From NCBI RefSeq assembly GCF_014195535.1, contig NZ_JACIBY010000002.1, positions 414,206-478,205 on the forward strand: a DNA stretch of 64,000 bases. The letters are read 5' to 3'. This DNA comes from Runella defluvii. Its GTDB lineage: Bacteria > Bacteroidota > Bacteroidia > Cytophagales > Spirosomataceae. The translations under genes were made by a program, and so were the position numbers. The notes below the pieces were generated by a model, which did not search any database, was not told the DNA's origin, and saw only the letters and a list, made by a program, of their open reading frames with translations. Shown here in pieces: positions 1-64,000 of this stretch; position 1 is the stretch's first letter; each line of letters opens with the position of its first letter.

Positions 1-463
1 CTTTGTGTACCAATTCAACGCGTTTGATACTTTTTGCCATCGGCGTAGGTGATTTCCAAGTCGAAATCATAAGGCCATCTTCAAACTTTGTTTGGCTCAA
101 CGAAAACCCCATGCTCGACAACCCCAAATCTGCTTTCCGATTGTGTAGAAAATAGAAAAACTGGGTTGTTTCGGTACTATAAGTCGCGTTTTGCTGCTGC
201 AATACCGTATTTTTAGTGGGGTCAAACACCTTAATTTCGCCGTTGGAGTTGTTAAAGACGTACAATTCAGCAGGTTTAGGAAAAAGCGTGACCATCCGTC
301 CAGAAGTTGCATAACACAATTCAGCACGGGTATTGATGGTTTTTCCTTTGTGGGCCGTGCGCATTGTCATCGTTGCACTAACTTTACGTACGCTTTGAGC
401 AACAAGCTGATTTACAACGAAAAACGCTACAAATAATTTCCAATAACTCACTGAGATACTCAT
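1..463 (-). CDS. Secreted protein of unknown function, possibly LolA-like (3' end outside window)
   Basis: The frame is open from an ATG at 463 down to base 1, so about 154 N-terminal residues are visible and the C-terminus is missing. The first ~22 residues are hydrophobic and end near LVAQS, which looks like a Sec signal peptide. The rest is rich in short beta-strand-like stretches: a segment reading GKTINTRAEL, then PKPAELYVFNN and GEIKVFDPTKN. That order (weak strand, 'P..aelyvF', 'vfDp..n') recalls the LolA/LolB lipoprotein-carrier fold, but this is only a resemblance. It lies 24 bases after prmC on the same strand and may be the last gene of the respiratory transcript. No function can be assigned. 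Confidence 0.6.
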   Translation of the reverse strand, partial: MSISVSYWKLFVAFFVVNQLVAQSVRKVSATMTMRTAHKGKTINTRAELCYATSGRMVTLFPKPAELYVFNNSNGEIKVFDPTKNTVLQQQNATYSTETTQFFYFLHNRKADLGLSSMGFSLSQTKFEDGLMISTWKSPTPMAKSIKRVELVHK

Positions 464-487
464 TTTTAAACAAAAACCGATGTAGTA

Positions 488-1351
488 TTACAGACCCTCT
501 ATCGACAACTTTGCTTTCACGATGCGGTCTTTTCCGTACATATCCTGAATGACATCAACCTTAACAAAGCCTTTTTCTAAGAAAAGTTGCTTGGTTGCCT
601 GTCCAAAATGTTCGTTGATTTCGACGTAGCAAGCGCCCGTTTTTTTCAGGTGTTTGAGGCAAAAATCGGCGATGGCACGATAAAAAAGTAAGGGATCGGT
701 ATCTTCCACAAACAACGCCAAATGCGGCTCAAAACGCAATACATTAGGCTCCATGCTCGACTGTTCGGAATAAGTCACGTAGGGCGGATTACTCACCACA
801 CAATCAAACTCACCCGCGAAAGTGTCTTCTCTTAAAATATCGTATTTTTCAAACGTTACTTCTGACAACAAACGGTGGGCATTTTCTTGCGCAATCGCCA
901 AGGCATCTTCCGACACATCCCAACCCCAGACTTTGGCAAACGACATAAATCGGTCGAGCGCAATCGCAATACAGCCGCTTCCTGTGCCAATATCAACGAT
1001 TTTAACGGGGTTTTCCTCCCAATAACAATCCTTGACAATCAACCGCACCAATTCTTCGGTTTCTGGACGAGGAATAAGCACCGACGGCGATACTTTAAAC
1101 TCCAAATTGCAGAAATACGTCGAACCGATGATGTGTTGTACTGGCTCACTTTGGTTTAAACGTTTGACGATAGTATCCCAGTCAGGCTGCGAAGCATTGG
1201 CGGGGATAGGCTTATCTACGAGCACATCCACATTGCGAAGCCGTAAGAAATGTTCCATCAGCATAAATGCCATGGCCCTCGCTTCCTTGTGAGGATACGC
1301 AGTTATGTTTTGAACGATATAATCAAAAAGAGGTTTGGCTGAGGAATACAT
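488..1351 (-). CDS. prmC: Peptide chain release factor N5-glutamine methyltransferase
   Basis: PrmC (HemK) methylates the glutamine of the GGQ motif in release factors RF1 and RF2 using SAM. The protein has the usual N-terminal helical substrate-binding domain, then a Rossmann methyltransferase domain with the SAM loop DIGTGSG (about residues 120-126) and the diagnostic NPPY motif (about 188-191) that binds the target glutamine. Length (287 residues) is normal for the family. I chose the ATG at 1351 rather than an in-frame GTG at 1366 because residues before it are not typical of the family. It follows a small membrane-protein gene by 24 bases and precedes a secreted protein by 24 bases, so it is probably co-transcribed with the oxidase genes without sharing their function. 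Confidence 0.93.
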   Translation of the reverse strand: MYSSAKPLFDYIVQNITAYPHKEARAMAFMLMEHFLRLRNVDVLVDKPIPANASQPDWDTIVKRLNQSEPVQHIIGSTYFCNLEFKVSPSVLIPRPETEELVRLIVKDCYWEENPVKIVDIGTGSGCIAIALDRFMSFAKVWGWDVSEDALAIAQENAHRLLSEVTFEKYDILREDTFAGEFDCVVSNPPYVTYSEQSSMEPNVLRFEPHLALFVEDTDPLLFYRAIADFCLKHLKKTGACYVEINEHFGQATKQLFLEKGFVKVDVIQDMYGKDRIVKAKLSIEGL

Positions 1352-1375
1352 AGAGCTCTTCGACACGTGTTGGTT

Positions 1376-1654
1376 TTATTTAAGCACTTCGCGCATACGT
1401 GCCTGTAGCGCCATTTTTTGTTCTAAGGCTTTACGACTATTTCGGTACCACAAATAAGCAATCACAGCCACCGTTAGATAGGGAAAAACAAACAGATAAG
1501 CGATGCCTATGTTGATGCCATTTCCAATCACGTTTTTTCCAGTGCTCATATTGGTTTCAACCGCCCCTTTACACATGGCGCATTGAGCAAACGCCCCGTC
1601 AGTGCTTACTACAAACAGGAGCATCATCACTAAAAGGATACCATACTTTTTCAT
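1376..1654 (-). CDS. Small exported CxxC membrane protein at the end of the oxidase operon
   Basis: A 92-residue protein with a cleavable-looking signal peptide (residues 1-23), directly followed by QCAMCKGAVE, a CxxC pair on the periplasmic side, and one transmembrane helix (about 48-68), ending in a basic cytoplasmic tail. It sits 21 bases after the DUF420 gene and belongs to the oxidase block. Small proteins of this layout are commonly found beside SCO and DUF420 genes in Bacteroidota. The CxxC pair could bind copper or act in thiol exchange during CuA or CuB assembly; that is inference from position, and it is attractive here because the neighbouring SCO-like protein lacks cysteines. No characterised homologue is known to me. 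Confidence 0.75.
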   Translation of the reverse strand: MKKYGILLVMMLLFVVSTDGAFAQCAMCKGAVETNMSTGKNVIGNGINIGIAYLFVFPYLTVAVIAYLWYRNSRKALEQKMALQARMREVLK

Positions 1655-1675
1655 AGTGTTGTTGATTAATATCGG

Positions 1676-2218
1676 TTATTGGTAGTAAGGCGAAATCATT
1701 AAATAAACGATTACGCCCGTTATACTGACATAGAGCCAAATAGGAAACGCCCATTTGACAGCTTTCTTGTGCAGGTCTATCTGATTGCTAAACGCATAAT
1801 ATACTGCGCGTAGCACAAACCACACGACCCCAATCGAAAGCGTGATATGCGTAATGAGCAAGAAATAATAAATTGGACGAATGATTCCTTCGCCTCCGAA
1901 GACGGTAGATTCGTTCGATAAATGATACAAGACGTAGCTCACCAAGAAAAGCGCCCCTAAACAAAAGGAAATGGTCATCATAACCCGATGCGCGGCGATA
2001 TTTTTACGCTTGATGAAATAAAATCCAGCAAGTAACGACACGCTCGTGAGAGAATTAATCACTCCATTGACGTGAGGTAATATTTTTGTCCACTCGCCCA
2101 AGTTCACTTTTGGGATACTTGGATTCAACAAAATAGCGACCACAACGGGAATCGCAACGGCGATTATGTTGATCCATTGATTGAATTTTTTATTTTGCGG
2201 AACAGTGATAGTTGACAT
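1676..2218 (-). CDS. DUF420 membrane protein, probable oxidase assembly factor
   Basis: A 180-residue integral membrane protein with about five transmembrane helices and conserved-looking histidines in the loops (LPHVNG near residue 49, AAHRVMM near 76, LYHLSNE near 98, ITHITL near 124), the pattern of the DUF420 family. Members of this family (CtaM/YozB of Firmicutes) are required for function of heme-copper oxidases, so a role in maturation of the aa3 oxidase encoded upstream fits. The start is two bases after the stop of the SCO-like gene, so translation is probably coupled. Function is inferred from family and context; the DUF420 assignment itself is fairly secure. Confidence 0.82.
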   Translation of the reverse strand: MSTITVPQNKKFNQWINIIAVAIPVVVAILLNPSIPKVNLGEWTKILPHVNGVINSLTSVSLLAGFYFIKRKNIAAHRVMMTISFCLGALFLVSYVLYHLSNESTVFGGEGIIRPIYYFLLITHITLSIGVVWFVLRAVYYAFSNQIDLHKKAVKWAFPIWLYVSITGVIVYLMISPYYQ

Positions 2219-2220
2219 AC

Positions 2221-2739
2221 TTATTTTTCCTTTTTTTGATAGATATCCAACAGTACGCTTATTTCGGTCACCAAACGTTCTACATCCTTCTCATCTTTAC
2301 CATTGTAAAAACCTCGAATATAGCCTTGTTTATCCACTAACACCAACTGTTCGTTGTAGGGAATGGTTTGTTTTGATTTCCCATTTTTTAAATTACCAAG
2401 CTTGTACGTATCTATCAGTAGTTCGGGAGTTCCTTTCTCCACACTAAAGCTTGCTTCTTTGTCAAATAGCTTTTTTGCCCTGTCAAAATGCTGTCTTACC
2501 ACCGCATCACTATCTGGATGGAAGAATCCAGCAACCTTTATCGTCCCTTGGGCAGCCGATGGAACCTGATAAAAAACGGTATCTTTTCCGTTTAAAATTG
2601 GCTTTCCAGCAGCATCAACTGCGGGGACAAAATAGGGTAGCTCAAAGTGGTTTTCACCAAAGCTATGTAAGAATAAAACAATGAAAGCCGGTAATGCCAA
2701 CACCAAGGTCAGCATTCCGGCTTTTATATACTTTTGCAT
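2221..2739 (-). CDS. SCO1/SenC-like thioredoxin-fold protein lacking the copper-binding cysteines
   Basis: The protein has one N-terminal membrane anchor (residues 8-28) and a periplasmic domain. Its C-terminal part (LVLVDKQGYIRGFYNGKDE, then DVERLVTEISVLL) closely follows the end of SCO1 proteins, where the family reads 'lvd..G.irg.ydG.d..dv..l..di..LL'. SCO proteins deliver copper to the CuA site of cytochrome oxidase through a CxxxC motif and a distal His. Here the whole 172-residue sequence contains no cysteine at all, so the classic copper site is gone. Position is right for SCO: after the oxidase structural genes, four bases from subunit IV and two from DUF420. It may be a non-metallated chaperone, or copper delivery may fall to another protein. 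I see no frameshift. Confidence 0.75.
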   Translation of the reverse strand: MQKYIKAGMLTLVLALPAFIVLFLHSFGENHFELPYFVPAVDAAGKPILNGKDTVFYQVPSAAQGTIKVAGFFHPDSDAVVRQHFDRAKKLFDKEASFSVEKGTPELLIDTYKLGNLKNGKSKQTIPYNEQLVLVDKQGYIRGFYNGKDEKDVERLVTEISVLLDIYQKKEK

Positions 2740-2743
2740 CGTA

Positions 2744-3058
2744 CTATCTCAAATCAAAAATAGAACCGCCTTCTGTCATTAATGCTATTAGCAACCAAAC
2801 GACGAAAATACAAGGAAGCAAAGTTGCCCAAATCAACGACTTTACTTCGTGTTTAAGGTGCATAAATTCACCTACGATATAGAACGCCTTTACAATCGTC
2901 ATTCCAACGAAGATAGCTGTTTTAAGCGTACCTGCGGTCAATGTGAATGCAATCAAGAACTCTAAAGCCGTAAGGATAAGTAAGATCCAAAATGTACGCC
3001 AAATTGCTTTGCGTTGTTCTGCGCCAGCGTTTTCGTCGTGTTCGTGAACGTGTGCCAT
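2744..3058 (-). CDS. Cytochrome c oxidase subunit IV
   Basis: A 104-residue protein with three predicted transmembrane helices (about 21-41, 48-68, 76-97), the size and topology of the bacterial COX4/CyoD-like small subunit. It stabilises the CuB site in subunit I of heme-copper oxidases. It follows the subunit III genes and precedes the SCO-like gene, the usual order in Bacteroidota oxidase clusters. The first ten residues (MAHVHEHDEN) are His-rich, a feature shared by several other proteins of this block. No catalytic residues are expected. Confidence 0.85.
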   Translation of the reverse strand: MAHVHEHDENAGAEQRKAIWRTFWILLILTALEFLIAFTLTAGTLKTAIFVGMTIVKAFYIVGEFMHLKHEVKSLIWATLLPCIFVVWLLIALMTEGGSIFDLR

Positions 3059-3123
3059 ATTTTTTCTTAATTAAAGGAGATTAGAAATTAGGTAGTAGGA
3101 AATAAAGCCTTCCCAACAGCATT

Positions 3124-3885
3124 TTATACCAAGTAAAAGAATGTAAATACGAATACCCACACCAAGTCAACAAAGTGCCAGTAAAGACCTACTTTTTCTA
3201 CCATTTCATACGACCCACGGCGATCATAAAAACCAGTTGACGTTCTGTAGAAAATCAAGTAATTAAGCACTACTCCTGAGAATACGTGTGTACCGTGGAA
3301 TCCTGTAATGAAGAAAAACAAATCAGCAAACGCTGGAGGGCCGTATTGGTTTTGGGTCAAGTTAGCGCCAAAAACTGTTTTAGACACCCATGAGCCATCC
3401 ACCAATTCTTTGATCACAGTTCCATTGTCTGTTCCGTGGATAAAGTGCGTCCACTCCCATGCTTGGCAACCCAAGAAAGTAGCGCCACCGAGGATTGTCC
3501 ACAACATATATTTTTCAACCGCAGCGCGATCCATACGGTGACCTGCTTCTACTGCAAGTACCATTGTAACCGAGCTAAGAATCAAAATGAAGGTCATAAT
3601 CCCTACAAAAACGAGTGGGGCATGAAGGCCGTGCATAAATGGCAGGGCATCAAATACCTTTTCAGGAATTGGCCAATAGGCAGGTGATGATACAAAATCA
3701 GCGACCTTACCCGCATAGGCAGGATAACTGAAGCGAACTAAGCCATAAGAAACCAACAAGGCCGAGAAAGTAAATGTATCTGATACTAAAAAGAACCACA
3801 TCATCAACTTCCCGTAGCTAGCCTTCATGGGCTCAACTCCACCTAGCCATACATTTTTCACATTCGGTTGTGCAGTAGCAGCCAT
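3124..3885 (-). CDS. coxC: Cytochrome c oxidase subunit III
   Basis: Subunit III of the aa3-type heme-copper oxidase, 253 residues with about six to seven transmembrane helices. Family-type motifs include WFFLVSDTFTF near the N-terminus, FHGTHVFSGV (the His-rich helix region) and the C-terminal YWHFVDLVWVFVF, which is the signature end of COX3. Subunit III is not needed for electron transfer but protects the enzyme from turnover inactivation and shapes the proton-uptake path. A second subunit III-like gene lies 42 bases upstream, so the oxidase has two related subunits, as in many Bacteroidota. Confidence 0.93.
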   Translation of the reverse strand: MAATAQPNVKNVWLGGVEPMKASYGKLMMWFFLVSDTFTFSALLVSYGLVRFSYPAYAGKVADFVSSPAYWPIPEKVFDALPFMHGLHAPLVFVGIMTFILILSSVTMVLAVEAGHRMDRAAVEKYMLWTILGGATFLGCQAWEWTHFIHGTDNGTVIKELVDGSWVSKTVFGANLTQNQYGPPAFADLFFFITGFHGTHVFSGVVLNYLIFYRTSTGFYDRRGSYEMVEKVGLYWHFVDLVWVFVFTFFYLV

Positions 3886-3927
3886 CGTTATTCTATTAAA
3901 AATTCAGGTTTTAAGTAAAATGTTTAA

Positions 3928-4512
3928 TCAACGGAAATACAAAAGAAATGCAAATAAATAAAGCCAAAGAATATCAAGAAAATGCCAATATGTGGTACAA
4001 ATCTCGATTCTTCTCAAGTTTTTTGCGTGAACTTTTAGGCGCATTGCCGAGATAAAAGTAACACACAACACAATCAGACCTGTTACCAAGTGAACGCCGT
4101 GAAGAAGCGTAAAAACGTAAAAGAACGAACCTGAGGGGTTACCAACGAAATAAATGTTTTGGGCCACTAGGTCTTTCCATCCTTCTACTTGCATCCACAA
4201 AAACGCCAGTCCAAGCACAAAAGTAATAGAAATTGCGATTTTGAGCGTATTGAAATTGTCTTTTTTTGCAGCTAAATATGCCCAGTGCATGGCAATACTG
4301 CTAATAATCAAGACAACAGAACTTGTCCAAAAAATTTGAGGAACCTCAAATTCAACCCAGTTTCCTTCTGCTCTACGCACCAAATAGGCACTTGTCTGCG
4401 AGGCAAAAAGCATGATAATTGTTACGATAAAACCCCACAAGATAAACTTCTTGGGATCCATCGACAAGGTTTCTGGCGCTTCCTCTATCCTTAGTTTTTC
4501 AACCTTTGCCAT
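3928..4512 (-). CDS. Second cytochrome c oxidase subunit III-like protein
   Basis: A 194-residue COX3-family protein with five predicted membrane helices. It carries LLHGVHLVTGL and the C-terminal TYWHFLDILWLYLF, both parallel to the signatures in the neighbouring coxC, but it is about 60 residues shorter. Paired subunit III genes in one oxidase cluster are normal for Bacteroidota; the two copies may occupy one composite subunit III position. The gene is 42 bases before coxC and 42 bases after the heme O synthase gene in transcription order. Confidence 0.9.
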   Translation of the reverse strand: MAKVEKLRIEEAPETLSMDPKKFILWGFIVTIIMLFASQTSAYLVRRAEGNWVEFEVPQIFWTSSVVLIISSIAMHWAYLAAKKDNFNTLKIAISITFVLGLAFLWMQVEGWKDLVAQNIYFVGNPSGSFFYVFTLLHGVHLVTGLIVLCVTFISAMRLKVHAKNLRRIEICTTYWHFLDILWLYLFAFLLYFR

Positions 4513-4554
4513 AGTTTTAAAAATTATTTTAAGTCATTACTTAGTTTTCAACAA

Positions 4555-5430
4555 CTAAGCCTTATCCAACAAATAAGCGATTTGTACAATGGGCAAATAC
4601 GCAAATGAGCCAAACATAAGCTGTAGGGCTGTTTTGTCTGAGCACTTCCGCATCAAATGAAACGTTTGAGCCAAAAACAACACGCCAAACAGCATAGCGA
4701 CCAGCGCTGAGTTAATTCCTGTCATTCCAAGCTCGTACGGCAACCACCCTACTGGCAAGAGAAATAAGGTATAAATCATCATTTGAATCGCCGTATTTAG
4801 GTCTTTTCCTCCTTTTGAAGGTAAAAGATTAAAGCCTGCTTTTTTGTAATCTTCATCCAACACCCAAGCAATGGCCCAGAAGTGTGGGAATTGCCAGAAA
4901 AATTGAATCGCGAACAAAATGCCTGGTTCTAGTCCAAACTGATTTGTGGCAGCTACCCAGCCAATCATTGGCGGAAATGCCCCAGGAATGGCTCCTACGA
5001 AAACTGCTATCGTCCCCACGCGTTTGAGAGGTGTGTAAACAAAGCCGTATAAAATCGTGGAAAGGATGGCCAAAGCACACGCTCTTACATTGAACTCTGT
5101 CAAAAATATGAACGTCGCAAAAGCGAATAAGACTAAGGCAAACATAGTAGCTTCATTCACCGAAACACGGCCACTAGGAAGTGGTCGATTTTGGGTTCTT
5201 TTCATCAATTTATCCAAATCTTTCTCAATGATTTGGTTGATGATATTTGCCGCACCAGTGATTGAAAAAGCCGCCAAAATAAAAAGTAATAGGCTAGGCC
5301 AGCTTACTTTTTCGACCGCTAGGCTATATCCAAACGCCCCCGAAAAAGCCACTAACCACGCCAAGCGAAGTTTCATCAACTCCAAATAGCTGCGTACTTT
5401 TTCAAAAAATAAATTGATTGCCAATGTCAT
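4555..5430 (-). CDS. ctaB: Protoheme IX farnesyltransferase (heme O synthase)
   Basis: CtaB/CyoE attaches a farnesyl group from farnesyl diphosphate to heme B, giving heme O, the precursor of heme A for the oxidase. The 291-residue protein is a UbiA-superfamily prenyltransferase with about eight helices. Visible motifs are the first Asp-rich site NQIIEKDLDKLMKRTQNRPLP, split here as N...D...D with the following MKRT.NRPLPSGR box, and the second site DEDYKKAGFNLLPS. Its start is three bases from the end of ctaA, so the two heme-modification genes are probably translated together. Confidence 0.95.
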   Translation of the reverse strand: MTLAINLFFEKVRSYLELMKLRLAWLVAFSGAFGYSLAVEKVSWPSLLLFILAAFSITGAANIINQIIEKDLDKLMKRTQNRPLPSGRVSVNEATMFALVLFAFATFIFLTEFNVRACALAILSTILYGFVYTPLKRVGTIAVFVGAIPGAFPPMIGWVAATNQFGLEPGILFAIQFFWQFPHFWAIAWVLDEDYKKAGFNLLPSKGGKDLNTAIQMMIYTLFLLPVGWLPYELGMTGINSALVAMLFGVLFLAQTFHLMRKCSDKTALQLMFGSFAYLPIVQIAYLLDKA

Positions 5431-5432
5431 TG

Positions 5433-6455
5433 TTAGGCGTTAATATTTTCAGTAGTGAATAATTGTCTTTTGTTGAAGACTACTTCGGCATTAATTAACA
5501 ACAAAAGAACAAACTGTAATCCCAGTGCAATTGTAGCGAGTGTCAAGTGAAGAGGTTGCGCAAATGCAGGGACTGACCAATATGCCATGATAATCCCAGT
5601 AGCTATTTCAATGATAACCATCACCAACAACGCCAGCGTCAACTTATAAATGATACCGCTTTGAGAGGCCGCTTTTCGTAGCCAATAAAGTAAACCTACG
5701 TGCAACCCAAAAAGCAAAATGGAGTAAGATCGGTGAATGTAAAATTTCACGCCCAAATGCTCTATCCACTGATTTCTGCCAGCTTCTCCGAGTTCTTTTA
5801 TCGCCACATCCATTACTTCCCTCACTTGCGTACCTAGTAAGACTTGCACGAGTGATAAAATCAACGTCCAAATAAGCCACTTATTTATGAACGTTTTCTT
5901 TTTGATTTCAACGAGTTGCACATCCCCAACGTACGACCTTGCCATGGTATAAATCAGTACAAATACGATGACAATCGCCAGCAACATGTGCAAAGTGACC
6001 ATAACGGGCGCAAGCTCCGAAGATACCACTTTTGCACCCAACCAACCTTGAAACCCTACTAGCAAAAATGCCAGTAAGCTCATGTAAAAAATGGGTCGGT
6101 CGCGTTTAAGAAAAGGAATAGAAGCGAGAAGAGTAGCAAAAATTAAGAGCCCGGTAAATACCCCAAAAAGCCGATTAAGGTATTCTGTCCACGTCTTAAC
6201 TACATTAAATTCTACCTCTCCTTTTAATTTGGCACCAAAAATTTCTTGGTAGTTGGCAGGTAGTTCAGAAACTTCCGTTGGAGGAACCCAAGAGCCAAAA
6301 CATTTTGGCCAATCGGGGCAACCCATCCCAGAGCCAGTACTTCTAACAATCCCGCCGATTATTATCAAAACATAAACGACAACTACTGTTAGAAGTGCTA
6401 GCTTCTGAAATAAGCGATTATTTGTATCAGAATTAGTGTGACGCAAACTGGTCAT
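5433..6455 (-). CDS. ctaA: Heme A synthase (COX15/CtaA family)
   Basis: CtaA oxidises the C8 methyl of heme O to the formyl group of heme A. The protein has about eight membrane helices and the family features GGIVRSTGSGMGCPDWPKCFG near the N-terminus (shown here in part: STGSGMGCPDWP), the catalytic-type glutamate in KTWTEYLNRLFG, and His residues in TLHMLLA, IHRSYS and PLHLTLA positioned as heme ligands. I start it at the ATG at 6455; longer reading frames open only at a TTG. It overlaps the end of coxA by 23 bases, which suggests translational coupling of the heme A maker to the subunit that binds it. Confidence 0.94.
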   Translation of the reverse strand: MTSLRHTNSDTNNRLFQKLALLTVVVVYVLIIIGGIVRSTGSGMGCPDWPKCFGSWVPPTEVSELPANYQEIFGAKLKGEVEFNVVKTWTEYLNRLFGVFTGLLIFATLLASIPFLKRDRPIFYMSLLAFLLVGFQGWLGAKVVSSELAPVMVTLHMLLAIVIVFVLIYTMARSYVGDVQLVEIKKKTFINKWLIWTLILSLVQVLLGTQVREVMDVAIKELGEAGRNQWIEHLGVKFYIHRSYSILLFGLHVGLLYWLRKAASQSGIIYKLTLALLVMVIIEIATGIIMAYWSVPAFAQPLHLTLATIALGLQFVLLLLINAEVVFNKRQLFTTENINA

Positions 6456-8310
6456 TATAATTTTGAGCCTCAATTTCTTTTTCCTGCGCTATATACTCAT
6501 TCTCATGCGGGAAGTTAGATTCGAGCGTTTGAGAGTGAGGAATATTTTGAGGAATAAAATCAACGTCAGATCCTGGCTTGCTATAATCGTATGGCCAACG
6601 ATATACCGCAGGAATTTCTCCTACCCAGTTTCCGTGACCTACGTTTACTGGTGTTGTCCACTCCAAAGTATTTGAATTCCAAGGGTTTTGAGGTGCTACT
6701 TTACCTTTAAACATGCTGTAGAAGAAATTCCAAAGGAATATAAACTGAGCAAAGAAAGTAAAGATGGCAGCTATCGAAACAAACATGTTCAAATCAGTGA
6801 ACGACTTACCAAAGTCAAAGCTTGTGAATTGGTAATAACGACGTGGGAAACCTGCAATACCGATGTAGTGCATTGGCATAAATACCAAATATACCCCAGC
6901 AAAAGTAAGCCAGAAGTGAATTTGACCAAGTGTACTGTTAAGCATACGGCCAAACATTTTTGGATACCAGTGGTAAATACCCGCGAAGAACCCAAAGGCA
7001 GAAGCAGCACCCATTACAATGTGGAAGTGAGCTACTACAAAATAAGTATCGTGCAATTGAATATCCAATGCCGAGTTTCCAAGAATGATCCCCGTCAAAC
7101 CACCTGATACGAACAACGATACCAGACCGATTGAGAACAACATACCTGGCGTAAAGACGATGTTTCCACGCCACAAAGTTGTGATGTAGTTAAACGCTTT
7201 TACCGCCGATGGAACCGCAATAATCAACGTCAAGAACATAAAGATTGAGCCCAAGAATGGATTCATACCTGTTACGAACATGTGGTGCGCCCATACGATA
7301 AAGGCAAGGAATGCAATCGCCATGATAGAGGCAATCATCGCACGGTAACCAAAGATTGGCTTACGAGCATTCGTTGCAATTACTTCTGACGTGATACCAA
7401 GGGCTGGCAACAATACGATATATACTTCTGGGTGTCCTAAGAACCAGAACAAGTGTTGGAACAAGATTGGGCTACCACCAACGTTTGGCAAAGCTTCACC
7501 GTTGATATAAATTTCTGACAAATAGAAACTTGTTCCGAAGTGACGGTCAAAAATCAACAACAAAGCTGCTGAAAGCAATACAGGGAAAGAGATAATTCCC
7601 AATACGGCCGTGATTAAGAACGCCCAAATTGTCAATGGAAGACGTGTGAAAGTCATACCACGTGTACGAAGGTTGATTACGGTTGTAACGTAGTTCAAAC
7701 TTCCTAACAATGAAGACATGATAAAAATCGCCATACTTGACAACCAAAGCGTCATCCCCATTTCAGAACCCATGTGGGCTTGTGGTAATGCACTTAATGG
7801 CGGGTAAATTACCCAACCACCTGCTGCTGGCCCTGTTTCAAGGAAGATAGAGATAAACATCAATAAACCTGAAACAAAGAACAACCAAAACGAAAGCATG
7901 TTCAAGAACCCTGATGCCATATCACGAGCTCCAACTTGCAATGGAATCAAGAAGTTACTGAAAGTTCCACTCAAACCTGCCGTCAATACAAAGAATACCA
8001 TGATGGTACCGTGCATGGTTACAAGGGCAAGGTAAAAGTTAGGGTCTAATGCGCCTGTTTCAGTAATCCAATCACCTAGAAATGGCTTTAGCCAGCTCAA
8101 GTCTGCACCAGGAAACCCTAGTTGCAAACGGAAGATAACGGACATCGCAGCTCCAATGATAGCCCAAAAAATACCAGTTATCATGTACTGTTTGGCTATC
8201 ACTTTGTGATCTTCAGAGAAGATATATTGGCGCCAGAAGTTTAACTCGTGGTGCTCATGTTCATCGTGAGAGTGGACATCATGTCCCAAGTTAGCCTCTA
8301 CTACTGACAT
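6433..8310 (-). CDS. coxA: Cytochrome c oxidase subunit I, aa3 type
   Basis: Catalytic subunit of the heme-copper oxidase, reducing oxygen to water and pumping protons. It is 625 residues with the 12-helix core. The motif FLGHPEVYI holds the CuB His, the D-channel Glu and the Tyr cross-linked to His, which marks an A1-type enzyme; WAHHMFVTG supplies two more CuB His residues; HDTYFVVAHFHIV supplies the heme a3 and heme a ligands. The first ~21 residues are His-rich (six His between residues 10 and 21). It follows coxB by 31 bases. The C-terminal ~80 residues extend beyond the catalytic core and carry a charged tail. Confidence 0.97.
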   Translation of the reverse strand: MSVVEANLGHDVHSHDEHEHHELNFWRQYIFSEDHKVIAKQYMITGIFWAIIGAAMSVIFRLQLGFPGADLSWLKPFLGDWITETGALDPNFYLALVTMHGTIMVFFVLTAGLSGTFSNFLIPLQVGARDMASGFLNMLSFWLFFVSGLLMFISIFLETGPAAGGWVIYPPLSALPQAHMGSEMGMTLWLSSMAIFIMSSLLGSLNYVTTVINLRTRGMTFTRLPLTIWAFLITAVLGIISFPVLLSAALLLIFDRHFGTSFYLSEIYINGEALPNVGGSPILFQHLFWFLGHPEVYIVLLPALGITSEVIATNARKPIFGYRAMIASIMAIAFLAFIVWAHHMFVTGMNPFLGSIFMFLTLIIAVPSAVKAFNYITTLWRGNIVFTPGMLFSIGLVSLFVSGGLTGIILGNSALDIQLHDTYFVVAHFHIVMGAASAFGFFAGIYHWYPKMFGRMLNSTLGQIHFWLTFAGVYLVFMPMHYIGIAGFPRRYYQFTSFDFGKSFTDLNMFVSIAAIFTFFAQFIFLWNFFYSMFKGKVAPQNPWNSNTLEWTTPVNVGHGNWVGEIPAVYRWPYDYSKPGSDVDFIPQNIPHSQTLESNFPHENEYIAQEKEIEAQNYNDQFASH

Positions 8311-8341
8311 TTTTATTTAGATTTTAAAGTTATAATTTCTA

Positions 8342-9451
8342 TTAACGCATCGATGCACTTGCAGCCGCAGCCGAACCTGTAGAAGCAGTGGTACTATCAG
8401 CTTCTTCTACGTAAGGAGCATAATTCATTGCCTTTGCACGCAATTTTTCAGGGATTTTAGAGATAAACTTAGGGTTTGCCTCCAAAATAGTCGATAGCAA
8501 AGGTTTTTGTTGTTGTTTCCAAGCATCAGCAGAAGCCTTGTCTTCAACAATCAGGCGCAAGCGCATTGCAAAGTGACCACGTCCACATACTTCCGTACAT
8601 GCAACTTCGTAATCGAAATTAGGATTGTTTAATTCTGCACGCATTTGCTCCGTTGACTTATCTGGAATAAACCAAAATTTTGTTGGCATACCAGGAACTG
8701 CATCCATTTTAACACGCATGTGAGGAATATACACACTGTGCAAAACGTCACGAGCACGGATTTTCAACAAGACAGGCTTACCTACTTCCACGTGCATTTC
8801 ACTTGGATTGATAAAGTCGTCCATTGATGCTTCGTCTGAATAATCAACGCCCATTTCGTTATCTGAAGTGATTAACTTGTAGTTATAGGCTCCAAGCTTA
8901 TTGTCCTGAACACCTCCATAACGAACAATCCAACCAAACTGTTTTCCCATAATTTCGACCACCTGAGAATCAGCTGGAGCATCGGCCATAATTTTAGTCC
9001 ATGAACGGAATCCTAAAAATACCAATGATGCCATGATTACGGCAGGAATCGCAGTCCAAATCAACTCCAACTTGTGGTTTTCAGGGTAAAAAGTAGCTTT
9101 ATAGCCTTTTTTGTACTGATATTTCCAAGAGAAGAAGAAAAGCAAAAAGTTTACGATAAAGAACGCAATCGTTAACAAACCCATATCAAGCCAAAATTGG
9201 CTATCTGTTTCCCGACCATGTGGGGAAGACGCTTCTGGCAAAAAAGCATCTCTTGATGCGAGGTAAGACCATACCATTGCTACTGAACCTGCAACCAAAA
9301 ACACCATCCAAAGTGCGGCATTGACTTTGTTGTTTGGTACAGGAGCATCACTTTCTGATTGAGTACTACCCATTACCTTTTGCAATTTTGCTGCTACGGC
9401 TATTGCAATTCCAAGCAGCACAACCAGTAGTAATCCAACTAAATAAATCAT
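8342..9451 (-). CDS. coxB: Cytochrome c oxidase subunit II (CuA subunit)
   Basis: Subunit II accepts electrons from cytochrome c through the binuclear CuA centre. The 369-residue protein has three hydrophobic segments (about 1-22, 45-67 and 90-113), one more than the usual two, and then the cupredoxin domain. CuA ligands are visible: His in VLHSVYIPH, then CTEVCGRGHFAM with the two Cys, the Glu-type backbone position, His and Met. There is no C-terminal heme c domain, so it is not a caa3 subunit. The tail is Ala/Ser/Thr-rich and low in complexity. It is the first oxidase gene after actF, 66 bases away. Confidence 0.95.
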   Translation of the reverse strand: MIYLVGLLLVVLLGIAIAVAAKLQKVMGSTQSESDAPVPNNKVNAALWMVFLVAGSVAMVWSYLASRDAFLPEASSPHGRETDSQFWLDMGLLTIAFFIVNFLLFFFSWKYQYKKGYKATFYPENHKLELIWTAIPAVIMASLVFLGFRSWTKIMADAPADSQVVEIMGKQFGWIVRYGGVQDNKLGAYNYKLITSDNEMGVDYSDEASMDDFINPSEMHVEVGKPVLLKIRARDVLHSVYIPHMRVKMDAVPGMPTKFWFIPDKSTEQMRAELNNPNFDYEVACTEVCGRGHFAMRLRLIVEDKASADAWKQQQKPLLSTILEANPKFISKIPEKLRAKAMNYAPYVEEADSTTASTGSAAAASASMR

Positions 9452-9517
9452 TGTTATTGTGTCGTTTTATATTGATTTAGAGATTTTGCTAGTTACGACA
9501 AAATCAATTTCTACAAA

Positions 9518-10834
9518 TTACGCAACATCATGGTGAAGAGACTCCTCTAACATTGGATGGTTGCGAGGGATTAGATTGCCTTTCGTCAACTGAGTTGAAA
9601 CTGACCAAATAAACGCACAAGCAAACAATAAAATAAAGCCAAACTCAACAGGCCCAAAACCAGCATGTTCGCCTACCGTACCTGGCATGATGTTGGTATA
9701 AAAATCGAAGTAGTGACCTACAAGGATTGACCAACAAGCGATTTTCAAAATCAATGGCGTACGCTTCGAATCCCTTGTCATTAAAACTAGGAAAGGGGTA
9801 ACAAAGTTTAAGAAAAGATTGATGAAAAATGGTGCTTTAAAAATACCACCATAACCACTAAAACGCTCACGGTAGTAGATAGCTTCTTCTGGAAGGTTAG
9901 CATAGTAGATAAGCAAGAACTGCGCAAACCAAACGTATGTCCAGAAAATTGAGAAGGCAAAACAGAATTTACCTAAGTCGTGTAGGTGGCTTTCGTTTAC
10001 TGCTTTCAAATAGCCACGCTCTTTCAACATAACAATGGTAAGCGTCATTGTTGCCAAACCTGCGACGTGCCAACTAGCGAGTGTGTACCATCCAAACATG
10101 GTTGAGAACCAGTGAGTATCGATTGCCATCACAAAATCCCAAGCTGAAGTAGATGAAGTTACGCCAAAAACTAACAAAAATGCCGTTCCGAATTTGATGG
10201 CTTTTTCATAATTCTCAGTTCCACCAATTTCGTCTTCTTGAAGCGACAAATTTCTCAATACTTTCCACAAGCCATACCACAAACCGAAATACAAAACGAG
10301 GCGGATGAAATAAAATGGTTTGTTCAAAAATCCTTTTTTACCTGCGATGATGGCATCGTAGTGTGGACTATTGGGATCCATAATACCTTCGTGCATCCAG
10401 TGGAATAATTTATCTCCAAAGCCTACAGCAAGCACCAAAATAATAATAGCTGGTACTGGCAAGAATGCAGGCATTGCCTCTGGGATTCTTCTAAATACGG
10501 CCGACCAACCCGCCTGAGCAAGGTTATTATAAGCTAAGAAGAATAAGCCAATGACAGAAATACCAGCAAAATAGACGCTATTTACCCAAAGGTTAGAAAT
10601 GATACGTTGTGACCAGTGGTAAGCGTGTTCGGCATGGTCGTGTGCATGTTCAGCAGCATGACCCGCAGCCCCATGAGCTTCGTGCCCATGTCCACCACCT
10701 TGAGATAACATATATGCTCCGATCAATACCAGCGCAGCGCCAATACCCATCCCAATGAGCAAATTGCGTTTTGATTCGGCGGTAAATTCAAATTGTTCTT
10801 CGACAGAAACAACTTCGTGATGATGTGCGCCCAT
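9518..10834 (-). CDS. actF: Alternative complex III subunit ActF (quinol:cytochrome c oxidoreductase, membrane subunit)
   Basis: A 438-residue polytopic protein of the NrfD-like family, with about ten membrane helices, one of the two large integral subunits (with ActC) of alternative complex III, which oxidises menaquinol. It is next to actE and coxB, the order found in Bacteroidota. Two His-rich parts stand out: MGAHHHEV at the N-terminus and residues 49-73 between the first two helices, where nine of 25 residues are His in a Gly/Ala/Glu setting. The second is long enough to bind metal but is not a known functional element. The family call rests on the whole gene order and on similarity of helices to ActC. 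Confidence 0.92.
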   Translation of the reverse strand: MGAHHHEVVSVEEQFEFTAESKRNLLIGMGIGAALVLIGAYMLSQGGGHGHEAHGAAGHAAEHAHDHAEHAYHWSQRIISNLWVNSVYFAGISVIGLFFLAYNNLAQAGWSAVFRRIPEAMPAFLPVPAIIILVLAVGFGDKLFHWMHEGIMDPNSPHYDAIIAGKKGFLNKPFYFIRLVLYFGLWYGLWKVLRNLSLQEDEIGGTENYEKAIKFGTAFLLVFGVTSSTSAWDFVMAIDTHWFSTMFGWYTLASWHVAGLATMTLTIVMLKERGYLKAVNESHLHDLGKFCFAFSIFWTYVWFAQFLLIYYANLPEEAIYYRERFSGYGGIFKAPFFINLFLNFVTPFLVLMTRDSKRTPLILKIACWSILVGHYFDFYTNIMPGTVGEHAGFGPVEFGFILLFACAFIWSVSTQLTKGNLIPRNHPMLEESLHHDVA

Positions 10835-10872
10835 TATAAATCTTTATCTTTAAGTTGTTGTTGGTTATCGCA

Positions 10873-10913
10873 GCGGCGAACCGCTAACTTGTTCGTAATT
10901 AGCGGTTTGCCGC
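10873..10913 (-). promoter_or_regulatory. Strong stem-loop between actE and actF
   Basis: A 15-base inverted repeat (10873-10887 with 10899-10913, one G-U-compatible mismatch) around an 11-base loop, in the 104-base gap between actE and actF. No U-run follows on the minus strand, so it is not a standard terminator. It may be an RNA-processing or stability element that sets different levels of the genes upstream and downstream. Confidence 0.6.
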
Positions 10914-10938
10914 TTCGGTTTATTACAGTAACTTAGTA

Positions 10939-11535
10939 CTAGCCTTTCTGTAATTTATGAATATAGTGAGCAATTTTCCAACGCTCTTCGGGAGTCACTT
11001 GTGAACCATGTGCCCACATACGACCTTTTCCGTGCGTAATTACGTGGAAAATATGTCCATCATTCATATTAAGGTAAGCATCTGCTTTGTAATTAGGTAC
11101 CCCTTTGTACATGTCAGCTACTGGGCCATCTCCTGCCCCTGTTTCACCATGGCAGTGTTGGCAATATCTTCCATATAGTGCTTTTCCTTCTGCAAGTGTT
11201 TTTGCAGTATTTGGAACAGGGTTTTTCAAAACGGCTTCCGCAGTAGCGAGCTCATCTTTACCGATGTGGTAAATCATCAAGTCCACGCTTGAGCTGTCAA
11301 ATTGAGTTTTGTAGTTACGGCGAGATACCGTTCCTGCTACAGGCTCACGCATGTTTTTACCATCAGCATTGATGGGGTTTTTCTCAATTTGGGTATATGG
11401 CTCATAACCAACCGAGTTGTACATGTTAGGAGCATATTCTAAACCTGCATCATCGTGACCACGTTGGCAAGAACTCAAAGCAGCGACGACAGCAAACGTA
11501 CCAGCAATTAATGTATTAATTTTTTTCATCTTCAT
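10939..11535 (-). CDS. actE: Alternative complex III subunit ActE (monoheme cytochrome c lipoprotein)
   Basis: ActE is a membrane-anchored cytochrome c of alternative complex III. The 198-residue precursor begins with a lipoprotein signal peptide whose lipobox is LSSC (Cys23). A single heme c site, CQHCH (residues 125-129), is followed by a class I cytochrome c fold, with the Met in GKGRMWAHG as likely sixth ligand. The ~90 residues between lipobox and heme domain would wrap on other subunits. It lies 9 bases after actD (chosen start) stop codon and 104 bases before actF, with a stem-loop between. Confidence 0.93.
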   Translation of the reverse strand: MKMKKINTLIAGTFAVVAALSSCQRGHDDAGLEYAPNMYNSVGYEPYTQIEKNPINADGKNMREPVAGTVSRRNYKTQFDSSSVDLMIYHIGKDELATAEAVLKNPVPNTAKTLAEGKALYGRYCQHCHGETGAGDGPVADMYKGVPNYKADAYLNMNDGHIFHVITHGKGRMWAHGSQVTPEERWKIAHYIHKLQKG

Positions 11536-11544
11536 TTAAAAACA

Positions 11545-12072
11545 TTAAACCTGTTTAACACTCACCTCTTCTGCTCCTGAAGCTTTTACCAAACTAGCGA
11601 TTTCAGCTTCTGACATTTTGTTTTTGCTTAGGTCAATCGCCATCACAAATTTATTGTCAGTACAACGTGGGTCAAACAAAAGTGGCTCAACGGTTGGCCC
11701 TAATCCATTTGACAGGAAAAAGGTAATTGTCATACCAAAAGCCGTAAAAAGTACCGTAAGCTCAAACATAATTGGAATGTAGTTTGGAAAAGAAAGGGGA
11801 TCCTTTCCACCAATTACCATCGGCCAATCGATTCCCATTGTCCAAGTAGTCAACGTAATTGCGCATAAAAACCCAGTCAAACCAAAGCAAAATGCCGCAA
11901 TACCGATACGAGTCCGTGGGTGGCCAATTGCTATGTCCATTCCGTGAATAGCAAAAGGTGAATACACTTCGTAGATTTTCACCCCAGCGCTTTTAATTTT
12001 ATTTACTGCGGCGAGTGCTACGTCATCATCGTCATAAACACCTACCAAAAACTTCTTATTTGCGTCCGTCAT
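11545..12072 (-). CDS. actD: Alternative complex III subunit ActD (DUF3341)
   Basis: ActD is a small membrane subunit of alternative complex III. The protein has an N-terminal soluble domain beginning FLVGVYDDDDVALAAVNKIK, which resembles a ferredoxin-fold regulator-like domain, then two helices (about 75-95 and 115-138) and a short C-terminal domain; this is the DUF3341 architecture. I start it at ATG 12072 because the longer frame opens only at a TTG and adds ten unconserved-looking residues. It follows actC by 50 bases. Confidence 0.9.
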   Translation of the reverse strand: MTDANKKFLVGVYDDDDVALAAVNKIKSAGVKIYEVYSPFAIHGMDIAIGHPRTRIGIAAFCFGLTGFLCAITLTTWTMGIDWPMVIGGKDPLSFPNYIPIMFELTVLFTAFGMTITFFLSNGLGPTVEPLLFDPRCTDNKFVMAIDLSKNKMSEAEIASLVKASGAEEVSVKQV

Positions 12073-12122
12073 TGTTGTCTCAATTATTTTTTGAAAACTC
12101 AATTTTAACTTCCCTTACTCTC

Positions 12123-13550
12123 TTATTCTGCATCTTTTTTGTAGGCAGGAGAAGCTAATCTGTCTGCTTTAGAAACGCCTGCGATTTTTTTGGGCAATTG
12201 CTCAGAAGTTGTCCGCAATACACCCTTCACCTCTGCCATGTTGATTACTGGCAAATACTTAGAGAACAATAAGAAAAGAGTGCCAAACAAACCAAATGAG
12301 AAGATATAGTCACCGATGTCAAACATTGTTGGTGAAAACATTGCCCAGCTCGACGGAATATAGTCGCGGTGAAGTGACGTCACAATAATTACGAAACGCT
12401 CAAACCACATACCGATGTTTACAATGACGGAAATGAAGAACGTCCATTTAACACTACGACGAAGTGAACGTGACCAGAAAAGCTGTGGAGAGATTACGTT
12501 ACACGTCATCATCGCCCAGTATGCCCACCAGTATGGCCCCGTAGCACGGTTGATAAATGCGTAGCTTTCGTACTCAACGCCTGAATACCAAGCGATAAAG
12601 AACTCAGTCAAATAAGCTACCCCCACAATCGAACCCGTCAACGTGATGATTTTGTTCATCATTTCGATGTGCTCAAATGTGATATAATCTTCCAACTTAT
12701 ATACGACACGAGCGATAAGCATCAAGTTTTGTACCATGGCAAAACCAGAGAAAATCGCACCTGCTACGAAGTAAGGAGGGAAGATGGTTGTGTGCCAACC
12801 AGGAATAACCGAGGTTGCAAAGTCCATGGATACAATCGTGTGTACTGAAAGTACGAGTGGTGTTGACAAACCAGCCAAGATTAAGCTGATGTACTCGTAA
12901 CGTGCCCAAGTTTTGGCTGAACCATTCCAGCCCATTGCCAATGTACCGTAAATATATTTAGATACTTTGTTTTGAGCACGGTCACGGATAGTAGCCAAAT
13001 CAGGCACAAGACCTACATACCAGAACAAACAAGATACTGAAAAATACGTTGAAATCGCGAATACGTCCCAAACCAATGGAGAGTTGAAGTTAACCCACAA
13101 TGATCCGAATGTGTTTGGCAAAGGCAAAGCCCAGTGCGCCATCCACGGACGGCCCATGTGCATCAAGATAAACGAAGCCGCACAAATAACGGCGAAAATC
13201 GTCATCGCTTCAGCAGCACGGTTGATAGAAGTTCTCCATTTTTGACGGAACAACAACAAGATTGCGGAGATAAGTGTACCAGCGTGACCGATACCTACCC
13301 ACCATACGAAGTTGGTAATGTCCCATGCCCAACCTACAGTTTTATTAAGGCCCCAAACGCCCAAACCTTCCCACCAAGTCCAGAAGAGACAGCAAGTACC
13401 ATACAGTAAAACCACAACAGAAATGGCAAATGCTATTTTCCACTCTTTGGTTGGTTTACCTTCCACCTGCTTGCAGATATCCTCTGTTACGTCAGCATAC
13501 GTCTTGCCGCCTGTTACAAGAGGGGTTCTTACGGGTGAAGTAACGTGCAT
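12123..13550 (-). CDS. actC: Alternative complex III subunit ActC (NrfD/PsrC family quinol-binding subunit)
   Basis: ActC is the main quinone-binding integral subunit of alternative complex III, related to NrfD and PsrC. It is 475 residues with about ten transmembrane helices; [14 protein letters not shown] and the following helices match the NrfD-family start, and [23 protein letters not shown] is the family's periplasmic region near the quinol site (key residues D, W, H, P). Electrons pass from here to the Fe-S clusters of ActB and then to the hemes of ActA and ActE. It is 110 bases downstream of actB, with two hairpins in the gap. Confidence 0.94.
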
Positions 13551-13601
13551 ATTTTTAAGAGTTAATAGTTATTTTATTGATTTTTCTCTGTGTACTTTGA
13601 C

Positions 13602-13652
13602 AAAATAGCTCGACTATTTTATCGAGAGCCACTGCTCCGAAAAGCAGTGGCT
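13602..13652 (-). promoter_or_regulatory. Two adjacent stem-loops between actB and actC
   Basis: Stem one pairs 13627-13636 with 13643-13652 (ten perfect pairs, six-base loop); stem two pairs 13602-13608 with 13614-13620 (seven pairs). On the minus strand they lie just after the actB stop codon. No long U-run follows, so partial termination or 3'-end protection of an actAB segment is more likely than full termination. Confidence 0.55.
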
Positions 13653-13660
13653 TTGATTTA

Positions 13661-16600
13661 TTAGTGACCTCCGTGCTCAGCATGTTGGTGCCCTTCGTGA
13701 GCCGTAGCTTTAGAAGTATCCACATCTTTGTTACGAATCTTAGTCAAGTAAGAAATCTGCGGTTTGACGTTGATTTCATCCAACATTTGGAATGCACGTC
13801 CTTCTTTCTCTTCTGCCAACAACTTAGAGATACGGCTGCTTGGATCATTCATATCACCAAACACAATCGCTTCTGTTGGGCATGATTGCGAACATGCTAC
13901 TTCAATTTCTCCGTCAATTGGACGACGACGCTCTTTCTTCGCATTCAACTTACCTTCTTGGATACGTTGCACACACATTGAGCATTTTTCAATAACCCCG
14001 CGCGAACGTACAGTTACGTCTGGGTTGATGACCATTTTACCAAGGTCGTTATTGAAGTGATAATCGAATTTATCGTTATCGAAGTACTTAAACCAGTTGA
14101 AGCGACGTACTTTGTATGGGCAGTTGTTTGCACAATAACGTGTACCTACACAACGGTTATAAGCCATTTGGTTCAAACCTTCTGTGCTGTGGGTTGTGGC
14201 CAATACTGGACAAACCGTCTCACAAGGAGCGTTTCCACAGTGCTGACACATCAACGGCTGGAATGTTACTTCTGGGTTTTCAGAGGCAACTTCCAAACCA
14301 CTCAAATCATCCACTGGTGCATCGCTGCTGTAATAGCGGTCGATACGAATCCAGTGCATTTCACGGCGGTTGATTACTTCTTGGCGGCCAACTACCGAAA
14401 CGTTATTTTCTGCTTGGCAGCTAATTACGCACGCACCACAACCTGTACATGAGTTAAGGTCAATCGCCAATCCCCAAGAATGGTTTGGTTTTTCATAACC
14501 ATTCCACAATGAAATTTCTCCTGGCGCTTTCACCCCTTCTGAAGTAACAACGTGCGGGAAATAACGACCTGCTTTGCTATCTTTTTGATACTCACCAAGA
14601 CGAGCTTCTTGAAGCACCGACTTACGCGCCATTACGGTGTCGTGAGTCTGTGTTTGCGCAACTTTGTGTGTATCTCCAGTTTTAGTTAGGGTACCTTCAC
14701 CTGCACTGAAGCTAACAGCTCCGCCTTTCAGTTGAGCCAGAGGATATACATTTACCCCTACACCATTACCTGCTTTTCCAGCTTTCTCGCGACCGTACCC
14801 AATCGCAATAGCGACGGTTCCGTTGGCTTGACCTGGCTGAATTACGACTGGTAATTCAACAGATTTACCTTTTATTTCTACCTTAACAACGTCGTCTTGC
14901 GCTATTCCTAGTTCTTTTGCTGTTTTTTGAGAAACACATGCGTAGTTATCCCAGCAAGCTTTTGTGATTGGATCTGGGAACTCTTGCAACCAAGGGTTGT
15001 TGGCTAATGCCCCTGTTCCCATTCCTACCTTTTCATAAAGAACCACTTCAAGGCCAGAAGCATTTGCTTTGTAGGCACCGTTGATTGCAGCGACTGCGGC
15101 TTCTACACCTGCCACTGTTCCAGCACCACTAGCTGCTACGGCTCCTTTTTCATAAACACCGTCATGCAATGCTTTTGTCCAAGCATTTTCAAAATCTGCC
15201 CCACCAATTACGTTGGCTTTCCAGTAGTTACGCAAATAAGCGTAAAAGTCAGAATTCAAACCAGCCCATTTCAATAAGCTTGATTGTGCTTGGCGCGTTT
15301 TATAAATCAGTGAAATGGCAGGTTGCTGCAAGCTATAGAATCCAGCAACTGGTTGTGCATCACCCCAGCTTTCTAAATAATGAGGAGCAGGTGCGATGTA
15401 TTTGCAAAGTGAAGATGTTTCATCGGCACGATCAGCAAATGAAACCGAAAGCGCTACTTTAGAAAGTCCTTCTTTCAATTCAGCTCCACGTGGATGATCA
15501 TAGACAGGGTTGCAACCGTAGAAAATCACGGCGCTTACTGAACCACCTTTTACTTCATCAATCAACGTGTTCATGGCAGCGTCATCTCCTTGACGGAAGT
15601 ACGCTGGTGTGCCCAAATCAATCGTAGCGCCATACGAACCAAGTGTTTGGTTAATAGCATTTACTACAACTTGAACACTCGCATCGTTTGAGCCAGATAC
15701 GACCAACGAAGCCCCTTGGGCAGCTTTTAATTCTTTCGCTGCTTTATCAAGCATTTTGTCAACCTCAGCACCTAACGAAGCGCTTCCGTTGCCAGTAATC
15801 TTATTATATAACGCCAACGCTACAAGACCTTCTTGTGAAGGTTTGATGGCTGTGCGGTAGTCAGCGTTTGAACCAGTAAGTGACAATGTTGTCTCAAATT
15901 GGAAGTGACGCGACATTGATTTATTTCCGCCTTTTGCACTGCTTATTTTACGGCCTTTGGCATATTGGGTTGAGAACGCATCTGGAGCAACCCAAGTACC
16001 TAAAAAGTCGCAACTTAAACCTACAATTACTTTTGCTTTACTAAAATCATACGATGGCAATATTGCTTTGCCAAAAGACTCAGCGTTCGCTTTGATTAAG
16101 CCAGATGCTGAATTTACATCGTAAGAAATGTGTTTTGTTGTAGGATATTTTGCAGCAAAGTCGCCGATAACAGCTTTTGTTGAAGGGCTTAAAATGGTAG
16201 AAGAAACGATACGAATCTGTCCGCCTTTTGCCAATTGAGCTGAGATTTCTTTGTCAATTACATCCCAGTCAGCATCAGCATCCCCTTTTTTAGGGCCTTT
16301 CAATTTTTCAATATCGTATAACGCCAACAAAGAGGCATGTGCGCGAGCACTAACCCCTCCTCTGCTTACACTCGATTGTTTGTTTCCTTCAATTTTGACT
16401 GGACGTCCTTCGCGAGTTTTTACTAGAATACTAGCATAATCTCCGCCCTCAGCGTACGTCGATGCGTACCAATCTGCGATAGTCGGGAAGGTATCTACTG
16501 GCTTGTTGAGATAAGGAACTGCTTTTCTTATGGGAGCTTCACACGCAGCCAACGACACGGCAGCAACGCCAAATCCCAGCACTTTCAAGAAATCGCGACG

Positions 16601-16750
16601 GTCTGAACCAATACCATCGACGATGCTCTTGTTTTCACTGGAATTAGTAGGTTCAAAGCTACCAAATTCGTTATGGGCGTTTTTTACAAAAGTCTCATCA
16701 TTCCGAAGCTCCTCTAGTCCTTTCCAATACCTCTTCGTTTGGTTTTCCAT
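13661..16750 (-). CDS. actB: Alternative complex III subunit ActB (molybdopterin-oxidoreductase-like plus Fe-S domain)
   Basis: ActB is a fusion: an N-terminal domain related to molybdopterin oxidoreductases that in known complexes carries no molybdenum cofactor, and a C-terminal ferredoxin domain. The N-terminus has a twin-arginine motif RRDFLK (residues 51-56) followed by a hydrophobic stretch ending in AAC (Cys70), about 50 residues further in than usual for Tat signals; this displaced signal is typical of the family. The Fe-S part shows CTGCGACVISC, CQHCGNAPCETVC, CVGTRYCANNC and CSMC with ACSQSC, enough for four clusters. The last 16 residues hold five His. It begins 42 bases after actA. 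Length (1029) is normal for ActB. Confidence 0.95.
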   Translation of the reverse strand: MENQTKRYWKGLEELRNDETFVKNAHNEFGSFEPTNSSENKSIVDGIGSDRRDFLKVLGFGVAAVSLAACEAPIRKAVPYLNKPVDTFPTIADWYASTYAEGGDYASILVKTREGRPVKIEGNKQSSVSRGGVSARAHASLLALYDIEKLKGPKKGDADADWDVIDKEISAQLAKGGQIRIVSSTILSPSTKAVIGDFAAKYPTTKHISYDVNSASGLIKANAESFGKAILPSYDFSKAKVIVGLSCDFLGTWVAPDAFSTQYAKGRKISSAKGGNKSMSRHFQFETTLSLTGSNADYRTAIKPSQEGLVALALYNKITGNGSASLGAEVDKMLDKAAKELKAAQGASLVVSGSNDASVQVVVNAINQTLGSYGATIDLGTPAYFRQGDDAAMNTLIDEVKGGSVSAVIFYGCNPVYDHPRGAELKEGLSKVALSVSFADRADETSSLCKYIAPAPHYLESWGDAQPVAGFYSLQQPAISLIYKTRQAQSSLLKWAGLNSDFYAYLRNYWKANVIGGADFENAWTKALHDGVYEKGAVAASGAGTVAGVEAAVAAINGAYKANASGLEVVLYEKVGMGTGALANNPWLQEFPDPITKACWDNYACVSQKTAKELGIAQDDVVKVEIKGKSVELPVVIQPGQANGTVAIAIGYGREKAGKAGNGVGVNVYPLAQLKGGAVSFSAGEGTLTKTGDTHKVAQTQTHDTVMARKSVLQEARLGEYQKDSKAGRYFPHVVTSEGVKAPGEISLWNGYEKPNHSWGLAIDLNSCTGCGACVISCQAENNVSVVGRQEVINRREMHWIRIDRYYSSDAPVDDLSGLEVASENPEVTFQPLMCQHCGNAPCETVCPVLATTHSTEGLNQMAYNRCVGTRYCANNCPYKVRRFNWFKYFDNDKFDYHFNNDLGKMVINPDVTVRSRGVIEKCSMCVQRIQEGKLNAKKERRRPIDGEIEVACSQSCPTEAIVFGDMNDPSSRISKLLAEEKEGRAFQMLDEINVKPQISYLTKIRNKDVDTSKATAHEGHQHAEHGGH

Positions 16751-16792
16751 ATATTTATGAATGTAGATTCTGGATTCTTATATTTTCTAGTT

Positions 16793-18019
16793 CTAGTAGT
16801 GACACTTTGAACATTCCAAGCCGCCAATATCAGCCACTTTCAATGGCTTATCGCTTTTCTCAGCATGAAGCTGAACTAGCTTGTCATAATAGGCGTTTTC
16901 TTTTGTATTAACGTCTGTCTTGCGGTGACAGTCGATACACCAACCCATTGTCAAGGTTGAACGTTGTTGAACAACCTCCATCGTTTGGATTTCACCGTGG
17001 CACTGCTGACACTGAAGACCACCCACGTTTACGTGTTGGGCGTGGTTAAAATACGCCAAATCAGGTAGGTTGTGAACACGTACCCACTGGATTGGCTTGT
17101 TTTCCTCGATAGCCGAGTAAATTTTTTGGATTTCTGGAGATTCTTTTTTGATAACTCCGTGGCAGTTCATACAAATGTTTGCCGAAGGAATTGTCGCAGA
17201 CTTACCACGGTTAACCCCTGTGTGGCAGTAGTTACAGTCAATTTTATATTGACCTGCGTGCAGTTTGTGCGAGAAAGCGATTGGTTGCTTTGGAGCGTAT
17301 CCTTGTTGGATACCTACGCCATACAAGCCATCAAGGGTAGCTTTCGTCACCATCAATACAAAGAACCATACTGTTGCACTGCGGATAGCTGAGTTTTTGC
17401 TCATGGCTACCAAACCGTTACGAAGTTTGTCGCCAAAAGAACCGCCATCACCAGCACCTACTTCTCCGCTCACTGCTTTTGAGAGAATAGATACAATTGC
17501 CAGCAATACTCCAAGAACAAGTAGCATCACTAATAATAATGCAACCAAAATGTACGTAAACAAATCAGACGACTCAGCTGCTACTCCACCCGCTGCCGCA
17601 GTAGCACCCGCCGCTGCAGGAGCTGCCGCCACTGCTGTATTTGCTTTTTCAATGTAAGCTACGATGTCTTTTACTTCCGTTTCACCAAATGCTGGGAAGG
17701 CAGTCATCTGCGCTTTGTTGAATTTGTTGTACAAAGCAACTGCATATTCGTCACCTGACTGGATTACTCCGTTCGGGTTTTTCACCCACTTAACAAGCCA
17801 AGCTAAGTCCCGACGTTTCTGAATGTCTTTCAATCCTGGCCCGACGACTACTTCGTCTTTTGCTGAGTGACAAGCTTTACAGTTGTTATTAAATAGTGAT
17901 TCGCCATTGGCTGCATCACCATCTTGAGCTACTGCACTGAATCCAACAGTAGTCAACATTGCTACTACTAATAGCCGACTGATGTTGCGCATTTTTTTGA
18001 AAAATAAACTACTCTTCAT
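16793..18019 (-). CDS. actA: Alternative complex III subunit ActA (multiheme cytochrome c with N-terminal cytochrome domain)
   Basis: ActA is the multiheme cytochrome of alternative complex III. Numbering from an upstream ATG at 18043: a signal peptide ending VAQ (residue 40), a class I cytochrome c domain with CKACH (55-59), an Ala-rich linker, a helix (162-189), a short cytoplasmic part, a second helix (222-240), then five heme sites at CNYCH (270), CMNCH (291), CQQCH (345), CIDCH (369) and CSKCH (411). So six heme motifs are present, where the characterised core is pentaheme. I prefer the ATG at 18019 because the promoter's -7 element ends at 18061 and would leave almost no leader for 18043; ATG 17992 is also possible. 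First gene of the long operon. Confidence 0.94.
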   Translation of the reverse strand: MKSSLFFKKMRNISRLLVVAMLTTVGFSAVAQDGDAANGESLFNNNCKACHSAKDEVVVGPGLKDIQKRRDLAWLVKWVKNPNGVIQSGDEYAVALYNKFNKAQMTAFPAFGETEVKDIVAYIEKANTAVAAAPAAAGATAAAGGVAAESSDLFTYILVALLLVMLLVLGVLLAIVSILSKAVSGEVGAGDGGSFGDKLRNGLVAMSKNSAIRSATVWFFVLMVTKATLDGLYGVGIQQGYAPKQPIAFSHKLHAGQYKIDCNYCHTGVNRGKSATIPSANICMNCHGVIKKESPEIQKIYSAIEENKPIQWVRVHNLPDLAYFNHAQHVNVGGLQCQQCHGEIQTMEVVQQRSTLTMGWCIDCHRKTDVNTKENAYYDKLVQLHAEKSDKPLKVADIGGLECSKCHY

Positions 18020-18060
18020 TCGTGTATGAATTAACAAAAACATGATACTTCTTGACCCTA

Positions 18061-18092
18061 CAAAAGTAATGCACTAATAGGTACGTGCCAAA
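18061..18092 (-). promoter_or_regulatory. Promoter of the act-cox operon
   Basis: Read on the minus strand: TTTG (18092-18089), 20 bases, TACTTTTG (18068-18061). This fits the Bacteroidota consensus TTTG / TAnnTTTG exactly in both boxes and spacing. It is the only strong promoter seen in front of the block, which supports transcription of actA through the oxidase genes from here. Confidence 0.8.
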
Positions 18093-18217
18093 GTATTTCT
18101 ATTCTTAATTTGCAATAATTTAATTATTTAGACTTCTTCTAATTAAAGAGCAGAACCCACCTAAAACCTAATTTTATTCTGTATTTGAGGAAAAACAGGT
18201 AGAATTAAAAACAAAAA

Positions 18218-18258
18218 TACCATTCAGCTTGTGAAATGGTTATCATAGCTGAATGGTA
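18218..18258 (-). terminator. Intrinsic terminator after tRNA-Cys
   Basis: A perfect 12-base inverted repeat (18218-18229 with 18247-18258). On the minus strand, after the tRNA, the stem is followed by a T-rich run (TTTTTGTTTTT). A T-run also follows on the plus strand, so it could stop transcription in both directions and shield the act promoter region from the tRNA/rpsA transcript. Confidence 0.75.
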
Positions 18259-18285
18259 CTTTTTTTAGAAATATGTATTTTAGTG

Positions 18286-18356
18286 AGGTCCCGAGCGGAT
18301 TCGAACCGCTGTACGAGCTTTTGCAGAGCTCTGCCTAGCCACTCGGCCACAGGACC
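18286..18356 (-). tRNA. tRNA-Cys (anticodon GCA)
   Basis: Folds as a 71-base cloverleaf on the minus strand: acceptor stem GGTCCTG with CGGGACC (one G-U pair), D arm GCCGAGTGGCTAGGC, anticodon stem GAGCT/AGCTC with loop CTGCAAA giving anticodon GCA, and T arm GCGGTTCGAATCCGC. The discriminator base is U73, the identity element of tRNA-Cys. The 3' CCA is not encoded. The 5' end is five bases from a long stem-loop that follows rpsA. Confidence 0.96.
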
Positions 18357-18361
18357 AAAAA

Positions 18362-18436
18362 CACTTGGATAATGTGTTAGATAAATACTAAACTTTGTTA
18401 AAAGTGTTAGCGAAATCGCTAACTCATATCCAAGTG
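18362..18436 (-). terminator. Long stem-loop between rpsA and tRNA-Cys, possible rpsA terminator or processing signal
   Basis: An outer 10-base perfect stem (18362-18371 with 18427-18436) encloses a perfect 8-base hairpin (18406-18413 with 18416-18423). On the minus strand the outer stem is followed at once by five T residues and then by the first base of tRNA-Cys. It may end rpsA transcripts or guide maturation of a joint rpsA-tRNA transcript. Loop size is large for a classical terminator. Confidence 0.5.
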
Positions 18437-18466
18437 CAAATATAGTGTTTTATTTTGAATAATTCA

Positions 18467-20287
18467 CTATTCAGCGTCTGTTTCGTTTGAAACTTTCTTA
18501 GAAGTAGTCGATTTTTTCTTTTTTTCTCCTTCTTCTAATTGTTCTTTCAATGCCGAAAGTGCCTCAAGGTCACCTAGTGTAGCTTTCTCTGCGTCTTTTG
18601 CTTTTTCAACCTTAGCAGGTTTCGCCGCTTTTTCTTCTACTTTAGGCTCTTCTTTATCTTGCCAAGTTTTGGCGTGAGAAAGAACGATGCGTTTTTCTTC
18701 TTTCAAGAACTCAGTTACTTTGAAATCAAGTGACTCACCTACTTCCGCAACCGAACCATCTTCTTTAGCAAGGTTTTTCAACACGGCAACGCCTTCGATA
18801 CCGTAAGGTAATTCAAGCGTAGCTACTTTGTCACCTTTACCAACGACAGTACACTTGTGAACTGAACCTACTGCGAATACTGATTCAAAAGTATCCCATG
18901 GGTTTTCTTCAAGGTGTTTGTGGCTCAAAGACAAACGACGGTTATCAGCGTCAAGTTCAAGTACCATTACTTCAAGTTCTTCACCAACTTTGATGAAATC
19001 ACTTGGGTGCTTGATTTTCTTTGTCCATGAAAGGTCAGATACGTGAACTAGACCGTCGATACCCTCTTCCAATTCAAGGAAAAGACCAAAGTTAGTCAAG
19101 TTACGAACTACACCTTTGTGTTTTGAACCAACTGCATATTTCTCGATGATTTCTTGGCGTGTCCAAGGATCAGCGGTCAATTGTTTCAAGCCAAGAGACA
19201 TTTTACGCTCGTTGCGGTCCAATGTCAATACAACTGCTTCTACTTCGTCACCGATTTTCAAGAAATCTTGTGGGTTACGTAGGTGTTGTGACCACGACAT
19301 TTCTGAAACGTGAATCAAACCTTCTACGCCTGGCATGATTTCAAGGAAAGCACCGTAGTCAGCTACGTTTACTACTTTACCTTTTACTTTCGAGCCAACT
19401 TCAACCTCGGTAGAAAGTGCTTCCCAAGGATGAGGCTGGAGTTGCTTCATACCAAGTGAAATACGCTTCTTATCTTCGTCGAAGTCAAGTACTACTACGT
19501 TGATTTTTTGGTCAAGGCTCAACAAATCCGAAGGATCGTTGATACGTCCCCAAGAAATATCTGTAATGTGCAACAAACCATCAACACCACCCAAGTCGAT
19601 GAACACACCGAACTTAGTCATGTTTTTAATTACACCCTCAAGTACTTGACCGCGCTCAAGGTTTGTAAGGATAAGTTGACGTTGTGCTTCAAGGTCTTTC
19701 TCGATAAGAACTTTGTGAGACACGACCACGTTGTTGTTAGCGTGGTTGATTTTCACAACTTTCACTTCCATTTTCTTACCTACGAAGATGTCGAAGTCAC
19801 GAATTGGCTTAACGTCAATTTGTGAACCTGGCAAGAAGGCTTCGATACCGTAGATATCCACGATAAGACCACCTTTTGTACGACGCTTCACAAAACCATC
19901 GATAACCAAATCCTCGTCGAATGACTTTTGGATGTTATCCCAAGCTGTAATAACGCGTGCTTTTTTGCGAGAAAGAACCAACTGACCGTTAGGGTCTTCT
20001 TGGTTTTCGATATATACTTCAATTTCGTCGCCGATTTTCAAATCCGACAAATCGCGGAATTCTGAACGCGGTACGATACCGTCCGATTTTGAACCAATAT
20101 TCAAAATCACTTCGCGGTCATTCATACCGACCACGACACCTTTAACTACTTCTTTTTCGGCGACGGGTGCAAGAGTCCCGTTAATCAATTGTTCTAGCTG
20201 GGCTTTTTCAGCTACTGAGTAACCGCTACCAAAGCCACGGTTATCAATTCTATCCCAATCAAAATCAGCTAATTGAGCTTTACTCAT
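18467..20287 (-). CDS. rpsA: 30S ribosomal protein S1
   Basis: S1 binds mRNA and helps place it on the 30S subunit. The 606-residue protein has six S1 (OB-fold) repeats at about 45-108, 127-193, 213-281, 298-368, 385-456 and 474-539; domains 3 to 5 carry the canonical 'G.V......G.FV.l.....GL.H.s' pattern. An acidic/lysine-rich, low-complexity tail (540-606) follows, typical of Bacteroidota S1. Translation starts at ATG 20287. A strong promoter and a leader with two hairpins lie upstream, compatible with the autoregulation known for rpsA in other bacteria. Confidence 0.96.
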   Translation of the reverse strand: MSKAQLADFDWDRIDNRGFGSGYSVAEKAQLEQLINGTLAPVAEKEVVKGVVVGMNDREVILNIGSKSDGIVPRSEFRDLSDLKIGDEIEVYIENQEDPNGQLVLSRKKARVITAWDNIQKSFDEDLVIDGFVKRRTKGGLIVDIYGIEAFLPGSQIDVKPIRDFDIFVGKKMEVKVVKINHANNNVVVSHKVLIEKDLEAQRQLILTNLERGQVLEGVIKNMTKFGVFIDLGGVDGLLHITDISWGRINDPSDLLSLDQKINVVVLDFDEDKKRISLGMKQLQPHPWEALSTEVEVGSKVKGKVVNVADYGAFLEIMPGVEGLIHVSEMSWSQHLRNPQDFLKIGDEVEAVVLTLDRNERKMSLGLKQLTADPWTRQEIIEKYAVGSKHKGVVRNLTNFGLFLELEEGIDGLVHVSDLSWTKKIKHPSDFIKVGEELEVMVLELDADNRRLSLSHKHLEENPWDTFESVFAVGSVHKCTVVGKGDKVATLELPYGIEGVAVLKNLAKEDGSVAEVGESLDFKVTEFLKEEKRIVLSHAKTWQDKEEPKVEEKAAKPAKVEKAKDAEKATLGDLEALSALKEQLEEGEKKKKSTTSKKVSNETDAE

Positions 20288-20316
20288 GATAAGTTTTAAA
20301 ATTGCCTTTTATACAT

Positions 20317-20378
20317 CAACCTATCGGCATTTAGGTTGAAATTTGGTGAAACAAACCTCCGCCTTTCGCAAAACGGAG
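20317..20378 (-). promoter_or_regulatory. Structured 5' leader of rpsA
   Basis: Two stem-loops lie in the ~86-base untranslated leader implied by the promoter at 20381-20411: 20357-20361 with 20374-20378 (stem CTCCG/CGGAG) and 20317-20322 with 20333-20338 (stem CAACCT/AGGTTG). In other bacteria S1 represses its own translation through leader structure; the same role here is inference. Confidence 0.5.
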
Positions 20379-20380
20379 TG

Positions 20381-20411
20381 CAAAGGTAGATGTTTTCCAA
20401 AAAAAATGCAA
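20381..20411 (-). promoter_or_regulatory. Promoter of rpsA
   Basis: On the minus strand: TTG (20411-20409), 20 bases, TACCTTTG (20388-20381). Both boxes and the spacing match the Bacteroidota housekeeping promoter. Transcription would start near 20374. Confidence 0.78.
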
Positions 20412-20414
20412 TTT

Positions 20415-20927
20415 TTAATACACCTTTTCTCTCTTTGTTAGGAAAGGCATCCATGATTCTTCCACAGCCCCAGAATAATCGCGCAAAAATAGCACAAATG
20501 AAGGTTTAAAGGGTCGATGACGCATGGGCATGGAAGCTTCTTCGGGGGTGCAATCCCCTTTTTTGGCATTACAGCGCTTGCAGGCCGTTGCCAGATTTTC
20601 CCAGCTTGTTCGCCCTCCCCTGGATTTTGGCATCACATGATCTAACGTAAGGTCTTCCGTCGAACTACAATACACACACCGATGCCCGTCTCGTTTGAAA
20701 ATATTTTGCCGCGTGAGCATCACGCCTTTGTAGGGAAGATTAATGTAACGGTTCAGGCGAATAACAGTTGGCAGCGGAAATGAAGTACTTACGGTGTGTA
20801 ATTGAAACGCCGAAGACGCAGCAACCAATTCGGCCTTGTCTAAATAGACGAGTAAAAAGGCTTTAGGAACCGAACAAATGCCTAAAGCGGAGTAATCTTG
20901 ATTCAAAATTAAGACTTTCCTACCCAT
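20415..20927 (-). CDS. HNH endonuclease family protein
   Basis: A protein of about 170 residues with a small-domain HNH nuclease core: CVYCSS, then LTLDHVMPKSRGG (the central D-H), then WENLATACKRCNAKKG with the second zinc-binding Cys pair. The N-terminal part (VLILNQDYSALGICSVPKAFLLVYL) is a conserved block of a widespread Bacteroidota family of unknown biological role; it is usually a single gene and not part of a restriction system. I chose ATG 20927 because the conserved block begins there; a longer frame opens at a TTG at 20996. The stop codon is close to the rpsA promoter, so the gene may read into it. Confidence 0.85.
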   Translation of the reverse strand: MGRKVLILNQDYSALGICSVPKAFLLVYLDKAELVAASSAFQLHTVSTSFPLPTVIRLNRYINLPYKGVMLTRQNIFKRDGHRCVYCSSTEDLTLDHVMPKSRGGRTSWENLATACKRCNAKKGDCTPEEASMPMRHRPFKPSFVLFLRDYSGAVEESWMPFLTKREKVY

Positions 20928-21063
20928 ACCGACATCAAGTTTTTTAGGTTTTTGCAATTTATAAAATTCTGAGGTAATATCCTCTCCCTCAGTCAATATC
21001 TTAACATAATCTTCTTGCTAGGAAATTTTTGGGCTGGCTTTGGAACAAAAAAATAAACATCTA

Positions 21064-21093
21064 TTGTTTACTAAACACTGTTCAGTAAATTTG
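21064..21093 (+). promoter_or_regulatory. tetR promoter with embedded palindromic operator
   Basis: TTG (21064-21066), 19 bases, TAAATTTG (21086-21093) fits the Bacteroidota promoter. Between and overlapping the boxes lies a 23-base palindrome (21067-21089), TTTACTAAACA-C-TGTTCAGTAAA, with ten of eleven base pairs symmetric. A TetR dimer bound there would block RNA polymerase. The core CTAAACACTGTT recurs before tolC. Confidence 0.8.
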
Positions 21094-21122
21094 TAATATA
21101 AATCAACAATTTATTCTATTTC

Positions 21123-21740
21123 ATGGGAATACTAGAGCGAAAAGAACGAGAGAGAGAAGACATGCGACGGCTCATTTTGAACGCCGCACGGGAGCTTTTT
21201 TTGGAGCAAGGGTATGAAAAAACAAGTATTCGGAACATCGCAGACGTCATAGAATACAGTCCAGCCACCATTTATTTATACTATAAAGACAAAAACGAAT
21301 TATTTTTTGCACTCCATGAAGAAGCATTCTTAAAACTGATGGAGGAACTGAGTTCGCTACAAACTATACAAGACTCCTTTGCACGCTTGATTGAAATGGG
21401 GCATCGGTACATCAAGTTTGCAGTCGAAAATCCTGAGTTATACGACCTTATGTTTATTATGAAAGCCCCCATTGAAGCCTTAGCCTGTCGCGATGAGGTG
21501 TGGGAAGATGGGCTAAAATCGTTCGGATTACTCAAATGGGCAATCCAAGAATGTGTCAACGCAGGCTATTTTAAAAATACAGATATTGAGGTTTCGGCCA
21601 TTACTATTTGGTCTTATATGCACGGTTTGGTATCTATTTACTTAAAAAACCGCATGAGTATGTTTCAAGACAACCAACAATTGCAACGAATGCAGCAGTC
21701 GTTTGTGCTGTTTACCAAAATGATTAAAGAAACCCTTTAA
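21123..21740 (+). CDS. TetR/AcrR family repressor of the efflux operon
   Basis: A 205-residue regulator. Residues 15-62 form the TetR helix-turn-helix (ILNAARELFLEQGYEKTSIRNIA, then YSPATIYLYYKDKNELF; recognition helix around 'SPATIYLYY'). The C-terminal ligand-binding domain is of the common WHG-like type. It starts a four-gene unit with tolC, adaptor and RND pump 71, 15 and 45 bases apart. Matching operator-like palindromes occur in its own promoter and in front of tolC, which supports autorepression and control of the pump genes. The inducing ligand cannot be told from sequence. Confidence 0.92.
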   Translation: MGILERKEREREDMRRLILNAARELFLEQGYEKTSIRNIADVIEYSPATIYLYYKDKNELFFALHEEAFLKLMEELSSLQTIQDSFARLIEMGHRYIKFAVENPELYDLMFIMKAPIEALACRDEVWEDGLKSFGLLKWAIQECVNAGYFKNTDIEVSAITIWSYMHGLVSIYLKNRMSMFQDNQQLQRMQQSFVLFTKMIKETL

Positions 21741-21782
21741 TTACCTACGATTGACACTCGATTAAATTCGTTTTTTTGCTTA

Positions 21783-21805
21783 CTATCTAAACACTGTTTA
21801 TTAAA
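21783..21805 (+). promoter_or_regulatory. Second TetR operator-like site, before tolC
   Basis: Contains CTAAACACTGTT (21787-21798), identical over 12 bases to the palindrome in the tetR promoter, and 17 of 19 bases match over CTAAACACTGTTTATTAAA. It ends six bases before the tolC ATG. No clear TAnnTTTG box is seen here, so it may control a weak internal promoter or act as a second binding site or roadblock. Confidence 0.7.
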
Positions 21806-21811
21806 TAATAT

Positions 21812-23179
21812 ATGATTAGAACTATCTACCTGTGGTTACTGATTCTTTGTAGTTTAGGAGCAGTAGCCCAACAATCGGCCATTTTGGAAACGTACGTACA
21901 AGAAGGTTTGCAAAACAACCTTTCCCTCAAACAAGAAGGGCTTGAAATTCAAAAAGTGAATGAAGCCATCGTGCAAGCAAAATCACTTTTTTATCCAAAA
22001 GTGAGCTTCAACCCCACCTACTCCTTGGCCGCAGGTGGGCGGCGGTTAGCGTTTCCCGTCGGGGATTTGTTGAATCCCGTCTATAATACACTCAACCAAC
22101 TCACTCAGACCAATAATTTTCCTCAAGTGGAAAACGTCAATGAACTATTGGCTCCCAATCATTTTCATGATACAAAGCTGAGTTTTCAGTACTCAATTTA
22201 CAACCCTGAAATTCAGTATAATTACCTGATTCAGAAAACGTTGTTATCGGCCCAAGAGGCTCGCAAGCGAGTGGTTGAGAATGAATTAAGATATACCATC
22301 GAAACGGCCTATTTTCAGTATTTACAATCGCAGGAGGCTTTACAGATTTTTGAAAATGCCAAGAAAACCCTGCATGAACTTGTACGGCTCAACCAAAAGC
22401 TTGTTTCTAACAATGTGGTTACCAAAGATGCCGTGGTAGGTGCTGAATATGAGCTAAGTAAACTCGAACAACAAGCGATTGTGGCCGCAAAAAACTCAAA
22501 CGTAGCCAAAGCTTATTTTAATTTTTTGCTCAATCGCGAGCTCGGAAGCGACATTAAAACCGATTCTTTGCTTTTAGCTTCTAATCAAAAGCAATTCATT
22601 GCCCCCTCGCCCGCTTTAAGTTCCTTGACTAGCTTAGCCAGTCAAAATCGTCAAGAGTTAAAGCAGCTTGCTCAATCCATTTTAGCTTCGCAAACTGCCA
22701 TTACGCTCCACGAAAAAGCTGCAAAACGGCCTTCTGTTTTCATTGGTGGGAATACTGGTTTTCAGGGATATGGCTATAAATTTTCGGGACAAGCCTACCT
22801 TGTTACTCAAATAGGGTTACAATGGGATATATTTAAGGGATACGAGCGAAAATCAAAAATTCAACAGGCTAAAATTCAAACGGAGTTGCTAAAAACGAAG
22901 CAATCGGAAGTTGAAAAACAGATTGAACTCCAAACAACGCAGGCTTATTTTGAGCTTCAAGCCGCCAAAGAATCAATGAAATCATTGGCCGACGGTGTCC
23001 GTAAAGCCGAGCAGTATTTCAAGGTCATCGACAGTCGCTATCGTAATGGCAATGTCCTACTTATTGAATACGTCAAAGCCCAAAGCGAATTGCTCAACGC
23101 CCAATTGCAAGAATCTTTGGCACAGTTTGATATACTTTCTAAACAAGCAACTCTCAATAAAATCACAGCCGTCAACTAA
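21812..23179 (+). CDS. TolC-family outer membrane efflux protein
   Basis: A 455-residue outer-membrane channel of a tripartite pump. It begins with a signal peptide ending GAVAQ (about residue 19). The body shows the two TolC repeats of long amphipathic helices rich in Gln/Ala/Glu (for example 'ALQIFENAKKTLHELVRLNQKLV' region at ~175-195 and 'QTTQAYFELQAAKESM' near 375-395), and 'YRNGNVLLIEYVKAQSELLNAQ' matches the family end. It is followed 15 bases later by its adaptor gene. Substrate is unknown. Confidence 0.92.
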   Translation: MIRTIYLWLLILCSLGAVAQQSAILETYVQEGLQNNLSLKQEGLEIQKVNEAIVQAKSLFYPKVSFNPTYSLAAGGRRLAFPVGDLLNPVYNTLNQLTQTNNFPQVENVNELLAPNHFHDTKLSFQYSIYNPEIQYNYLIQKTLLSAQEARKRVVENELRYTIETAYFQYLQSQEALQIFENAKKTLHELVRLNQKLVSNNVVTKDAVVGAEYELSKLEQQAIVAAKNSNVAKAYFNFLLNRELGSDIKTDSLLLASNQKQFIAPSPALSSLTSLASQNRQELKQLAQSILASQTAITLHEKAAKRPSVFIGGNTGFQGYGYKFSGQAYLVTQIGLQWDIFKGYERKSKIQQAKIQTELLKTKQSEVEKQIELQTTQAYFELQAAKESMKSLADGVRKAEQYFKVIDSRYRNGNVLLIEYVKAQSELLNAQLQESLAQFDILSKQATLNKITAVN

Positions 23180-23194
23180 TCTGCTTCTCTGACT

Positions 23195-24262
23195 ATGAAC
23201 TCTTTATATAACACATTCCGCTTGATAAGTAGCTCATTATTATTGAGTTTACTTCTTATAGGTTGTAATAAAAAGGACGAAACCCAGCAAAAAACCGCCG
23301 AAACTGATGAGGTATTGGTACCCGTTTCACTCACCAAAGTTGACCAAGCTACCCGTTCTGAAAGTATCGTTGCGTCTGGGTTGGTAGCCTCATCAGAAGA
23401 AGCGAGGTTATCGTTTAAAATTGGCGGAATAATCCAAAAAGTCTATGTGACCGAAGGCCAAAAAGTGAGCAAAGGCCAACTTCTTGCGTCGCTTAATACG
23501 ACTGAGATTGACGCTCAGGTGAATCAGGCCAAATACGGCGTTGAAAAATCTGAACGAGATTTTAAACGCGTCGAAAATATGCTAAAGGACACCGCCGCGA
23601 CGCTAGAGCAAATGCAAAACGTGACAACCGCGCTGGACATTGCCAAGCAAAATCTCCAAATCGCTCAGTTTAACCGTTCGTACGCCCAAATCATTTCGCC
23701 CATCGACGGCGCAGTTGTCAAAAAAATGGGGAACGAAGGTGAATTGACGGGCCCTGGGACGCCCATCTTTTACATTACGTCCAATCGTCAAGGCGACTGG
23801 GTGGTGCGTGTAGGGGTTTCGGACAAAGATTGGGCGCGCTTAAAAGTAGGAGACAAAGCCAATGTGCAGCTTGATGCTTACCCCACAGAAGCTTTTGAAG
23901 GTCGAATTACCAAACTCGCCCCTGCCGCCGACCCCATGAATAAGTTGTACGACATTGAAGTACGGATTGCGCCCAAAGGAAAGCGCTTGGCCACGGGTCT
24001 TTTTGCCAAAGTTGAATTAAAACCCGTCCAAAGCCGCACTTACACCGTTGTGCCCCTAGAGGCAATTGTAGAAGGAAATGGCAAAGAAGCTTTCATTTAT
24101 GTATTGGATGAAACCCGCAAAAAAGTGAAGCGCTTGCCTGTACAAATCGGCTTTGTGGACGGGGATAAAGTTTTGATTACAAATGGCTTAGAAGGCATCT
24201 CAGAAGTAATCACTTCGGGTAGCGCTTTCCTAACTGAGTCCTCTACCGTGATTGTAAAATAA
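23195..24262 (+). CDS. RND efflux periplasmic adaptor (membrane fusion protein)
   Basis: A 355-residue lipoprotein: the signal peptide ends LLIGC (Cys24). The order of parts is typical for HlyD/AcrA-type adaptors: barrel-sandwich (lipoyl-like) half 'EEARLSFKIGGIIQKVYVTEGQKVSKGQLLASL', split coiled-coil hairpin (~110-155), second lipoyl half 'IISPIDGAVVKKMGNEGELTGPGTPIF', then beta-barrel and membrane-proximal domains. (Motifs given here in part: FKIGGIIQKVYVTEGQKV and SPIDGAVVKKMGNEGE.) It bridges the RND pump encoded 45 bases downstream and the TolC encoded upstream. Confidence 0.93.
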   Translation: MNSLYNTFRLISSSLLLSLLLIGCNKKDETQQKTAETDEVLVPVSLTKVDQATRSESIVASGLVASSEEARLSFKIGGIIQKVYVTEGQKVSKGQLLASLNTTEIDAQVNQAKYGVEKSERDFKRVENMLKDTAATLEQMQNVTTALDIAKQNLQIAQFNRSYAQIISPIDGAVVKKMGNEGELTGPGTPIFYITSNRQGDWVVRVGVSDKDWARLKVGDKANVQLDAYPTEAFEGRITKLAPAADPMNKLYDIEVRIAPKGKRLATGLFAKVELKPVQSRTYTVVPLEAIVEGNGKEAFIYVLDETRKKVKRLPVQIGFVDGDKVLITNGLEGISEVITSGSAFLTESSTVIVK

Positions 24263-24307
24263 CGCATTGATGAACCAATTTTTAATCACGCAAAGACGCT
24301 AAAAACA

Positions 24308-27300
24308 ATGAATCTATCCGAATTTTCCGTCAAAAACTGGCAGTTTATGCTGGTGATGTTTGTGGGAGTGGTCGCGCTGGGGCTCAACTCACTTTTCACC
24401 ATGCCTCGCTCCGAAGACCCGACTTTCGAGGCTCCTACCTTTATTATATCGGTAATTTACCCTGGTACTGACCCCAAAGACATGGAGGAACTGGTGGTGG
24501 ACCCCGTTGAAAAACGCCTCAATGAACTAAAAGACGTTCGCAATATCCGTACCACCATCGACGACGGTTTGGCGGTGTTTATGTTGGAATACGACTACTC
24601 GGTTGACAACGACGAAAAGAAGCAAGAAATCGCTCGTGAAGTCAATTCGATGCGGGGGATTTTGCCCAATGATATTTTTGATATTCGTTATTTTCAATTT
24701 GACCCAGGGTTGGTCAACATCGTACAAGTCGCTTTGGTATCGGAAGTCGCTTCGTACAAAGAAATGGCTCAGTACTCCGAACGTTTGAGAAAAGTACTTG
24801 AGAAAAATAAAGATTTACGCGGAGTGAAAGACTACGGATTTCCCAAAGAAAACGTTCGGATTTCGCTCAATGTTGAAAAAATGGCGCAAGAAGGCATTGC
24901 AGTCAACCGTGTATTGGGGGCGTTGCAAAGTGAAAACCTCAACATCCCCGCAGGAAGTGTTCAGGAAGGTGCGCGGCGTTTTAATGTAAAAACCAGCGGT
25001 GACTACGAATCTCTTGACCAAATCCGTAATACGGTGGTGGCTACCAATGGCCAAAAAATCATTTACCTCCGCGACGTAGCCGACGTTGATTTCAATTACG
25101 AAGAAGAAACCAATTTGACCCGACTCAACGGCCGTCGGGCGGTGTTGGTGGTGGCCGCTCAAAAATCGGGTAAAAACATTTCGGAAACGGGTAAAAAACT
25201 AAACCAAAGCCTGACCGAATTTGAAAAAACGATGCCAAAGCACATCAAAATGGTGAAGTACTTTGACCAATCGATGAGTGTTGACCGACGCCTCGAACGC
25301 TTTGCCAAAGATTTCGGCATTGCCATTTTGCTGGTGGCACTCACTCTGCTGCCACTCGGTTTTAGAGCCGCGTTGGTGGTGATGATTTCGATTCCGCTTT
25401 CATTGGCGATTGGGCTTACCGCCGTCAACTATTTGGGTTACAGCATCAACCAGTTGAGTGTGGTAGGTTTAATCGTTGCCTTAGGAATTTTGGTGGACGA
25501 CTCCATTGTGGTAGTAGAAAACATCGAACGTTGGATTCGGGATGGATTTAGCAAACGTGAAGCGGCCATCAAAGCTACCCGACAAATTACGCTGGCCGTC
25601 ATTGGTTGTACCGTTACGCTTGTGTTGGCCTTTTTACCTTTGATGTTTTTGCCCGAAGCGTCAGGCGATTTTATTCGAAGTCTTCCCACGGCTGTCACCA
25701 TGACCATCATCGCGTCCATGATTGTATCGCTCACGATTGTACCATTTTTAAGCAGTCGTTTGTTAGAAAATAGCCACAATCCCGAGGGTAATATCTTCTT
25801 GAGAGCATTGAAAAAAGTAATTTCTGGTTCGTACAGTCGTTTGCTCAACTGGGCATTACGTCATCCACTGCCTTCTCTTTTATTTGCGGGCGTCATTTTT
25901 GGTGCCTCGTTAATGATTCCAAAACAAATTGGTTTTGCCCTGTTTCCAAAGTCAGAAAAACCCATGTTTAGGGTAACGTTTGAAACCCCCGAAGGAAGTA
26001 GCTTAAACGAAACCAACCGCGTAGCTCGTTTAGTCGAGAACGAACTGAAACAAGTCCCAGAGGTTAAGTACTTTTCAACCAGCGTTGGACGAGGCAACCC
26101 TCGGATGTACTACAACGTCATCGAGCGCTCTGAGGCAAGCAATTATGCGGAGGTATTTGTCCAACTTCAAGATGAAATTCATCCACCTCAAAAAGAGAAA
26201 ATCATTGACAAACTCCGCGAAAAGCTGCGTTACATTCCCAATGCCAACGTCGAAGTAGTTGATTTTGAGCAAGGGCCTAACACCGAAGCGCCTATCGCCA
26301 TTCGCGTTTTGGGCGACGACCTGGAGCAATTGCGCACGGTAGCGGCAGACGTAGAAAAAATCTTGAAAGATACGCAAGGCACCATTTACGTAAAAAATCC
26401 ACTCACCACTCGCCGAACCGATTTGCGGGTAAAAATCAACAAAGAAAAAGCAGGCTTGTTGGGAATGTCGATTGCCGATATTAACCGCACGGTTCGTTTG
26501 GCCATTGCAGGTTTAAACATTGGAACGTTCAAAGATAGTGACGGCGACGACTACGCCATCAATGTTACACTTCCCAAAGGAAAAACCACCACTCCTGATG
26601 TTTTAAATAATCTCTATATCAACACATTGACGGGCTCGGCTGTGCCACTTCGCCAAATTGCAGATGTGCAATTTGAAACCTCAACCAACCAAATTCGCCA
26701 CTTTGACCGCGACCGTTTTGTGACGATTTCAGCCTTTGTGAAAAGCGGTTTTTTGGTGGACAATGTCTATAACGATATTTTGGCCAAACTTGAAAAACAT
26801 CCGTTTCCGAAAGACTTTAGCTACAAGGCAGCGGGAGAACTCGAAGCCCGTGAAAAATCCTTTGGCGGCCTCGGCACCATCATTTTGATTACTGCTTTTG
26901 GTTTTTTAGGAGTGTTAATTCTTGAATTTGGCACGTTCAAAAGCTCATTAATTGTGCTTTCTGTCATTCCATTAGGGATTATTGGGGCTTTTACAATGCT
27001 CTGGATTGTAGGCTATCCGCTTTCGTTTGTCGCGGTGATTGGTCTTATTGCTTTGATTGGGATTGAGGTAAAAAATTCCATTTTGCTGGTGGATTTTACC
27101 AATCAGCTTCGAGAAGAAGGCAGGCCGTTGTTAGAAGCAATTCAAGAAGCGGGCGAAATACGTTTTGTTCCTATTGTACTAACGTCACTAACAGCCATTG
27201 GTGGACTGATTCCATTGGCCATCGAAGGCAACCCGCTCTATTCGCCACTGGCTTGGGTGTTGATTGGGGGCTTGATTAGCTCAACGCTGTTATCACGGAT

Positions 27301-27355
27301 TGTGACGCCCGTTTTGTATCGGTTGATTCCGCCGAAAGTGGAGGTGAAACAGTAA
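24308..27355 (+). CDS. RND family efflux pump, inner-membrane permease
   Basis: A 1015-residue proton-driven exporter of the AcrB/HAE type with two six-helix halves and two large periplasmic loops. The proton-relay residues are visible: GILVDDSIVVVENIERW in helix 4 (the Asp pair) and IEVKNSILLVDF in helix 10 (the Lys). The N-terminus 'NWQFMLVMFVGVVALGLNSL' is the first helix and 'MPRSEDPTFEAP' the start of the porter domain. Length is near the family norm. With the adaptor and TolC it would expel drugs or other hydrophobic compounds to the medium. The divisions HAE versus HME cannot be decided by eye, but the helix-4 motif favours HAE. Confidence 0.95.
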   Translation: MNLSEFSVKNWQFMLVMFVGVVALGLNSLFTMPRSEDPTFEAPTFIISVIYPGTDPKDMEELVVDPVEKRLNELKDVRNIRTTIDDGLAVFMLEYDYSVDNDEKKQEIAREVNSMRGILPNDIFDIRYFQFDPGLVNIVQVALVSEVASYKEMAQYSERLRKVLEKNKDLRGVKDYGFPKENVRISLNVEKMAQEGIAVNRVLGALQSENLNIPAGSVQEGARRFNVKTSGDYESLDQIRNTVVATNGQKIIYLRDVADVDFNYEEETNLTRLNGRRAVLVVAAQKSGKNISETGKKLNQSLTEFEKTMPKHIKMVKYFDQSMSVDRRLERFAKDFGIAILLVALTLLPLGFRAALVVMISIPLSLAIGLTAVNYLGYSINQLSVVGLIVALGILVDDSIVVVENIERWIRDGFSKREAAIKATRQITLAVIGCTVTLVLAFLPLMFLPEASGDFIRSLPTAVTMTIIASMIVSLTIVPFLSSRLLENSHNPEGNIFLRALKKVISGSYSRLLNWALRHPLPSLLFAGVIFGASLMIPKQIGFALFPKSEKPMFRVTFETPEGSSLNETNRVARLVENELKQVPEVKYFSTSVGRGNPRMYYNVIERSEASNYAEVFVQLQDEIHPPQKEKIIDKLREKLRYIPNANVEVVDFEQGPNTEAPIAIRVLGDDLEQLRTVAADVEKILKDTQGTIYVKNPLTTRRTDLRVKINKEKAGLLGMSIADINRTVRLAIAGLNIGTFKDSDGDDYAINVTLPKGKTTTPDVLNNLYINTLTGSAVPLRQIADVQFETSTNQIRHFDRDRFVTISAFVKSGFLVDNVYNDILAKLEKHPFPKDFSYKAAGELEAREKSFGGLGTIILITAFGFLGVLILEFGTFKSSLIVLSVIPLGIIGAFTMLWIVGYPLSFVAVIGLIALIGIEVKNSILLVDFTNQLREEGRPLLEAIQEAGEIRFVPIVLTSLTAIGGLIPLAIEGNPLYSPLAWVLIGGLISSTLLSRIVTPVLYRLIPPKVEVKQ

Positions 27356-27360
27356 GATGA

Positions 27361-27406
27361 ATACATCATAGTCTGAATCACTAACTCAGATTATGGTGTA
27401 TATTTT
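27361..27406 (+). terminator. Probable terminator of the tetR-RND operon
   Basis: Imperfect inverted repeat, 27361-27377 with 27385-27401 (several G-U pairs), followed by TTTT at 27403-27406. It lies five bases after the RND stop codon. Confidence 0.55.
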
Positions 27407-27428
27407 CCTTAAAATTTTAACCCAAACA

Positions 27429-27460
27429 TTTGTTCCCTCTCTGGGAACATTTTATCTTTG
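27429..27460 (+). promoter_or_regulatory. higBA promoter with palindromic operator between the boxes
   Basis: TTTG (27429-27432), 20 bases, TATCTTTG (27453-27460) match the Bacteroidota promoter. The palindrome TGTTCCC-TCTCT-GGGAACA (27431-27449, seven perfect pairs) fills the gap between the boxes, the right place for autorepression by the HigA antitoxin or a HigBA complex. Confidence 0.8.
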
Positions 27461-27517
27461 CAAAAGAATTTCAAACTAGTTTAGTTTACCAATCACAAAA
27501 GAAAGGAGGATAATAAT

Positions 27518-27547
27518 ATGTTTAACAACGTAAAAAATGATTCATGA
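27518..27547 (+). CDS. Nine-codon leader reading frame coupled to higB
   Basis: A perfect Shine-Dalgarno run, AAAGGAGG (27502-27509), sits eight bases before ATG 27518. The frame encodes MFNNVKNDS and its TGA stop (27545-27547) overlaps the ATG of higB (27544-27546) as ATGA. Strong Shine-Dalgarno sequences are rare in Bacteroidota, and higB itself has none apart from this. The layout suggests that ribosomes start at the short frame and re-initiate on the toxin gene. Whether the peptide is made or matters is unknown. Confidence 0.55.
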   Translation: MFNNVKNDS

Positions 27548-27861
27548 GAATTATATCAAAAAAAATTTTACAAGAATATTGGCAAAAAGAGCCTAATGCA
27601 GAACAACCACTTAAAAGCTGGTATAGCATCACAGAAAAAGCCCAATGGAAAACTCATAACGAGCTTAAACAGCAATTTGGGAAAACTTCAATTATCAATA
27701 AAAAACGAGTTGTTTTTGATATTCACGGTAATACTTACCGATTAATAGTAGATATAGAGTACAAGATAAAGATGGTGTTCGTAGTTTGGGTGGGTACACA
27801 TTCGGAGTACGATAAAATAAATGTAGAAAATGTTGTCTATAAAAAGCCTGATAAAAACTGA
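27544..27861 (+). CDS. higB: HigB-family type II toxin (mRNA interferase)
   Basis: A 105-residue basic protein of the HigB family in the RelE superfamily. It reads MRIISKKILQEYW at the start, FGKTSIINKKRVVFDI in the middle and a C-terminal block VVWVGTHSEYDKI, all in the order typical for HigB toxins that cut mRNA on translating ribosomes. It precedes its antitoxin, the reversed order that defines higBA, and overlaps it by 32 bases. A nine-codon upstream frame with a strong Shine-Dalgarno sequence ends on its start codon. The AT content is higher than in the neighbouring pump genes, compatible with horizontal gain. Confidence 0.88.
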   Translation: MRIISKKILQEYWQKEPNAEQPLKSWYSITEKAQWKTHNELKQQFGKTSIINKKRVVFDIHGNTYRLIVDIEYKIKMVFVVWVGTHSEYDKINVENVVYKKPDKN

Positions 27862-28198
27862 GGAAGAATATGATAATGCTCTTGAAAGAGCATACCAACT
27901 TACTCAGCTAGATTTAGAAGAAGAGTCTGCCGAATTGGCAGAACTAGAACTTCTTAGTGTTCTAATTGAACAATATGAAAAAGTGCACTACCCAATTGCG
28001 CCCCCTCACCCCATTGAGGCTATTAAATTCCAATTAGATCAAATGGGGTTAAGCGAAGCGGATTTGGGTAGAATTTTAGGCTCTCGTAGCCATAAATCCG
28101 AAATTTTAAGCGGTAAACGAAAAATGAGTATTTCGATGATTCGCATTCTCAATAAAGAACTTAAAATTCCAGCCGAAACGCTTATTGCAGCTTACTAA
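27830..28198 (+). CDS. higA: HigA-family antitoxin, XRE helix-turn-helix
   Basis: A 122-residue antitoxin. Residues 1-65 are acidic and helical (probable toxin-binding part); residues 70-122 hold an XRE-type helix-turn-helix: IKFQLDQMGLSEADLGRILGS, then HKSEILSGKRKMSISMIRIL. It would neutralise HigB and, with or without HigB, repress the promoter at 27429-27460. The start ATG 27830 lies within higB; no better start is evident downstream. Confidence 0.9.
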   Translation: MLSIKSLIKTEEEYDNALERAYQLTQLDLEEESAELAELELLSVLIEQYEKVHYPIAPPHPIEAIKFQLDQMGLSEADLGRILGSRSHKSEILSGKRKMSISMIRILNKELKIPAETLIAAY

Positions 28199-28215
28199 CT
28201 TTCTTTTGTGACATT

Positions 28216-28244
28216 AAACCCAAGACCTAGATAGTCTTGGGTTT
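28216..28244 (+). terminator. Terminator after higBA
   Basis: A perfect 11-base inverted repeat (28216-28226 with 28234-28244, loop 7) followed by GATTTTGAT. It lies between the convergent higA and M20 peptidase genes and may serve both. Confidence 0.75.
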
Positions 28245-28267
28245 GATTTTGATAGCACATTCTACCC

Positions 28268-29725
28268 CTAACTTCCCTTCACTAATTCAACATAAAAACG
28301 CACCACATTTTTGAAGTCTTCGATACTGATACGTTCGTTGGTGCCGTGCGGGCGCTTTAGGTCTTCGTCGTTCATGCGTACGGGCATGAAACGGTATAAG
28401 TTTTTAGAAACATTTTTGTAGTAACGCGCATCCGTAGCTCCAACCACCAAATAGGGTGCCACAATAGATGTAGGAAAACAGGCTTTGATAGTTCGGTGAA
28501 GGGCGCGAAAACCTACCGTTGCAGTGTCCGAAACGGGCGAAGGTTCTGAGTCAAACTGTTTGAGCGACTCTACCGTAATTCGTTCATTTCCAACAACTTT
28601 CTTAACATAATCAATCACCGTTTTTACCGAATCGCCTGGCAAAATCCGAAAATTAATTTTGGCAATTGCTTCTACGGGCAAAACATTGTCTTTCACGCCC
28701 GCATGAATGACCGTCGGGGCAATGCTGGTTCGTACCATGGCATTTCCCGCATTTGTTTTTTCCAAAATGCCAATAATGACCGAGTTTAACAACCAGCGGT
28801 TTGCCATCGCCAACTTGGTTGAAAAGGGCATTTCAGGAGCTAAATAATCTTGCATATACCCTGCGGCTCCTCCCAAACGCGCAGGAAACGGATGTTTTTG
28901 AAGTTTATCAATCGCCTCCGCGAGCATTCCAATACTGGTTTGGACGGGCGGCATGGACGAATGTCCACCGTCACCTGTCGCGCTCAACTGCAAGGTTGTA
29001 TAACCTTTTTCCGCCACACCAATCAGCGCGATAGGTTGGTTAATTCCCGAAACACCGTCAATTTTTATCACCCCCCCTTCGTCAACTACATATTCTAACT
29101 CCACTTTACGGCTTTCCAACAAAGCCGCGATTTGCTGCGCGCCGTTTCTACCCGAAATTTCTTCGTCGTGCCCAAAGGCCAAGTAAAAACTTCTTTCGGG
29201 GGTAAAGTTTGACTTTAAAAGGTGTTCGACCGCTTCCAGCACGCCCATTACCGTTACTTTATCGTCTAGCGTTCCGCGTCCATACACAAATCCTTCTGCA
29301 ATATCGCCCGCAAAAGGCTGATGTTTCCACATTTTTTCGGTGCCTTGCACCACAGGAACTACGTCGTAATGCCCCATCAAAAGGGCAGGTTTTAAACTAG
29401 TACTTTTCCCTTTCCACTCGTACAACAACCCATACGAATTCACTCGCTCTAACTTCAAACGGCTATGTACCAAGGGATACGTTTTTGCCAAATACCCCAC
29501 AAATTTTTCAAATTGCGTACTATCCATGAGCGACAAGTCTTCGTACGAAACCGTCCGAAATTGAATCGCTTCCGATAAGTGACTCACGACCGAATCGTTG
29601 AGCGTAAGCGCGGGCAAAGGCGCAACTCCTTGCATCTGTTTGGAGCTTAGTCGAAACGTATTAAAAACCAACACAGAAATCAGCGCCAACAACAATACGG
29701 CAAGCGAAAGGAAAATCTTTTTCAT
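28268..29725 (-). CDS. M20 family metallopeptidase (carboxypeptidase S / PM20D1-like), exported
   Basis: A 485-residue zinc peptidase with an N-terminal membrane anchor or signal (residues 5-25). Metal and catalytic motifs are present in order: LLMGHYDVVPV (first zinc His and catalytic Asp), YGRGTLDDK (bridging Asp), GHDEEISG (catalytic Glu and zinc Glu), VDEGG, and near the C-terminus KRPHGTNERI with the last zinc His. The lid/dimerisation domain lies between. This subgroup includes carboxypeptidase S of yeast and the N-acyl amino acid hydrolase PM20D1, so the substrate may be peptides or N-acyl amino acids. It is followed by a terminator on the minus strand and is likely a single gene. Confidence 0.9.
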   Translation of the reverse strand: MKKIFLSLAVLLLALISVLVFNTFRLSSKQMQGVAPLPALTLNDSVVSHLSEAIQFRTVSYEDLSLMDSTQFEKFVGYLAKTYPLVHSRLKLERVNSYGLLYEWKGKSTSLKPALLMGHYDVVPVVQGTEKMWKHQPFAGDIAEGFVYGRGTLDDKVTVMGVLEAVEHLLKSNFTPERSFYLAFGHDEEISGRNGAQQIAALLESRKVELEYVVDEGGVIKIDGVSGINQPIALIGVAEKGYTTLQLSATGDGGHSSMPPVQTSIGMLAEAIDKLQKHPFPARLGGAAGYMQDYLAPEMPFSTKLAMANRWLLNSVIIGILEKTNAGNAMVRTSIAPTVIHAGVKDNVLPVEAIAKINFRILPGDSVKTVIDYVKKVVGNERITVESLKQFDSEPSPVSDTATVGFRALHRTIKACFPTSIVAPYLVVGATDARYYKNVSKNLYRFMPVRMNDEDLKRPHGTNERISIEDFKNVVRFYVELVKGS

Positions 29726-29768
29726 CGGGCGTTAGGGGTAATTAGTTGAAAATAAAGCGTATTCAGCG

Positions 29769-30260
29769 CTATTTACGAACTAATTCCACAAAATCAAACG
29801 GTACCGAATGCTTTTCATCGACCGAATGAGCAACCCGACTTACCTCTTTCCATTCGTTGTTAGAAATGGCTTCAAAATACGCATCTCCTTCAAAATCAGC
29901 TTTGACTTCGGTCAGGTAAAGTTTATCAGCCAAGGGCAACATTTTACGGTAAATCTCCGCCCCACCAATCACAAAAGCTTCGTCGGTTTGGGTCTGTTGT
30001 GCCGCTGCGATGGCCTCTTCCACGGAATGTACCACCACTACCCCTTCATGCTGCCATTCTTTATTGCGAGTAATAACAATGGAGGTACGATTTGGCAACG
30101 GTTTTCCAATAGAGTCAAACGTTTTGCGCCCCATGATGATGGGATGGCCCGTGGTAAGGCGTTTAAATTGTTTTAAATCATTGGGCAAATGCCAAATCAG
30201 TTGGTTATCGCGCCCGATAATGCCGTTTTGAGCAACGGCTACAATCAAGGAAAGAAGCAT
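29769..30260 (-). CDS. folA: Dihydrofolate reductase
   Basis: FolA reduces dihydrofolate to tetrahydrofolate with NADPH. The 163-residue protein has the expected motifs: LIVAVAQNGIIGRDNQLIWHLPNDLKQF (active-site Trp and Asp equivalents; given in part as IWHLPNDLKQF), MGRKTFDSIGKPLPNR (NADPH-binding) and FVIGGAEIY. I use ATG 30260; a longer frame opens only at TTG 30293, and a TAAATTTG promoter box at 30291-30298 would lie inside that extension. It is divergent from mscS. Confidence 0.95.
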   Translation of the reverse strand: MLLSLIVAVAQNGIIGRDNQLIWHLPNDLKQFKRLTTGHPIIMGRKTFDSIGKPLPNRTSIVITRNKEWQHEGVVVVHSVEEAIAAAQQTQTDEAFVIGGAEIYRKMLPLADKLYLTEVKADFEGDAYFEAISNNEWKEVSRVAHSVDEKHSVPFDFVELVRK

Positions 30261-30290
30261 AAGTTCAATTCTGTTAATTCTATAATTACG

Positions 30291-30298
30291 CAAATTTA
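30291..30298 (-). promoter_or_regulatory. -7 promoter box of folA
   Basis: TAAATTTG on the minus strand, 30 bases before the folA ATG. No TTG at the ideal distance is seen, so only the -7 element is supported. Confidence 0.45.
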
Positions 30299-30366
30299 AC
30301 GTGACTAATAGAAAGTGACGTGGTCAAAAGGCAAATTCTCCATTTTACACCAAACATCGTACGACA

Positions 30367-31191
30367 ATGCTAGACTTAACTACGTTTAAAAATCAGCTTA
30401 TGGCAGCCGTCACGCAGTACGGAGGCAAAGTATTACTGGCTATTTTTGCCTTCATTATTGGGCGAATGCTAATTGGCACTATCATGCGCTTTTTAAGCAC
30501 GCGGATGAACAGTGCAAAAATTGACCGCGATGTTCAGCCTTTTTTACTTTCTCTCACCAGTGTCACATTCAACATCATGTTGTTGCTAAGTTGTGCTGGT
30601 GTCTTGGGTGTTCAAACTACTTCATTTGTGGCTATTTTAGGTGCCGCTGGATTAGCCGTTGGCTTAGCACTTCAGGGTAGTTTGGCCAATTTTGCTGGTG
30701 GCGTATTAATTCTGATTTTTAAACCATTCCGTGTCGGAGATTTAGTTTCTGCCCAAGGCTTTACAGGACACGTAGAAGCCATTCGTATTTTTGATACCGT
30801 TTTACTTACTCCTGATAACAAAACCATTACCCTACCCAACGGCGGACTTTCTACGGGAGCCATTACAAATATTTCTGGCAAAGGTAAAATTCGCGTGGAC
30901 ATGGTTTTTGCAGCAGGTGCTCCCAATGGGGTTGACAAGATTAGGGCTTCGATTCAAAAAGTTATTGCTAGTTGCCCTAGTGCGCTCAAAGACATCGAAC
31001 ATGATGTTTTGGTAACAAAATTAACCGAAAATGCCATTTTCTTCGACGTTCGCGTTTGGACACACCCAGACCGTTACTGGGATGTTTATTACTTTGTACA
31101 CGAACACATTAGCAAACAATTTAGCTCTGATAATATCCTAGCCCCCGCACCTGCCGAAGTCCACGTCGTGATGCAACCTACGAAGGCATAA
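30367..31191 (+). CDS. mscS: Small-conductance mechanosensitive channel, MscS family
   Basis: A 274-residue channel that releases solutes on hypo-osmotic shock. Three N-terminal membrane helices are seen (about 15-35, 56-78, 83-110); the third is the pore helix, rich in Gly/Ala (GAAGLAVGLALQGSLANFAGG), and is followed by FKPFRVGDLV and the beta-domain with TPDNKTITLPNG, all hallmark MscS sequences. Length matches E. coli MscS. It stands alone between folA and a bidirectional terminator. Confidence 0.95.
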   Translation: MLDLTTFKNQLMAAVTQYGGKVLLAIFAFIIGRMLIGTIMRFLSTRMNSAKIDRDVQPFLLSLTSVTFNIMLLLSCAGVLGVQTTSFVAILGAAGLAVGLALQGSLANFAGGVLILIFKPFRVGDLVSAQGFTGHVEAIRIFDTVLLTPDNKTITLPNGGLSTGAITNISGKGKIRVDMVFAAGAPNGVDKIRASIQKVIASCPSALKDIEHDVLVTKLTENAIFFDVRVWTHPDRYWDVYYFVHEHISKQFSSDNILAPAPAEVHVVMQPTKA

Positions 31192-31215
31192 TTTTATCCA
31201 AATAAGCCTAAAAAT

Positions 31216-31259
31216 AAAAAGTGCGTAACCCATCTAAAATTCAGGGTTACGCACTTTTT
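31216..31259. terminator. Bidirectional terminator between mscS and the propeller-cytochrome gene
   Basis: Perfect inverted repeat: AAAAAGTGCGTAACCC (31216-31231) and GGGTTACGCACTTTTT (31244-31259), loop 12. A-run before and T-run after give an intrinsic terminator for both convergent genes. Confidence 0.9.
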
Positions 31260-31277
31260 ATTTAAAATCTATTTCAC

Positions 31278-33215
31278 TTACGGCTTTGGAGCCGACTTAG
31301 GTGCTAGTGAGTTAATCCAAGCGGCAATTTTGAGCGCTTCATCACGCGGTACCTGCGGCATAGGAGCCATTGGTGTAGCATAATCAGGCCAGTTTTGAGG
31401 CTTAGGATTATAGATAAGCTCTACAATTTTTTCGTTTGAATACTTACGTTTTGCCACCTCTGTGTAAGCAGGACCCACTTGGCGTTTGTCAACCGCGTGG
31501 CAAGCCAAACACGTATTTTTGGCCAATAAAGGCTTAACTTCCTCAAACGTTGGTGCTTTACCCGATGCGGTTGTAGTTGCTTTTTTCTCCGTTACTTTGG
31601 CAGTGGCTGTCGTTGTAGTAGCTGACGATTTTGTACTCATATCAGCGGCTTTCAACTTTTCTCCATCAGGCAAATTATGCAACGTATAGAAAGCCGTTGG
31701 GTGTACCAAAGACCAGTACGACGTAGAAGCACGAACGCCGTCAAGTTTCAATTCGTGGATGTAGTGCTCACGCAAGTTGTCCACTACGATACGCGCTTTC
31801 AAGCCATCTTCCGATACTTTTACCCCTTTGATAGCACATTTAGCTTCGTTCACCGTTGGGCTTCCATACACAGGATGGTACTTATAAGTAAAGCTACGAA
31901 CCGCATACGAGGCTAAGTTCTCAGCTGATTTTTTATCCACTGGAAGCGTAAATTCAACTTCAAAACCATCAGGCATGGCACGAACCGCCTTCATTTCAAA
32001 CGGTGTCTTGCCATTCCACACCAAACGCTGCAAGCCTTGGTTAGCATCACCCGACGAGCCCCAACCACGGTTGGTTTCTCCGATGTAAAGTGAGCCGCCG
32101 TCGTTAGCCCACGCCATACGCAACACCCCCGACTGAAAACCCGAACGGAAATCAAACGCAGCTCCTTGGTACTCGCCTTTTACTTTTTCTAAGAAAACGC
32201 GCATCACTTTACTTTGTCCTTGGTCGCCCACAAAAAGTTGGTTGCTAAAAGGGCCAAATTTACCACCCGTTTGATCCGCTAAAATTTCAGCATTTGAAAC
32301 CCCTAAGATACCGTGTGGCAGCCACACTGCTGGAAGTTGGGTTTCAGGATATTTTTTCTTCATATCGGCCAACGTCAAAAATTTCTCATTTTGTACGTTT
32401 TCAGGCTTGATGGCGTTGCCGTTTTTGTCACGCGTTTTACGCGGATCTACCATCGCATATACTTCTTCTTGGGTAATTTTGATGGGAGAATTAGTAAGGC
32501 TGTTAGCCCACTTCAAGCCCGCAGGGTGGCCCATAAAAGCCCCTTTTTTCACGTGCCAAATACCGCCTGAACCCATCCAGTCGCCTTGGTTGTCGTCATA
32601 AAACAACTCCCCATCCACCATTCCTAAACCGCAAGGAGAGCGAACGCCCGTTGCCCACGGTTCCATTTGGCCATCAGGCGTAATTTTAAAAATCCAACCA
32701 CGCAACGGGCGGCGGCTTTCACCTGCCCACCACTCTTCGTCCCCAAAAGCGACGTTACCCGATACAAAATACGAACCATCTGGAGCGATTTTTGGGCCGA
32801 AACTGTACTCGTGGTAGTGCGAAGACAACGGCCAAGCGTAGATTGTTTCATAAACATCCGCTTTGCCATCGTGGTCTTTGTCAATCAATTTTGTCAATTC
32901 TCCACGTTGCGCACAAACCATCGCGCCGTTTTGGTAAACAAGCCCTAAGATTTCGTGTAAACCTGAAGCAAATTTTTTGTAGTACGGCTTTGAACCTGTA
33001 GGGTTTTCGAGCAACCAAACATCGCCTCGGCGCGTTCCAATGGCCAAACGACCATCAGGAAGGGTGGTCATCCCTCCTACTTCGAGCAAAATACCCTCAG
33101 GGACAGGTGGCGTAACAATTTTGTAAAAATCTTCTTCTGAAGGGGACTCTTGCGCAAAGGATACGCCTAAACTCAGTAAAAGGGAGGTGATTGTGCAGAT
33201 AACTTGTTTTTTCAT
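31278..33215 (-). CDS. Secreted beta-propeller protein with C-terminal cytochrome c domain
   Basis: A 645-residue exported protein (signal peptide ending VSFAQ, about residue 21). The N-terminal ~430 residues show propeller-blade sequence such as MTTLPDGRLAIGTRRGDVWLL and FGPKIAPDGSYFVSG and resemble soluble glucose/sorbosone dehydrogenase-like proteins. A beta-sandwich-like linker follows, then a low-complexity Thr/Ala/Lys stretch and a class I cytochrome c domain with CLACH and the Met ligand in TPMAPMPQVP. The propeller may oxidise a sugar or alcohol and pass electrons to the heme; substrate and cofactor (PQQ or none) are unknown. The gene starts three bases after the Uma2 gene. Confidence 0.82.
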   Translation of the reverse strand: MKKQVICTITSLLLSLGVSFAQESPSEEDFYKIVTPPVPEGILLEVGGMTTLPDGRLAIGTRRGDVWLLENPTGSKPYYKKFASGLHEILGLVYQNGAMVCAQRGELTKLIDKDHDGKADVYETIYAWPLSSHYHEYSFGPKIAPDGSYFVSGNVAFGDEEWWAGESRRPLRGWIFKITPDGQMEPWATGVRSPCGLGMVDGELFYDDNQGDWMGSGGIWHVKKGAFMGHPAGLKWANSLTNSPIKITQEEVYAMVDPRKTRDKNGNAIKPENVQNEKFLTLADMKKKYPETQLPAVWLPHGILGVSNAEILADQTGGKFGPFSNQLFVGDQGQSKVMRVFLEKVKGEYQGAAFDFRSGFQSGVLRMAWANDGGSLYIGETNRGWGSSGDANQGLQRLVWNGKTPFEMKAVRAMPDGFEVEFTLPVDKKSAENLASYAVRSFTYKYHPVYGSPTVNEAKCAIKGVKVSEDGLKARIVVDNLREHYIHELKLDGVRASTSYWSLVHPTAFYTLHNLPDGEKLKAADMSTKSSATTTTATAKVTEKKATTTASGKAPTFEEVKPLLAKNTCLACHAVDKRQVGPAYTEVAKRKYSNEKIVELIYNPKPQNWPDYATPMAPMPQVPRDEALKIAAWINSLAPKSAPKP

Positions 33216-33217
33216 TA

Positions 33218-33802
33218 CTACGGTATTTCTAAGATATTGGTCAATACTACTTCAAAATCGACGAGAACGTCGTCGCCTGTTAGGGTTTCACTAAACAATT
33301 TAGTTTCAATAGCCGCATACGGCCGATAGATGTATGTTCGTTGTTCACTCATGGCTACTAGCCAACCTAATCGCACGCCATTGTCAATCCATTTTTGCAT
33401 TTTTTGTTTCAAATCCTCCAAATTATCCGTGTCAGATTCCAACTCAAGCACAAAATCAGGGGCTAAATACGGAAACGATTTTTTTTCGGCCGTTGATAAC
33501 TCAGCCCAGCGTTCTTTCCGAATCCACGCCACGTCAGGAGCGCGCATGGAGCGATCGGGCAAGAAAAAACCGCCGTTAGAATCAATCACTTTTCCAGCTT
33601 TTGTACGGCGATTCCAAATGACAAACTCACCATTCAATTCGCTGTTGTTAGAACTGGTTAGCAGATGCGTAGGAGACATATTGATAAAAATTTGTCCAAA
33701 CTCGTTACGTTCTACCATCAAATCGGGGTTTGAAAGGCAGAAGTTTACCAATTCATCATCAGTAAATTGCTCGCGAGAAGGAAGATGCAATGGAATCAGC
33801 AT
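33218..33802 (-). CDS. Uma2 family (DUF820) restriction-endonuclease-like protein
   Basis: A 194-residue protein with the PD-(D/E)xK-like Uma2 fold: RAPDVAWIRKERW, then PDFVLELESDTDNLEDLKQKM and WIDNGVRLGWLV. Uma2 proteins are abundant in cyanobacteria and Bacteroidota and have no settled function; nuclease activity is predicted only from the fold. The next gene begins three bases after its stop, so it leads a two-gene unit with a secreted propeller cytochrome, an odd pairing. A TATCTTTG box lies at 33839-33846. Confidence 0.85.
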   Translation of the reverse strand: MLIPLHLPSREQFTDDELVNFCLSNPDLMVERNEFGQIFINMSPTHLLTSSNNSELNGEFVIWNRRTKAGKVIDSNGGFFLPDRSMRAPDVAWIRKERWAELSTAEKKSFPYLAPDFVLELESDTDNLEDLKQKMQKWIDNGVRLGWLVAMSEQRTYIYRPYAAIETKLFSETLTGDDVLVDFEVVLTNILEIP

Positions 33803-33838
33803 GGGTTGCTATCAATTAGGAATCTCTCATTCGTTGAG

Positions 33839-33846
33839 CAAAGATA
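33839..33846 (-). promoter_or_regulatory. -7 promoter box of the Uma2/propeller-cytochrome unit
   Basis: TATCTTTG on the minus strand, 37 bases before the Uma2 ATG. A good -33 partner is not visible at 19-21 bases. Confidence 0.45.
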
Positions 33847-33907
33847 GAGAATCATTCCCAATTTCAGCCATCCAAGCCTTGAAACAACCACCTTTGGAGT
33901 TTTTTTA

Positions 33908-33915
33908 TAATTTTG
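33908..33915 (+). promoter_or_regulatory. -7 promoter box before the YfhO gene
   Basis: TAATTTTG fits TAnnTTTG and lies 22 bases before the ATG at 33937. No well-spaced -33 box was found. It could start the whole pseudaminic acid transcript. Confidence 0.4.
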
Positions 33916-33936
33916 TGCAATCTATAAAACCTTTAT

Positions 33937-36417
33937 ATGAGAAACCAGTTTGACTTCCGTCGTCTTTTACCACACCTACTTGCCATTATTGGCTTTTTAG
34001 CACTTGCCATTATGTACATGAGCCCTGTTTTGAAAGGGCAGCAATTGGCGATGGGCGATGTTGATCGTTTCATAGCGCTTCAAAGCGAAATACGCAAATA
34101 CGCCAGCGAATACATTGGCTGGACCAATAGTTTATTTGGAGGAATGCCTACTTTTTTGGTGGGAGGCGATTATTCAAACGGTATTTTTATCAAAATTCAC
34201 GGACTGATTTATACCCTATTCAATATCAAAGCGACCTTCATTGGGATGTATTTGATTGGTGCCTATTTGATGTTGAGAGGCTTCCGTTGTGACCTTTGGA
34301 CCAGCATTTTGGGTGCCATTGGCTACGCATTTTTTACGTATAACTTTCAAATTATTGAAGCAGGACACACCGCCAAAGTATATGCCGTTGCTTACCTTCC
34401 TCTGATGGCCGCAGGGGTTATCTTTGGGTTTAATCAGCGACCTTGGTTGGGAGCCGTCCTGCTTAGTTTGGGGCTTGGCTTGCAGATTCACGCCAATCAC
34501 CCTCAGATTACGTATTATTCTGCCATCGTTTTAGGCATTTTAGCCATTTTTGAAACCATTAGAGCGGTAAAAAATGGAGCAGTAAAATCGCTCATTATCT
34601 TTTTTGGTGCTTCGGCTATTTTCTGTGCATTAGCATTGGCGACCAATACCTCACGGCTTTGGACACTTTATGACCACTCCAAAGAAACCATTCGCGGTGG
34701 GTCAGAACTTACCCCTGTAAAAGGCGAAGCTGCAAGTACAGGAAATAGCGATAGTAAAGGGCTCACCAAAGACTATGCTTTTGCCTGGAGTTATGGTAAG
34801 CTTGAATCACTAACGCTTTTGATTCCTGACTTTTCGGGAGGCAGTTCGGGCGGTGAATTAGATACCAAATCAGAATCGTACAAAACCCTCACTCGCTACG
34901 GCGTAGATGGACAAAATGCCGCTCAGTTTGCCTATCAATTGCCCACTTACTGGGGCGACCAGACCTTCGTAGGTGGCGGTGTATATTCAGGGGCGATTAT
35001 CTGTTTCTTGTTTGTACTGGGGTTATTTTATGCCGAAAAACGTTACCGTATTCCGTTCCTAATCGCAGGTATTTTTACCTTAATGCTCGGTTGGGGTGGC
35101 AATTTCACCGCCCTCAATTACTTCTTATTTGACTACATTCCAGGCTTCAACAAGTTCCGTTCGGTAAGCATGATTCTTTCGCTGACGCAGTTCTGTATGA
35201 TTATCATCGCTTCGCTCGGCGTAAAGCAACTCATTGAAAACCGTCCTTCTTGGGAAGAATTCAAAAAGCCGTTCTTTATTAGTTTGGGCTCAACGGCAGG
35301 TCTTGCCCTTATCTTGGCCATTGTTCCAAGTTTGGTCGGTTTACGCAGCGATAACGATGCCGCGTTTGTAGAGCAAATGGCCCAAAGCTTTGGCAACAAC
35401 AAAGCCGCAGCGAATGATCTTTACAACGCCCTTCTCGATGACCGCGCTTCTATGCTTCGTTCGGATGCCTTGCGTACTGTGCTTTTCATTCTGTTGGCGG
35501 CGGCGGTTCTTTGGGCTTTTATTACCAATAAACTTAAAAATACGACGGCCGTTGTCGGAATTATCTCGGCGCTGACGTTGATAGACATGTGGAGCGTCAA
35601 CAAGCGTTACCTCAACAACGACGATTTTCGTCCTAAATTTGAATCGGCTCAAAACGTAGAACCTAACGCTGCAGATCAGCAAATTTTGAGAGATACCGAC
35701 CCAGACTACCGCGTATTAGATGTTACCAGCAATCCTTTTGCCGACCCTCGGGCATCGGCATTCCACAAGTCGGTGGGAGGTTATAGTGCTTCAAAACTGC
35801 GCCGTACCCAAGACCTGATTGAGCGCCAGATGGTTAAAAACAACATGGCTGTTTTCAACATGCTCAATACAAAATACTTCATTGTACCTGACGAGAAAAA
35901 ACAACCTGTAGTACAACAAAACCCTGGGGCGCTTGGAAACGCTTGGTTTGTTCGTGAGTTGAAAATGGTCAACAATCCCGACGAAGAAATGGCCGCGTTA
36001 GATAATTTCAACCCAGGTAAAACCGCCGTTGTAGATAAGCGTTTTGCGGATATTCTAAAGGGAGCACAGCCATCGGCTGACAGCACAGGGACGATTCGTT
36101 TGACGAATTATCACCCCACAAAATTGGCGTACGAATCTAATACATCAAGCCCTCAAATAGCTGTTTTCTCAGAAATGTACTACAAAGGGAACGAAGATTG
36201 GAAATCGTACATTGATGGAAAAGAAACCCCTCATTTTAGAGCTGACTACGTGCTTAGAGCCATGGTTATTCCAGCAGGAAAACACACCATCGAATTCAAA
36301 TTTGATGCAAAAACGGTTAGCCAAGGTCAAAAAATAGATTTGTACGCTTCTATCGCATGGCTACTGCTCATCGGTGGGGCTTTGTTCCTAGATTTTCGTA
36401 CCAAAAAACAAGCCTAA
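33937..36417 (+). CDS. YfhO family membrane protein, putative GT-C type glycosyltransferase
   Basis: An 826-residue protein with about twelve to fourteen membrane helices, a large periplasmic region between residues ~240 and ~330 and another C-terminal to ~560, and a last helix near 805-822. This is the YfhO layout; members in Firmicutes glycosylate lipoteichoic acid precursors and belong to the GT-C fold. A first extracellular loop with MGDVDRF (Asp residues near 47-49) is in the place of the catalytic Asp of GT-C enzymes. pseB begins 50 bases after its stop codon on the same strand, so it may act on the same surface glycan. Function here is inferred. Confidence 0.8.
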   Translation: MRNQFDFRRLLPHLLAIIGFLALAIMYMSPVLKGQQLAMGDVDRFIALQSEIRKYASEYIGWTNSLFGGMPTFLVGGDYSNGIFIKIHGLIYTLFNIKATFIGMYLIGAYLMLRGFRCDLWTSILGAIGYAFFTYNFQIIEAGHTAKVYAVAYLPLMAAGVIFGFNQRPWLGAVLLSLGLGLQIHANHPQITYYSAIVLGILAIFETIRAVKNGAVKSLIIFFGASAIFCALALATNTSRLWTLYDHSKETIRGGSELTPVKGEAASTGNSDSKGLTKDYAFAWSYGKLESLTLLIPDFSGGSSGGELDTKSESYKTLTRYGVDGQNAAQFAYQLPTYWGDQTFVGGGVYSGAIICFLFVLGLFYAEKRYRIPFLIAGIFTLMLGWGGNFTALNYFLFDYIPGFNKFRSVSMILSLTQFCMIIIASLGVKQLIENRPSWEEFKKPFFISLGSTAGLALILAIVPSLVGLRSDNDAAFVEQMAQSFGNNKAAANDLYNALLDDRASMLRSDALRTVLFILLAAAVLWAFITNKLKNTTAVVGIISALTLIDMWSVNKRYLNNDDFRPKFESAQNVEPNAADQQILRDTDPDYRVLDVTSNPFADPRASAFHKSVGGYSASKLRRTQDLIERQMVKNNMAVFNMLNTKYFIVPDEKKQPVVQQNPGALGNAWFVRELKMVNNPDEEMAALDNFNPGKTAVVDKRFADILKGAQPSADSTGTIRLTNYHPTKLAYESNTSSPQIAVFSEMYYKGNEDWKSYIDGKETPHFRADYVLRAMVIPAGKHTIEFKFDAKTVSQGQKIDLYASIAWLLLIGGALFLDFRTKKQA

Positions 36418-36467
36418 CGCAGTTCGCGTGCAGGTATCAACCACCGAATAATCCTCTTGATTAAATA

Positions 36468-37478
36468 ATGTTAAATGGAAAATCAATCCTTGTAACTGGA
36501 GCAACGGGCTCATTTGGCAAGGAATTTATTAGAACGATTCTCAAGCTATACCCTGACGTTAAGCGTTTGGTGGTGTATTCGCGCGATGAATTGAAGCAGT
36601 TTGAAATGTCACAAGAATTTAGCCACAGCAAATACCCCGTCATACGGTATTTTATTGGGGACGTTCGCGACGAAGCCCGCCTCACGATGGCGTGCGAAGG
36701 CATCGACATTATCATTCATGCGGCAGCCCTCAAGCAAGTTCCTGCGGCGGAGTACAACCCGATGGAGTGCATCAAGACCAACATTTTAGGCGGTCAAAAT
36801 GTCATCACAGCGGCCTTGGCTACGGGTGTCCAAAAAGTAGTAGCCCTTTCGACCGATAAAGCGGCGGCTCCTATCAACTTGTATGGCGCAACCAAACTTT
36901 GTTCCGACAAATTGTTTGTGGCGGCCAACAACATCAAAGGCGCTCGTGATATTCGTTTTTCAGTCGTGCGTTACGGAAACGTCATTGGCTCGCGCGGTTC
37001 GGTTATTCCTTTTTTCTTGCAGAAACGCAAAGAAGGAGTTTTGCCCATTACTCACCCCGACATGACTCGTTTTAATATTTCGCTCGAAGACGGGGTAAAA
37101 ATGGTCCTGTTTGCCCTCGAAAATGCTTGGGGAGGCGAAATATTTGTCCCAAAAATTCCTTCTTACCGCATTACTGACGTAGCCGAAGCTATTGCGCCTA
37201 ACGCACGTCAAGAAGTGGTGGGGATTCGTCCTGGGGAAAAACTCCACGAGGAAATGATTACCGAAACCGATTCGCTCAATACCATCGAACTTGACAAGTA
37301 CTACGTTATTTGCCCAAGTACACCGATTTGGAGCATGGACGATTACGTCAACGCCTTCAACGGCCGCAAAGTCCCGTACGGGTTTGAATATAACTCAGGT
37401 ACCAACGACGAATGGCTTACAGTCGATGATTTACGCCAACAAATCAAGCAGCACGTTGACCCCAATTTTGAAGTATGA
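36468..37478 (+). CDS. pseB: UDP-N-acetylglucosamine 4,6-dehydratase (inverting)
   Basis: First enzyme of pseudaminic acid synthesis: converts UDP-GlcNAc to UDP-2-acetamido-2,6-dideoxy-beta-L-arabino-hexos-4-ulose. It is a 336-residue short-chain dehydrogenase with the NAD(P) loop VTGATGSFGKEF at residues 8-19, KAAAPINLYGATKL holding the Tyr-x-x-x-Lys pair, and the PseB-type stretch ALKQVPAAEYNPMECIKTN (given whole it is the substrate-binding region). Length is standard. Its stop overlaps the pseC start (ATGA), so the two are coupled. Confidence 0.95.
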   Translation: MLNGKSILVTGATGSFGKEFIRTILKLYPDVKRLVVYSRDELKQFEMSQEFSHSKYPVIRYFIGDVRDEARLTMACEGIDIIIHAAALKQVPAAEYNPMECIKTNILGGQNVITAALATGVQKVVALSTDKAAAPINLYGATKLCSDKLFVAANNIKGARDIRFSVVRYGNVIGSRGSVIPFFLQKRKEGVLPITHPDMTRFNISLEDGVKMVLFALENAWGGEIFVPKIPSYRITDVAEAIAPNARQEVVGIRPGEKLHEEMITETDSLNTIELDKYYVICPSTPIWSMDDYVNAFNGRKVPYGFEYNSGTNDEWLTVDDLRQQIKQHVDPNFEV

Positions 37479-38659
37479 TTCCTTACGGAAGACAAAATAT
37501 TACCGACGACGATATTGAAGTAGTGACCAAGGCGTTGCGCGCTGATTTTCTGACGCAAGGCCCCACTATTCATCAATTTGAAGTCGCATTTGCGGAATAT
37601 GTCGGCGCAAAATATGCCGTGGCTGTGGCCAACGGAACAGCCGCGTTGCACTTGTGTGCGCTAGCGTTGGACGTAACCGAAGGCCAAAAAGTGATTACTA
37701 CGCCTATTACATTTGCGGCATCAGCCAACTGTGTTCGCTACTGCGGCGGGGAGGTTGTTTTTGCAGACATTGACCCCGACACCTATTTATTGGACATCAA
37801 GGCGGTGCGCAACCTGCTTGCTTCCGCTCCTAAAGGAACCTATCAGGGAATTGTCCCCGTTGATTTTGCAGGACGTGCGGTTGATTTAGAGGCTTTTCGA
37901 ACCCTAGCTGACGAATACGGCCTGTGGATTATCGAAGATGCTTGTCACGCGCCAGGGGGCTATTTCAACGATAGCCAAGTGCACCTACAACGTTGCGGAA
38001 ATGGTCAATTTGCCGATTTGGCCATTTTCTCATTTCACCCCGTAAAGCACATTGCTTGCGGTGAAGGAGGAATGATTACTACCAATGATGCTTCCCTTTA
38101 CCAAAAGCTGCTGACACTTCGTACCCACGGCATCAGTCGCGATACCAATGGTTTCCAAAACTCCATTGCGTTTGCCGCAGGCGACGAGCAAGCCACCAAC
38201 TACCCAGGCTGGTACATGGAAATGCAAACGCTAGGCTATAATTACCGACTTACCGATTTTCAGGCAGCATTGGGAATTTCTCAGCTGGCTAGGGCCGACG
38301 AAGGCCTCACTCGACGACGCGAAATTGCGCAAGTTTACAACGCAGCTTTTGAGGGATTATCGTTTATCAAAGGACAATCGGGCGTGGTTGAGGGCCATGC
38401 GTACCACCTTTATGTGGTAGAAGTAGAGAACCGTTTGGGACTTTATACCCACTTACGCGAACAGCAGATTTTTGCCCAAGTTCATTACATTCCGTGCCAT
38501 TTGATGCCGTATTACCGCGCTCAAGGATGGAAAGAAGGTGATTTCCCTGCTGCCGAGAACTATTACCGCCACTGCTTGAGTTTGCCGATGTACCCTACCC
38601 TCACAGAAGCCCAACAAGCGTTTGTTATTCAAACAATTATTGATTTTTATCACTCATAA
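37475..38659 (+). CDS. pseC: UDP-4-amino-4,6-dideoxy-N-acetyl-beta-L-altrosamine transaminase
   Basis: Second enzyme of the pathway: a PLP aminotransferase of the DegT/DnrJ/EryC1 family that aminates the 4-keto product of PseB with glutamate as donor. The catalytic Lys is in FSFHPVKHIACGEGG; the start IPYGRQNITDDDIEVV and the box DACHAPGG are family-typical. Length 394 is normal. It follows pseB with a four-base overlap and is followed by a methylase gene seven bases on. Confidence 0.95.
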   Translation: MIPYGRQNITDDDIEVVTKALRADFLTQGPTIHQFEVAFAEYVGAKYAVAVANGTAALHLCALALDVTEGQKVITTPITFAASANCVRYCGGEVVFADIDPDTYLLDIKAVRNLLASAPKGTYQGIVPVDFAGRAVDLEAFRTLADEYGLWIIEDACHAPGGYFNDSQVHLQRCGNGQFADLAIFSFHPVKHIACGEGGMITTNDASLYQKLLTLRTHGISRDTNGFQNSIAFAAGDEQATNYPGWYMEMQTLGYNYRLTDFQAALGISQLARADEGLTRRREIAQVYNAAFEGLSFIKGQSGVVEGHAYHLYVVEVENRLGLYTHLREQQIFAQVHYIPCHLMPYYRAQGWKEGDFPAAENYYRHCLSLPMYPTLTEAQQAFVIQTIIDFYHS

Positions 38660-38666
38660 ATACATC

Positions 38667-39314
38667 ATGTCAACCACCACACAGGAAGCGTTTTGGAGCG
38701 GAGAATTTGGCAAAGCCTATTCCGATAGAAACAACTGGACGTCAGCTCAATATGACGACTTTTATCGACACGAATGGGGGATTACAAAGACTCAAATGAA
38801 CGAGGATTGCCTTCGTGACCTCCCCAAAGATGCCAAAATCTTAGAAGTGGGCTGTAACATTGGGCTACAATTACGGTGTCTCCAAGAAATGGGTTTCACC
38901 AATTTATACGGAATTGAGCTACAGCACTACGCGGTAGAAAAAGCTAAAGAAATCGTCAAAAACGTAAACATCATTCAAGGGTCAGGGTTTGATATTCCTT
39001 TCAAAGACAGCTACTTTGATGTGGTAGTAACAAACGGCGTGCTTATTCACATTGCTCCCGACGACCTACCGCGAATCATGTCAGAAATGGTGCGTTGTAG
39101 CAAAAAATACGTTTGGGGTTTTGAGTACTTCGCCAGCTCTTTGGTTAACATAAACTACCGCGGCAACGAAGGGTTTCTTTGGAAGGCAGACTACAGCAAA
39201 ATTTTCCAAGAAAATTTCCATCAGCTCCAAGAAATATATCGCAAAATGTACCCATACGTCTCTGCTTCACAGCAAGGAAATATGGACTACATGTATCTTT
39301 TGGAAAAACAATAG
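38667..39314 (+). CDS. SAM-dependent methyltransferase, pseudaminic-acid-cluster type
   Basis: A 215-residue class I methyltransferase with SAM loop ILEVGCNIGLQL and downstream VVVTNGVLIHIAPDDLP. This matches the family of methylases regularly found inside pseudaminic acid clusters; the start MSTTTQEAFWSGEFGKAYSDRN (in part: FWSGEFGKAYSDRN) is its signature. The product may be an O- or N-methylated pseudaminic acid or another sugar of the glycan; the acceptor is not known. ATG 38667 is used because the longer frame begins at TTG inside pseC. It ends three bases before pseF. Confidence 0.87.
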   Translation: MSTTTQEAFWSGEFGKAYSDRNNWTSAQYDDFYRHEWGITKTQMNEDCLRDLPKDAKILEVGCNIGLQLRCLQEMGFTNLYGIELQHYAVEKAKEIVKNVNIIQGSGFDIPFKDSYFDVVVTNGVLIHIAPDDLPRIMSEMVRCSKKYVWGFEYFASSLVNINYRGNEGFLWKADYSKIFQENFHQLQEIYRKMYPYVSASQQGNMDYMYLLEKQ

Positions 39315-39317
39315 CCG

Positions 39318-40013
39318 ATGAGTTGTATTGCCATCATTACGGCCCGAGGAGGCAGCAAGCGCATTCCCCGTAAAAACATCAAAGATTTTTTGGGGAAGCC
39401 AATCATTGCGTACAGCATTGAAGCGGCGCTTGCTAGTAATCTTTTTGACGAAGTAATGGTATCGACAGACGACGCTGAAATTGCCCAAATTGCCCAAGAA
39501 TACGGCGCAAAAGTTCCTTTTCAGCGGTCAGAAAAAGCATCTGATGATTTTGCAACAACGGCAGATGTAATCAATGAAGTTCTGGAAGCGTATCAACATA
39601 TCGGGCACCATTTTAGCACAGCTTGTTGCCTTTACCCAACAGCGCCTTTTGTCACAAAAGAGCTGTTGCAAAAGGCTTCTCAAACACTAAAAGAGGGAGA
39701 ATTCGACGCGGTGTTTCCTGTCATGCGGTTTTCGTATCCTATACAACGATGCCTCGTCCAAAAAACTGACCAGCGGTTCGTACTCCGTGAGCCACAGTAT
39801 TTTAGTGCCCGTTCGCAAGATTTAGAACCATGCTACCACGATGCAGGGCAGTTTTATTTCTTTGACGTTGCTCGTTTTTTCATCAATCAGCGCCTCATGA
39901 CCGACAATACGAGCTGCATTGAAATTTCAGAACTAGAAGCTCAAGACATTGATAATGAACAAGATTGGAAATTGGCGGAGTTGAAATACATGCTATTATA
40001 TGAGAAATTATAA
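39318..40013 (+). CDS. pseF: Pseudaminic acid cytidylyltransferase
   Basis: Makes CMP-pseudaminic acid from CTP and pseudaminic acid, the activated donor for glycosyltransferases. The 231-residue protein starts with the CTP-binding motif ARGGSKRIPRKNI (residues 9-21), and has YSIEAALASNLFDEVMVSTDD and YPTAPFV, all typical of the CMP-NeuAc synthetase family in its PseF branch. It overlaps the next gene by 14 bases. Confidence 0.94.
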   Translation: MSCIAIITARGGSKRIPRKNIKDFLGKPIIAYSIEAALASNLFDEVMVSTDDAEIAQIAQEYGAKVPFQRSEKASDDFATTADVINEVLEAYQHIGHHFSTACCLYPTAPFVTKELLQKASQTLKEGEFDAVFPVMRFSYPIQRCLVQKTDQRFVLREPQYFSARSQDLEPCYHDAGQFYFFDVARFFINQRLMTDNTSCIEISELEAQDIDNEQDWKLAELKYMLLYEKL

Positions 40014-41010
40014 ATGTTTATCTCGTCAAATTTTTGAGAATGAATCGTATCAGCTAGTACCTCTAAGAGACGAAGACAAATATTTAATCAGGCAATGGCG
40101 AAATGAGCAAATTTATCATTTACGTCAATCAAAGCCCCTTACCCTTGAAGCGCAGGAAGCCTATTTTTCAACGGTAGTGAGTTCATTGTTTGAACAAAAT
40201 CAACCTTCTCAGCTACTTTTTTCCTTTCTCAAAGACGGGCAACTTGTTGCTTATGGTGGTTTGGTTCATATTAACTGGGTTGATAAATATGCCGAAATTT
40301 CTTTTCTGATGAATACAAGTCTTGAAAAAGACTATTTCGAGGAGTTTTGGCTAAATTATCTACAATTAATTGAAAAAGTAGGTTTTAGCGAAGCCAACTT
40401 TCACAAGCTATTTACCTATGCTTTTGATGTAAGACCTCATTTATATCCAGTTCTTGAAAAGGCAGGTTTTCCGCTTGAGGCTCGCCTCAAGGAACATTGT
40501 TTTTTTGATGGGCGATTTATTGACGTACTCATTCATTCCAAATTGAATCGAACGCTCAGCTTCCGAAAGGCAATAGGCTCCGATGTTGATTTGTATTTTG
40601 AATGGGCCAATGATGAGGGAACTCGACAAAACTCTTTCAATTCTGACCCGATTCCGTACGATAAGCACGTTGACTGGTTTGTAAAAAAAATACAGGCCCC
40701 TAATAGCCTGATGTTGGTATTTGAGAACCATTTAAAACAGCCAGTTGGACAAGTTAGAATTGACAAAAACGACGATGAATCCGTCATTGGCATCTCAATT
40801 GCTAACCATTTTCGAGGTAATGGCTTTGCCACTTCCATGATAGCGCAAAGTATTCAAGCATTTTTTGAAACGTTTGAAACCGAAAGTAGTGTCATTGCTT
40901 ACATCAAGCTCGCTAATCTTGCTTCCAAAAAAGCTTTTGAACGGGCAGGATTTCATGAATTAGAAAGCACCGCCGATTATTACAAACTACAAACCAATCG
41001 TCAGCCATGA
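40000..41010 (+). CDS. Tandem GNAT acetyltransferase, probable PseH function
   Basis: A 336-residue protein made of two GNAT domains (about 17-170 and 185-330). The second (TRQNSFNSDPIPYDKHVDWF, then GQVRIDKND and ISIANHFRGNGFATSMI with the acetyl-CoA loop) closely resembles the GNAT domain that in other organisms is fused behind PseG. The first domain (RQWRNEQIYHLRQS, VAYGGLVHINW) is also GNAT-like but less typical in its CoA loop. One domain probably does the PseH step, acetylation of the 4-amino group of the PseC product. PseG itself, the UDP-sugar hydrolase, is not here and not elsewhere in the window. It overlaps pseF by 14 bases and the next gene by four. Confidence 0.85.
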   Translation: MRNYKCLSRQIFENESYQLVPLRDEDKYLIRQWRNEQIYHLRQSKPLTLEAQEAYFSTVVSSLFEQNQPSQLLFSFLKDGQLVAYGGLVHINWVDKYAEISFLMNTSLEKDYFEEFWLNYLQLIEKVGFSEANFHKLFTYAFDVRPHLYPVLEKAGFPLEARLKEHCFFDGRFIDVLIHSKLNRTLSFRKAIGSDVDLYFEWANDEGTRQNSFNSDPIPYDKHVDWFVKKIQAPNSLMLVFENHLKQPVGQVRIDKNDDESVIGISIANHFRGNGFATSMIAQSIQAFFETFETESSVIAYIKLANLASKKAFERAGFHELESTADYYKLQTNRQP

Positions 41011-42131
41011 GAAAAGTGTTCTTTTTTTTCGTCTTTATAGTCCTGCACCTAACTGTTAAAGGACAAGACCCTACACCAGACGCTTGGGTGGAAGACAATT
41101 CAAATACGGCTATTACTTTACCTCCAAACTTGGGGGTAGGTAGCAATTTAAGAGGGTTAATATCTATTCTTAAAACACCTAGTGATTCTACATTGGAGCA
41201 AATTCTTAAAATCAAGGTTGCTGATGCACCCAAAGATTTCTTGGCATTTACCAATTCTACGGTTTTAAACGGGCGCTTTATGCCCTCTATTCTTGCGCAT
41301 AATGAAACAGACAGACGTTTTTCTATGTCTTTCAGCGTTTCAACAACCCCTGAAAATGATTTTGGTAATGAGCCTATTGTCAAGTTTGATGCTCGAACAT
41401 ACACCAATGGAGAAGCGCTCTTAGGGCCTGGTTTTGTTACGAACCGACCTTTATTTTCGTGGACAAACCTAAACGTGATAAAAATGATTTTATCAGCCAA
41501 TGGTTCACTAGGCATTGGTACCATCACTCCTCAAGCCCAATTACATACCACAGGTTCTGTTCGGTTCGAAGGTGTACAGGTAGGACTAGGAAGTGTACTT
41601 CTTACGACTGATGCTCAAGGAACTTTGTTGAGAAACTTCTTGCCAAACAATTCAACCGTTGCGATAGCTACTACCTCTCCTGCTATCAATAGTCTGCCAA
41701 GATTTAATCAATCGAACGTGCTGGTTAATAGTCAATTGTACGACAATGGTACCAATATAGGCATTGGCGGCGTTCCTGTTCCAAACGCCAAAGTGACCGT
41801 CTATGGCACCATAAATGCGCTCTCTGACGCTCGTACCAAACGTAATATTGCCCCAATAGGTAATGCGTTACAAATGGTGAACCAATTGAATGGTTACTAC
41901 TACAACTGGAATACTTCCGACGAAAAACAAGTAGGGTTAATCGCTCAAGAAGTTGAGAATGTATTACCTGAGTTAGTATCGCACAACGAAAGCGGTACTA
42001 AGTTTCTGAACTATGACGGCCTTACCCCCGTTCTAGTAGAAGCTATTAAAGAGCAACAACAACTTCTCCAACTGCAAGCTGCCCAAATAAAAGAGCTTCA
42101 AAAAGAGATTGAGAAATTAAAAAAACGATAA
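41007..42131 (+). CDS. Secreted fibre protein with C-terminal peptidase S74 (endosialidase-type) chaperone domain
   Basis: A 374-residue exported protein (signal peptide ending VKGQ, residue 20). The middle is beta-rich and carries 'LGIGTITPQAQLHTTG' (167-183), a motif of Bacteroidota tail-fibre-like proteins. Residues 271-374 form an S74 intramolecular chaperone: ALSDARTKRNI with Ser273 and Lys278, the spacing of the self-cleaving Ser/Lys pair of phage endosialidases, then YYYNWN, VGLIAQEVENVLPELV and a C-terminal coiled coil (about 343-374). It should trimerise and cut itself just before Ser273. It overlaps the GNAT gene by four bases and pseI by one, so it is embedded in the sugar operon. 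Its target or glycosylation state is unknown. Confidence 0.88.
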   Translation: MRKVFFFFVFIVLHLTVKGQDPTPDAWVEDNSNTAITLPPNLGVGSNLRGLISILKTPSDSTLEQILKIKVADAPKDFLAFTNSTVLNGRFMPSILAHNETDRRFSMSFSVSTTPENDFGNEPIVKFDARTYTNGEALLGPGFVTNRPLFSWTNLNVIKMILSANGSLGIGTITPQAQLHTTGSVRFEGVQVGLGSVLLTTDAQGTLLRNFLPNNSTVAIATTSPAINSLPRFNQSNVLVNSQLYDNGTNIGIGGVPVPNAKVTVYGTINALSDARTKRNIAPIGNALQMVNQLNGYYYNWNTSDEKQVGLIAQEVENVLPELVSHNESGTKFLNYDGLTPVLVEAIKEQQQLLQLQAAQIKELQKEIEKLKKR

Positions 42132-43195
42132 TGTTTGCCAACGAAATTCAAATCGGTCATGTAACTATTAGCCCTGATCATCGGCCGTTTATTATCGCTG
42201 AAATGTCGGGTAACCACAATCAATCGCTTGAACGAGCGTTTGAGCTGGTGGATGCTGCGGCCAAAGCTGGTGCTCATGCACTTAAACTTCAAACCTACAC
42301 AGCCGATACCATCACATTTAATGGCAAATCGGACGAATTTTACATCCGCGACGATAATTCACTCTGGAAGAATCAAAACTTACACCAACTGTACCAACAA
42401 GCATATACCCCTTGGGAATGGCACAAGCCTATTTTTGACCGTGCTAAATCCCTCGGGATGATTGCTTTCAGTAGCCCATTCGATCTTTCGGCCGTTGATT
42501 TTTTAGAGTCGTTGGAAGTGCCTTGTTACAAAATTGCCTCGTTTGAAAATACCGACCATACGCTTCTCAAAAAAGTGGCCAAAACGGGGAAGCCTGTCAT
42601 TATGAGTACAGGTGTAGCGAGTATTGCTGATATCCAAGAGTCCGTACAAGTGCTAAAAACCAATGGTTGTACTCAATTAGTACTCCTAAAATGTACCAGC
42701 ACTTACCCTGCAACCCCCGAAAATACCCACTTACTGACCATTCCGCACATGCGCGAGCTTTTCAGATGCCCTGTCGGTCTTTCAGACCACACCATGGGTA
42801 TTGGTGCGGCAGTAGCTTCAGTAGCGTTGGGCGCACGGGTGATTGAAAAACACTTCACGTTACGTAGAGCTGATGGGGGCGTGGACTCCGCATTTTCCCT
42901 TGAACCTGAGGAAATCAACGCTTTGGTGGTTGAATCAGAACGAGCGTTTTTAGCAATGGGGCGAGTCAACTACGAATTATCGGCCAAGGAACAAAAAAGC
43001 CTACAATTCAAACGCTCGCTGTACGTAGTCAAAGACATCAAAGCAGGTGAGGCTTTTACGGCCGAGAATGTTCGCAGTATTCGTCCTGCCAATGGATTGC
43101 ATACGCGCTATTATGATCAAATTTTACAAAGCCACGCTTCGCGCGACATTGAAGCTGGTACTGCATTAGAATGGGGGCTAATTGCCTCGTCATAG
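42131..43195 (+). CDS. pseI: Pseudaminic acid synthase
   Basis: Condenses 2,4-diacetamido-2,4,6-trideoxy-L-altrose with phosphoenolpyruvate to give pseudaminic acid. The 354-residue NeuB-family protein has a TIM-barrel domain (FIIAEMSGNHNQSLERA near residue 18, KLQTYTADT, KIASFENTD, MSTGVASI, LKCTSTYP, LSDHTMG, EKHFTL) and a C-terminal SAF/antifreeze-like domain (about 285-350, RSLYVVKDIKAGE and 'NVRSIRP'). The sequence is of the PseI rather than the NeuB type, and agrees with PseB and PseC beside it. Confidence 0.95.
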   Translation: MFANEIQIGHVTISPDHRPFIIAEMSGNHNQSLERAFELVDAAAKAGAHALKLQTYTADTITFNGKSDEFYIRDDNSLWKNQNLHQLYQQAYTPWEWHKPIFDRAKSLGMIAFSSPFDLSAVDFLESLEVPCYKIASFENTDHTLLKKVAKTGKPVIMSTGVASIADIQESVQVLKTNGCTQLVLLKCTSTYPATPENTHLLTIPHMRELFRCPVGLSDHTMGIGAAVASVALGARVIEKHFTLRRADGGVDSAFSLEPEEINALVVESERAFLAMGRVNYELSAKEQKSLQFKRSLYVVKDIKAGEAFTAENVRSIRPANGLHTRYYDQILQSHASRDIEAGTALEWGLIASS

Positions 43196-43197
43196 GA

Positions 43198-44700
43198 ATG
43201 GCCCAAATCAAAAAACAGACCTTTCAAAGTACCATCTATTCTTACTTAAGCGCAGCAGTTGGCTTGGTAACTCAGGGGTATGTTATCCCTAATTTCTTTG
43301 CAACTGACCAAAATGGGCTCATCAGCCTGTTTTTGTCGTTGATGCTACTGCTGCCCTTATTTGCTAACCTTGGATTCAACGGAGCGGGAACACGCTACTT
43401 CCCCTATTTTCGTGATGCCAAAACCAACGACCATGGCTACGTATTTTTAGCCCTGTTGTTTTCCTTTATTGGTTTTATTATCGTCGTTGTTGCGCTCTGG
43501 TTTTTCAAAGAAGGGCTTATCGAAGAATACCAAAAGAAGTCCATTCTGTTGGTCAAATATTACCCGTATTTGCTACCTATCGTGGCTTTTATGTTGATAT
43601 TCAACGTATTTGATGTTTATTCTCGCCTGCATTACGACTCCGTGACGGGTACGTTTTTAAGCCAATTTGTATTACGTTTCAACAACCTCGTGGTTGCACT
43701 TCTGTACGCCTTTCGCTGGATAAACTTCGACCAGTTTATGATGATTTGGTGCGCGGGAATTTCGTTACCAATGGTACTTATTGTGCTCAAAACCATTCGA
43801 GAAGGGCGATTTTCGTTACGCCCTGATTTTGGTTTTTTAAAACAATCCCACTTATTGGTTCCCATTCTTAAATTTTGCGCGCTCTCCATTATCGCCTCAC
43901 TTTCTTCGCAAATTGTCCTCTACATCGACAAAATCATGATTACCGATATGATTGACTTGAATGCAGTGGGAGTTTATAGCACAGCGTCGTTTTTTGGAAC
44001 AGTCATAGCCATGCCAATGATTGCGATGCAGCTTATTGCGGGCACGATAGTAGCAGAAGCGTGGAAAAATAACGACCACGAAAATATTGCCAAAATTTAC
44101 CAAAAGAGCTGTTTGGTTCAACTTTTCGTAGGGTTATGGGTATTTCTCGGAATCTGCGTCAACCTCGACAACATTTTCGAGTTTCTACCACCCGCCTACG
44201 AAGCAGGCCGCTGGGTGATTGTGTGGATTGGTCTTTCAAAAGTGTTGGACATGGCAACTGGTATCAACGGTACGATTCTTAATACCTCAAAGTATTACTA
44301 CCTCGATACGATTTTCTTTATCGTCCTTATTTTTTGTACCGTATTATTAAACCACCAATTGATTCCTACGTTCGGGATTGAAGGGGCTGCGATTGGAGCG
44401 GTTGTTTCAGTATTCATCTACAACCTTTGCCGTTATGGGCTCCTTTGGTACTTGTTTGGTTTTCAACCTTTTAATTCCAAAAACGCCATTGTTATTGGGA
44501 TGGGAATTGCTTCTTTTGGGCTAGTAAGTTTACTACCAAGTTTAACAGGCAGCCCGATTGCCATACTTGGAGACATGGCTTACCGTTCCGTTACCATTAC
44601 GTTGCTGTTTGTCGGTGGTTTTTATGTAAGTGGCTACTCCCCAGAGTTTAACCAACAGTGCAAAACTATCTATCAAAAAATCTGGGGAATAATAAAATAA
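43198..44700 (+). CDS. Wzx-like polysaccharide flippase (MATE/PST superfamily)
   Basis: A 500-residue membrane protein with about fourteen helices, of the polysaccharide transporter superfamily that flips undecaprenyl-linked glycans. The N-terminus IKKQTFQSTIYSYLSAAVGL and the central FCALSIIASLSSQIVLYIDKIMI (residues ~225-245; part shown: SQIVLYIDKIM) fit this family. I start it at ATG 43198, three bases after pseI; ATG 43171 overlaps pseI by 25 bases and is also possible. No Wzy polymerase is in the locus, so short units may be flipped and attached. A terminator follows directly. Confidence 0.88.
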   Translation: MAQIKKQTFQSTIYSYLSAAVGLVTQGYVIPNFFATDQNGLISLFLSLMLLLPLFANLGFNGAGTRYFPYFRDAKTNDHGYVFLALLFSFIGFIIVVVALWFFKEGLIEEYQKKSILLVKYYPYLLPIVAFMLIFNVFDVYSRLHYDSVTGTFLSQFVLRFNNLVVALLYAFRWINFDQFMMIWCAGISLPMVLIVLKTIREGRFSLRPDFGFLKQSHLLVPILKFCALSIIASLSSQIVLYIDKIMITDMIDLNAVGVYSTASFFGTVIAMPMIAMQLIAGTIVAEAWKNNDHENIAKIYQKSCLVQLFVGLWVFLGICVNLDNIFEFLPPAYEAGRWVIVWIGLSKVLDMATGINGTILNTSKYYYLDTIFFIVLIFCTVLLNHQLIPTFGIEGAAIGAVVSVFIYNLCRYGLLWYLFGFQPFNSKNAIVIGMGIASFGLVSLLPSLTGSPIAILGDMAYRSVTITLLFVGGFYVSGYSPEFNQQCKTIYQKIWGIIK

Positions 44701-44735
44701 GACTTTCCAGGTTTAAATTAAAAACTTGGAAAGTC
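44701..44735. terminator. Bidirectional terminator after the flippase gene
   Basis: GACTTTCCAGGTTT (44701-44714) pairs with AAACTTGGAAAGTC (44722-44735), one G-U pair, loop of seven. It separates the convergent flippase and methyltransferase genes and ends the pseudaminic acid operon. Confidence 0.75.
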
Positions 44736-44749
44736 TATTTGGCACTACC

Positions 44750-45472
44750 TTATGGTTTTCTTAACCAATAATTGAGACAAGTTTGTCCGTGGCCGTAGGT
44801 TGACACTTTCATTACCTCCGCTGCTTTTCCTTCAAAACCTTTGTTAAATTTTTCAATTTTAAAGCCAGCCTTTTCAAAAATCGGCGGACAAATAGTTTCA
44901 GTTAAAATCAACGGGTGCATTTTGTTGGTCACGTAATGCTCATCAAACGACAAAAATGCCCTTGCACCAGGTTTTAGATAGGTATATAAATTGGCGATGA
45001 TTTCGTCAAAATTATAACAATGGTCGAGAACGTTGATACTAAAGATAAAGTCAACTTGCCCGACCAATTCTGGAATGGATTGCTCGGCGGGCGTTGAAAA
45101 CACTTTCCACGCATCACGTAAATCCGTCCACGGAATTTCGCGCAATACGTCGTCGGCCATTGGTTCCAAGGCCACCAATTTGGCATTTTTAAAGTATTTA
45201 CCACGCAACATACTCCCTGCTCCCACATCCAAAACTACCTTGCCCGCAAATTCATCCGCTTCAAAACCCCATGCTTTAAACAAGACGCTTGTTTGTTGTA
45301 AGAAGCCTTCCGTTTGGCGCCATGTGTCGTTTTTGTGAAAAGCGAACTCTCCTTTTTGGGCCTCTGCTTTCCATTTACTAGGATCGGCCGCCGTTTTAGA
45401 TTGACGTGTTGTTCGAAAAAAGACCTCAATGAGTGGTTCTAATTGGCGATATATCTTCCCGATAAGCGACAT
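44750..45472 (-). CDS. Class I SAM-dependent methyltransferase
   Basis: A 240-residue methyltransferase with the SAM-binding loop VVLDVGAGSMLRGKYF (about residues 80-95), the acidic strand-2 end LVALEPMAD, and FIFSINVLDHCYNFDEII after strand 4. It is transcribed towards the pse operon, divergent from the sialyltransferase-like gene, and is likely part of the same glycan locus. The acceptor is unknown. A TATCTTTG box at 45507-45514 lies 35 bases before the ATG. Confidence 0.82.
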   Translation of the reverse strand: MSLIGKIYRQLEPLIEVFFRTTRQSKTAADPSKWKAEAQKGEFAFHKNDTWRQTEGFLQQTSVLFKAWGFEADEFAGKVVLDVGAGSMLRGKYFKNAKLVALEPMADDVLREIPWTDLRDAWKVFSTPAEQSIPELVGQVDFIFSINVLDHCYNFDEIIANLYTYLKPGARAFLSFDEHYVTNKMHPLILTETICPPIFEKAGFKIEKFNKGFEGKAAEVMKVSTYGHGQTCLNYWLRKP

Positions 45473-45506
45473 AATGTTTCTTTAAGTGAATGGTTGAAAG
45501 AAAGTA

Positions 45507-45514
45507 CAAAGATA
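45507..45514 (-). promoter_or_regulatory. -7 promoter box of the minus-strand methyltransferase
   Basis: TATCTTTG on the minus strand; only this element is clear. It is back to back with the plus-strand promoter at 45533-45564. Confidence 0.5.
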
Positions 45515-45532
45515 AAGCAAATAGCAGTCCTT

Positions 45533-45564
45533 TTTGGCCTAGGCTACATTTATTCCTACCTTTG
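45533..45564 (+). promoter_or_regulatory. Promoter of the sialyltransferase-like / GT2 / esterase unit
   Basis: TTTG (45533-45536), 20 bases, TACCTTTG (45557-45564): a full match to the Bacteroidota consensus, 44 bases before ATG 45609. This unit is therefore likely expressed independently of the pse synthesis operon. Confidence 0.8.
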
Positions 45565-45608
45565 ACAATTAGTGAATCCCTATTTTGTGACTAAGCGGCC
45601 TCATTTTC

Positions 45609-46643
45609 ATGACTCGACATTTATTCAACGTCCACAGTCCAATCACGTACTTTATGGCACTGGAAGTGATTCGCCTCGAAAAGATTCCCGTCGAAGCAGT
45701 TACACTTCTCATTAGCCGTAATTTCTTGCCTCCAGACGGCACCTACCATGCGATACCACTGCCTTTTTCTCATTATCCGATAGATTCGTTTGCTGTTCAA
45801 ATCGCTTTTTGGAAATCTTGGAACAAGGTGAGAGCATTTGACCAGTGGCTTGAACAAATAACGCACCAACAGCCCTTTTTCCTCTACGCTGCCCATGCTT
45901 ACAGCAGTATTTTTCACCTCATGGTGACGCATCCGATGTGTCAGGGCTATTATTATATTGAAGAAGGGCTAGTGGCTTATCGACCTCCCGCCGATTGGGA
46001 CATTAAAAAGCCCTTTAATCCGCTTCGTTCGGTACTTTATTATCTAAATTTTGGTCAAAGAAATCGTTCAAATCGTAGTTTTTTTACGACACAATTGGGA
46101 CGTTATTTGGGTGCATTTGGGGTATCACAACACTCTTTTCCTACGCTTACCAATCTCCAAATAGTTGGTTTACCTTTTCCTAAGATTGAATCTGAGGAAA
46201 AGTACCAGTGCGTTATTGTTCATGACAATATCTATGACCACCATGGTTTGACGCCAACTACCTACCTTCGATGGATTGACGTGATTGTAACCGATGCCTT
46301 CAAACGTGGTTTTACCAGTATTCATCAAAAATTTCACCCCGCTCAAGGGCAAGCTTCATTGCAAGCCATTGAAGCGTTTATGCAGCAAAAAGTCGCTGGG
46401 AAGGCCAGCCTCCACACGCTAGGCGCCTCTGACTCTATCGAACAAATTTCCCTCAGTCAGCGCCCTGTTATTTATGTTTGTATAAGTAGCGTTGGGCTTT
46501 ATGCTCATTTGGCTGGTTCGGAGGTGGTGAGTATCTACAAAATCTGTTGCCAAGACCAGCCCGTTTTTCAAGATTTTGGGCATTTGTTGCCGAGTTTTTA
46601 CCTCCAAAATGTCACTTATTTGTCGTATCCATCTCAAAATTAA
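45609..46643 (+). CDS. Putative nonulosonic acid (pseudaminic acid) transferase, sialyltransferase-like
   Basis: A 344-residue protein without signal peptide. I did not recognise it by overall sequence, but three short motifs of bacterial sialyltransferases (families GT38/GT52/GT97) occur in the right order and spacing: D/E-D/E-G as YYIEEGL (Glu118-Glu119-Gly120), His-Pro as KFHPAQ (243-244), and the Ser pair as CISSVGLYA (293-294). In those enzymes the first acts in catalysis and the others bind the CMP donor. As the locus makes CMP-pseudaminic acid, this is the best candidate for the transferase that uses it. Weakness: the motifs are short. A strong promoter is just upstream, and a GT2 gene starts six bases after its stop. 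Confidence 0.65.
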   Translation: MTRHLFNVHSPITYFMALEVIRLEKIPVEAVTLLISRNFLPPDGTYHAIPLPFSHYPIDSFAVQIAFWKSWNKVRAFDQWLEQITHQQPFFLYAAHAYSSIFHLMVTHPMCQGYYYIEEGLVAYRPPADWDIKKPFNPLRSVLYYLNFGQRNRSNRSFFTTQLGRYLGAFGVSQHSFPTLTNLQIVGLPFPKIESEEKYQCVIVHDNIYDHHGLTPTTYLRWIDVIVTDAFKRGFTSIHQKFHPAQGQASLQAIEAFMQQKVAGKASLHTLGASDSIEQISLSQRPVIYVCISSVGLYAHLAGSEVVSIYKICCQDQPVFQDFGHLLPSFYLQNVTYLSYPSQN

Positions 46644-46649
46644 TGCCCA

Positions 46650-47645
46650 ATGAATCAACCATTGGTTTCAGTCATTGTCCCTTGTTATAACTACGGTCGG
46701 TTTATTGCCGAAACATTAGAAAGTCTTCAAAATCAAACACTTCAAAACTGGGAGTGCGTGGTTGTGGATGACGGCTCTACCGACGATAGTGCTGAGGTTG
46801 TACAAAAATTTGTAGAAAGTGACCCCCGTATTCGTTACGTTTATCAGCAAAATCAGGGACTTCCTGCCGCTCGCAATACAGGGATTCGGGCCACAACGGG
46901 GAAATACATTCAGTTTTTGGATTCCGATGATTTATTACAACCCGACAAGCTCCAACACCATACGGCGTATTTGGAAACACATGCCGAGGTTGAGCTTGTT
47001 TATGGCGGGTTACGCTATTTTTATGACGGCACCTCTGAACTTATTTTTTCTCCCCAACATAAAAACACCCCTTGGACCCTCGATAAGTCGGGCGAAGGAA
47101 TAGCTCTTTTGCCATTTTTAGTGATTTCCTGCGTCATTATGCCTCCCATGCCCGTGATGCGGCGAACGACGATAGAAAAAGTAACGGGGCTTTTTACGGA
47201 AGATTTACCTTCTTGTGAAGACTGGGAGTTTTGGATTCGGTGTTGTTATAAAAACGTCCAATTTAAGTACCTAGACTTACCTAATACCTTGCCGCTCATG
47301 CGCTTACATCATACCAGCATGACTCGTAATCGCATCGTTATGGTCAATAGTTTTATTGAAGTTCGGCAACGGTTACGCCCCATTTTACCCACCCCTCAGC
47401 TAGTCAAGCTCAACGAAACGTTATTAAATAATGATTTTGTTGAAAAATGTATCTTAACCCTCGAACGTGAAGGGCGTAAGGCTGCGATACGCGAAGCATT
47501 TTACTTGTCTATTGAACGAAAAAGTAGTATTTTACTCGGGTGGAGTATTTTACTTTTTGCCTTACCGCCAACGTGGGCAGTAAAGCTTCTTCAACTCCAG
47601 CGTTCATTTCACAAACGTTTTTATCACTGGGTATTTAAAAAGTAA
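46650..47645 (+). CDS. Family 2 glycosyltransferase
   Basis: A 331-residue GT-A fold glycosyltransferase. The N-terminal domain has SVIVPCYNYGRFIAETLES, VVVDDGSTDDS, NQGLPAARNTGI and FLDSDD (the DxD metal site, about residues 88-93), all GT2 hallmarks. The C-terminal part is helical with a hydrophobic stretch (about 300-315) that may touch the membrane. It probably adds an ordinary sugar to the glycan to which the neighbouring sialyltransferase-like enzyme adds pseudaminic acid. Sugar and linkage cannot be predicted. Confidence 0.92.
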   Translation: MNQPLVSVIVPCYNYGRFIAETLESLQNQTLQNWECVVVDDGSTDDSAEVVQKFVESDPRIRYVYQQNQGLPAARNTGIRATTGKYIQFLDSDDLLQPDKLQHHTAYLETHAEVELVYGGLRYFYDGTSELIFSPQHKNTPWTLDKSGEGIALLPFLVISCVIMPPMPVMRRTTIEKVTGLFTEDLPSCEDWEFWIRCCYKNVQFKYLDLPNTLPLMRLHHTSMTRNRIVMVNSFIEVRQRLRPILPTPQLVKLNETLLNNDFVEKCILTLEREGRKAAIREAFYLSIERKSSILLGWSILLFALPPTWAVKLLQLQRSFHKRFYHWVFKK

Positions 47646-47649
47646 ACTT

Positions 47650-49359
47650 ATGAGAACCGTACCTTTATTTCTACTACTTTTCTGTGCCTACGTTACCGTA
47701 GCTCAAACGCAATTTTCGGTCAGTTTTCCCAAATCAAAAGGAAATACTTTCGACGGGCGCTTGATGCTTTTTTTGGCCAAAGACAACAAATCTGAGCCGC
47801 GCTTCCAAGTAAGCGATGAAGCCAACTCCCAACAGCTTTTTGGACAAAACGTGGATGCTTGGCAAGCCGACAAACCTACTTTGGTAAGCGCCAGCGCTTA
47901 TGGATATCCTGTCAAAGCCCTCAAAGATTTTCCTGCGGGGGAATATTGGGTGCAAGCCCTTTTGCACAAATACGAAACGTTTAAGCTAAAAACGGGACAT
48001 ACCGTAAAACTACCGATGGACCGAGGTGAAGGCCAAAACTACCGCACAGCTCCTGGTAATTTGTTTTCAAAACCCTTCAAAATCAAGTACGACCCCAAGG
48101 CCAAGCAGGTAGTAAAAATTGTACTTGATCAAGAAAACCCGCTTTTGCCCGAGCCCAAAGACACGAAGTACATCAAACACATCAAGATTCAGAGCAAACT
48201 CTTGACTGAATTTTGGGGGCGGCCTATGTATTTGGGAGCTCACGTACTGTTGCCGCATGGCTTTGATGAACACCCAGAAGCAAAATACCCCATTTGTATC
48301 AACCACGGCCACTTCCCCGCCGACTTTGATGGCTTCAAAGAAACACCTCCTCCCGCCGACATGGACACGACCGATTACATCGCTCGTTTTGGGATTTATG
48401 GGTATAAAAAATTCGTTTGGCAAGAAGCCTACAATTTTTACAAACAATGGACGAGCAAGGATTTTCCTCGAATGCTCATCGTCGAAATCCAACACGCTAC
48501 GCCTTACTATGACGATTCGTACGCCGTCAACTCGGCCAATATGGGGCCGTACGGCGACGCCATCATGTACGAGTTGATTCCCCAAATTGAGAAACAATTC
48601 AGAGGCATTGGGCAAGGTTGGGCGCGTTTTCTCTACGGCGGCAGCACGGGAGGCTGGGAGGCTCTTGCGGCCCAAGTGTTTTATCCCGATGAGTTTAACG
48701 GCTGTTTTGCGGCTTGTCCTGACCCCATTACGTTTGAAGCTTACACGGTTGTTAATATTTACAAAGACGAAAACGCGTACTTTTTGCCTAGCGACTTCAA
48801 GAAAACTGCACGCCCAGGGATGCGCAATTATCTAGGTCAGGTAAAGTGCACCATTGAAGAAATCAACCAACGCGAACTGGCCATTGGTGACAACTCACGT
48901 TCGGGCGACCAATGGGACATTTGGCAAGCAACCTACTCACCAATGGGGGAAAATGGGTATCCTAAGCCCATTTGGGACAAAGAAACGGGTAAAATCGACC
49001 ATAGTGTAGCAAAATACTGGTCAGAAAACTACGATTTGATGCACATCCTCAAACGCCAATGGGCCACTGTTGGGAAAAAACTGCAAGGAAAAATCCACAT
49101 CTACTGCGGCGATATGGACAATTATTACCTCAACAATGCGGTCTATTTGATGGAAGATTTCTTAAAAACAACCAAGAACCCGCACTACGACGGTGAAGTA
49201 AAATACGGCGACCGTTTTGAACACTGCTGGAACGGCGACCCCAACGTACCGAACTACGTGTCGCGGCTTCGTTATAATACCATGTACATTCCCAAAATTC
49301 TGAAGCGTATCGAAGCTGGTGCCCCCGCAGGAGCCGATTTAAAGAGTTGGCGGTATTGA
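47650..49359 (+). CDS. Secreted alpha/beta-hydrolase esterase-like protein
   Basis: A 569-residue exported protein (signal peptide ending VTVAQ, residue 19). An N-terminal beta domain (about 20-160) precedes an alpha/beta-hydrolase domain with the nucleophile elbow YGGSTGGWEA (Ser332), oxyanion-type segment PICINHGH and a probable catalytic His near EHCWNGD at about residue 535. It resembles putative esterases (esterase D-like) of Bacteroidota. It starts four bases after the GT2 gene; deacetylation or deacylation of a surface glycan is possible but unproved. No T9SS sorting domain is seen at the C-terminus. Confidence 0.8.
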   Translation: MRTVPLFLLLFCAYVTVAQTQFSVSFPKSKGNTFDGRLMLFLAKDNKSEPRFQVSDEANSQQLFGQNVDAWQADKPTLVSASAYGYPVKALKDFPAGEYWVQALLHKYETFKLKTGHTVKLPMDRGEGQNYRTAPGNLFSKPFKIKYDPKAKQVVKIVLDQENPLLPEPKDTKYIKHIKIQSKLLTEFWGRPMYLGAHVLLPHGFDEHPEAKYPICINHGHFPADFDGFKETPPPADMDTTDYIARFGIYGYKKFVWQEAYNFYKQWTSKDFPRMLIVEIQHATPYYDDSYAVNSANMGPYGDAIMYELIPQIEKQFRGIGQGWARFLYGGSTGGWEALAAQVFYPDEFNGCFAACPDPITFEAYTVVNIYKDENAYFLPSDFKKTARPGMRNYLGQVKCTIEEINQRELAIGDNSRSGDQWDIWQATYSPMGENGYPKPIWDKETGKIDHSVAKYWSENYDLMHILKRQWATVGKKLQGKIHIYCGDMDNYYLNNAVYLMEDFLKTTKNPHYDGEVKYGDRFEHCWNGDPNVPNYVSRLRYNTMYIPKILKRIEAGAPAGADLKSWRY

Positions 49360-49409
49360 TCTAATTAAAAATCTATAAACTACCAAATCTCTAACAGTTC
49401 CTAAATCGT

Positions 49410-49913
49410 ATGAAACTACTTTGGGGAGGATTAGTAGGATTATTGATGGTAGCTGGCTGTCAGCGAGCCAGCAAAGTACCCAAACAAAACCCGTACTTTT
49501 CATTGACTGATACCACGGAAATACGAGTACCGAACGGTGTTTGGGAAGAAGTTCTGGACGACGGCGTTTATACTGTCACACGGGAGGGTTCAACCGAAGC
49601 TCCTTTTACCAACGAATACCATGATTTTAAAGGCGAAGGTAACTATCACTGCGCCGCCTGTGGAAATTTGCTGTTTCACTCAGCCCAAAAATACGACAGT
49701 GGCACAGGTTGGCCCAGTTTTTGGCAACCCGCTACTCCCCATTGTCTGTTGTTTCGCAAGGACTATTCAGAACGCGAAGAACGCATTGAAGTACGCTGTA
49801 GGCGGTGTAATGGGCACTTAGGCCACCTTTTTTACGACGGCCCCGCTCCTACTCGTCAACGGTATTGTATGAACTCGTTAGCTTTGAAGTTTGTAGCAAA
49901 TACAACGAAGTGA
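49410..49913 (+). CDS. msrB: Peptide-methionine (R)-S-oxide reductase, lipoprotein
   Basis: MsrB repairs oxidised methionine (R-sulfoxide). The 167-residue precursor has a lipoprotein signal peptide with lipobox VAGC (Cys17), so it acts outside the cytoplasm. The zinc site is present (CAAC at 81-84, CRRC at 130-133), then NGHLGHLF, and the catalytic Cys153 in RYCMNSLAL. GTGWPSFW is the family's substrate-binding segment. It starts 50 bases after the esterase gene. Periplasmic MsrB needs a reductant from the membrane; none is encoded here. Confidence 0.94.
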   Translation: MKLLWGGLVGLLMVAGCQRASKVPKQNPYFSLTDTTEIRVPNGVWEEVLDDGVYTVTREGSTEAPFTNEYHDFKGEGNYHCAACGNLLFHSAQKYDSGTGWPSFWQPATPHCLLFRKDYSEREERIEVRCRRCNGHLGHLFYDGPAPTRQRYCMNSLALKFVANTTK

Positions 49914-49917
49914 GGGG

Positions 49918-50358
49918 TTATATCTTTCCCCTATTATTTTTTTCATCTAAGAACTCTGAAAGAAGAACAACATTTACAAAGCCTCTTTGGCGTAACCCCA
50001 AAGCAAGTTCTGTGTCTTTTGTAAGTAGAGGATATCCAAATTCTAGTGAAAGAGCTACATAAACTGTATTTTTTTCATCAATCTCTTTACAAAGCATAAA
50101 TGCCCGATAGTAATTTTGAGTTGAGATTAAAAAATTAGGAACAACTATCAACTTTTCAAATAAGTGCAGGGTATAATCGCGAAGTTGTTGGCCTGCCATT
50201 GCTGATTTTCCTGTAATTAATTCTTGGTAAATTTGAATCTCAGTTAGGGCAAAATCAGGCAAATAAAATTTGTTTTCAGCTATAATATGCAAGTATTGAT
50301 CACGTCCACTGATGAGACAACTGAAAATAACATTAGCATCTGTAATAAACTGATTCAA
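49918..50358 (-). CDS. PIN domain ribonuclease, probable toxin
   Basis: A 146-residue PIN-fold protein. Acidic residues that would hold Mg are Asp7 (ITDANVIF), Glu40 (LTEIQIY), Asp94 and Asp115 (LLTKDTEL). PIN toxins of VapBC systems cut tRNA or rRNA. The start codon is TTG, overlapping the stop of the upstream antitoxin-like gene (TTGA); a stop codon lies just upstream in this frame and no Met precedes residue 53, so the TTG start is well supported. The gene is convergent with msrB with only four bases between stops. Confidence 0.82.
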   Translation of the reverse strand: MNQFITDANVIFSCLISGRDQYLHIIAENKFYLPDFALTEIQIYQELITGKSAMAGQQLRDYTLHLFEKLIVVPNFLISTQNYYRAFMLCKEIDEKNTVYVALSLEFGYPLLTKDTELALGLRQRGFVNVVLLSEFLDEKNNRGKI

Positions 50359-50588
50359 GGTTGAAAAAGATTAGCGTTTTCAACCTTGAATTTTCCCCAA
50401 GCCTCCTGTCTCGCTTTTTCAACAACTGTATCAGCATCAATACCTATTTCTTGCAAATGTTGTTGATGTGCTTCCGCCAAAAGGCGCATTTCTTCCCATT
50501 CCATTTCACGTTGCACGCGTTCCTGTAGTGCTTTTACACCATACCGAGTTACTAGTGCTTCACTTACTTTAATCTGAATAGTAGTCAT
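50355..50588 (-). CDS. Antitoxin-like partner of the PIN protein
   Basis: A 77-residue, mostly helical, charged protein (VQREMEWEEMRLLAEAHQQH; 'ADTVVEKARQEAW') with an N-terminal beta-strand segment TTIQIKVSEALV. Its size, charge and four-base overlap with the following PIN gene indicate the antitoxin of a type II pair. It does not show a recognisable AbrB, RHH or Phd/YefM DNA-binding sequence, though the N-terminal strand could form a ribbon-helix-helix. Family not assigned. Confidence 0.7.
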   Translation of the reverse strand: MTTIQIKVSEALVTRYGVKALQERVQREMEWEEMRLLAEAHQQHLQEIGIDADTVVEKARQEAWGKFKVENANLFQP

Positions 50589-50671
50589 AGTATTGCTATA
50601 ATTCTGTTATCGAAAATAGGTTTATTTGTGGAAATATCAAAAATTTCTCAAATTTTCATGTACTATCCACA

Positions 50672-50702
50672 AAAAAAGCCGCTCCATTGGAACGGCTTTT
50701 TT
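50672..50702 (-). terminator. Terminator of the second RND operon
   Basis: AAAAAAGCCGCTCC (50672-50685) pairs with GGAACGGCTTTTTT (50689-50702), one G-U type mismatch, loop ATT. On the minus strand it is 31 bases after the RND stop codon and is followed by a T-run. Confidence 0.85.
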
Positions 50703-50733
50703 CTTAACAAGCTTCTCTAAACCTTCAAAATAA

Positions 50734-53700
50734 TTAATGTTCTACTTCTTCTTCAACGTGGTGGCCGTTGCCGTTTGAGGTACCATTGTTGAAAACATAC
50801 ACTGCTTCAGCTGCTGACTTTTTGCCCAAACGAAACTTCAAACGCTCCACAATCCAGTACATGGTTGGAACTACAATCAACGTAAGGGTAGTACTGAACA
50901 ACAAGCCGTAGATAATGGTGTAAGCCAATGGCCCCCAGAACAAGGCACTGAAACCTCCGATGAAAATTTGTGGATTAAATTCGGTAAACAACGTCACAAA
51001 GTTGATGTTCATCCCCAATGCCAGCGGAATCAAACCCAAAATACAAGCTGAGGCCGTCAATAATACGGGCGTCAAACGAGCGGCTCCTGCTTCAATCAAC
51101 GCTTGACGGGTTGGGTAACCACGGGTTTTCAATTCGTCCGTAAACTCAATCAACAAGATACCGTTCTTAATCACAATCCCCGCCAAAGCAAAGATACCCA
51201 CCCCTGTCATAATGATAGACATGGTTTTGCCCGTAAGCATGAATCCAAGGAACACCCCAATCAAGCTAAACAATACCGTAAAGAAGATAATAAGTGGCTT
51301 ACTGGTGGAGTTAAACTGTGTCACTAGAATCAAGAAAATCAACAAGATAGCTCCCAAAAAGGCTGCTCCTAAGAACTGCATTGACTTCATTTGTTCTTCT
51401 TGTTCACCCCCCAAACGAATCGTATAACCTTGTGGAAGGTCTAGGCCATCCACTACTTCTTGCACTTGTACGTTTACTTCGTTGGCGTTGAATCCACCAA
51501 GTACATCCGACGACAACGTCACTACGCGCTCTTGGTCTTTGCGGTTGATACCACTGTAAGTAGTTGCGTAACGAATGTTGGTCAATGTACTCAAAGGAAC
51601 TTGGCGCAATACACCACCAAGGTTCATATCACGATATACCACGTTCATGCTCAACAATTTCTCAATCTGGTTGCGGTCGCCTTCTTTCAATCGCACCATA
51701 ATCGGATAATCATCCTTGTCGTCGCGGAATTTAGACACTTCAGTTCCGAACAATGCCCCACGAATTTGCAACGCAATCTGAGCCGTGCTGATACCTTCAC
51801 GGGCTGCTTGCTCGCGGTTGATGTCAATCACAATTTCAGGTTTGTTCAACACCAAATCCGATTTCAATTCTTCAATTCCTTGAATTCCTGATTTGACGAT
51901 GGCATTTTTTACTTTTGCGGTTACTTCTACCAACTGGCCAAAATCTTCACCCGCAATCTCAATCGTCACTGGTTTCCCCGTTGGAGGGCCGTTACTTTCG
52001 GGTTCAGCTGTTACTTGTGCGCCTGGAATTCCTTTTACTTTTTCACGCACTTTCGCCAAAATGTCGGAAGTCGATACTCCGTGGTGAAGTCGTTCTTCTA
52101 CGCTCTTGAAAGCCACTGTAATTTTCCCTTTGTGCGGTACTACCGTACGGTCAGGGTTGAAAGGGTCACCCGCATTAATACCAACGTTCGTAATGACCGA
52201 GGCTACTGCTGGGCTATTTTTCCCGATTACGCTATACACTCGGTCTTCCAATTGCTTCATTACCTCGTTGGTTTTAGAAGCGTCCGTTCCTTGTGGCATC
52301 ACGCAATACACATACACAAAATCAGGGTCACCGCTTGGGAAGAAAACTGATTTTGGAGGAAAAGCTCCCATCAACACAAACGTTCCAACCAATATACCAA
52401 TCACTCCCGCAAATACGCCGTAAGGGCGGCGACCCGTAATTACCCACGCAATCACTTTACGGTAGCCGTTTTTAAGACGCGGAAACACGTTTTCTTGGAA
52501 AGGAACAATGATTTTTGGAGTCAGAATGTAGTGGTTAAATACATATAGAATGGCAATAAATAAAAGCAAGTTGCCAATCCCAAAGTTGATTAAATATCCT
52601 ACTGCCGCAAGTCCTAGCAACACAAACAATGGGGTGCGAATCGACTTGAATGATTTGTCCTCGTTGGCATGTTCTTCAACGCGTTTTAGTGAAGACGCGG
52701 CAAAAACAGGGTTCATTACGTAAGCCACAAACAACGACGCAAACAAGGTAATAATCAGCGTCAATGGCAAGAATTTCATAAATTCACCCACAATACCTGG
52801 CCAAAACAACAATGGCAAAAACGGCGCGATGGTCGTCAGTGTACCTGACAATACGGGGATAAATACCTCACCAGCAGCATACGAAATGGCTTCGGTACGG
52901 GTCAGTTTTTTGTCATCGTTATAAACACGGTGGGCGTTTTCAATCACCACAATCGCGTCGTCAACCACAATCCCGAGTCCTAATAAAAACGCAAAGAGTA
53001 CAATCGTGTTAAGCGTAAACGTAATACCCGTTGCCGAAGCAATAACGGGAAACAACACAAACGCTACTAGCGTGGACAAAGGCACCGAAAGTCCTACGAA
53101 AATCGCATCTTGAACCCCCATAAAGAACATCAGTACCAATACTACGAAGATAAAGCCCAAGATAACGGTATTGAGTAGGTCGTTCAACTCTACTTTGGTA
53201 CGCTCCGAACTATCGTTGGTCAAACTTACTTTCAAGCCGTCAGGGAACTTCGTTTCTTCGTATTTTTTCAAAATTGCCTTGATTTCATCTGCCGCCGAAA
53301 TAAGGTTTTCCCCTCCCCGCTTGATGACGTTGAGCGTAATTACCGTTTTTCCATCCAAACTTGCATAGCTTTGTTTTTCGGCAAAACCGTCTTTCACTTC
53401 CGCAATTTCGGCCAAACGAAGCGTAGCACCTGTCGAAGAACGAACAATGATGTTTTCCAATTGGCGCACATCTTTGAACTCTCCCACTACGCGTAAGTTA
53501 CGGCGAACGTTGTCCACGTTTAACTCACCACCCGATACGTTGATGTTTTCACCCTGAATCGCGTTTTGAATTTCGTAAAACGACACCCCCGCCGCTTGCA
53601 TTTTGTACAAGTCGAGGTTGATTTGGATTTCACGGTCAAGCGCCCCTACGATGTCCACCCGCGTGATTTCGGGCAACGACTCGATTTCGTCTTTGAGTTG

Positions 53701-54192
53701 TTCGGCATAATCTTTCAACTTTTTCAACGAGTAATTCCCCGCCAAGTTGATGTTCATAATCGGAAACTCCGAGAAGTTTACCTCCTGCACCGAAGGGTCT
53801 TGTTTGCGGTCAGACGGAAGGTCCACCAACGCTTTGTCAACGGCATCCGCTACGCGTTGTTTGGCTTCTTGCGCCTTGATTCCCGTCGAAAACTCCACCG
53901 TAATCAACGAGAAGTCTTGAATCGAGTTTGACTTAATTTTTGTTACCCCACTCGCCGCTTTGATTTGCTTTTCGATGGGTTTTGTAATGACAGTTTCAAT
54001 ATCCGAGGGGCTCGCGCCAGGATAAATCGTCGAGACAATCACCGTCGGAACGGCGATTTCGGGAAACTGTTCTTTGGGCATCGTGAAATACACGAACAAA
54101 CCCGCTAGTGAAATTATAGCTGTAAAAAGATAGACGGTGGTTTTATTTTCTAAACACCAACGCGTCACTTTGAAGTCTTTTAGGGTTGTCAT
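50734..54192 (-). CDS. RND family efflux pump, inner-membrane permease (second operon)
   Basis: A 1152-residue proton-driven RND exporter. Proton-relay residues are seen in GIVVDDAIVVIENAHR (helix 4) and IVIKNGILLIEF (helix 10). It is longer than the pump at 24308-27355: between helices 6 and 7 an insertion of about 75 residues (about 520-595) contains two extra hydrophobic segments (LFVLLGLAAVGYLINFGIGN and LLLFIAILYVFNHYIL). I start it at ATG 54192; a longer frame opens only at a TTG. The C-terminus has a soluble tail with Asn/Gly/His. It ends a four-gene unit with TetR, TolC and adaptor genes. Confidence 0.94.
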   Translation of the reverse strand: MTTLKDFKVTRWCLENKTTVYLFTAIISLAGLFVYFTMPKEQFPEIAVPTVIVSTIYPGASPSDIETVITKPIEKQIKAASGVTKIKSNSIQDFSLITVEFSTGIKAQEAKQRVADAVDKALVDLPSDRKQDPSVQEVNFSEFPIMNINLAGNYSLKKLKDYAEQLKDEIESLPEITRVDIVGALDREIQINLDLYKMQAAGVSFYEIQNAIQGENINVSGGELNVDNVRRNLRVVGEFKDVRQLENIIVRSSTGATLRLAEIAEVKDGFAEKQSYASLDGKTVITLNVIKRGGENLISAADEIKAILKKYEETKFPDGLKVSLTNDSSERTKVELNDLLNTVILGFIFVVLVLMFFMGVQDAIFVGLSVPLSTLVAFVLFPVIASATGITFTLNTIVLFAFLLGLGIVVDDAIVVIENAHRVYNDDKKLTRTEAISYAAGEVFIPVLSGTLTTIAPFLPLLFWPGIVGEFMKFLPLTLIITLFASLFVAYVMNPVFAASSLKRVEEHANEDKSFKSIRTPLFVLLGLAAVGYLINFGIGNLLLFIAILYVFNHYILTPKIIVPFQENVFPRLKNGYRKVIAWVITGRRPYGVFAGVIGILVGTFVLMGAFPPKSVFFPSGDPDFVYVYCVMPQGTDASKTNEVMKQLEDRVYSVIGKNSPAVASVITNVGINAGDPFNPDRTVVPHKGKITVAFKSVEERLHHGVSTSDILAKVREKVKGIPGAQVTAEPESNGPPTGKPVTIEIAGEDFGQLVEVTAKVKNAIVKSGIQGIEELKSDLVLNKPEIVIDINREQAAREGISTAQIALQIRGALFGTEVSKFRDDKDDYPIMVRLKEGDRNQIEKLLSMNVVYRDMNLGGVLRQVPLSTLTNIRYATTYSGINRKDQERVVTLSSDVLGGFNANEVNVQVQEVVDGLDLPQGYTIRLGGEQEEQMKSMQFLGAAFLGAILLIFLILVTQFNSTSKPLIIFFTVLFSLIGVFLGFMLTGKTMSIIMTGVGIFALAGIVIKNGILLIEFTDELKTRGYPTRQALIEAGAARLTPVLLTASACILGLIPLALGMNINFVTLFTEFNPQIFIGGFSALFWGPLAYTIIYGLLFSTTLTLIVVPTMYWIVERLKFRLGKKSAAEAVYVFNNGTSNGNGHHVEEEVEH

Positions 54193-54279
54193 AACCTTAC
54201 GGTTTAGGTTAATCGTTGTCAATTAATTGGTTACCAACATCAGTACGGTTAACCATTAACGAATAACAATTAACAGTTT

Positions 54280-55467
54280 TTAGAAACTGATTGCCTGACC
54301 ATCGACCAAGTCTTGATAGCCGTCTGTGATGATTAAATCGCCTGCTTGGAGTCCATCCAAAATTTCGACGTCACCGTTGTAAGCTACCCCCATTTTCACC
54401 TTACGCCCTTTGGCTACTTTTTTGTTGCCTTCGGTAGTTGCTACGTACACCACATCTCCAAACTCAGTACTCTGAATGTAATTTTGCTTGATTACCAACA
54501 CATTAGACTTGTTGATATCGGCAATATTCAACACCGAAAGCATGTTTGGCTTAATGTCTGAACTGGTCGGAATCGCTACTTCGATTTTGAAGGTACGGTT
54601 AGCTGGGTTTACCAACTTGCTAATGAACGTCACGCGGGCGTTGATTTCACGGTTCAAATCAGGCAAAACAACCTTTACAGCATCGCCCATTTTGATGTGG
54701 CTGATATAAACATCAGGCACGTTGGCCGTTGCTTTGAGGCTTCCCAAGTTCACGATGCTTGCCAACGGCATTCCTGGCGCAGCAACTTCACCCGTTTTGG
54801 CCATCACACGCTCCACGGCACCACTGATTGGGGCGTACACGTTGTACAAATCCACTTGTGTTTCGAGAACGGCCAAGTTTTTCTCCAACGCTTCTTTGTT
54901 GTTTTTGGCTTGCAAATACTGGATTTCTGTTCCAATTTTTTGGTCCCAAAGTCCTTTTTGTTTCTCAAAAACAACATTCGCCAATTCCATTTGCTGTTTC
55001 AACGCCGCAATCTGGTCGCGCAAAATAGCGTTGTCGATTTTAGCCAACAACTGGCTCGCTTTCACTGTTTGGCCTTCTTTTACGTAAACCGTGGTATAAG
55101 TACCTGCCATACGAGGCGTTGCTGTTGCCGTATTTTTGGTTTCAACCGTTCCTTGAATTTCGATAAAGCTTTTGAAGCTACGCGCCTGCAAGGCTTCTGT
55201 TAGTACAGGGAATACTTTCTCTGCCGCTTTCATACTTGGGTCAGCTGCCTTGATTTCGGCATCCAACTTGGCAATTTTTTCGGTCAATGTCTTTGACTCC
55301 GCTTTCAATTTGGCAAGTTCTTCTTTTTTACCCGCCAACGAATTATCTGTTTTTCCGCCACCACAGGCAGTCACAAAAACCGAGAGGAACAGCACCGCTA
55401 CACCCGCGCGAAGCCCTGTATTAAAAGGAGTTTTTTTATTGGTAGTATATGTTGTCAATGTGCTCAT
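54280..55467 (-). CDS. RND efflux periplasmic adaptor (second operon)
   Basis: A 395-residue adaptor lipoprotein (lipobox VTAC, Cys35). Before the usual adaptor domains it has an extra coiled coil (about 44-75, KKEELAKLKAESKTLTEKIA). Then come the lipoyl half ATPRMAGTYTTVYVKEGQTV, the helical hairpin (about 160-205), the second lipoyl half YAPISGAVERVMAKTGEVA, barrel and membrane-proximal domains. It lies 17 bases after tolC and 87 before the pump gene. Confidence 0.92.
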   Translation of the reverse strand: MSTLTTYTTNKKTPFNTGLRAGVAVLFLSVFVTACGGGKTDNSLAGKKEELAKLKAESKTLTEKIAKLDAEIKAADPSMKAAEKVFPVLTEALQARSFKSFIEIQGTVETKNTATATPRMAGTYTTVYVKEGQTVKASQLLAKIDNAILRDQIAALKQQMELANVVFEKQKGLWDQKIGTEIQYLQAKNNKEALEKNLAVLETQVDLYNVYAPISGAVERVMAKTGEVAAPGMPLASIVNLGSLKATANVPDVYISHIKMGDAVKVVLPDLNREINARVTFISKLVNPANRTFKIEVAIPTSSDIKPNMLSVLNIADINKSNVLVIKQNYIQSTEFGDVVYVATTEGNKKVAKGRKVKMGVAYNGDVEILDGLQAGDLIITDGYQDLVDGQAISF

Positions 55468-55484
55468 AATAAAGTTTTTAAAGA

Positions 55485-56843
55485 TTAGAAGGATAATTTT
55501 CCTTTTGCTTTGTCGAGGTCGATTTTGGCAAGTAGCAAATCATACAACGAAGCGAAATAGTTGGTTTGAGCTTCTTTCAAGGCCGACTCGGCGTTGATAA
55601 CCTCAATGTTTGAACCTGTTCCTGATTGGTATTTGATTTTAGAAACCCGTACCACTTCTTGGGCCAAATCCAAGTTACGCTTTTGGTTTTTCAGCGTTTC
55701 GAGGCCATTGATGATGGTAATGTTGGCACTCCGAATCTGCAAATCAATCGACTGCTCTACCAAACTCAAACTTTGTTTTACTTTATCCACCGTAAACTTG
55801 GCTTGTTGGATTTTGTACTTCTTCGTAAAACCATCAAAGACAGGGATGTTCACGCTCAAACCGATATTAGCATTGTTAAACCAAGGTGAACCAAAAACAT
55901 CCCCAATGCTATTACGACCTGTGTTGTAGCCGTAGCCACCAAACAAAGCTACCGTTGGATAATAGCCGCGCTTGTTGTTTTCAACATCCATTTCAGAAAG
56001 CAACAAGTTGCTTTTCAGAATAGAATAATCAACGCGTTGGTCATAGCTAAAACCGCTACCATCATCGGCTTTGATTTCTCGTCCAATTCGTTCTACATCA
56101 CTTTCGCTGATTCGGTCAGCTAAGACGATTTGTTCGTCAAGTTTCATTCCCATTTGGAACTTGAGCATGTAGTAACTCAAATCCACTAGGTTTTGTACTT
56201 TCGTCCGTTCTGTTTTGAGATTATTAAGCGACACTTCCAAACGGTCAACGTCGAGTTTTTCAACAAACCCTTTTTGGTTCATGGCACTCATTTCGCGGGT
56301 CAAGCTGTCCAACCGTTGGATGTTTAAATCGAGCACTTTGGCTCTCTCTTCGGCAACCAACACGCTGTAGTACGCTTTAGAAACGCTTTCAGCCACCTGA
56401 ATTTTAGACTGAGTCACGTTTTTAACTGCCAATTCACGGTACGCTTGGGCTGCTTTTAAACCCAACAACCACTGTGCATTGAACAAGATTTGAGAAAGTT
56501 GTAATGCCGCATTACCCGAATATTTTACCCCAAATTGAACTGCAATTGGAGGATCACTTTCTTTCCCTCCAGGGAAGAAGGTTGCTGGTAAAAAAGCACG
56601 TTGAATGATTAGGTTATCAAGTAAACTTACTGACCCAGTTACCTGCGGAAGCCCCACAGCTCTAATTTCTCCAATGCGCGACTCGGCACTTTGGGCATCA
56701 GTTTGGGTATTTTTTACATTGATGTTGTGCGTTAATCCGTATTGAATGGCTTCTTGAAGTGAATAACGCGTTTGGCTGTACGTCGGAAACAGTGGCAGCA
56801 TAAGCAGTACCAGCCATTTCCATTGCGGTCGAAATTGTGGCAT
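55485..56843 (-). CDS. TolC-family outer membrane efflux protein (second operon)
   Basis: A 452-residue outer-membrane channel with a signal peptide (first ~23 residues, ending TYSQ). Two TolC repeats of long helices are visible ('YREL..KNVTQSKIQVAESV' near 135-155; 'VEQSIDLQIRSANITIINGLE' near 365-385) and the family end 'YQSGTGSNIEVINAESALKEAQT'. It follows the TetR gene by 50 bases and is coupled to the adaptor gene 17 bases later. Confidence 0.91.
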   Translation of the reverse strand: MPQFRPQWKWLVLLMLPLFPTYSQTRYSLQEAIQYGLTHNINVKNTQTDAQSAESRIGEIRAVGLPQVTGSVSLLDNLIIQRAFLPATFFPGGKESDPPIAVQFGVKYSGNAALQLSQILFNAQWLLGLKAAQAYRELAVKNVTQSKIQVAESVSKAYYSVLVAEERAKVLDLNIQRLDSLTREMSAMNQKGFVEKLDVDRLEVSLNNLKTERTKVQNLVDLSYYMLKFQMGMKLDEQIVLADRISESDVERIGREIKADDGSGFSYDQRVDYSILKSNLLLSEMDVENNKRGYYPTVALFGGYGYNTGRNSIGDVFGSPWFNNANIGLSVNIPVFDGFTKKYKIQQAKFTVDKVKQSLSLVEQSIDLQIRSANITIINGLETLKNQKRNLDLAQEVVRVSKIKYQSGTGSNIEVINAESALKEAQTNYFASLYDLLLAKIDLDKAKGKLSF

Positions 56844-56893
56844 ATAGTAAAGTGTTGATTATAAAATTGTGGGGTTGTTAAAAAAATGAGCTG

Positions 56894-57544
56894 TTAATAG
56901 GTATTCTTTTGGCTAAAAAAAGCCATGGTGGATATAGGCGTTGAAAGCTGTTTGGTTATATATTTCTCATACAGATTTAGTCCTTCAATGGTTACAATTC
57001 CGCGTAAAAAGTGATCGAGCAGTTCCAATTGAGTATCCAATGGGTTAAACTGTCCAAGTGGAAAGAGATACGGGTCTAACCCCATTTCTACCTGTTCGAG
57101 TCTCAAGCGCGATAGTATATCTACGTTGACAGTGGAGCGGTACAAGCCCATTTCGATGCCTTTCAAAAGGTTCTTCTTGACCATCTCAAGAATAAATTCT
57201 TTTTTATACTTAGAGAACAAATCCCACGCTTGTGGGTAATACTTCTTGATGTCAAAAATGGCCGTTGGGTTCATGCCCGCCATCGTTTGGCGCATCATTT
57301 CAGAAGTCATTACCATCTCTGCAATCGGGTCGGGTGCTTCATTTTGCATCTGTTCGGCAATGGTGCGGTCACAAGCAAAATGGTGCTCAACTCCTGCATA
57401 CACTATTGCGTTTTTGTCTTCAAAATGCTGATAAATGGTTTTTTTAGAAATGCCCAATTCCCTTGCAATGTCGTCCATCGTTACGCTTTTCACTCCGTAC
57501 CGAAAAAACAATTCTTGGGCTTTATCTAAGATTCTTTCTCTCAC
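56894..57544 (-). CDS. TetR family regulator of the second RND operon
   Basis: A 216-residue regulator with an N-terminal TetR helix-turn-helix: RILDKAQELFFRYGVKSVTMDDIARELGISKKTIYQHFEDKNAIV region, recognition helix at 'SKKTIYQHF' (about residues 33-41). The start is GTG at 57544; the next Met is at residue 23, inside the DNA-binding domain, so GTG is required. It leads the unit tetR-tolC-adaptor-RND. A perfect 15-base inverted repeat at 57580-57621 lies upstream and is a candidate operator. Confidence 0.9.
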   Translation of the reverse strand: MRERILDKAQELFFRYGVKSVTMDDIARELGISKKTIYQHFEDKNAIVYAGVEHHFACDRTIAEQMQNEAPDPIAEMVMTSEMMRQTMAGMNPTAIFDIKKYYPQAWDLFSKYKKEFILEMVKKNLLKGIEMGLYRSTVNVDILSRLRLEQVEMGLDPYLFPLGQFNPLDTQLELLDHFLRGIVTIEGLNLYEKYITKQLSTPISTMAFFSQKNTY

Positions 57545-57579
57545 TCTTACTGTACTTAGTTTTTCACTTTTTTTATACG

Positions 57580-57621
57580 AAACTTCGGAAACTTAATGAA
57601 AGTTCAAAGTTTCCGAAGTTT
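57580..57621. promoter_or_regulatory. 15-base inverted repeat upstream of the second tetR
   Basis: AAACTTCGGAAACTT (57580-57594) and AAGTTTCCGAAGTTT (57607-57621), perfect, spacer 12. Thirty-five bases upstream of the GTG. A T-run follows on the plus strand only, so it looks like a plus-strand terminator, but no plus-strand gene lies before it. Either a TetR operator or a terminator that stops antisense readthrough from tetR's far side. Confidence 0.5.
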
Positions 57622-57863
57622 TTTTAAAAAAAGTCATGGCTGTGTTTTAGGCTCTAAGTATCTAGTAAGTTGATTATTATCTATAATACAAAATAAATGG
57701 GCGCTAGTGACAACCCTATGTCAGTAGGGTTAACTTTTTTTTATGAAATTTTGAGGCGGTACACAAAAAATAAATTTTGTACTTTTCAAATAATAAATTT
57801 AACCATAGCTGTTTTTCAAAAATTGGACGATGTCCTGAAAAACCAACCGCTACAAAAGTAAAA
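57622..57863. other. Intergenic stretch without a supported gene
   Basis: Part of the ~400-base gap between tetR and marR. It is AT-rich, has a five-base inverted repeat ACCCT/AGGGT around 57714-57731, and no convincing promoter or reading frame. A 62-codon plus-strand frame from 57777 runs through the marR terminator and has no similarity I can see. Confidence 0.5.
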
Positions 57864-57904
57864 ACCCACTTTACGGTAGCGTACAAAAACTACGTAAAGT
57901 GGGT
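57864..57904 (-). terminator. Terminator after marR
   Basis: ACCCACTTTACG (57864-57875) and CGTAAAGTGGGT (57893-57904), perfect 12-base stem. On the minus strand it is followed by TTTTACTTTTG. It lies 44 bases beyond the marR stop codon. Confidence 0.8.
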
Positions 57905-57947
57905 AAAAACAGGGACGAAAGGGAAGAAAATGAGGATAAACCTATGT

Positions 57948-58418
57948 TTACAATTCTTCGTTTAGGAGATTTTCCGCCTTGAGCTTGTTATTTTCTTCTT
58001 CAACCAACCGATTGATTTCTTTAATTACATCAAAAAACACAACCAACTTATCCAAAGGAATTTGATCCCGCAACATCGTATTAAACGAGATGACTCCTTC
58101 GCGGGCTTGTTCGCGTTTGCGCTTACCCACGTCGGTCAAAAACACTTTGACAAAACGCTTGTCTGTCTCGTCCGTTTCTCGACGTATCCAGCCGCGTTCT
58201 TCGAGTGCTTTCAGTGTTCGGGTCAGACTGCGGGGCTCCATCCCGATTGACGGCCCAATCTTGGTAGCAGGCGTCCCGTATTCGAGGTCAATATTTAGCA
58301 GTACATACCCAATGGCCATCGTCATGTCGTAGCGACGAGACGCGTAGGTATTGTACATTCTCGAAATGGCGTGCCAAGCCCATTTAATATGAAAATCCAC
58401 CGTTTTTTCCTTGCGCAT
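57948..58418 (-). CDS. MarR family transcriptional regulator
   Basis: A 156-residue winged-helix regulator. The DNA-binding part reads ATKIGPSIGMEPRSLTRTLKALEERGWIRRETDETDKRFVKVFLT, with recognition helix around PRSLTRTLKAL (about residues 62-72) and the wing at RRETDETDKRF (about 79-89), typical of MarR/SlyA. N- and C-terminal helices would form the dimer. The effector is unknown. The gene stands alone, with its own promoter box and a perfect 7-base palindrome upstream that fits autoregulation. Confidence 0.92.
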   Translation of the reverse strand: MRKEKTVDFHIKWAWHAISRMYNTYASRRYDMTMAIGYVLLNIDLEYGTPATKIGPSIGMEPRSLTRTLKALEERGWIRRETDETDKRFVKVFLTDVGKRKREQAREGVISFNTMLRDQIPLDKLVVFFDVIKEINRLVEEENNKLKAENLLNEEL

Positions 58419-58447
58419 TGCCTATTGTGAGTTGGTATCAGTTTAGG

Positions 58448-58473
58448 CAAATATAGAAGTTAATCTTTAACTT
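58448..58473 (-). promoter_or_regulatory. marR -7 box and adjacent palindrome
   Basis: TATATTTG on the minus strand (58455-58448) is the -7 element. The palindrome AAGTTAA-TCT-TTAACTT (58457-58473) lies immediately upstream, between the -7 and the expected -33 position, a plausible MarR site. A clear -33 box is missing. Confidence 0.55.
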
Positions 58474-58496
58474 GGTAGGCTTGCATACTATTTTTA

Positions 58497-59195
58497 TTAT
58501 ACTGCCAAACGAAATTTAGTAGCGTACTTACGAACGGCACGGCCAATAAATAACCCACCCATCAGACCTGGCATAATCCAAGTGGCAATATAGACTGCTT
58601 GAGGCGCTTCGGGAAAAATATAACGGATGTTTACTAACGCAAACGCGGTAAACGTTGCAATGTACGACCCACCCATCCGCTCAATGTGGATAAAAAACCA
58701 TTCTTTCGCACCATACTTTGCTTTTTCGGGAGCAAGGTACTTTCGAATATCGTACAACGCATTGGTGCCGCTAAAAAAACCAAAAGCCAAAAATAATATA
58801 CTCATCGATGAAAAGTGCCCCGTTTGAAATGAACGCTGCACAAAATACAAACCATAGGCCATCATTATCACTGACGCCGCCCCCATGACCGACGAAATCG
58901 CCCAATCATACCAACGAACTGGCTCACTTCCACGTTGTTGCAAGGCTCGTTTTCCCGTAAAACACATGTAAAAGCTAAAAACAGCGATGCCTGTCAAAAA
59001 CAAGCGTCCATCTGTAAAAGGGCTTACTAACACCAAACCTACCGAAGAAAACGCCACAATCACCATCGACCAGTAATACACCAACCCTGTTCGGTTGTGA
59101 AGGGTATTGCCTTTTTTGGAAAGCATCGGAACAATTCCTACTCCAAGGGCTAAAAACCCAAAAACAATGTGCGTGATAAGGAAAAAAGTTTTCAT
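58497..59195 (-). CDS. DUF2306-like membrane protein
   Basis: A 232-residue protein with about seven transmembrane helices. KKGNTLHNRTGLVYYWSM (about residues 28-45) with its His-Arg pattern is like the DUF2306 family of predicted membrane proteins; HIERMGGSYIATFTAF is a second conserved-looking block with His. Function is unknown. I use ATG 59195; the longer frame opens at a TTG, and a near-consensus promoter box (TATCCTTG, minus strand, 59257-59250) lies inside that extension. Confidence 0.75.
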   Translation of the reverse strand: MKTFFLITHIVFGFLALGVGIVPMLSKKGNTLHNRTGLVYYWSMVIVAFSSVGLVLVSPFTDGRLFLTGIAVFSFYMCFTGKRALQQRGSEPVRWYDWAISSVMGAASVIMMAYGLYFVQRSFQTGHFSSMSILFLAFGFFSGTNALYDIRKYLAPEKAKYGAKEWFFIHIERMGGSYIATFTAFALVNIRYIFPEAPQAVYIATWIMPGLMGGLFIGRAVRKYATKFRLAV

Positions 59196-59318
59196 GGCCT
59201 GACTGGTTATTGGTTGATTGATGAACCAAAACTCGTAGAAAATCAGGCACAAGGATAGCAAAACACGACGAAGCGTCGCATCTTTGGCGTGAAGTGTCGC
59301 CCCGAAAGAGTGGAAAAA

Positions 59319-60401
59319 TTAGCGCCTAGTCTCGGCAAATACACGACACGCTTCTACCAAGGTTTCAATGTCTTCGTCGGTATGCCAAGCGCTCAACACA
59401 ATGCGGGTATTAGCCCTGTCGGTTGGCTTGGGATAAGCAAAACTATACACAAAAATACCCCGCTGAAGCAAAAATGGATACAAGTCGTCGTGAGGAGTGT
59501 AAAACACTGGAAATAACGCGTTGGAAGCATTAAAAAGCCCCAAAGAAGCAAGTTGCGTAGCGCATTGACGGACATTATACGCCAAACGTTGGTATGCCTC
59601 AGCATATAAGTCGGTAGCGTGTAAATACGCGTACAGGTGATCAGGGGCAATGGGTGAGCAACCGCCAAAGTAAGCCGTCGAACGAATTTTTTGGAGTGTG
59701 ATTTTGTCCGAAAAAATGACCCCGCCAGGCAACCCCATCGCTTTGGCCAAAGACGCCGTAACGATAATCCGAACGTGAGGTAACGACGGAATTTGCCCCC
59801 AAATACCTTTTCCCTCCTCGCCAATCACCCCCAATCCGTGCGAATCGTCAACGAGCAAGACCCATTCTCGGTCGTCGGGAAGGCGTGTTATCCAATCAAA
59901 CGTGTATAATTTTCCGCGTAAAGCATCCACGGAATTAGTGACTACGCATACTTTAGCTGTATCCTGAAAAGACGATGGTTTCACTACGTTTTCAACCCAC
60001 TCCTCAAAACTCACGGCTGGAATCGACACTTGAGGCAAATGCCACACCGCAGGGTGGACATCGGGAGAATACACAAACTCGTACCCATCTAACATCAACT
60101 GCCGAATTGCGGCCTGTCCTGCCAACATCCCCGACGATAACGTCAGCGCCGCCTCCGAGCCCGTCCAAGCCGCTAATTTAGCCTCCGCTTGTTCATAGAT
60201 ACGCAACTGGAGATTTCCATTACGCGAACTCCCATATACACTTCCGTACGCCTGCAACCCTTCTTGAATCAAGGCTTGAAAAGCAGGATGTTGCGGCAGA
60301 CCTAGGTACGCCGTACCGCTAAAATACAAGTACGTTTTTCCATCGAGCTCAATCGTCCGATTAGGCAAGTGGGTGATTTGGTGATAACTAGCAGAATTCA
60401 A
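59319..60401 (-). CDS. PLP-dependent aminotransferase-fold enzyme, BioF/Kbl-like
   Basis: A 360-residue fold-type I PLP enzyme close to the alpha-oxoamine synthases (BioF, Kbl). PLP-Lys is in IIVTASLAKAMGLPGG; LLVDDSHGLGVIG is the PLP-ring/Asp-His block; YFSGTAYLGLPQHPAF and YGSVYGSSRNGNL are substrate-pocket blocks. The family forms C-C bonds between amino acids and acyl-CoA, but the exact reaction is unclear. The start must be TTG (60401, or 60368): no ATG precedes the domain and a stop codon lies just upstream. It follows the dipeptide epimerase gene by 18 bases. Confidence 0.82.
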   Translation of the reverse strand: MNSASYHQITHLPNRTIELDGKTYLYFSGTAYLGLPQHPAFQALIQEGLQAYGSVYGSSRNGNLQLRIYEQAEAKLAAWTGSEAALTLSSGMLAGQAAIRQLMLDGYEFVYSPDVHPAVWHLPQVSIPAVSFEEWVENVVKPSSFQDTAKVCVVTNSVDALRGKLYTFDWITRLPDDREWVLLVDDSHGLGVIGEEGKGIWGQIPSLPHVRIIVTASLAKAMGLPGGVIFSDKITLQKIRSTAYFGGCSPIAPDHLYAYLHATDLYAEAYQRLAYNVRQCATQLASLGLFNASNALFPVFYTPHDDLYPFLLQRGIFVYSFAYPKPTDRANTRIVLSAWHTDEDIETLVEACRVFAETRR

Positions 60402-60419
60402 AACAGGTCAACGTTGGTA

Positions 60420-61430
60420 CTAATGCAATTGTGCACCTGTACCGTTTTCGGTGGCAAAAATAATTTTTCCAAAATCAAATTGAACTCCCGTTGCTGGGTC
60501 GTTGGCGATAAGCAACGTACCGTCCATGTCCACGTAGTCGAGCATCGGCAACAAGTGCGCAATCGCCGAAATACCCACGCTGCTTTCGTTCATACAGCCT
60601 ACCATCGTTTTCAGGCCAAGGGTTTTGGCTTCGGCCAACATTCGTCGTGCGGGCGTAAGGCCACCGCATTTGGTCAACTTCACATTGACTCCGTGAAAGT
60701 AACCTGCGCATTTGGCCACATCTGCTTCTACAATGCAACTTTCGTCGGCAATGCAGGGCAACGCACTTTCGGCATAGACTTGTTTCATCCCCGCCCAATC
60801 GTCCGCACGCAGGGGTTGTTCGATAAATTCAACGCCTAATTTTTTTAATTCATGGCTATACTCGATGGCTTGCGTCGCCGTCCAAGCGCAGTTCGCATCT
60901 ACTCGAAACACCGCATCAGTATGGCTACGTAGGGTTCGGACAATCTCCAAATCCTCTGCTGTACCCAATTTAATCTTGTACAATGGCCACGGAAACTCCT
61001 TCATTTTTGCCACCATTTTATCAATGCTATCAATTCCAATGGTGTAATCAGTAATTGGTATTGCATCGGCTGAAAGCCCCCAGGCATCGTAGAGTTTTTT
61101 CCCTTGTTTTTTGGCCCAAAGGTCGTTTGCTGCTTCATCCAAAGCGCACTGCGCAAACGGCATATCGTGAAGGTATTGGTTGGTCAACTGCCAAAACTCC
61201 TCGGGAGATGTTAGGATATCGTTTTCAATCACATTTCGTATTTGCTCAAGGCGGCCTATCATTCCTTCAATCGTAATACCGTAGTATTTGTTGGAAGTAG
61301 CCTCTCCAAAGCCCCGAAAACTCCCTTCTCGGAGTTCTACAATGAGCGTAGGTTGCACATCGCGCGAATCGTGAGCGATGGTAAAGGTGTGGCGAAGCCG
61401 TAAGTCGAAGCGATGAAAGTATAATTGCAT
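60420..61430 (-). CDS. Dipeptide epimerase (L-Ala-D/L-Glu epimerase-like), enolase superfamily
   Basis: A 336-residue enolase-superfamily protein of the muconate-lactonizing subgroup. Catalytic residues are in place: the KxK in PLYKIKLGTAED, metal ligands Asp (FRVDANCAW), Glu (EFIEQPL) and Asp (CIADESC), and the second catalytic Lys in VNVKLTKCGGL. The best-known members epimerise L-Ala-D-Glu from cell-wall recycling; Bacteroidota members can act on other dipeptides, so the substrate is uncertain. It is co-transcribed with the BioF-like gene, which may use a related compound. Confidence 0.9.
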   Translation of the reverse strand: MQLYFHRFDLRLRHTFTIAHDSRDVQPTLIVELREGSFRGFGEATSNKYYGITIEGMIGRLEQIRNVIENDILTSPEEFWQLTNQYLHDMPFAQCALDEAANDLWAKKQGKKLYDAWGLSADAIPITDYTIGIDSIDKMVAKMKEFPWPLYKIKLGTAEDLEIVRTLRSHTDAVFRVDANCAWTATQAIEYSHELKKLGVEFIEQPLRADDWAGMKQVYAESALPCIADESCIVEADVAKCAGYFHGVNVKLTKCGGLTPARRMLAEAKTLGLKTMVGCMNESSVGISAIAHLLPMLDYVDMDGTLLIANDPATGVQFDFGKIIFATENGTGAQLH

Positions 61431-61443
61431 ACGTCTAAAAACA

Positions 61444-61480
61444 AAAGAGGAGACAAAAGTACATCTTTTCTCTCCTCTTT
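61444..61480 (-). terminator. Stem-loop between the DUF6089 gene and the epimerase gene
   Basis: AAAGAGGAGA (61444-61453) pairs with TCTCCTCTTT (61471-61480). On the minus strand it is followed by TGTTTTTAG. It directly follows the DUF6089 stop codon. TACTTTTG on the minus strand (61461-61454), a possible promoter box for the epimerase, lies in its loop and arm. Confidence 0.6.
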
Positions 61481-61487
61481 GCGTTGC

Positions 61488-62177
61488 TTAATCCGTCGAA
61501 AATCCTGGCGGACAAATAATACTATAAAATGTATAACTCAGGGTAATTGACGTGTAGTAGTATTTATCGCGGGTAGTTGGATTGCCAAGTTGGAGTTTTT
61601 GACCCAATGGCACGTTATCTCCCAAATCGTCTAAGTAATCGGTAAAAAGAACCCTAGTACCAAACTCAAACTCTAAACTCCACGGGCGTTTAAACTCCCA
61701 CTTCACTCCCGCTCCAAAAGGAATATTCATTTGGGTTGTTTTATATTCGGCCGTTTTTGTGCGCGGTTTAAATTTATAAAAACCCAATCCGCCCATCAGG
61801 TAGGGCGTCCAATTGACGTCTTTGCGGCGTTGCGAGTAATTCAGAAAGTTATACTCAAGTATCAAATCTCCTTCAGCTACCCTAGAACGAAACGAGCCAT
61901 TACGGGCCTGATTGAAAGGGTCAGACGAGCGACTGTCTTTTGCTCCAATAATGCCCATATTTCCGCCTAATTTCAACGAAACTGCTGGCGACGCATTATA
62001 ACGCACAAAAGCATGGCCTCCAGGCAAATAGTTTTTAGGGTTAAAAAAAGGAGCATAGTCTCCTTTGTAATTAAACCCTCCTAGTCCAGCGCCAATATTC
62101 CACCGCTGGGCTTCGGCCTGTAAAGAAAAGGCTCCCAAAAGGAAGCCGATAAAATAAGTGTGCAGTTTGCTATCCAC
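61488..62177 (-). CDS. DUF6089-like outer membrane beta-barrel protein
   Basis: A 229-residue exported protein (signal peptide ending AEAQ, residue 24) with alternating strands: WNIGAGLGGFNYKGDYAPFFNP, VSLKLGGNMGIIGAKD, PYLMGGLGFYKFKP, IPFGAGVKWEF and a final YYYTSITLSYTFY. These match the DUF6089 family of small barrels common in Cytophagales. The start codon is GTG at 62177; no ATG is available. It is paired with a longer DUF6089 gene 54 bases upstream. Function is unknown, possibly an outer-membrane structural or adhesive role. Confidence 0.8.
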   Translation of the reverse strand: MDSKLHTYFIGFLLGAFSLQAEAQRWNIGAGLGGFNYKGDYAPFFNPKNYLPGGHAFVRYNASPAVSLKLGGNMGIIGAKDSRSSDPFNQARNGSFRSRVAEGDLILEYNFLNYSQRRKDVNWTPYLMGGLGFYKFKPRTKTAEYKTTQMNIPFGAGVKWEFKRPWSLEFEFGTRVLFTDYLDDLGDNVPLGQKLQLGNPTTRDKYYYTSITLSYTFYSIICPPGFSTD

Positions 62178-62231
62178 GTATGATAAATTCTTGGTTTTTG
62201 CCCTTGTTAACTTTTAACGAAGTCCAATAAC

Positions 62232-63230
62232 TTAACGAATCGGCGGGCATTTAATTTTAGTTGGTAACACATAGGTTACTGTGATGCTGGAAAGCATGTA
62301 GGTATCTTTCCGAACAGGATTTCCTCTAAAATCACCCTGTTGCCATCCTCCCAAAGGACCATTTGCAAACGGATTAGCTGTCGGGTTGTTGGGATCGACA
62401 ATTCTGGCTACAGTTTCAGTACGATCACGTCCAGTACGTGCTGCAATTTGCTCAAGCGTACGGTTTGACATCGCTCGTGCCATGTCATTTTTAAGAATGT
62501 CAGGATTTGGATAAAAACCACTTGCATCATCCAAAAAATCTGACCCCGAAAAACGGAAGCCACCTTCTACCCCAACGTTCCACTGGTCATTGATTTTCCA
62601 AGTAAAGCCCAATCCAAAAGGAATAGAATACGTTACCAATGAGTAAGGTTTCTCAAAGCCTGGCTGGCCCTGCCCCTCCGTTCCTAGTGGTTGAAGGGCT
62701 ATCCAACGCTTATTTTTAGGATACCTGTCGTAAGATGTTGAATCAGGAACCATTGCTTTCGGATTATGAGCAAGCAGCGCAACTCCAGCAAAAATGTAGG
62801 GGGTAAACTTTGCACGACGATTCGGACTACGTCCATCTCCCCAAAACTTGTAAATACCTACCAAACTAAACTCTTTAAGGTTGTTACGAAAATGTAAGTT
62901 TCGAACATACGCCCCTGAAAACGGCGTACCTCCGCGGTTATAGTATTCATCGTCACTAAAAATTTGTGCCCACGTAAACCCAAAACGGGCTGCCAAATGC
63001 GGTGTATAATGCTTCGTATAAGCGGCATTAATATTCCAGCGCATGGTTTTAAACAAGGTATTCACTGGACTTCGATAGGGTGCCAAATCACCTGCATAGC
63101 TAGACGTTCCCGCCCCAAAACTCACGGTAGAGTACTGCTCAAATGGCGTTCGACGACGGCGTTGTGCTTCCGATTGGAGCGTCACAAACAGCGTAAACAA
63201 CACGATTCCGACAATTATCTTATAATTCAT
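62232..63230 (-). CDS. DUF6089 family outer membrane beta-barrel protein
   Basis: A 332-residue exported protein; the signal peptide ends SEAQ, followed by an Arg run (QRRRRTPFEQ). The barrel strands repeat the pattern of the next gene (VSFGAGTSSYAGDLAPYRSP, YIFAGVALLAHNP, IPFGLGFTWKI, VGVEGGFRFSG, and the end SSITVTYVLP with a Cys-Pro C-terminus). The two proteins share the closing sequence T-Y-x-x-P/F-KIKCPP/SIICPP. I start at ATG 63230, since upstream residues are charged and not part of a signal. It follows nadK by 87 bases. Confidence 0.83.
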   Translation of the reverse strand: MNYKIIVGIVLFTLFVTLQSEAQRRRRTPFEQYSTVSFGAGTSSYAGDLAPYRSPVNTLFKTMRWNINAAYTKHYTPHLAARFGFTWAQIFSDDEYYNRGGTPFSGAYVRNLHFRNNLKEFSLVGIYKFWGDGRSPNRRAKFTPYIFAGVALLAHNPKAMVPDSTSYDRYPKNKRWIALQPLGTEGQGQPGFEKPYSLVTYSIPFGLGFTWKINDQWNVGVEGGFRFSGSDFLDDASGFYPNPDILKNDMARAMSNRTLEQIAARTGRDRTETVARIVDPNNPTANPFANGPLGGWQQGDFRGNPVRKDTYMLSSITVTYVLPTKIKCPPIR

Positions 63231-63317
63231 TCGCTTTACTGGATTGATGCGTGACTTTGTGTTCAACGCAAAAATGAATCTTTTTATTGAATATCCCCGC
63301 AAAAATCGCGCCTAAGA

Positions 63318-64000
63318 TTAATTGCGGGCGTCTAACCCCCAATGTAGTTTTGTACGTAGGGTTTGTACAAAATTATCTTGTTTAAACTTGACAAGTCGCG
63401 CTTTAAAAACCGCTTTTTTTACGGTCAACGCAATGGTAGAATCCACAATCCGAAACCGCGAGTCAAGCGAAACAAGGAAATTATTACTACGGCTTTCTAC
63501 CCGAAAAGTCAACTGACTTCCATCGGGAATAATCATGGGGCGAACGTTCAGGTTATGCGGACTAATAGGAGTGATGACAAAAACGTCGTTGGTTGGTAAT
63601 ACAACAGGCCCTCCGCAGCTCAATGAATAACCAGTCGAGCCTGTAGGAGTAGAAACGATAAGTCCATCAGCCCAATACGAATTTAAAAACTCCCCGTCTA
63701 AGTACGCATGAATGGTAATCATCGACGAAGTATCGGTTTTCGTGATGGTAAAATCGTTCAGGGCAAAGTTATAATCTTCAAATAAATCGTTGTCCGAATT
63801 TACACTAACCAATGCCCGCTCTTCAATCTGGTAATTTCCTTCAAAAAGCGCTGCTAATTGGGTAGGAATACACTCAGGGGAAACGGTCGCCAAAAAGCCT
63901 AGACGCCCCGTATTTATCCCCAAAATGGATATTTGGCGCGAACGCGACTGCATGACCGACTCCAACAACGTACCATCGCCACCTATGCTAAAAATAAAAT
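63318..64000 (-). CDS. nadK: NAD kinase (5' end outside window)
   Basis: The visible ~226 C-terminal residues are NAD kinase, which phosphorylates NAD to NADP with ATP. The GGDGT motif lies at the right edge of the window, and the frame continues beyond it. Also visible are GINTGRLGFLA, the substrate site SPTGSTGYSLSCGGPVV, and DGSQLTFRVESR. The last residues HWGLDARN are typical for the Bacteroidota protein. A frame that seems to begin near 63968 is only an internal TTG. Confidence 0.93.
   Translation of the reverse strand, partial: FIFSIGGDGTLLESVMQSRSRQISILGINTGRLGFLATVSPECIPTQLAALFEGNYQIEERALVSVNSDNDLFEDYNFALNDFTITKTDTSSMITIHAYLDGEFLNSYWADGLIVSTPTGSTGYSLSCGGPVVLPTNDVFVITPISPHNLNVRPMIIPDGSQLTFRVESRSNNFLVSLDSRFRIVDSTIALTVKKAVFKARLVKFKQDNFVQTLRTKLHWGLDARN

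Follow-up and report, generated by a model that had tools for sequence, protein, structure and literature searches.

Background

Few pseudaminyltransferases are known, and those named in the sources cited here, KpsS1, GtfS and the Maf proteins, are of other kinds than the protein considered here. KpsS1 is a retaining transferase of pseudaminic acid (Pse) that belongs to family GT118 and is homologous to KpsC (PMC12887879), while the Maf proteins are proposed flagellin Pse transferases (PMC6388019). Tannerella GtfS carries D/E-D/E-G and HP motifs and its knock-out loses the sugar (PMC6388019), and the Tannerella cluster is given as pseBCFHGI, with pseG included (PMC6120980). Bacillus subtilis SpsB also has DEG and HP motifs and sits in a Leg cluster, yet is dispensable for Leg transfer (PMC7439481).

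The nearest solved structure is that of the Mannheimia haemolytica polysialyltransferase (MhPST) of family GT38. In this enzyme E153 is the catalytic base with E152 as its support, H291 is an acid acting on the phosphate, the ribose is bound by E323 and the phosphate by S339 and T340, and loss of R259 lowers kcat/Km about 2000-fold (PMC5517516). In the literature that we searched, which leaves subscription papers mostly outside, we found neither a GT38-like Pse transferase nor a described Pse route without PseG.

Here we describe a gene of Runella defluvii whose 344-residue product we read, at a probability of about 0.7, as an inverting, CMP-dependent GT-B pseudaminyltransferase from a divergent GT38-like branch that transfers Pse to a lipid-linked glycan. 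The gene lies in a stretch of 64,000 nucleotides (contig NZ_JACIBY010000002.1, positions 414,206 to 478,205), referred to below as the window. An initial annotation, made from the letters of the window, had proposed a pseudaminyltransferase on the strength of three short sialyltransferase motifs and neighbouring Pse genes.

Results

A maintained gene within a pseudaminic acid locus

The reading frame is uninterrupted from ATG to stop and encodes 344 amino acids. Across the six pairs formed by the four sequences of the genus its dN/dS is 0.08-0.15, and the gene is therefore maintained under purifying selection in Runella. Its surroundings are listed in Table 1. PseB, PseC, PseF and PseI all score above the NCBIfam equivalog cut-offs, and the PseH-like C-terminal domain of the two-domain GNAT protein matches TIGR03585 at 49.4 bits, under the cut-off of 93.1. 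The methylase start is taken as the inner ATG; the mechanical ORF starts at 38622. Amid the Pse genes, at 41007-42131, lies a protein whose C-terminal domain is Peptidase_S74 (endosialidase chaperone); it is absent from L009 and L068, so the locus can do without it.

Table 1. Features of the locus, numbered from the first nucleotide of the window
Feature	Position	Strand	Basis or correspondence
PseB	36468..37478	+	TIGR03589 527 bits, cut-off 408
PseC	37475..38659	+	TIGR03588 467 bits, cut-off 424
Pse-associated methylase	38667..39314	+	TIGR03587 231 bits, cut-off 112
PseF, CMP-pseudaminic acid synthetase	39318..40013	+	TIGR03584 295 bits, cut-off 206
Two-domain GNAT: N-terminal GNAT (residues 1-180) and PseH-like C-terminal GNAT	40000..41010	+	PF13420, PF13302
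PseI	42131..43195	+	TIGR03586 519 bits, cut-off 340
Wzx-type flippase (Polysacc_synt)	43171..44700	+	PF01943
SAM methyltransferase, opposite strand	44750..45472	-	PF13489
Candidate CMP-pseudaminic acid transferase, GT38-like GT-B protein, 344 aa	45609..46643	+	ORF, family alignment, PDB profile match, fold
E118 E119 G120 codons	45960..45968	+	E119 falls on E153, the catalytic base of MhPST
H243 P244 codons	46335..46340	+	H243 falls on H291, the catalytic acid of MhPST
E278 codon	46440..46442	+	Aligns with ribose-binding E323 of MhPST; absent from the initial annotation
S293 S294 codons	46485..46490	+	Align with phosphate-binding S339/T340 of MhPST
GT2 glycosyltransferase, 6 bases 3' of the 344-aa gene	46650..47645	+	

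Relatives and predicted fold point to the GT38-like superfamily

Taken alone, the 344-aa protein matches no Pfam or NCBIfam model at E ≤ 1, no PHROGs entry at E ≤ 5 and no PDB sequence at E ≤ 10 (phmmer). The R. defluvii genome gives no match to PF07388, the alpha-2,8-polysialyltransferase model (A-2_8-polyST), at E ≤ 10, and a scan of viral contigs held no relative of the protein. Family membership is instead supported through relatives. The proteins of L006 and L007, found directly with the 344-aa protein as query (E 3.8e-9 and 6.6e-9 per genome), match PF07388 over its gathering score of 23.3 bits, a score passed by 8 of the 21 family proteins scanned: L006 (32.0 bits), L007 (43.0), L014 (38.7), L016 (39.5), L017 (34.6), L019 (56.9), L020 (25.4) and L058 (27.8). 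The protein of L018, cut by the end of its contig, falls just below at 21.9 bits. At an E limit of 1 (0.01 for L012 and L015 singly) the model has no match in the 344-aa protein, its three Runella orthologues, L005, L010-L013, L015, L059 or L080.

A tree of 17 proteins, from which L002, L003, the cut L018, L021 (the same as L005) and L080 were omitted, has two main branches. L006, L007, L014, L016, L017, L019 and L020 stand in the branch opposite the 344-aa protein, and L058, which also matches PF07388, shares its branch. An alignment of 18 family members (A3), in which 8 rows match PF07388 at E ≤ 1 with the sub-cut-off L018 among them, was used as a profile against the PDB. MhPST (5wcn, 5wd7, 5wc6, 5wc8) was found at E 5.4e-6 and is the sole PDB class below E 0.2. 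The match scores 28.7 bits after a bias correction of 18.4 bits, and because this correction is large we do not rely on the match alone.

The predicted structure points the same way. An AlphaFold2 model built from 15 sequences (A4; mean pLDDT 84.2, pTM 0.82) is a GT-B fold, the fold that the initial annotation had named as the one to look for. In a Foldseek search of 350,542 chains the model ranks first with CDP-bound MhPST (5wcn_A; E 9.2e-10, TM 0.65 by query length, 13% identity), followed by 5wc6 and by the Photobacterium damsela sialyltransferase 4r83 (E 4.5e-6), so that ranks 1-3 are all sialyltransferases. Ranks 4-8 hold trehalose-phosphate synthase, UDP-GlcNAc 2-epimerase and a second chain of 4r83 (E 2.8e-5 to 3.7e-5), and rank 9 is the Neisseria LOS sialyltransferase 2yk5 of family GT52 (E 3.7e-5). 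For the predicted model, MhPST thus stands clearly apart in the list, and the ranking beneath it does not separate donor types.

The 344-aa protein is best read as part of a divergent branch within the PF07388/GT38-like superfamily. The suggestion that it may be a new family gives way to that of a variant, because relatives and predicted fold are GT38-like even though PF07388 misses the protein itself. Of the families proposed for a profile search, GT38 is thereby recovered through the profile of the relatives. GT52, whose model we take to be PF07922, was ruled out: the protein has no Pfam match at E ≤ 1, and 2yk5 resembles the predicted fold less closely than MhPST does.

The motifs align with the nucleotide pocket of a polysialyltransferase

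E118-E119-G120, H243-P244 and S293-S294 had been placed correctly, as their positions in the translation confirm. The protein holds a further HP at residue 108 and a further SS at residue 99, and in 20,000 shuffles of its sequence [DE][DE]G occurs in 7.7%, HP in 68% and SS in 89%. All three are present in order in 1.4% of the shuffles, so the bare motifs are no more than suggestive, and we discarded the motif search on its own as evidence.

Conservation of the columns among the 18 aligned family members raises the motifs above chance. In A3, four rows of which come from one genus and are not independent, EEG is kept in 18/18. The row of L018 ends before the second motif, which leaves 17 members for all later columns: K241, E278, Y298, A299 and S308 are each found in 17/17, the column of S293 is S or T in 17/17, S294 is kept in 15/17 (A in 2) and P244 in 15/17. 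In the column of H243 the His is kept in 12/17 and replaced by R in four rows and by T in one, which weakens any rigid three-motif rule. Near the N-terminus H9, S10 and T13 are kept in 18/18; we suppose that they take the role of MhPST Q41/Q44.

In the profile alignment, columns E118, E119, H243, E278, S293 and S294 fall on MhPST E152, E153, H291, E323, S339 and T340 (paper numbering is chain index + 19, counted by hand from the alignment). The alignment thereby supports placing the sialyltransferase-type motifs on the catalytic base and CMP pocket known from a polysialyltransferase structure. A position outside the nucleotide pocket had been named as grounds for abandoning the motif reading; aligned with MhPST, the motifs are predicted to lie inside it. 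Among residues 203-215 there is no Arg counterpart of MhPST R259, and an Arg occurs in the columns of residues 210/211 in 5 of 17 relatives (L005, L007, L013, L016, L019).

Family loci are linked to CMP-ulosonate synthesis

The gene itself was found in 4 of the 99 genomes searched (R. defluvii included), all of one genus; the copy of Runella limosa (L008) is 93% identical. More distant relatives were gathered by sequence searches blind to neighbours. Besides R. defluvii, the search of the phylum found 3 genomes among 395 and that of the order 3 among 291, one of them a weak partial match, and the search of genome contigs gave 14 loci, 2 of Runella and 12 distant. An annotated homologue, named 'hypothetical protein', lies on a plasmid of Alistipes indistinctus (L080). 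Excluding the partial match (G662, E 1e-4) and counting L005/L021 once, we obtained 21 loci: 4 from Runella, 12 at L010-L021, one each in G207 (L061), G291 (L062), G572 (L058) and G603 (L059), and the Alistipes plasmid.

Ulosonate-synthesis genes (NulO/Kdo-type) lie within the fetched stretches of 17 of these 21 loci, or 14 of 18 with Runella taken once. As a rough yardstick, matches to the PseI model number about one per genome (59 relatives), and chance would seldom place one within about 17 kb. The sugar type varies. Pse-type loci are those of Runella and L020 (PseI 63% identical, PseG 188 bits; no CMP-synthetase within its fetched stretch), and the Neu/Leg type comprises L014 and L018 (TIGR03569, 492 and 491 bits, cut-off 400) together with L080 (NeuA, NeuB and NeuC by annotation). 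L010 and L015 are of Kdn type: their CMP synthetase is fused to a domain resembling Kdn-9-phosphate phosphatase, which scores 173 and 167 bits, slightly below the cut-off of 180. The remaining type, aldolase/CMP-synthetase, is represented by seven loci (L013, L016, L017, L019, L021, L061, L062). No ulosonate genes were found near the family member in L011, L012, L058 or L059; a NeuB-type match lies elsewhere in three of these four genomes, and none was found anywhere in G603 (L059). Family loci are thus supported as strongly linked to CMP-ulosonate synthesis, and in Runella to that of pseudaminic acid.

Two of these settings deserve separate description. The aldolase-type loci share a cassette of a 4-hydroxy-2-oxovalerate-aldolase-like protein of 512-516 aa, a KdsB-like or PseF-like CMP-synthetase, a HAD phosphatase and a GT38-like glycosyltransferase (L016:3618-9020 in L016). 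The aldolase-like model match was obtained in L016 only, whose protein is 48-63% identical to those of the other six loci; perhaps the cassette is an aldolase-type CMP-ulosonate pathway. In a planctomycete, L015:6861-11510 encodes a protein of 1549 aa with two tandem copies of the glycosyltransferase domain (about residues 1-330 and 380-700), adjoined by the Kdn-type genes.

Co-occurrence with PseI in the genus

Of the genus's 13 genomes, G000, G003, G007 and G010 carry the gene. These are precisely the genomes whose PseI passes the cut-off, and in all four the gene is embedded in the Pse block. A low-scoring NeuB-type match (120-142 bits) occurs in 12 of the 13, G007 being the exception; the one copy examined, that of R. 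defluvii, belongs to a Kdn-type locus without a family member. Because the gene tracks PseI (4/13) and not the NeuB-type gene (12/13), it goes with Pse rather than Kdn in the genus. This co-occurrence counts as one event and not four, since the Pse genes are passed on together as one block. The Kdn-type locus (L081, R. defluvii contig C11) is a second CMP-NulO locus, in which NeuB, a CMP-synthetase and a separate phosphatase are interspersed with two large proteins of 552 and 556 aa; its NeuB shares 70% identity with the NeuB of L010.

By identity the nearest relative is that of L010 (31.5%); like L015 of the same branch, it sits in a Kdn-type locus, and the donor can therefore not be read from the phylogeny. 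In L010 a GT2 gene again adjoins the family member. Between the Pse locus and L010 the GT2 proteins are 46% identical vs 32% for the family members, and this better conservation of GT2 fits the 344-aa protein, not GT2, meeting the changed sugar. The TIGR03587 methylase in the Pse locus suggests that the sugar made there is modified.

PseI-bearing genomes without PseG carry an additional GNAT domain

The initial annotation had described the neighbouring genes as a complete CMP-pseudaminic acid supply. This needs correction: PseB, PseC, PseF, PseI and a PseH-like GNAT are present, and the PseG model TIGR03590 finds nothing in the entire R. defluvii genome (7.99 Mb, listed completeness 99.99%) or elsewhere in the genus (13 genomes in all). 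With PseG missing, the CMP-Pse supply itself is not certain.

Among 17 relatives with PseI over the cut-off (R. defluvii included), PseG is over the cut-off in 9. G070 has a PseG-like match of 126 bits, below the cut-off, and 7 of the 17 count as PseG-less, including G065 with one match of 21 bits. The N-terminal GNAT domain (40000-40539) has a strong homologue (E ≤ 1e-47) in 7 of the 7 PseG-less genomes and in 0 of the 10 others; outside those 7 the search covered 52 genomes, whose best match has E 6e-6. Four of the seven are Runella, and by genus the comparison is 4 vs 10. Gene by gene, across 16 loci, the N-terminal GNAT is present in all seven without PseG (besides the window L063, L064, L065, L066, L068 and L069) and strongly in none of the nine with it (a 27% match in L070), and a TIGR03587-like methylase is found in 7/7 and 2/9, respectively. 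This comparison excluded L078, a short stretch of G070 whose PseG-like match is on another contig, and L067. The latter (G003 contig C2) is a second Pse locus without PseG, in which the copy of the N-terminal GNAT is decayed with 11 stops; it counts against the rule at the level of the single locus, not at that of the genome. Two explanations would fit: a substitute for PseG that accompanies the N-terminal GNAT, or a different sugar made by these loci. The pattern suggests that PseG-less loci represent a variant route with another UDP release, or a different sugar.

Discussion

Computation supports the open reading frame, the family membership through relatives, the fold, the residue correspondence and the gene linkage of the 344-aa protein, which is very probably an inverting CMP-ulosonate transferase. 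The earlier proposal of a pseudaminyltransferase holds as regards the GT-B fold, the pocket-aligned motifs and the CMP-ulosonate linkage, and its remaining element, CMP-Pse as the donor, is one that we infer, together with inversion, a cytoplasmic site, a lipid-linked acceptor and single transfer in place of polymerisation. In the proposed mechanism a cytoplasmic inverting GT-B enzyme would take pseudaminic acid, or perhaps a derivative bearing a methyl group or another modification, from the CMP donor and attach it to a lipid-linked glycan, which the adjoining Wzx would later flip. E119 would act as the base on the acceptor hydroxyl, H243 and S293/S294 would hold and neutralise the CMP phosphate, and E278 would bind the ribose. 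Other members of the branch would use different CMP-ulosonates.

Two alternatives keep a transferase of this kind and change what it does with the donor. The donor may be CMP-Kdn, or CMP-Kdo, instead of CMP-Pse, in which case the protein is still a CMP-ulosonate transferase. The Kdn-type settings of L010 and L015 and the Kdn-type locus that R. defluvii itself carries on contig C11 favour Kdn, and CMP-Kdo is general in Gram-negative bacteria. We regard this as rather unlikely: within the genus the gene is distributed like PseI and unlike the low-scoring NeuB-type gene (one copy of which was examined), G007 has the gene and PseI with no other NeuB-type match, and the gene stays within the Pse block in all four genomes. 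That the protein is a processive polymerase making poly-pseudaminic acid, as GT38 polysialyltransferases do with sialic acid, appears improbable, even though both the nearest solved structure and the Pfam family are polysialyltransferases. GT38 capsules have an ABC-exporter setting, whereas here a Wzx-type flippase and another glycosyltransferase accompany the gene; moreover, R259 of MhPST is without an Arg counterpart here, with Arg at or beside the site in 5 of 17 relatives.

The remaining alternatives take the donor away from the 344-aa protein. The neighbouring GT2 might transfer Pse, leaving the 344-aa protein to transfer something else or serve as an accessory; the two genes are co-inherited in the genus, and SpsB offers the precedent of a motif-bearing protein that is not the Leg transferase (PMC7439481). 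GT2 is the better kept of the two between the Pse locus and L010, which speaks against this, and we consider it highly improbable. We also know of no CMP-ulosonate transferase of family GT2. The idea that the motifs are coincidental and that the protein is a GT-B glycosyltransferase using an ordinary NDP-sugar draws on the frequency of such short motifs by chance and on the trehalose-phosphate synthases and UDP-GlcNAc 2-epimerases that enter the Foldseek list from rank 4. It is hardly credible given motif columns that are conserved over 18 members in register with the CDP-bound MhPST pocket, and given sialyltransferases in the top three Foldseek rows.

The preferred reading, a pseudaminyltransferase, can be extended into a more tentative one, to which we give somewhat less than even odds. 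The family may be an unrecognised GT-B branch, mostly beyond current models, of general CMP-ulosonate transferases whose donors have repeatedly changed (Pse, Kdn, Neu/Leg and the product of the aldolase/CMP-synthetase/HAD genes), with the Runella member a polysialyltransferase-fold pseudaminyltransferase unlike KpsS1, GtfS or Maf that acts on Pse made without PseG. A polysialyltransferase-like candidate whose base, acid and nucleotide pocket are predicted lends itself to direct testing. A family that pairs with different CMP-ulosonates offers a natural series for how donor choice is set, and it can serve as a marker for unknown ulosonic acid pathways, for example the aldolase-type cassette or the PseG-less loci.

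Comparison with known systems

KpsS1 of Acinetobacter baumannii shares the Pse donor. A KpsS1-like assignment was ruled out: PF05159, which we take to represent the KpsS1/GT118 kind, has no match in the 344-aa protein or the R. defluvii genome, and matches 1 of 18 relatives at E 0.017. GtfS of Tannerella forsythia (TFUB4_00887) is likewise from the Bacteroidota, has D/E-D/E-G and HP motifs and lies by genes for CMP-Pse or CMP-Leg; it is set apart as a protein of 442-445 aa with a TagB-like domain and a DXD motif. PF04464 (Glyphos_transf/TagB), presumably the TagB-like kind of Tannerella GtfS, has no match in the 344-aa protein or the R. defluvii genome, and a GtfS-like assignment was ruled out as well. 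The Maf proteins share proposed Pse transfer, but the 344-aa protein matches no Pfam model. GT80 (4r83) and GT52 (2yk5) share the GT-B fold and the CMP donor at Foldseek ranks 3 and 9, with a fold match weaker than that of MhPST and without a sequence-model match to the 344-aa protein. MhPST differs in its low identity (13% by Foldseek), in having the Arg at R259 that is absent from the corresponding place, and in using Neu5Ac where the Runella locus makes a Pse-type sugar. It is a GT-B enzyme with the E-E-G base, the H-P acid, the ribose Glu and the S/T phosphate pair, to which the predicted counterparts in the 344-aa protein correspond in the same order and register.
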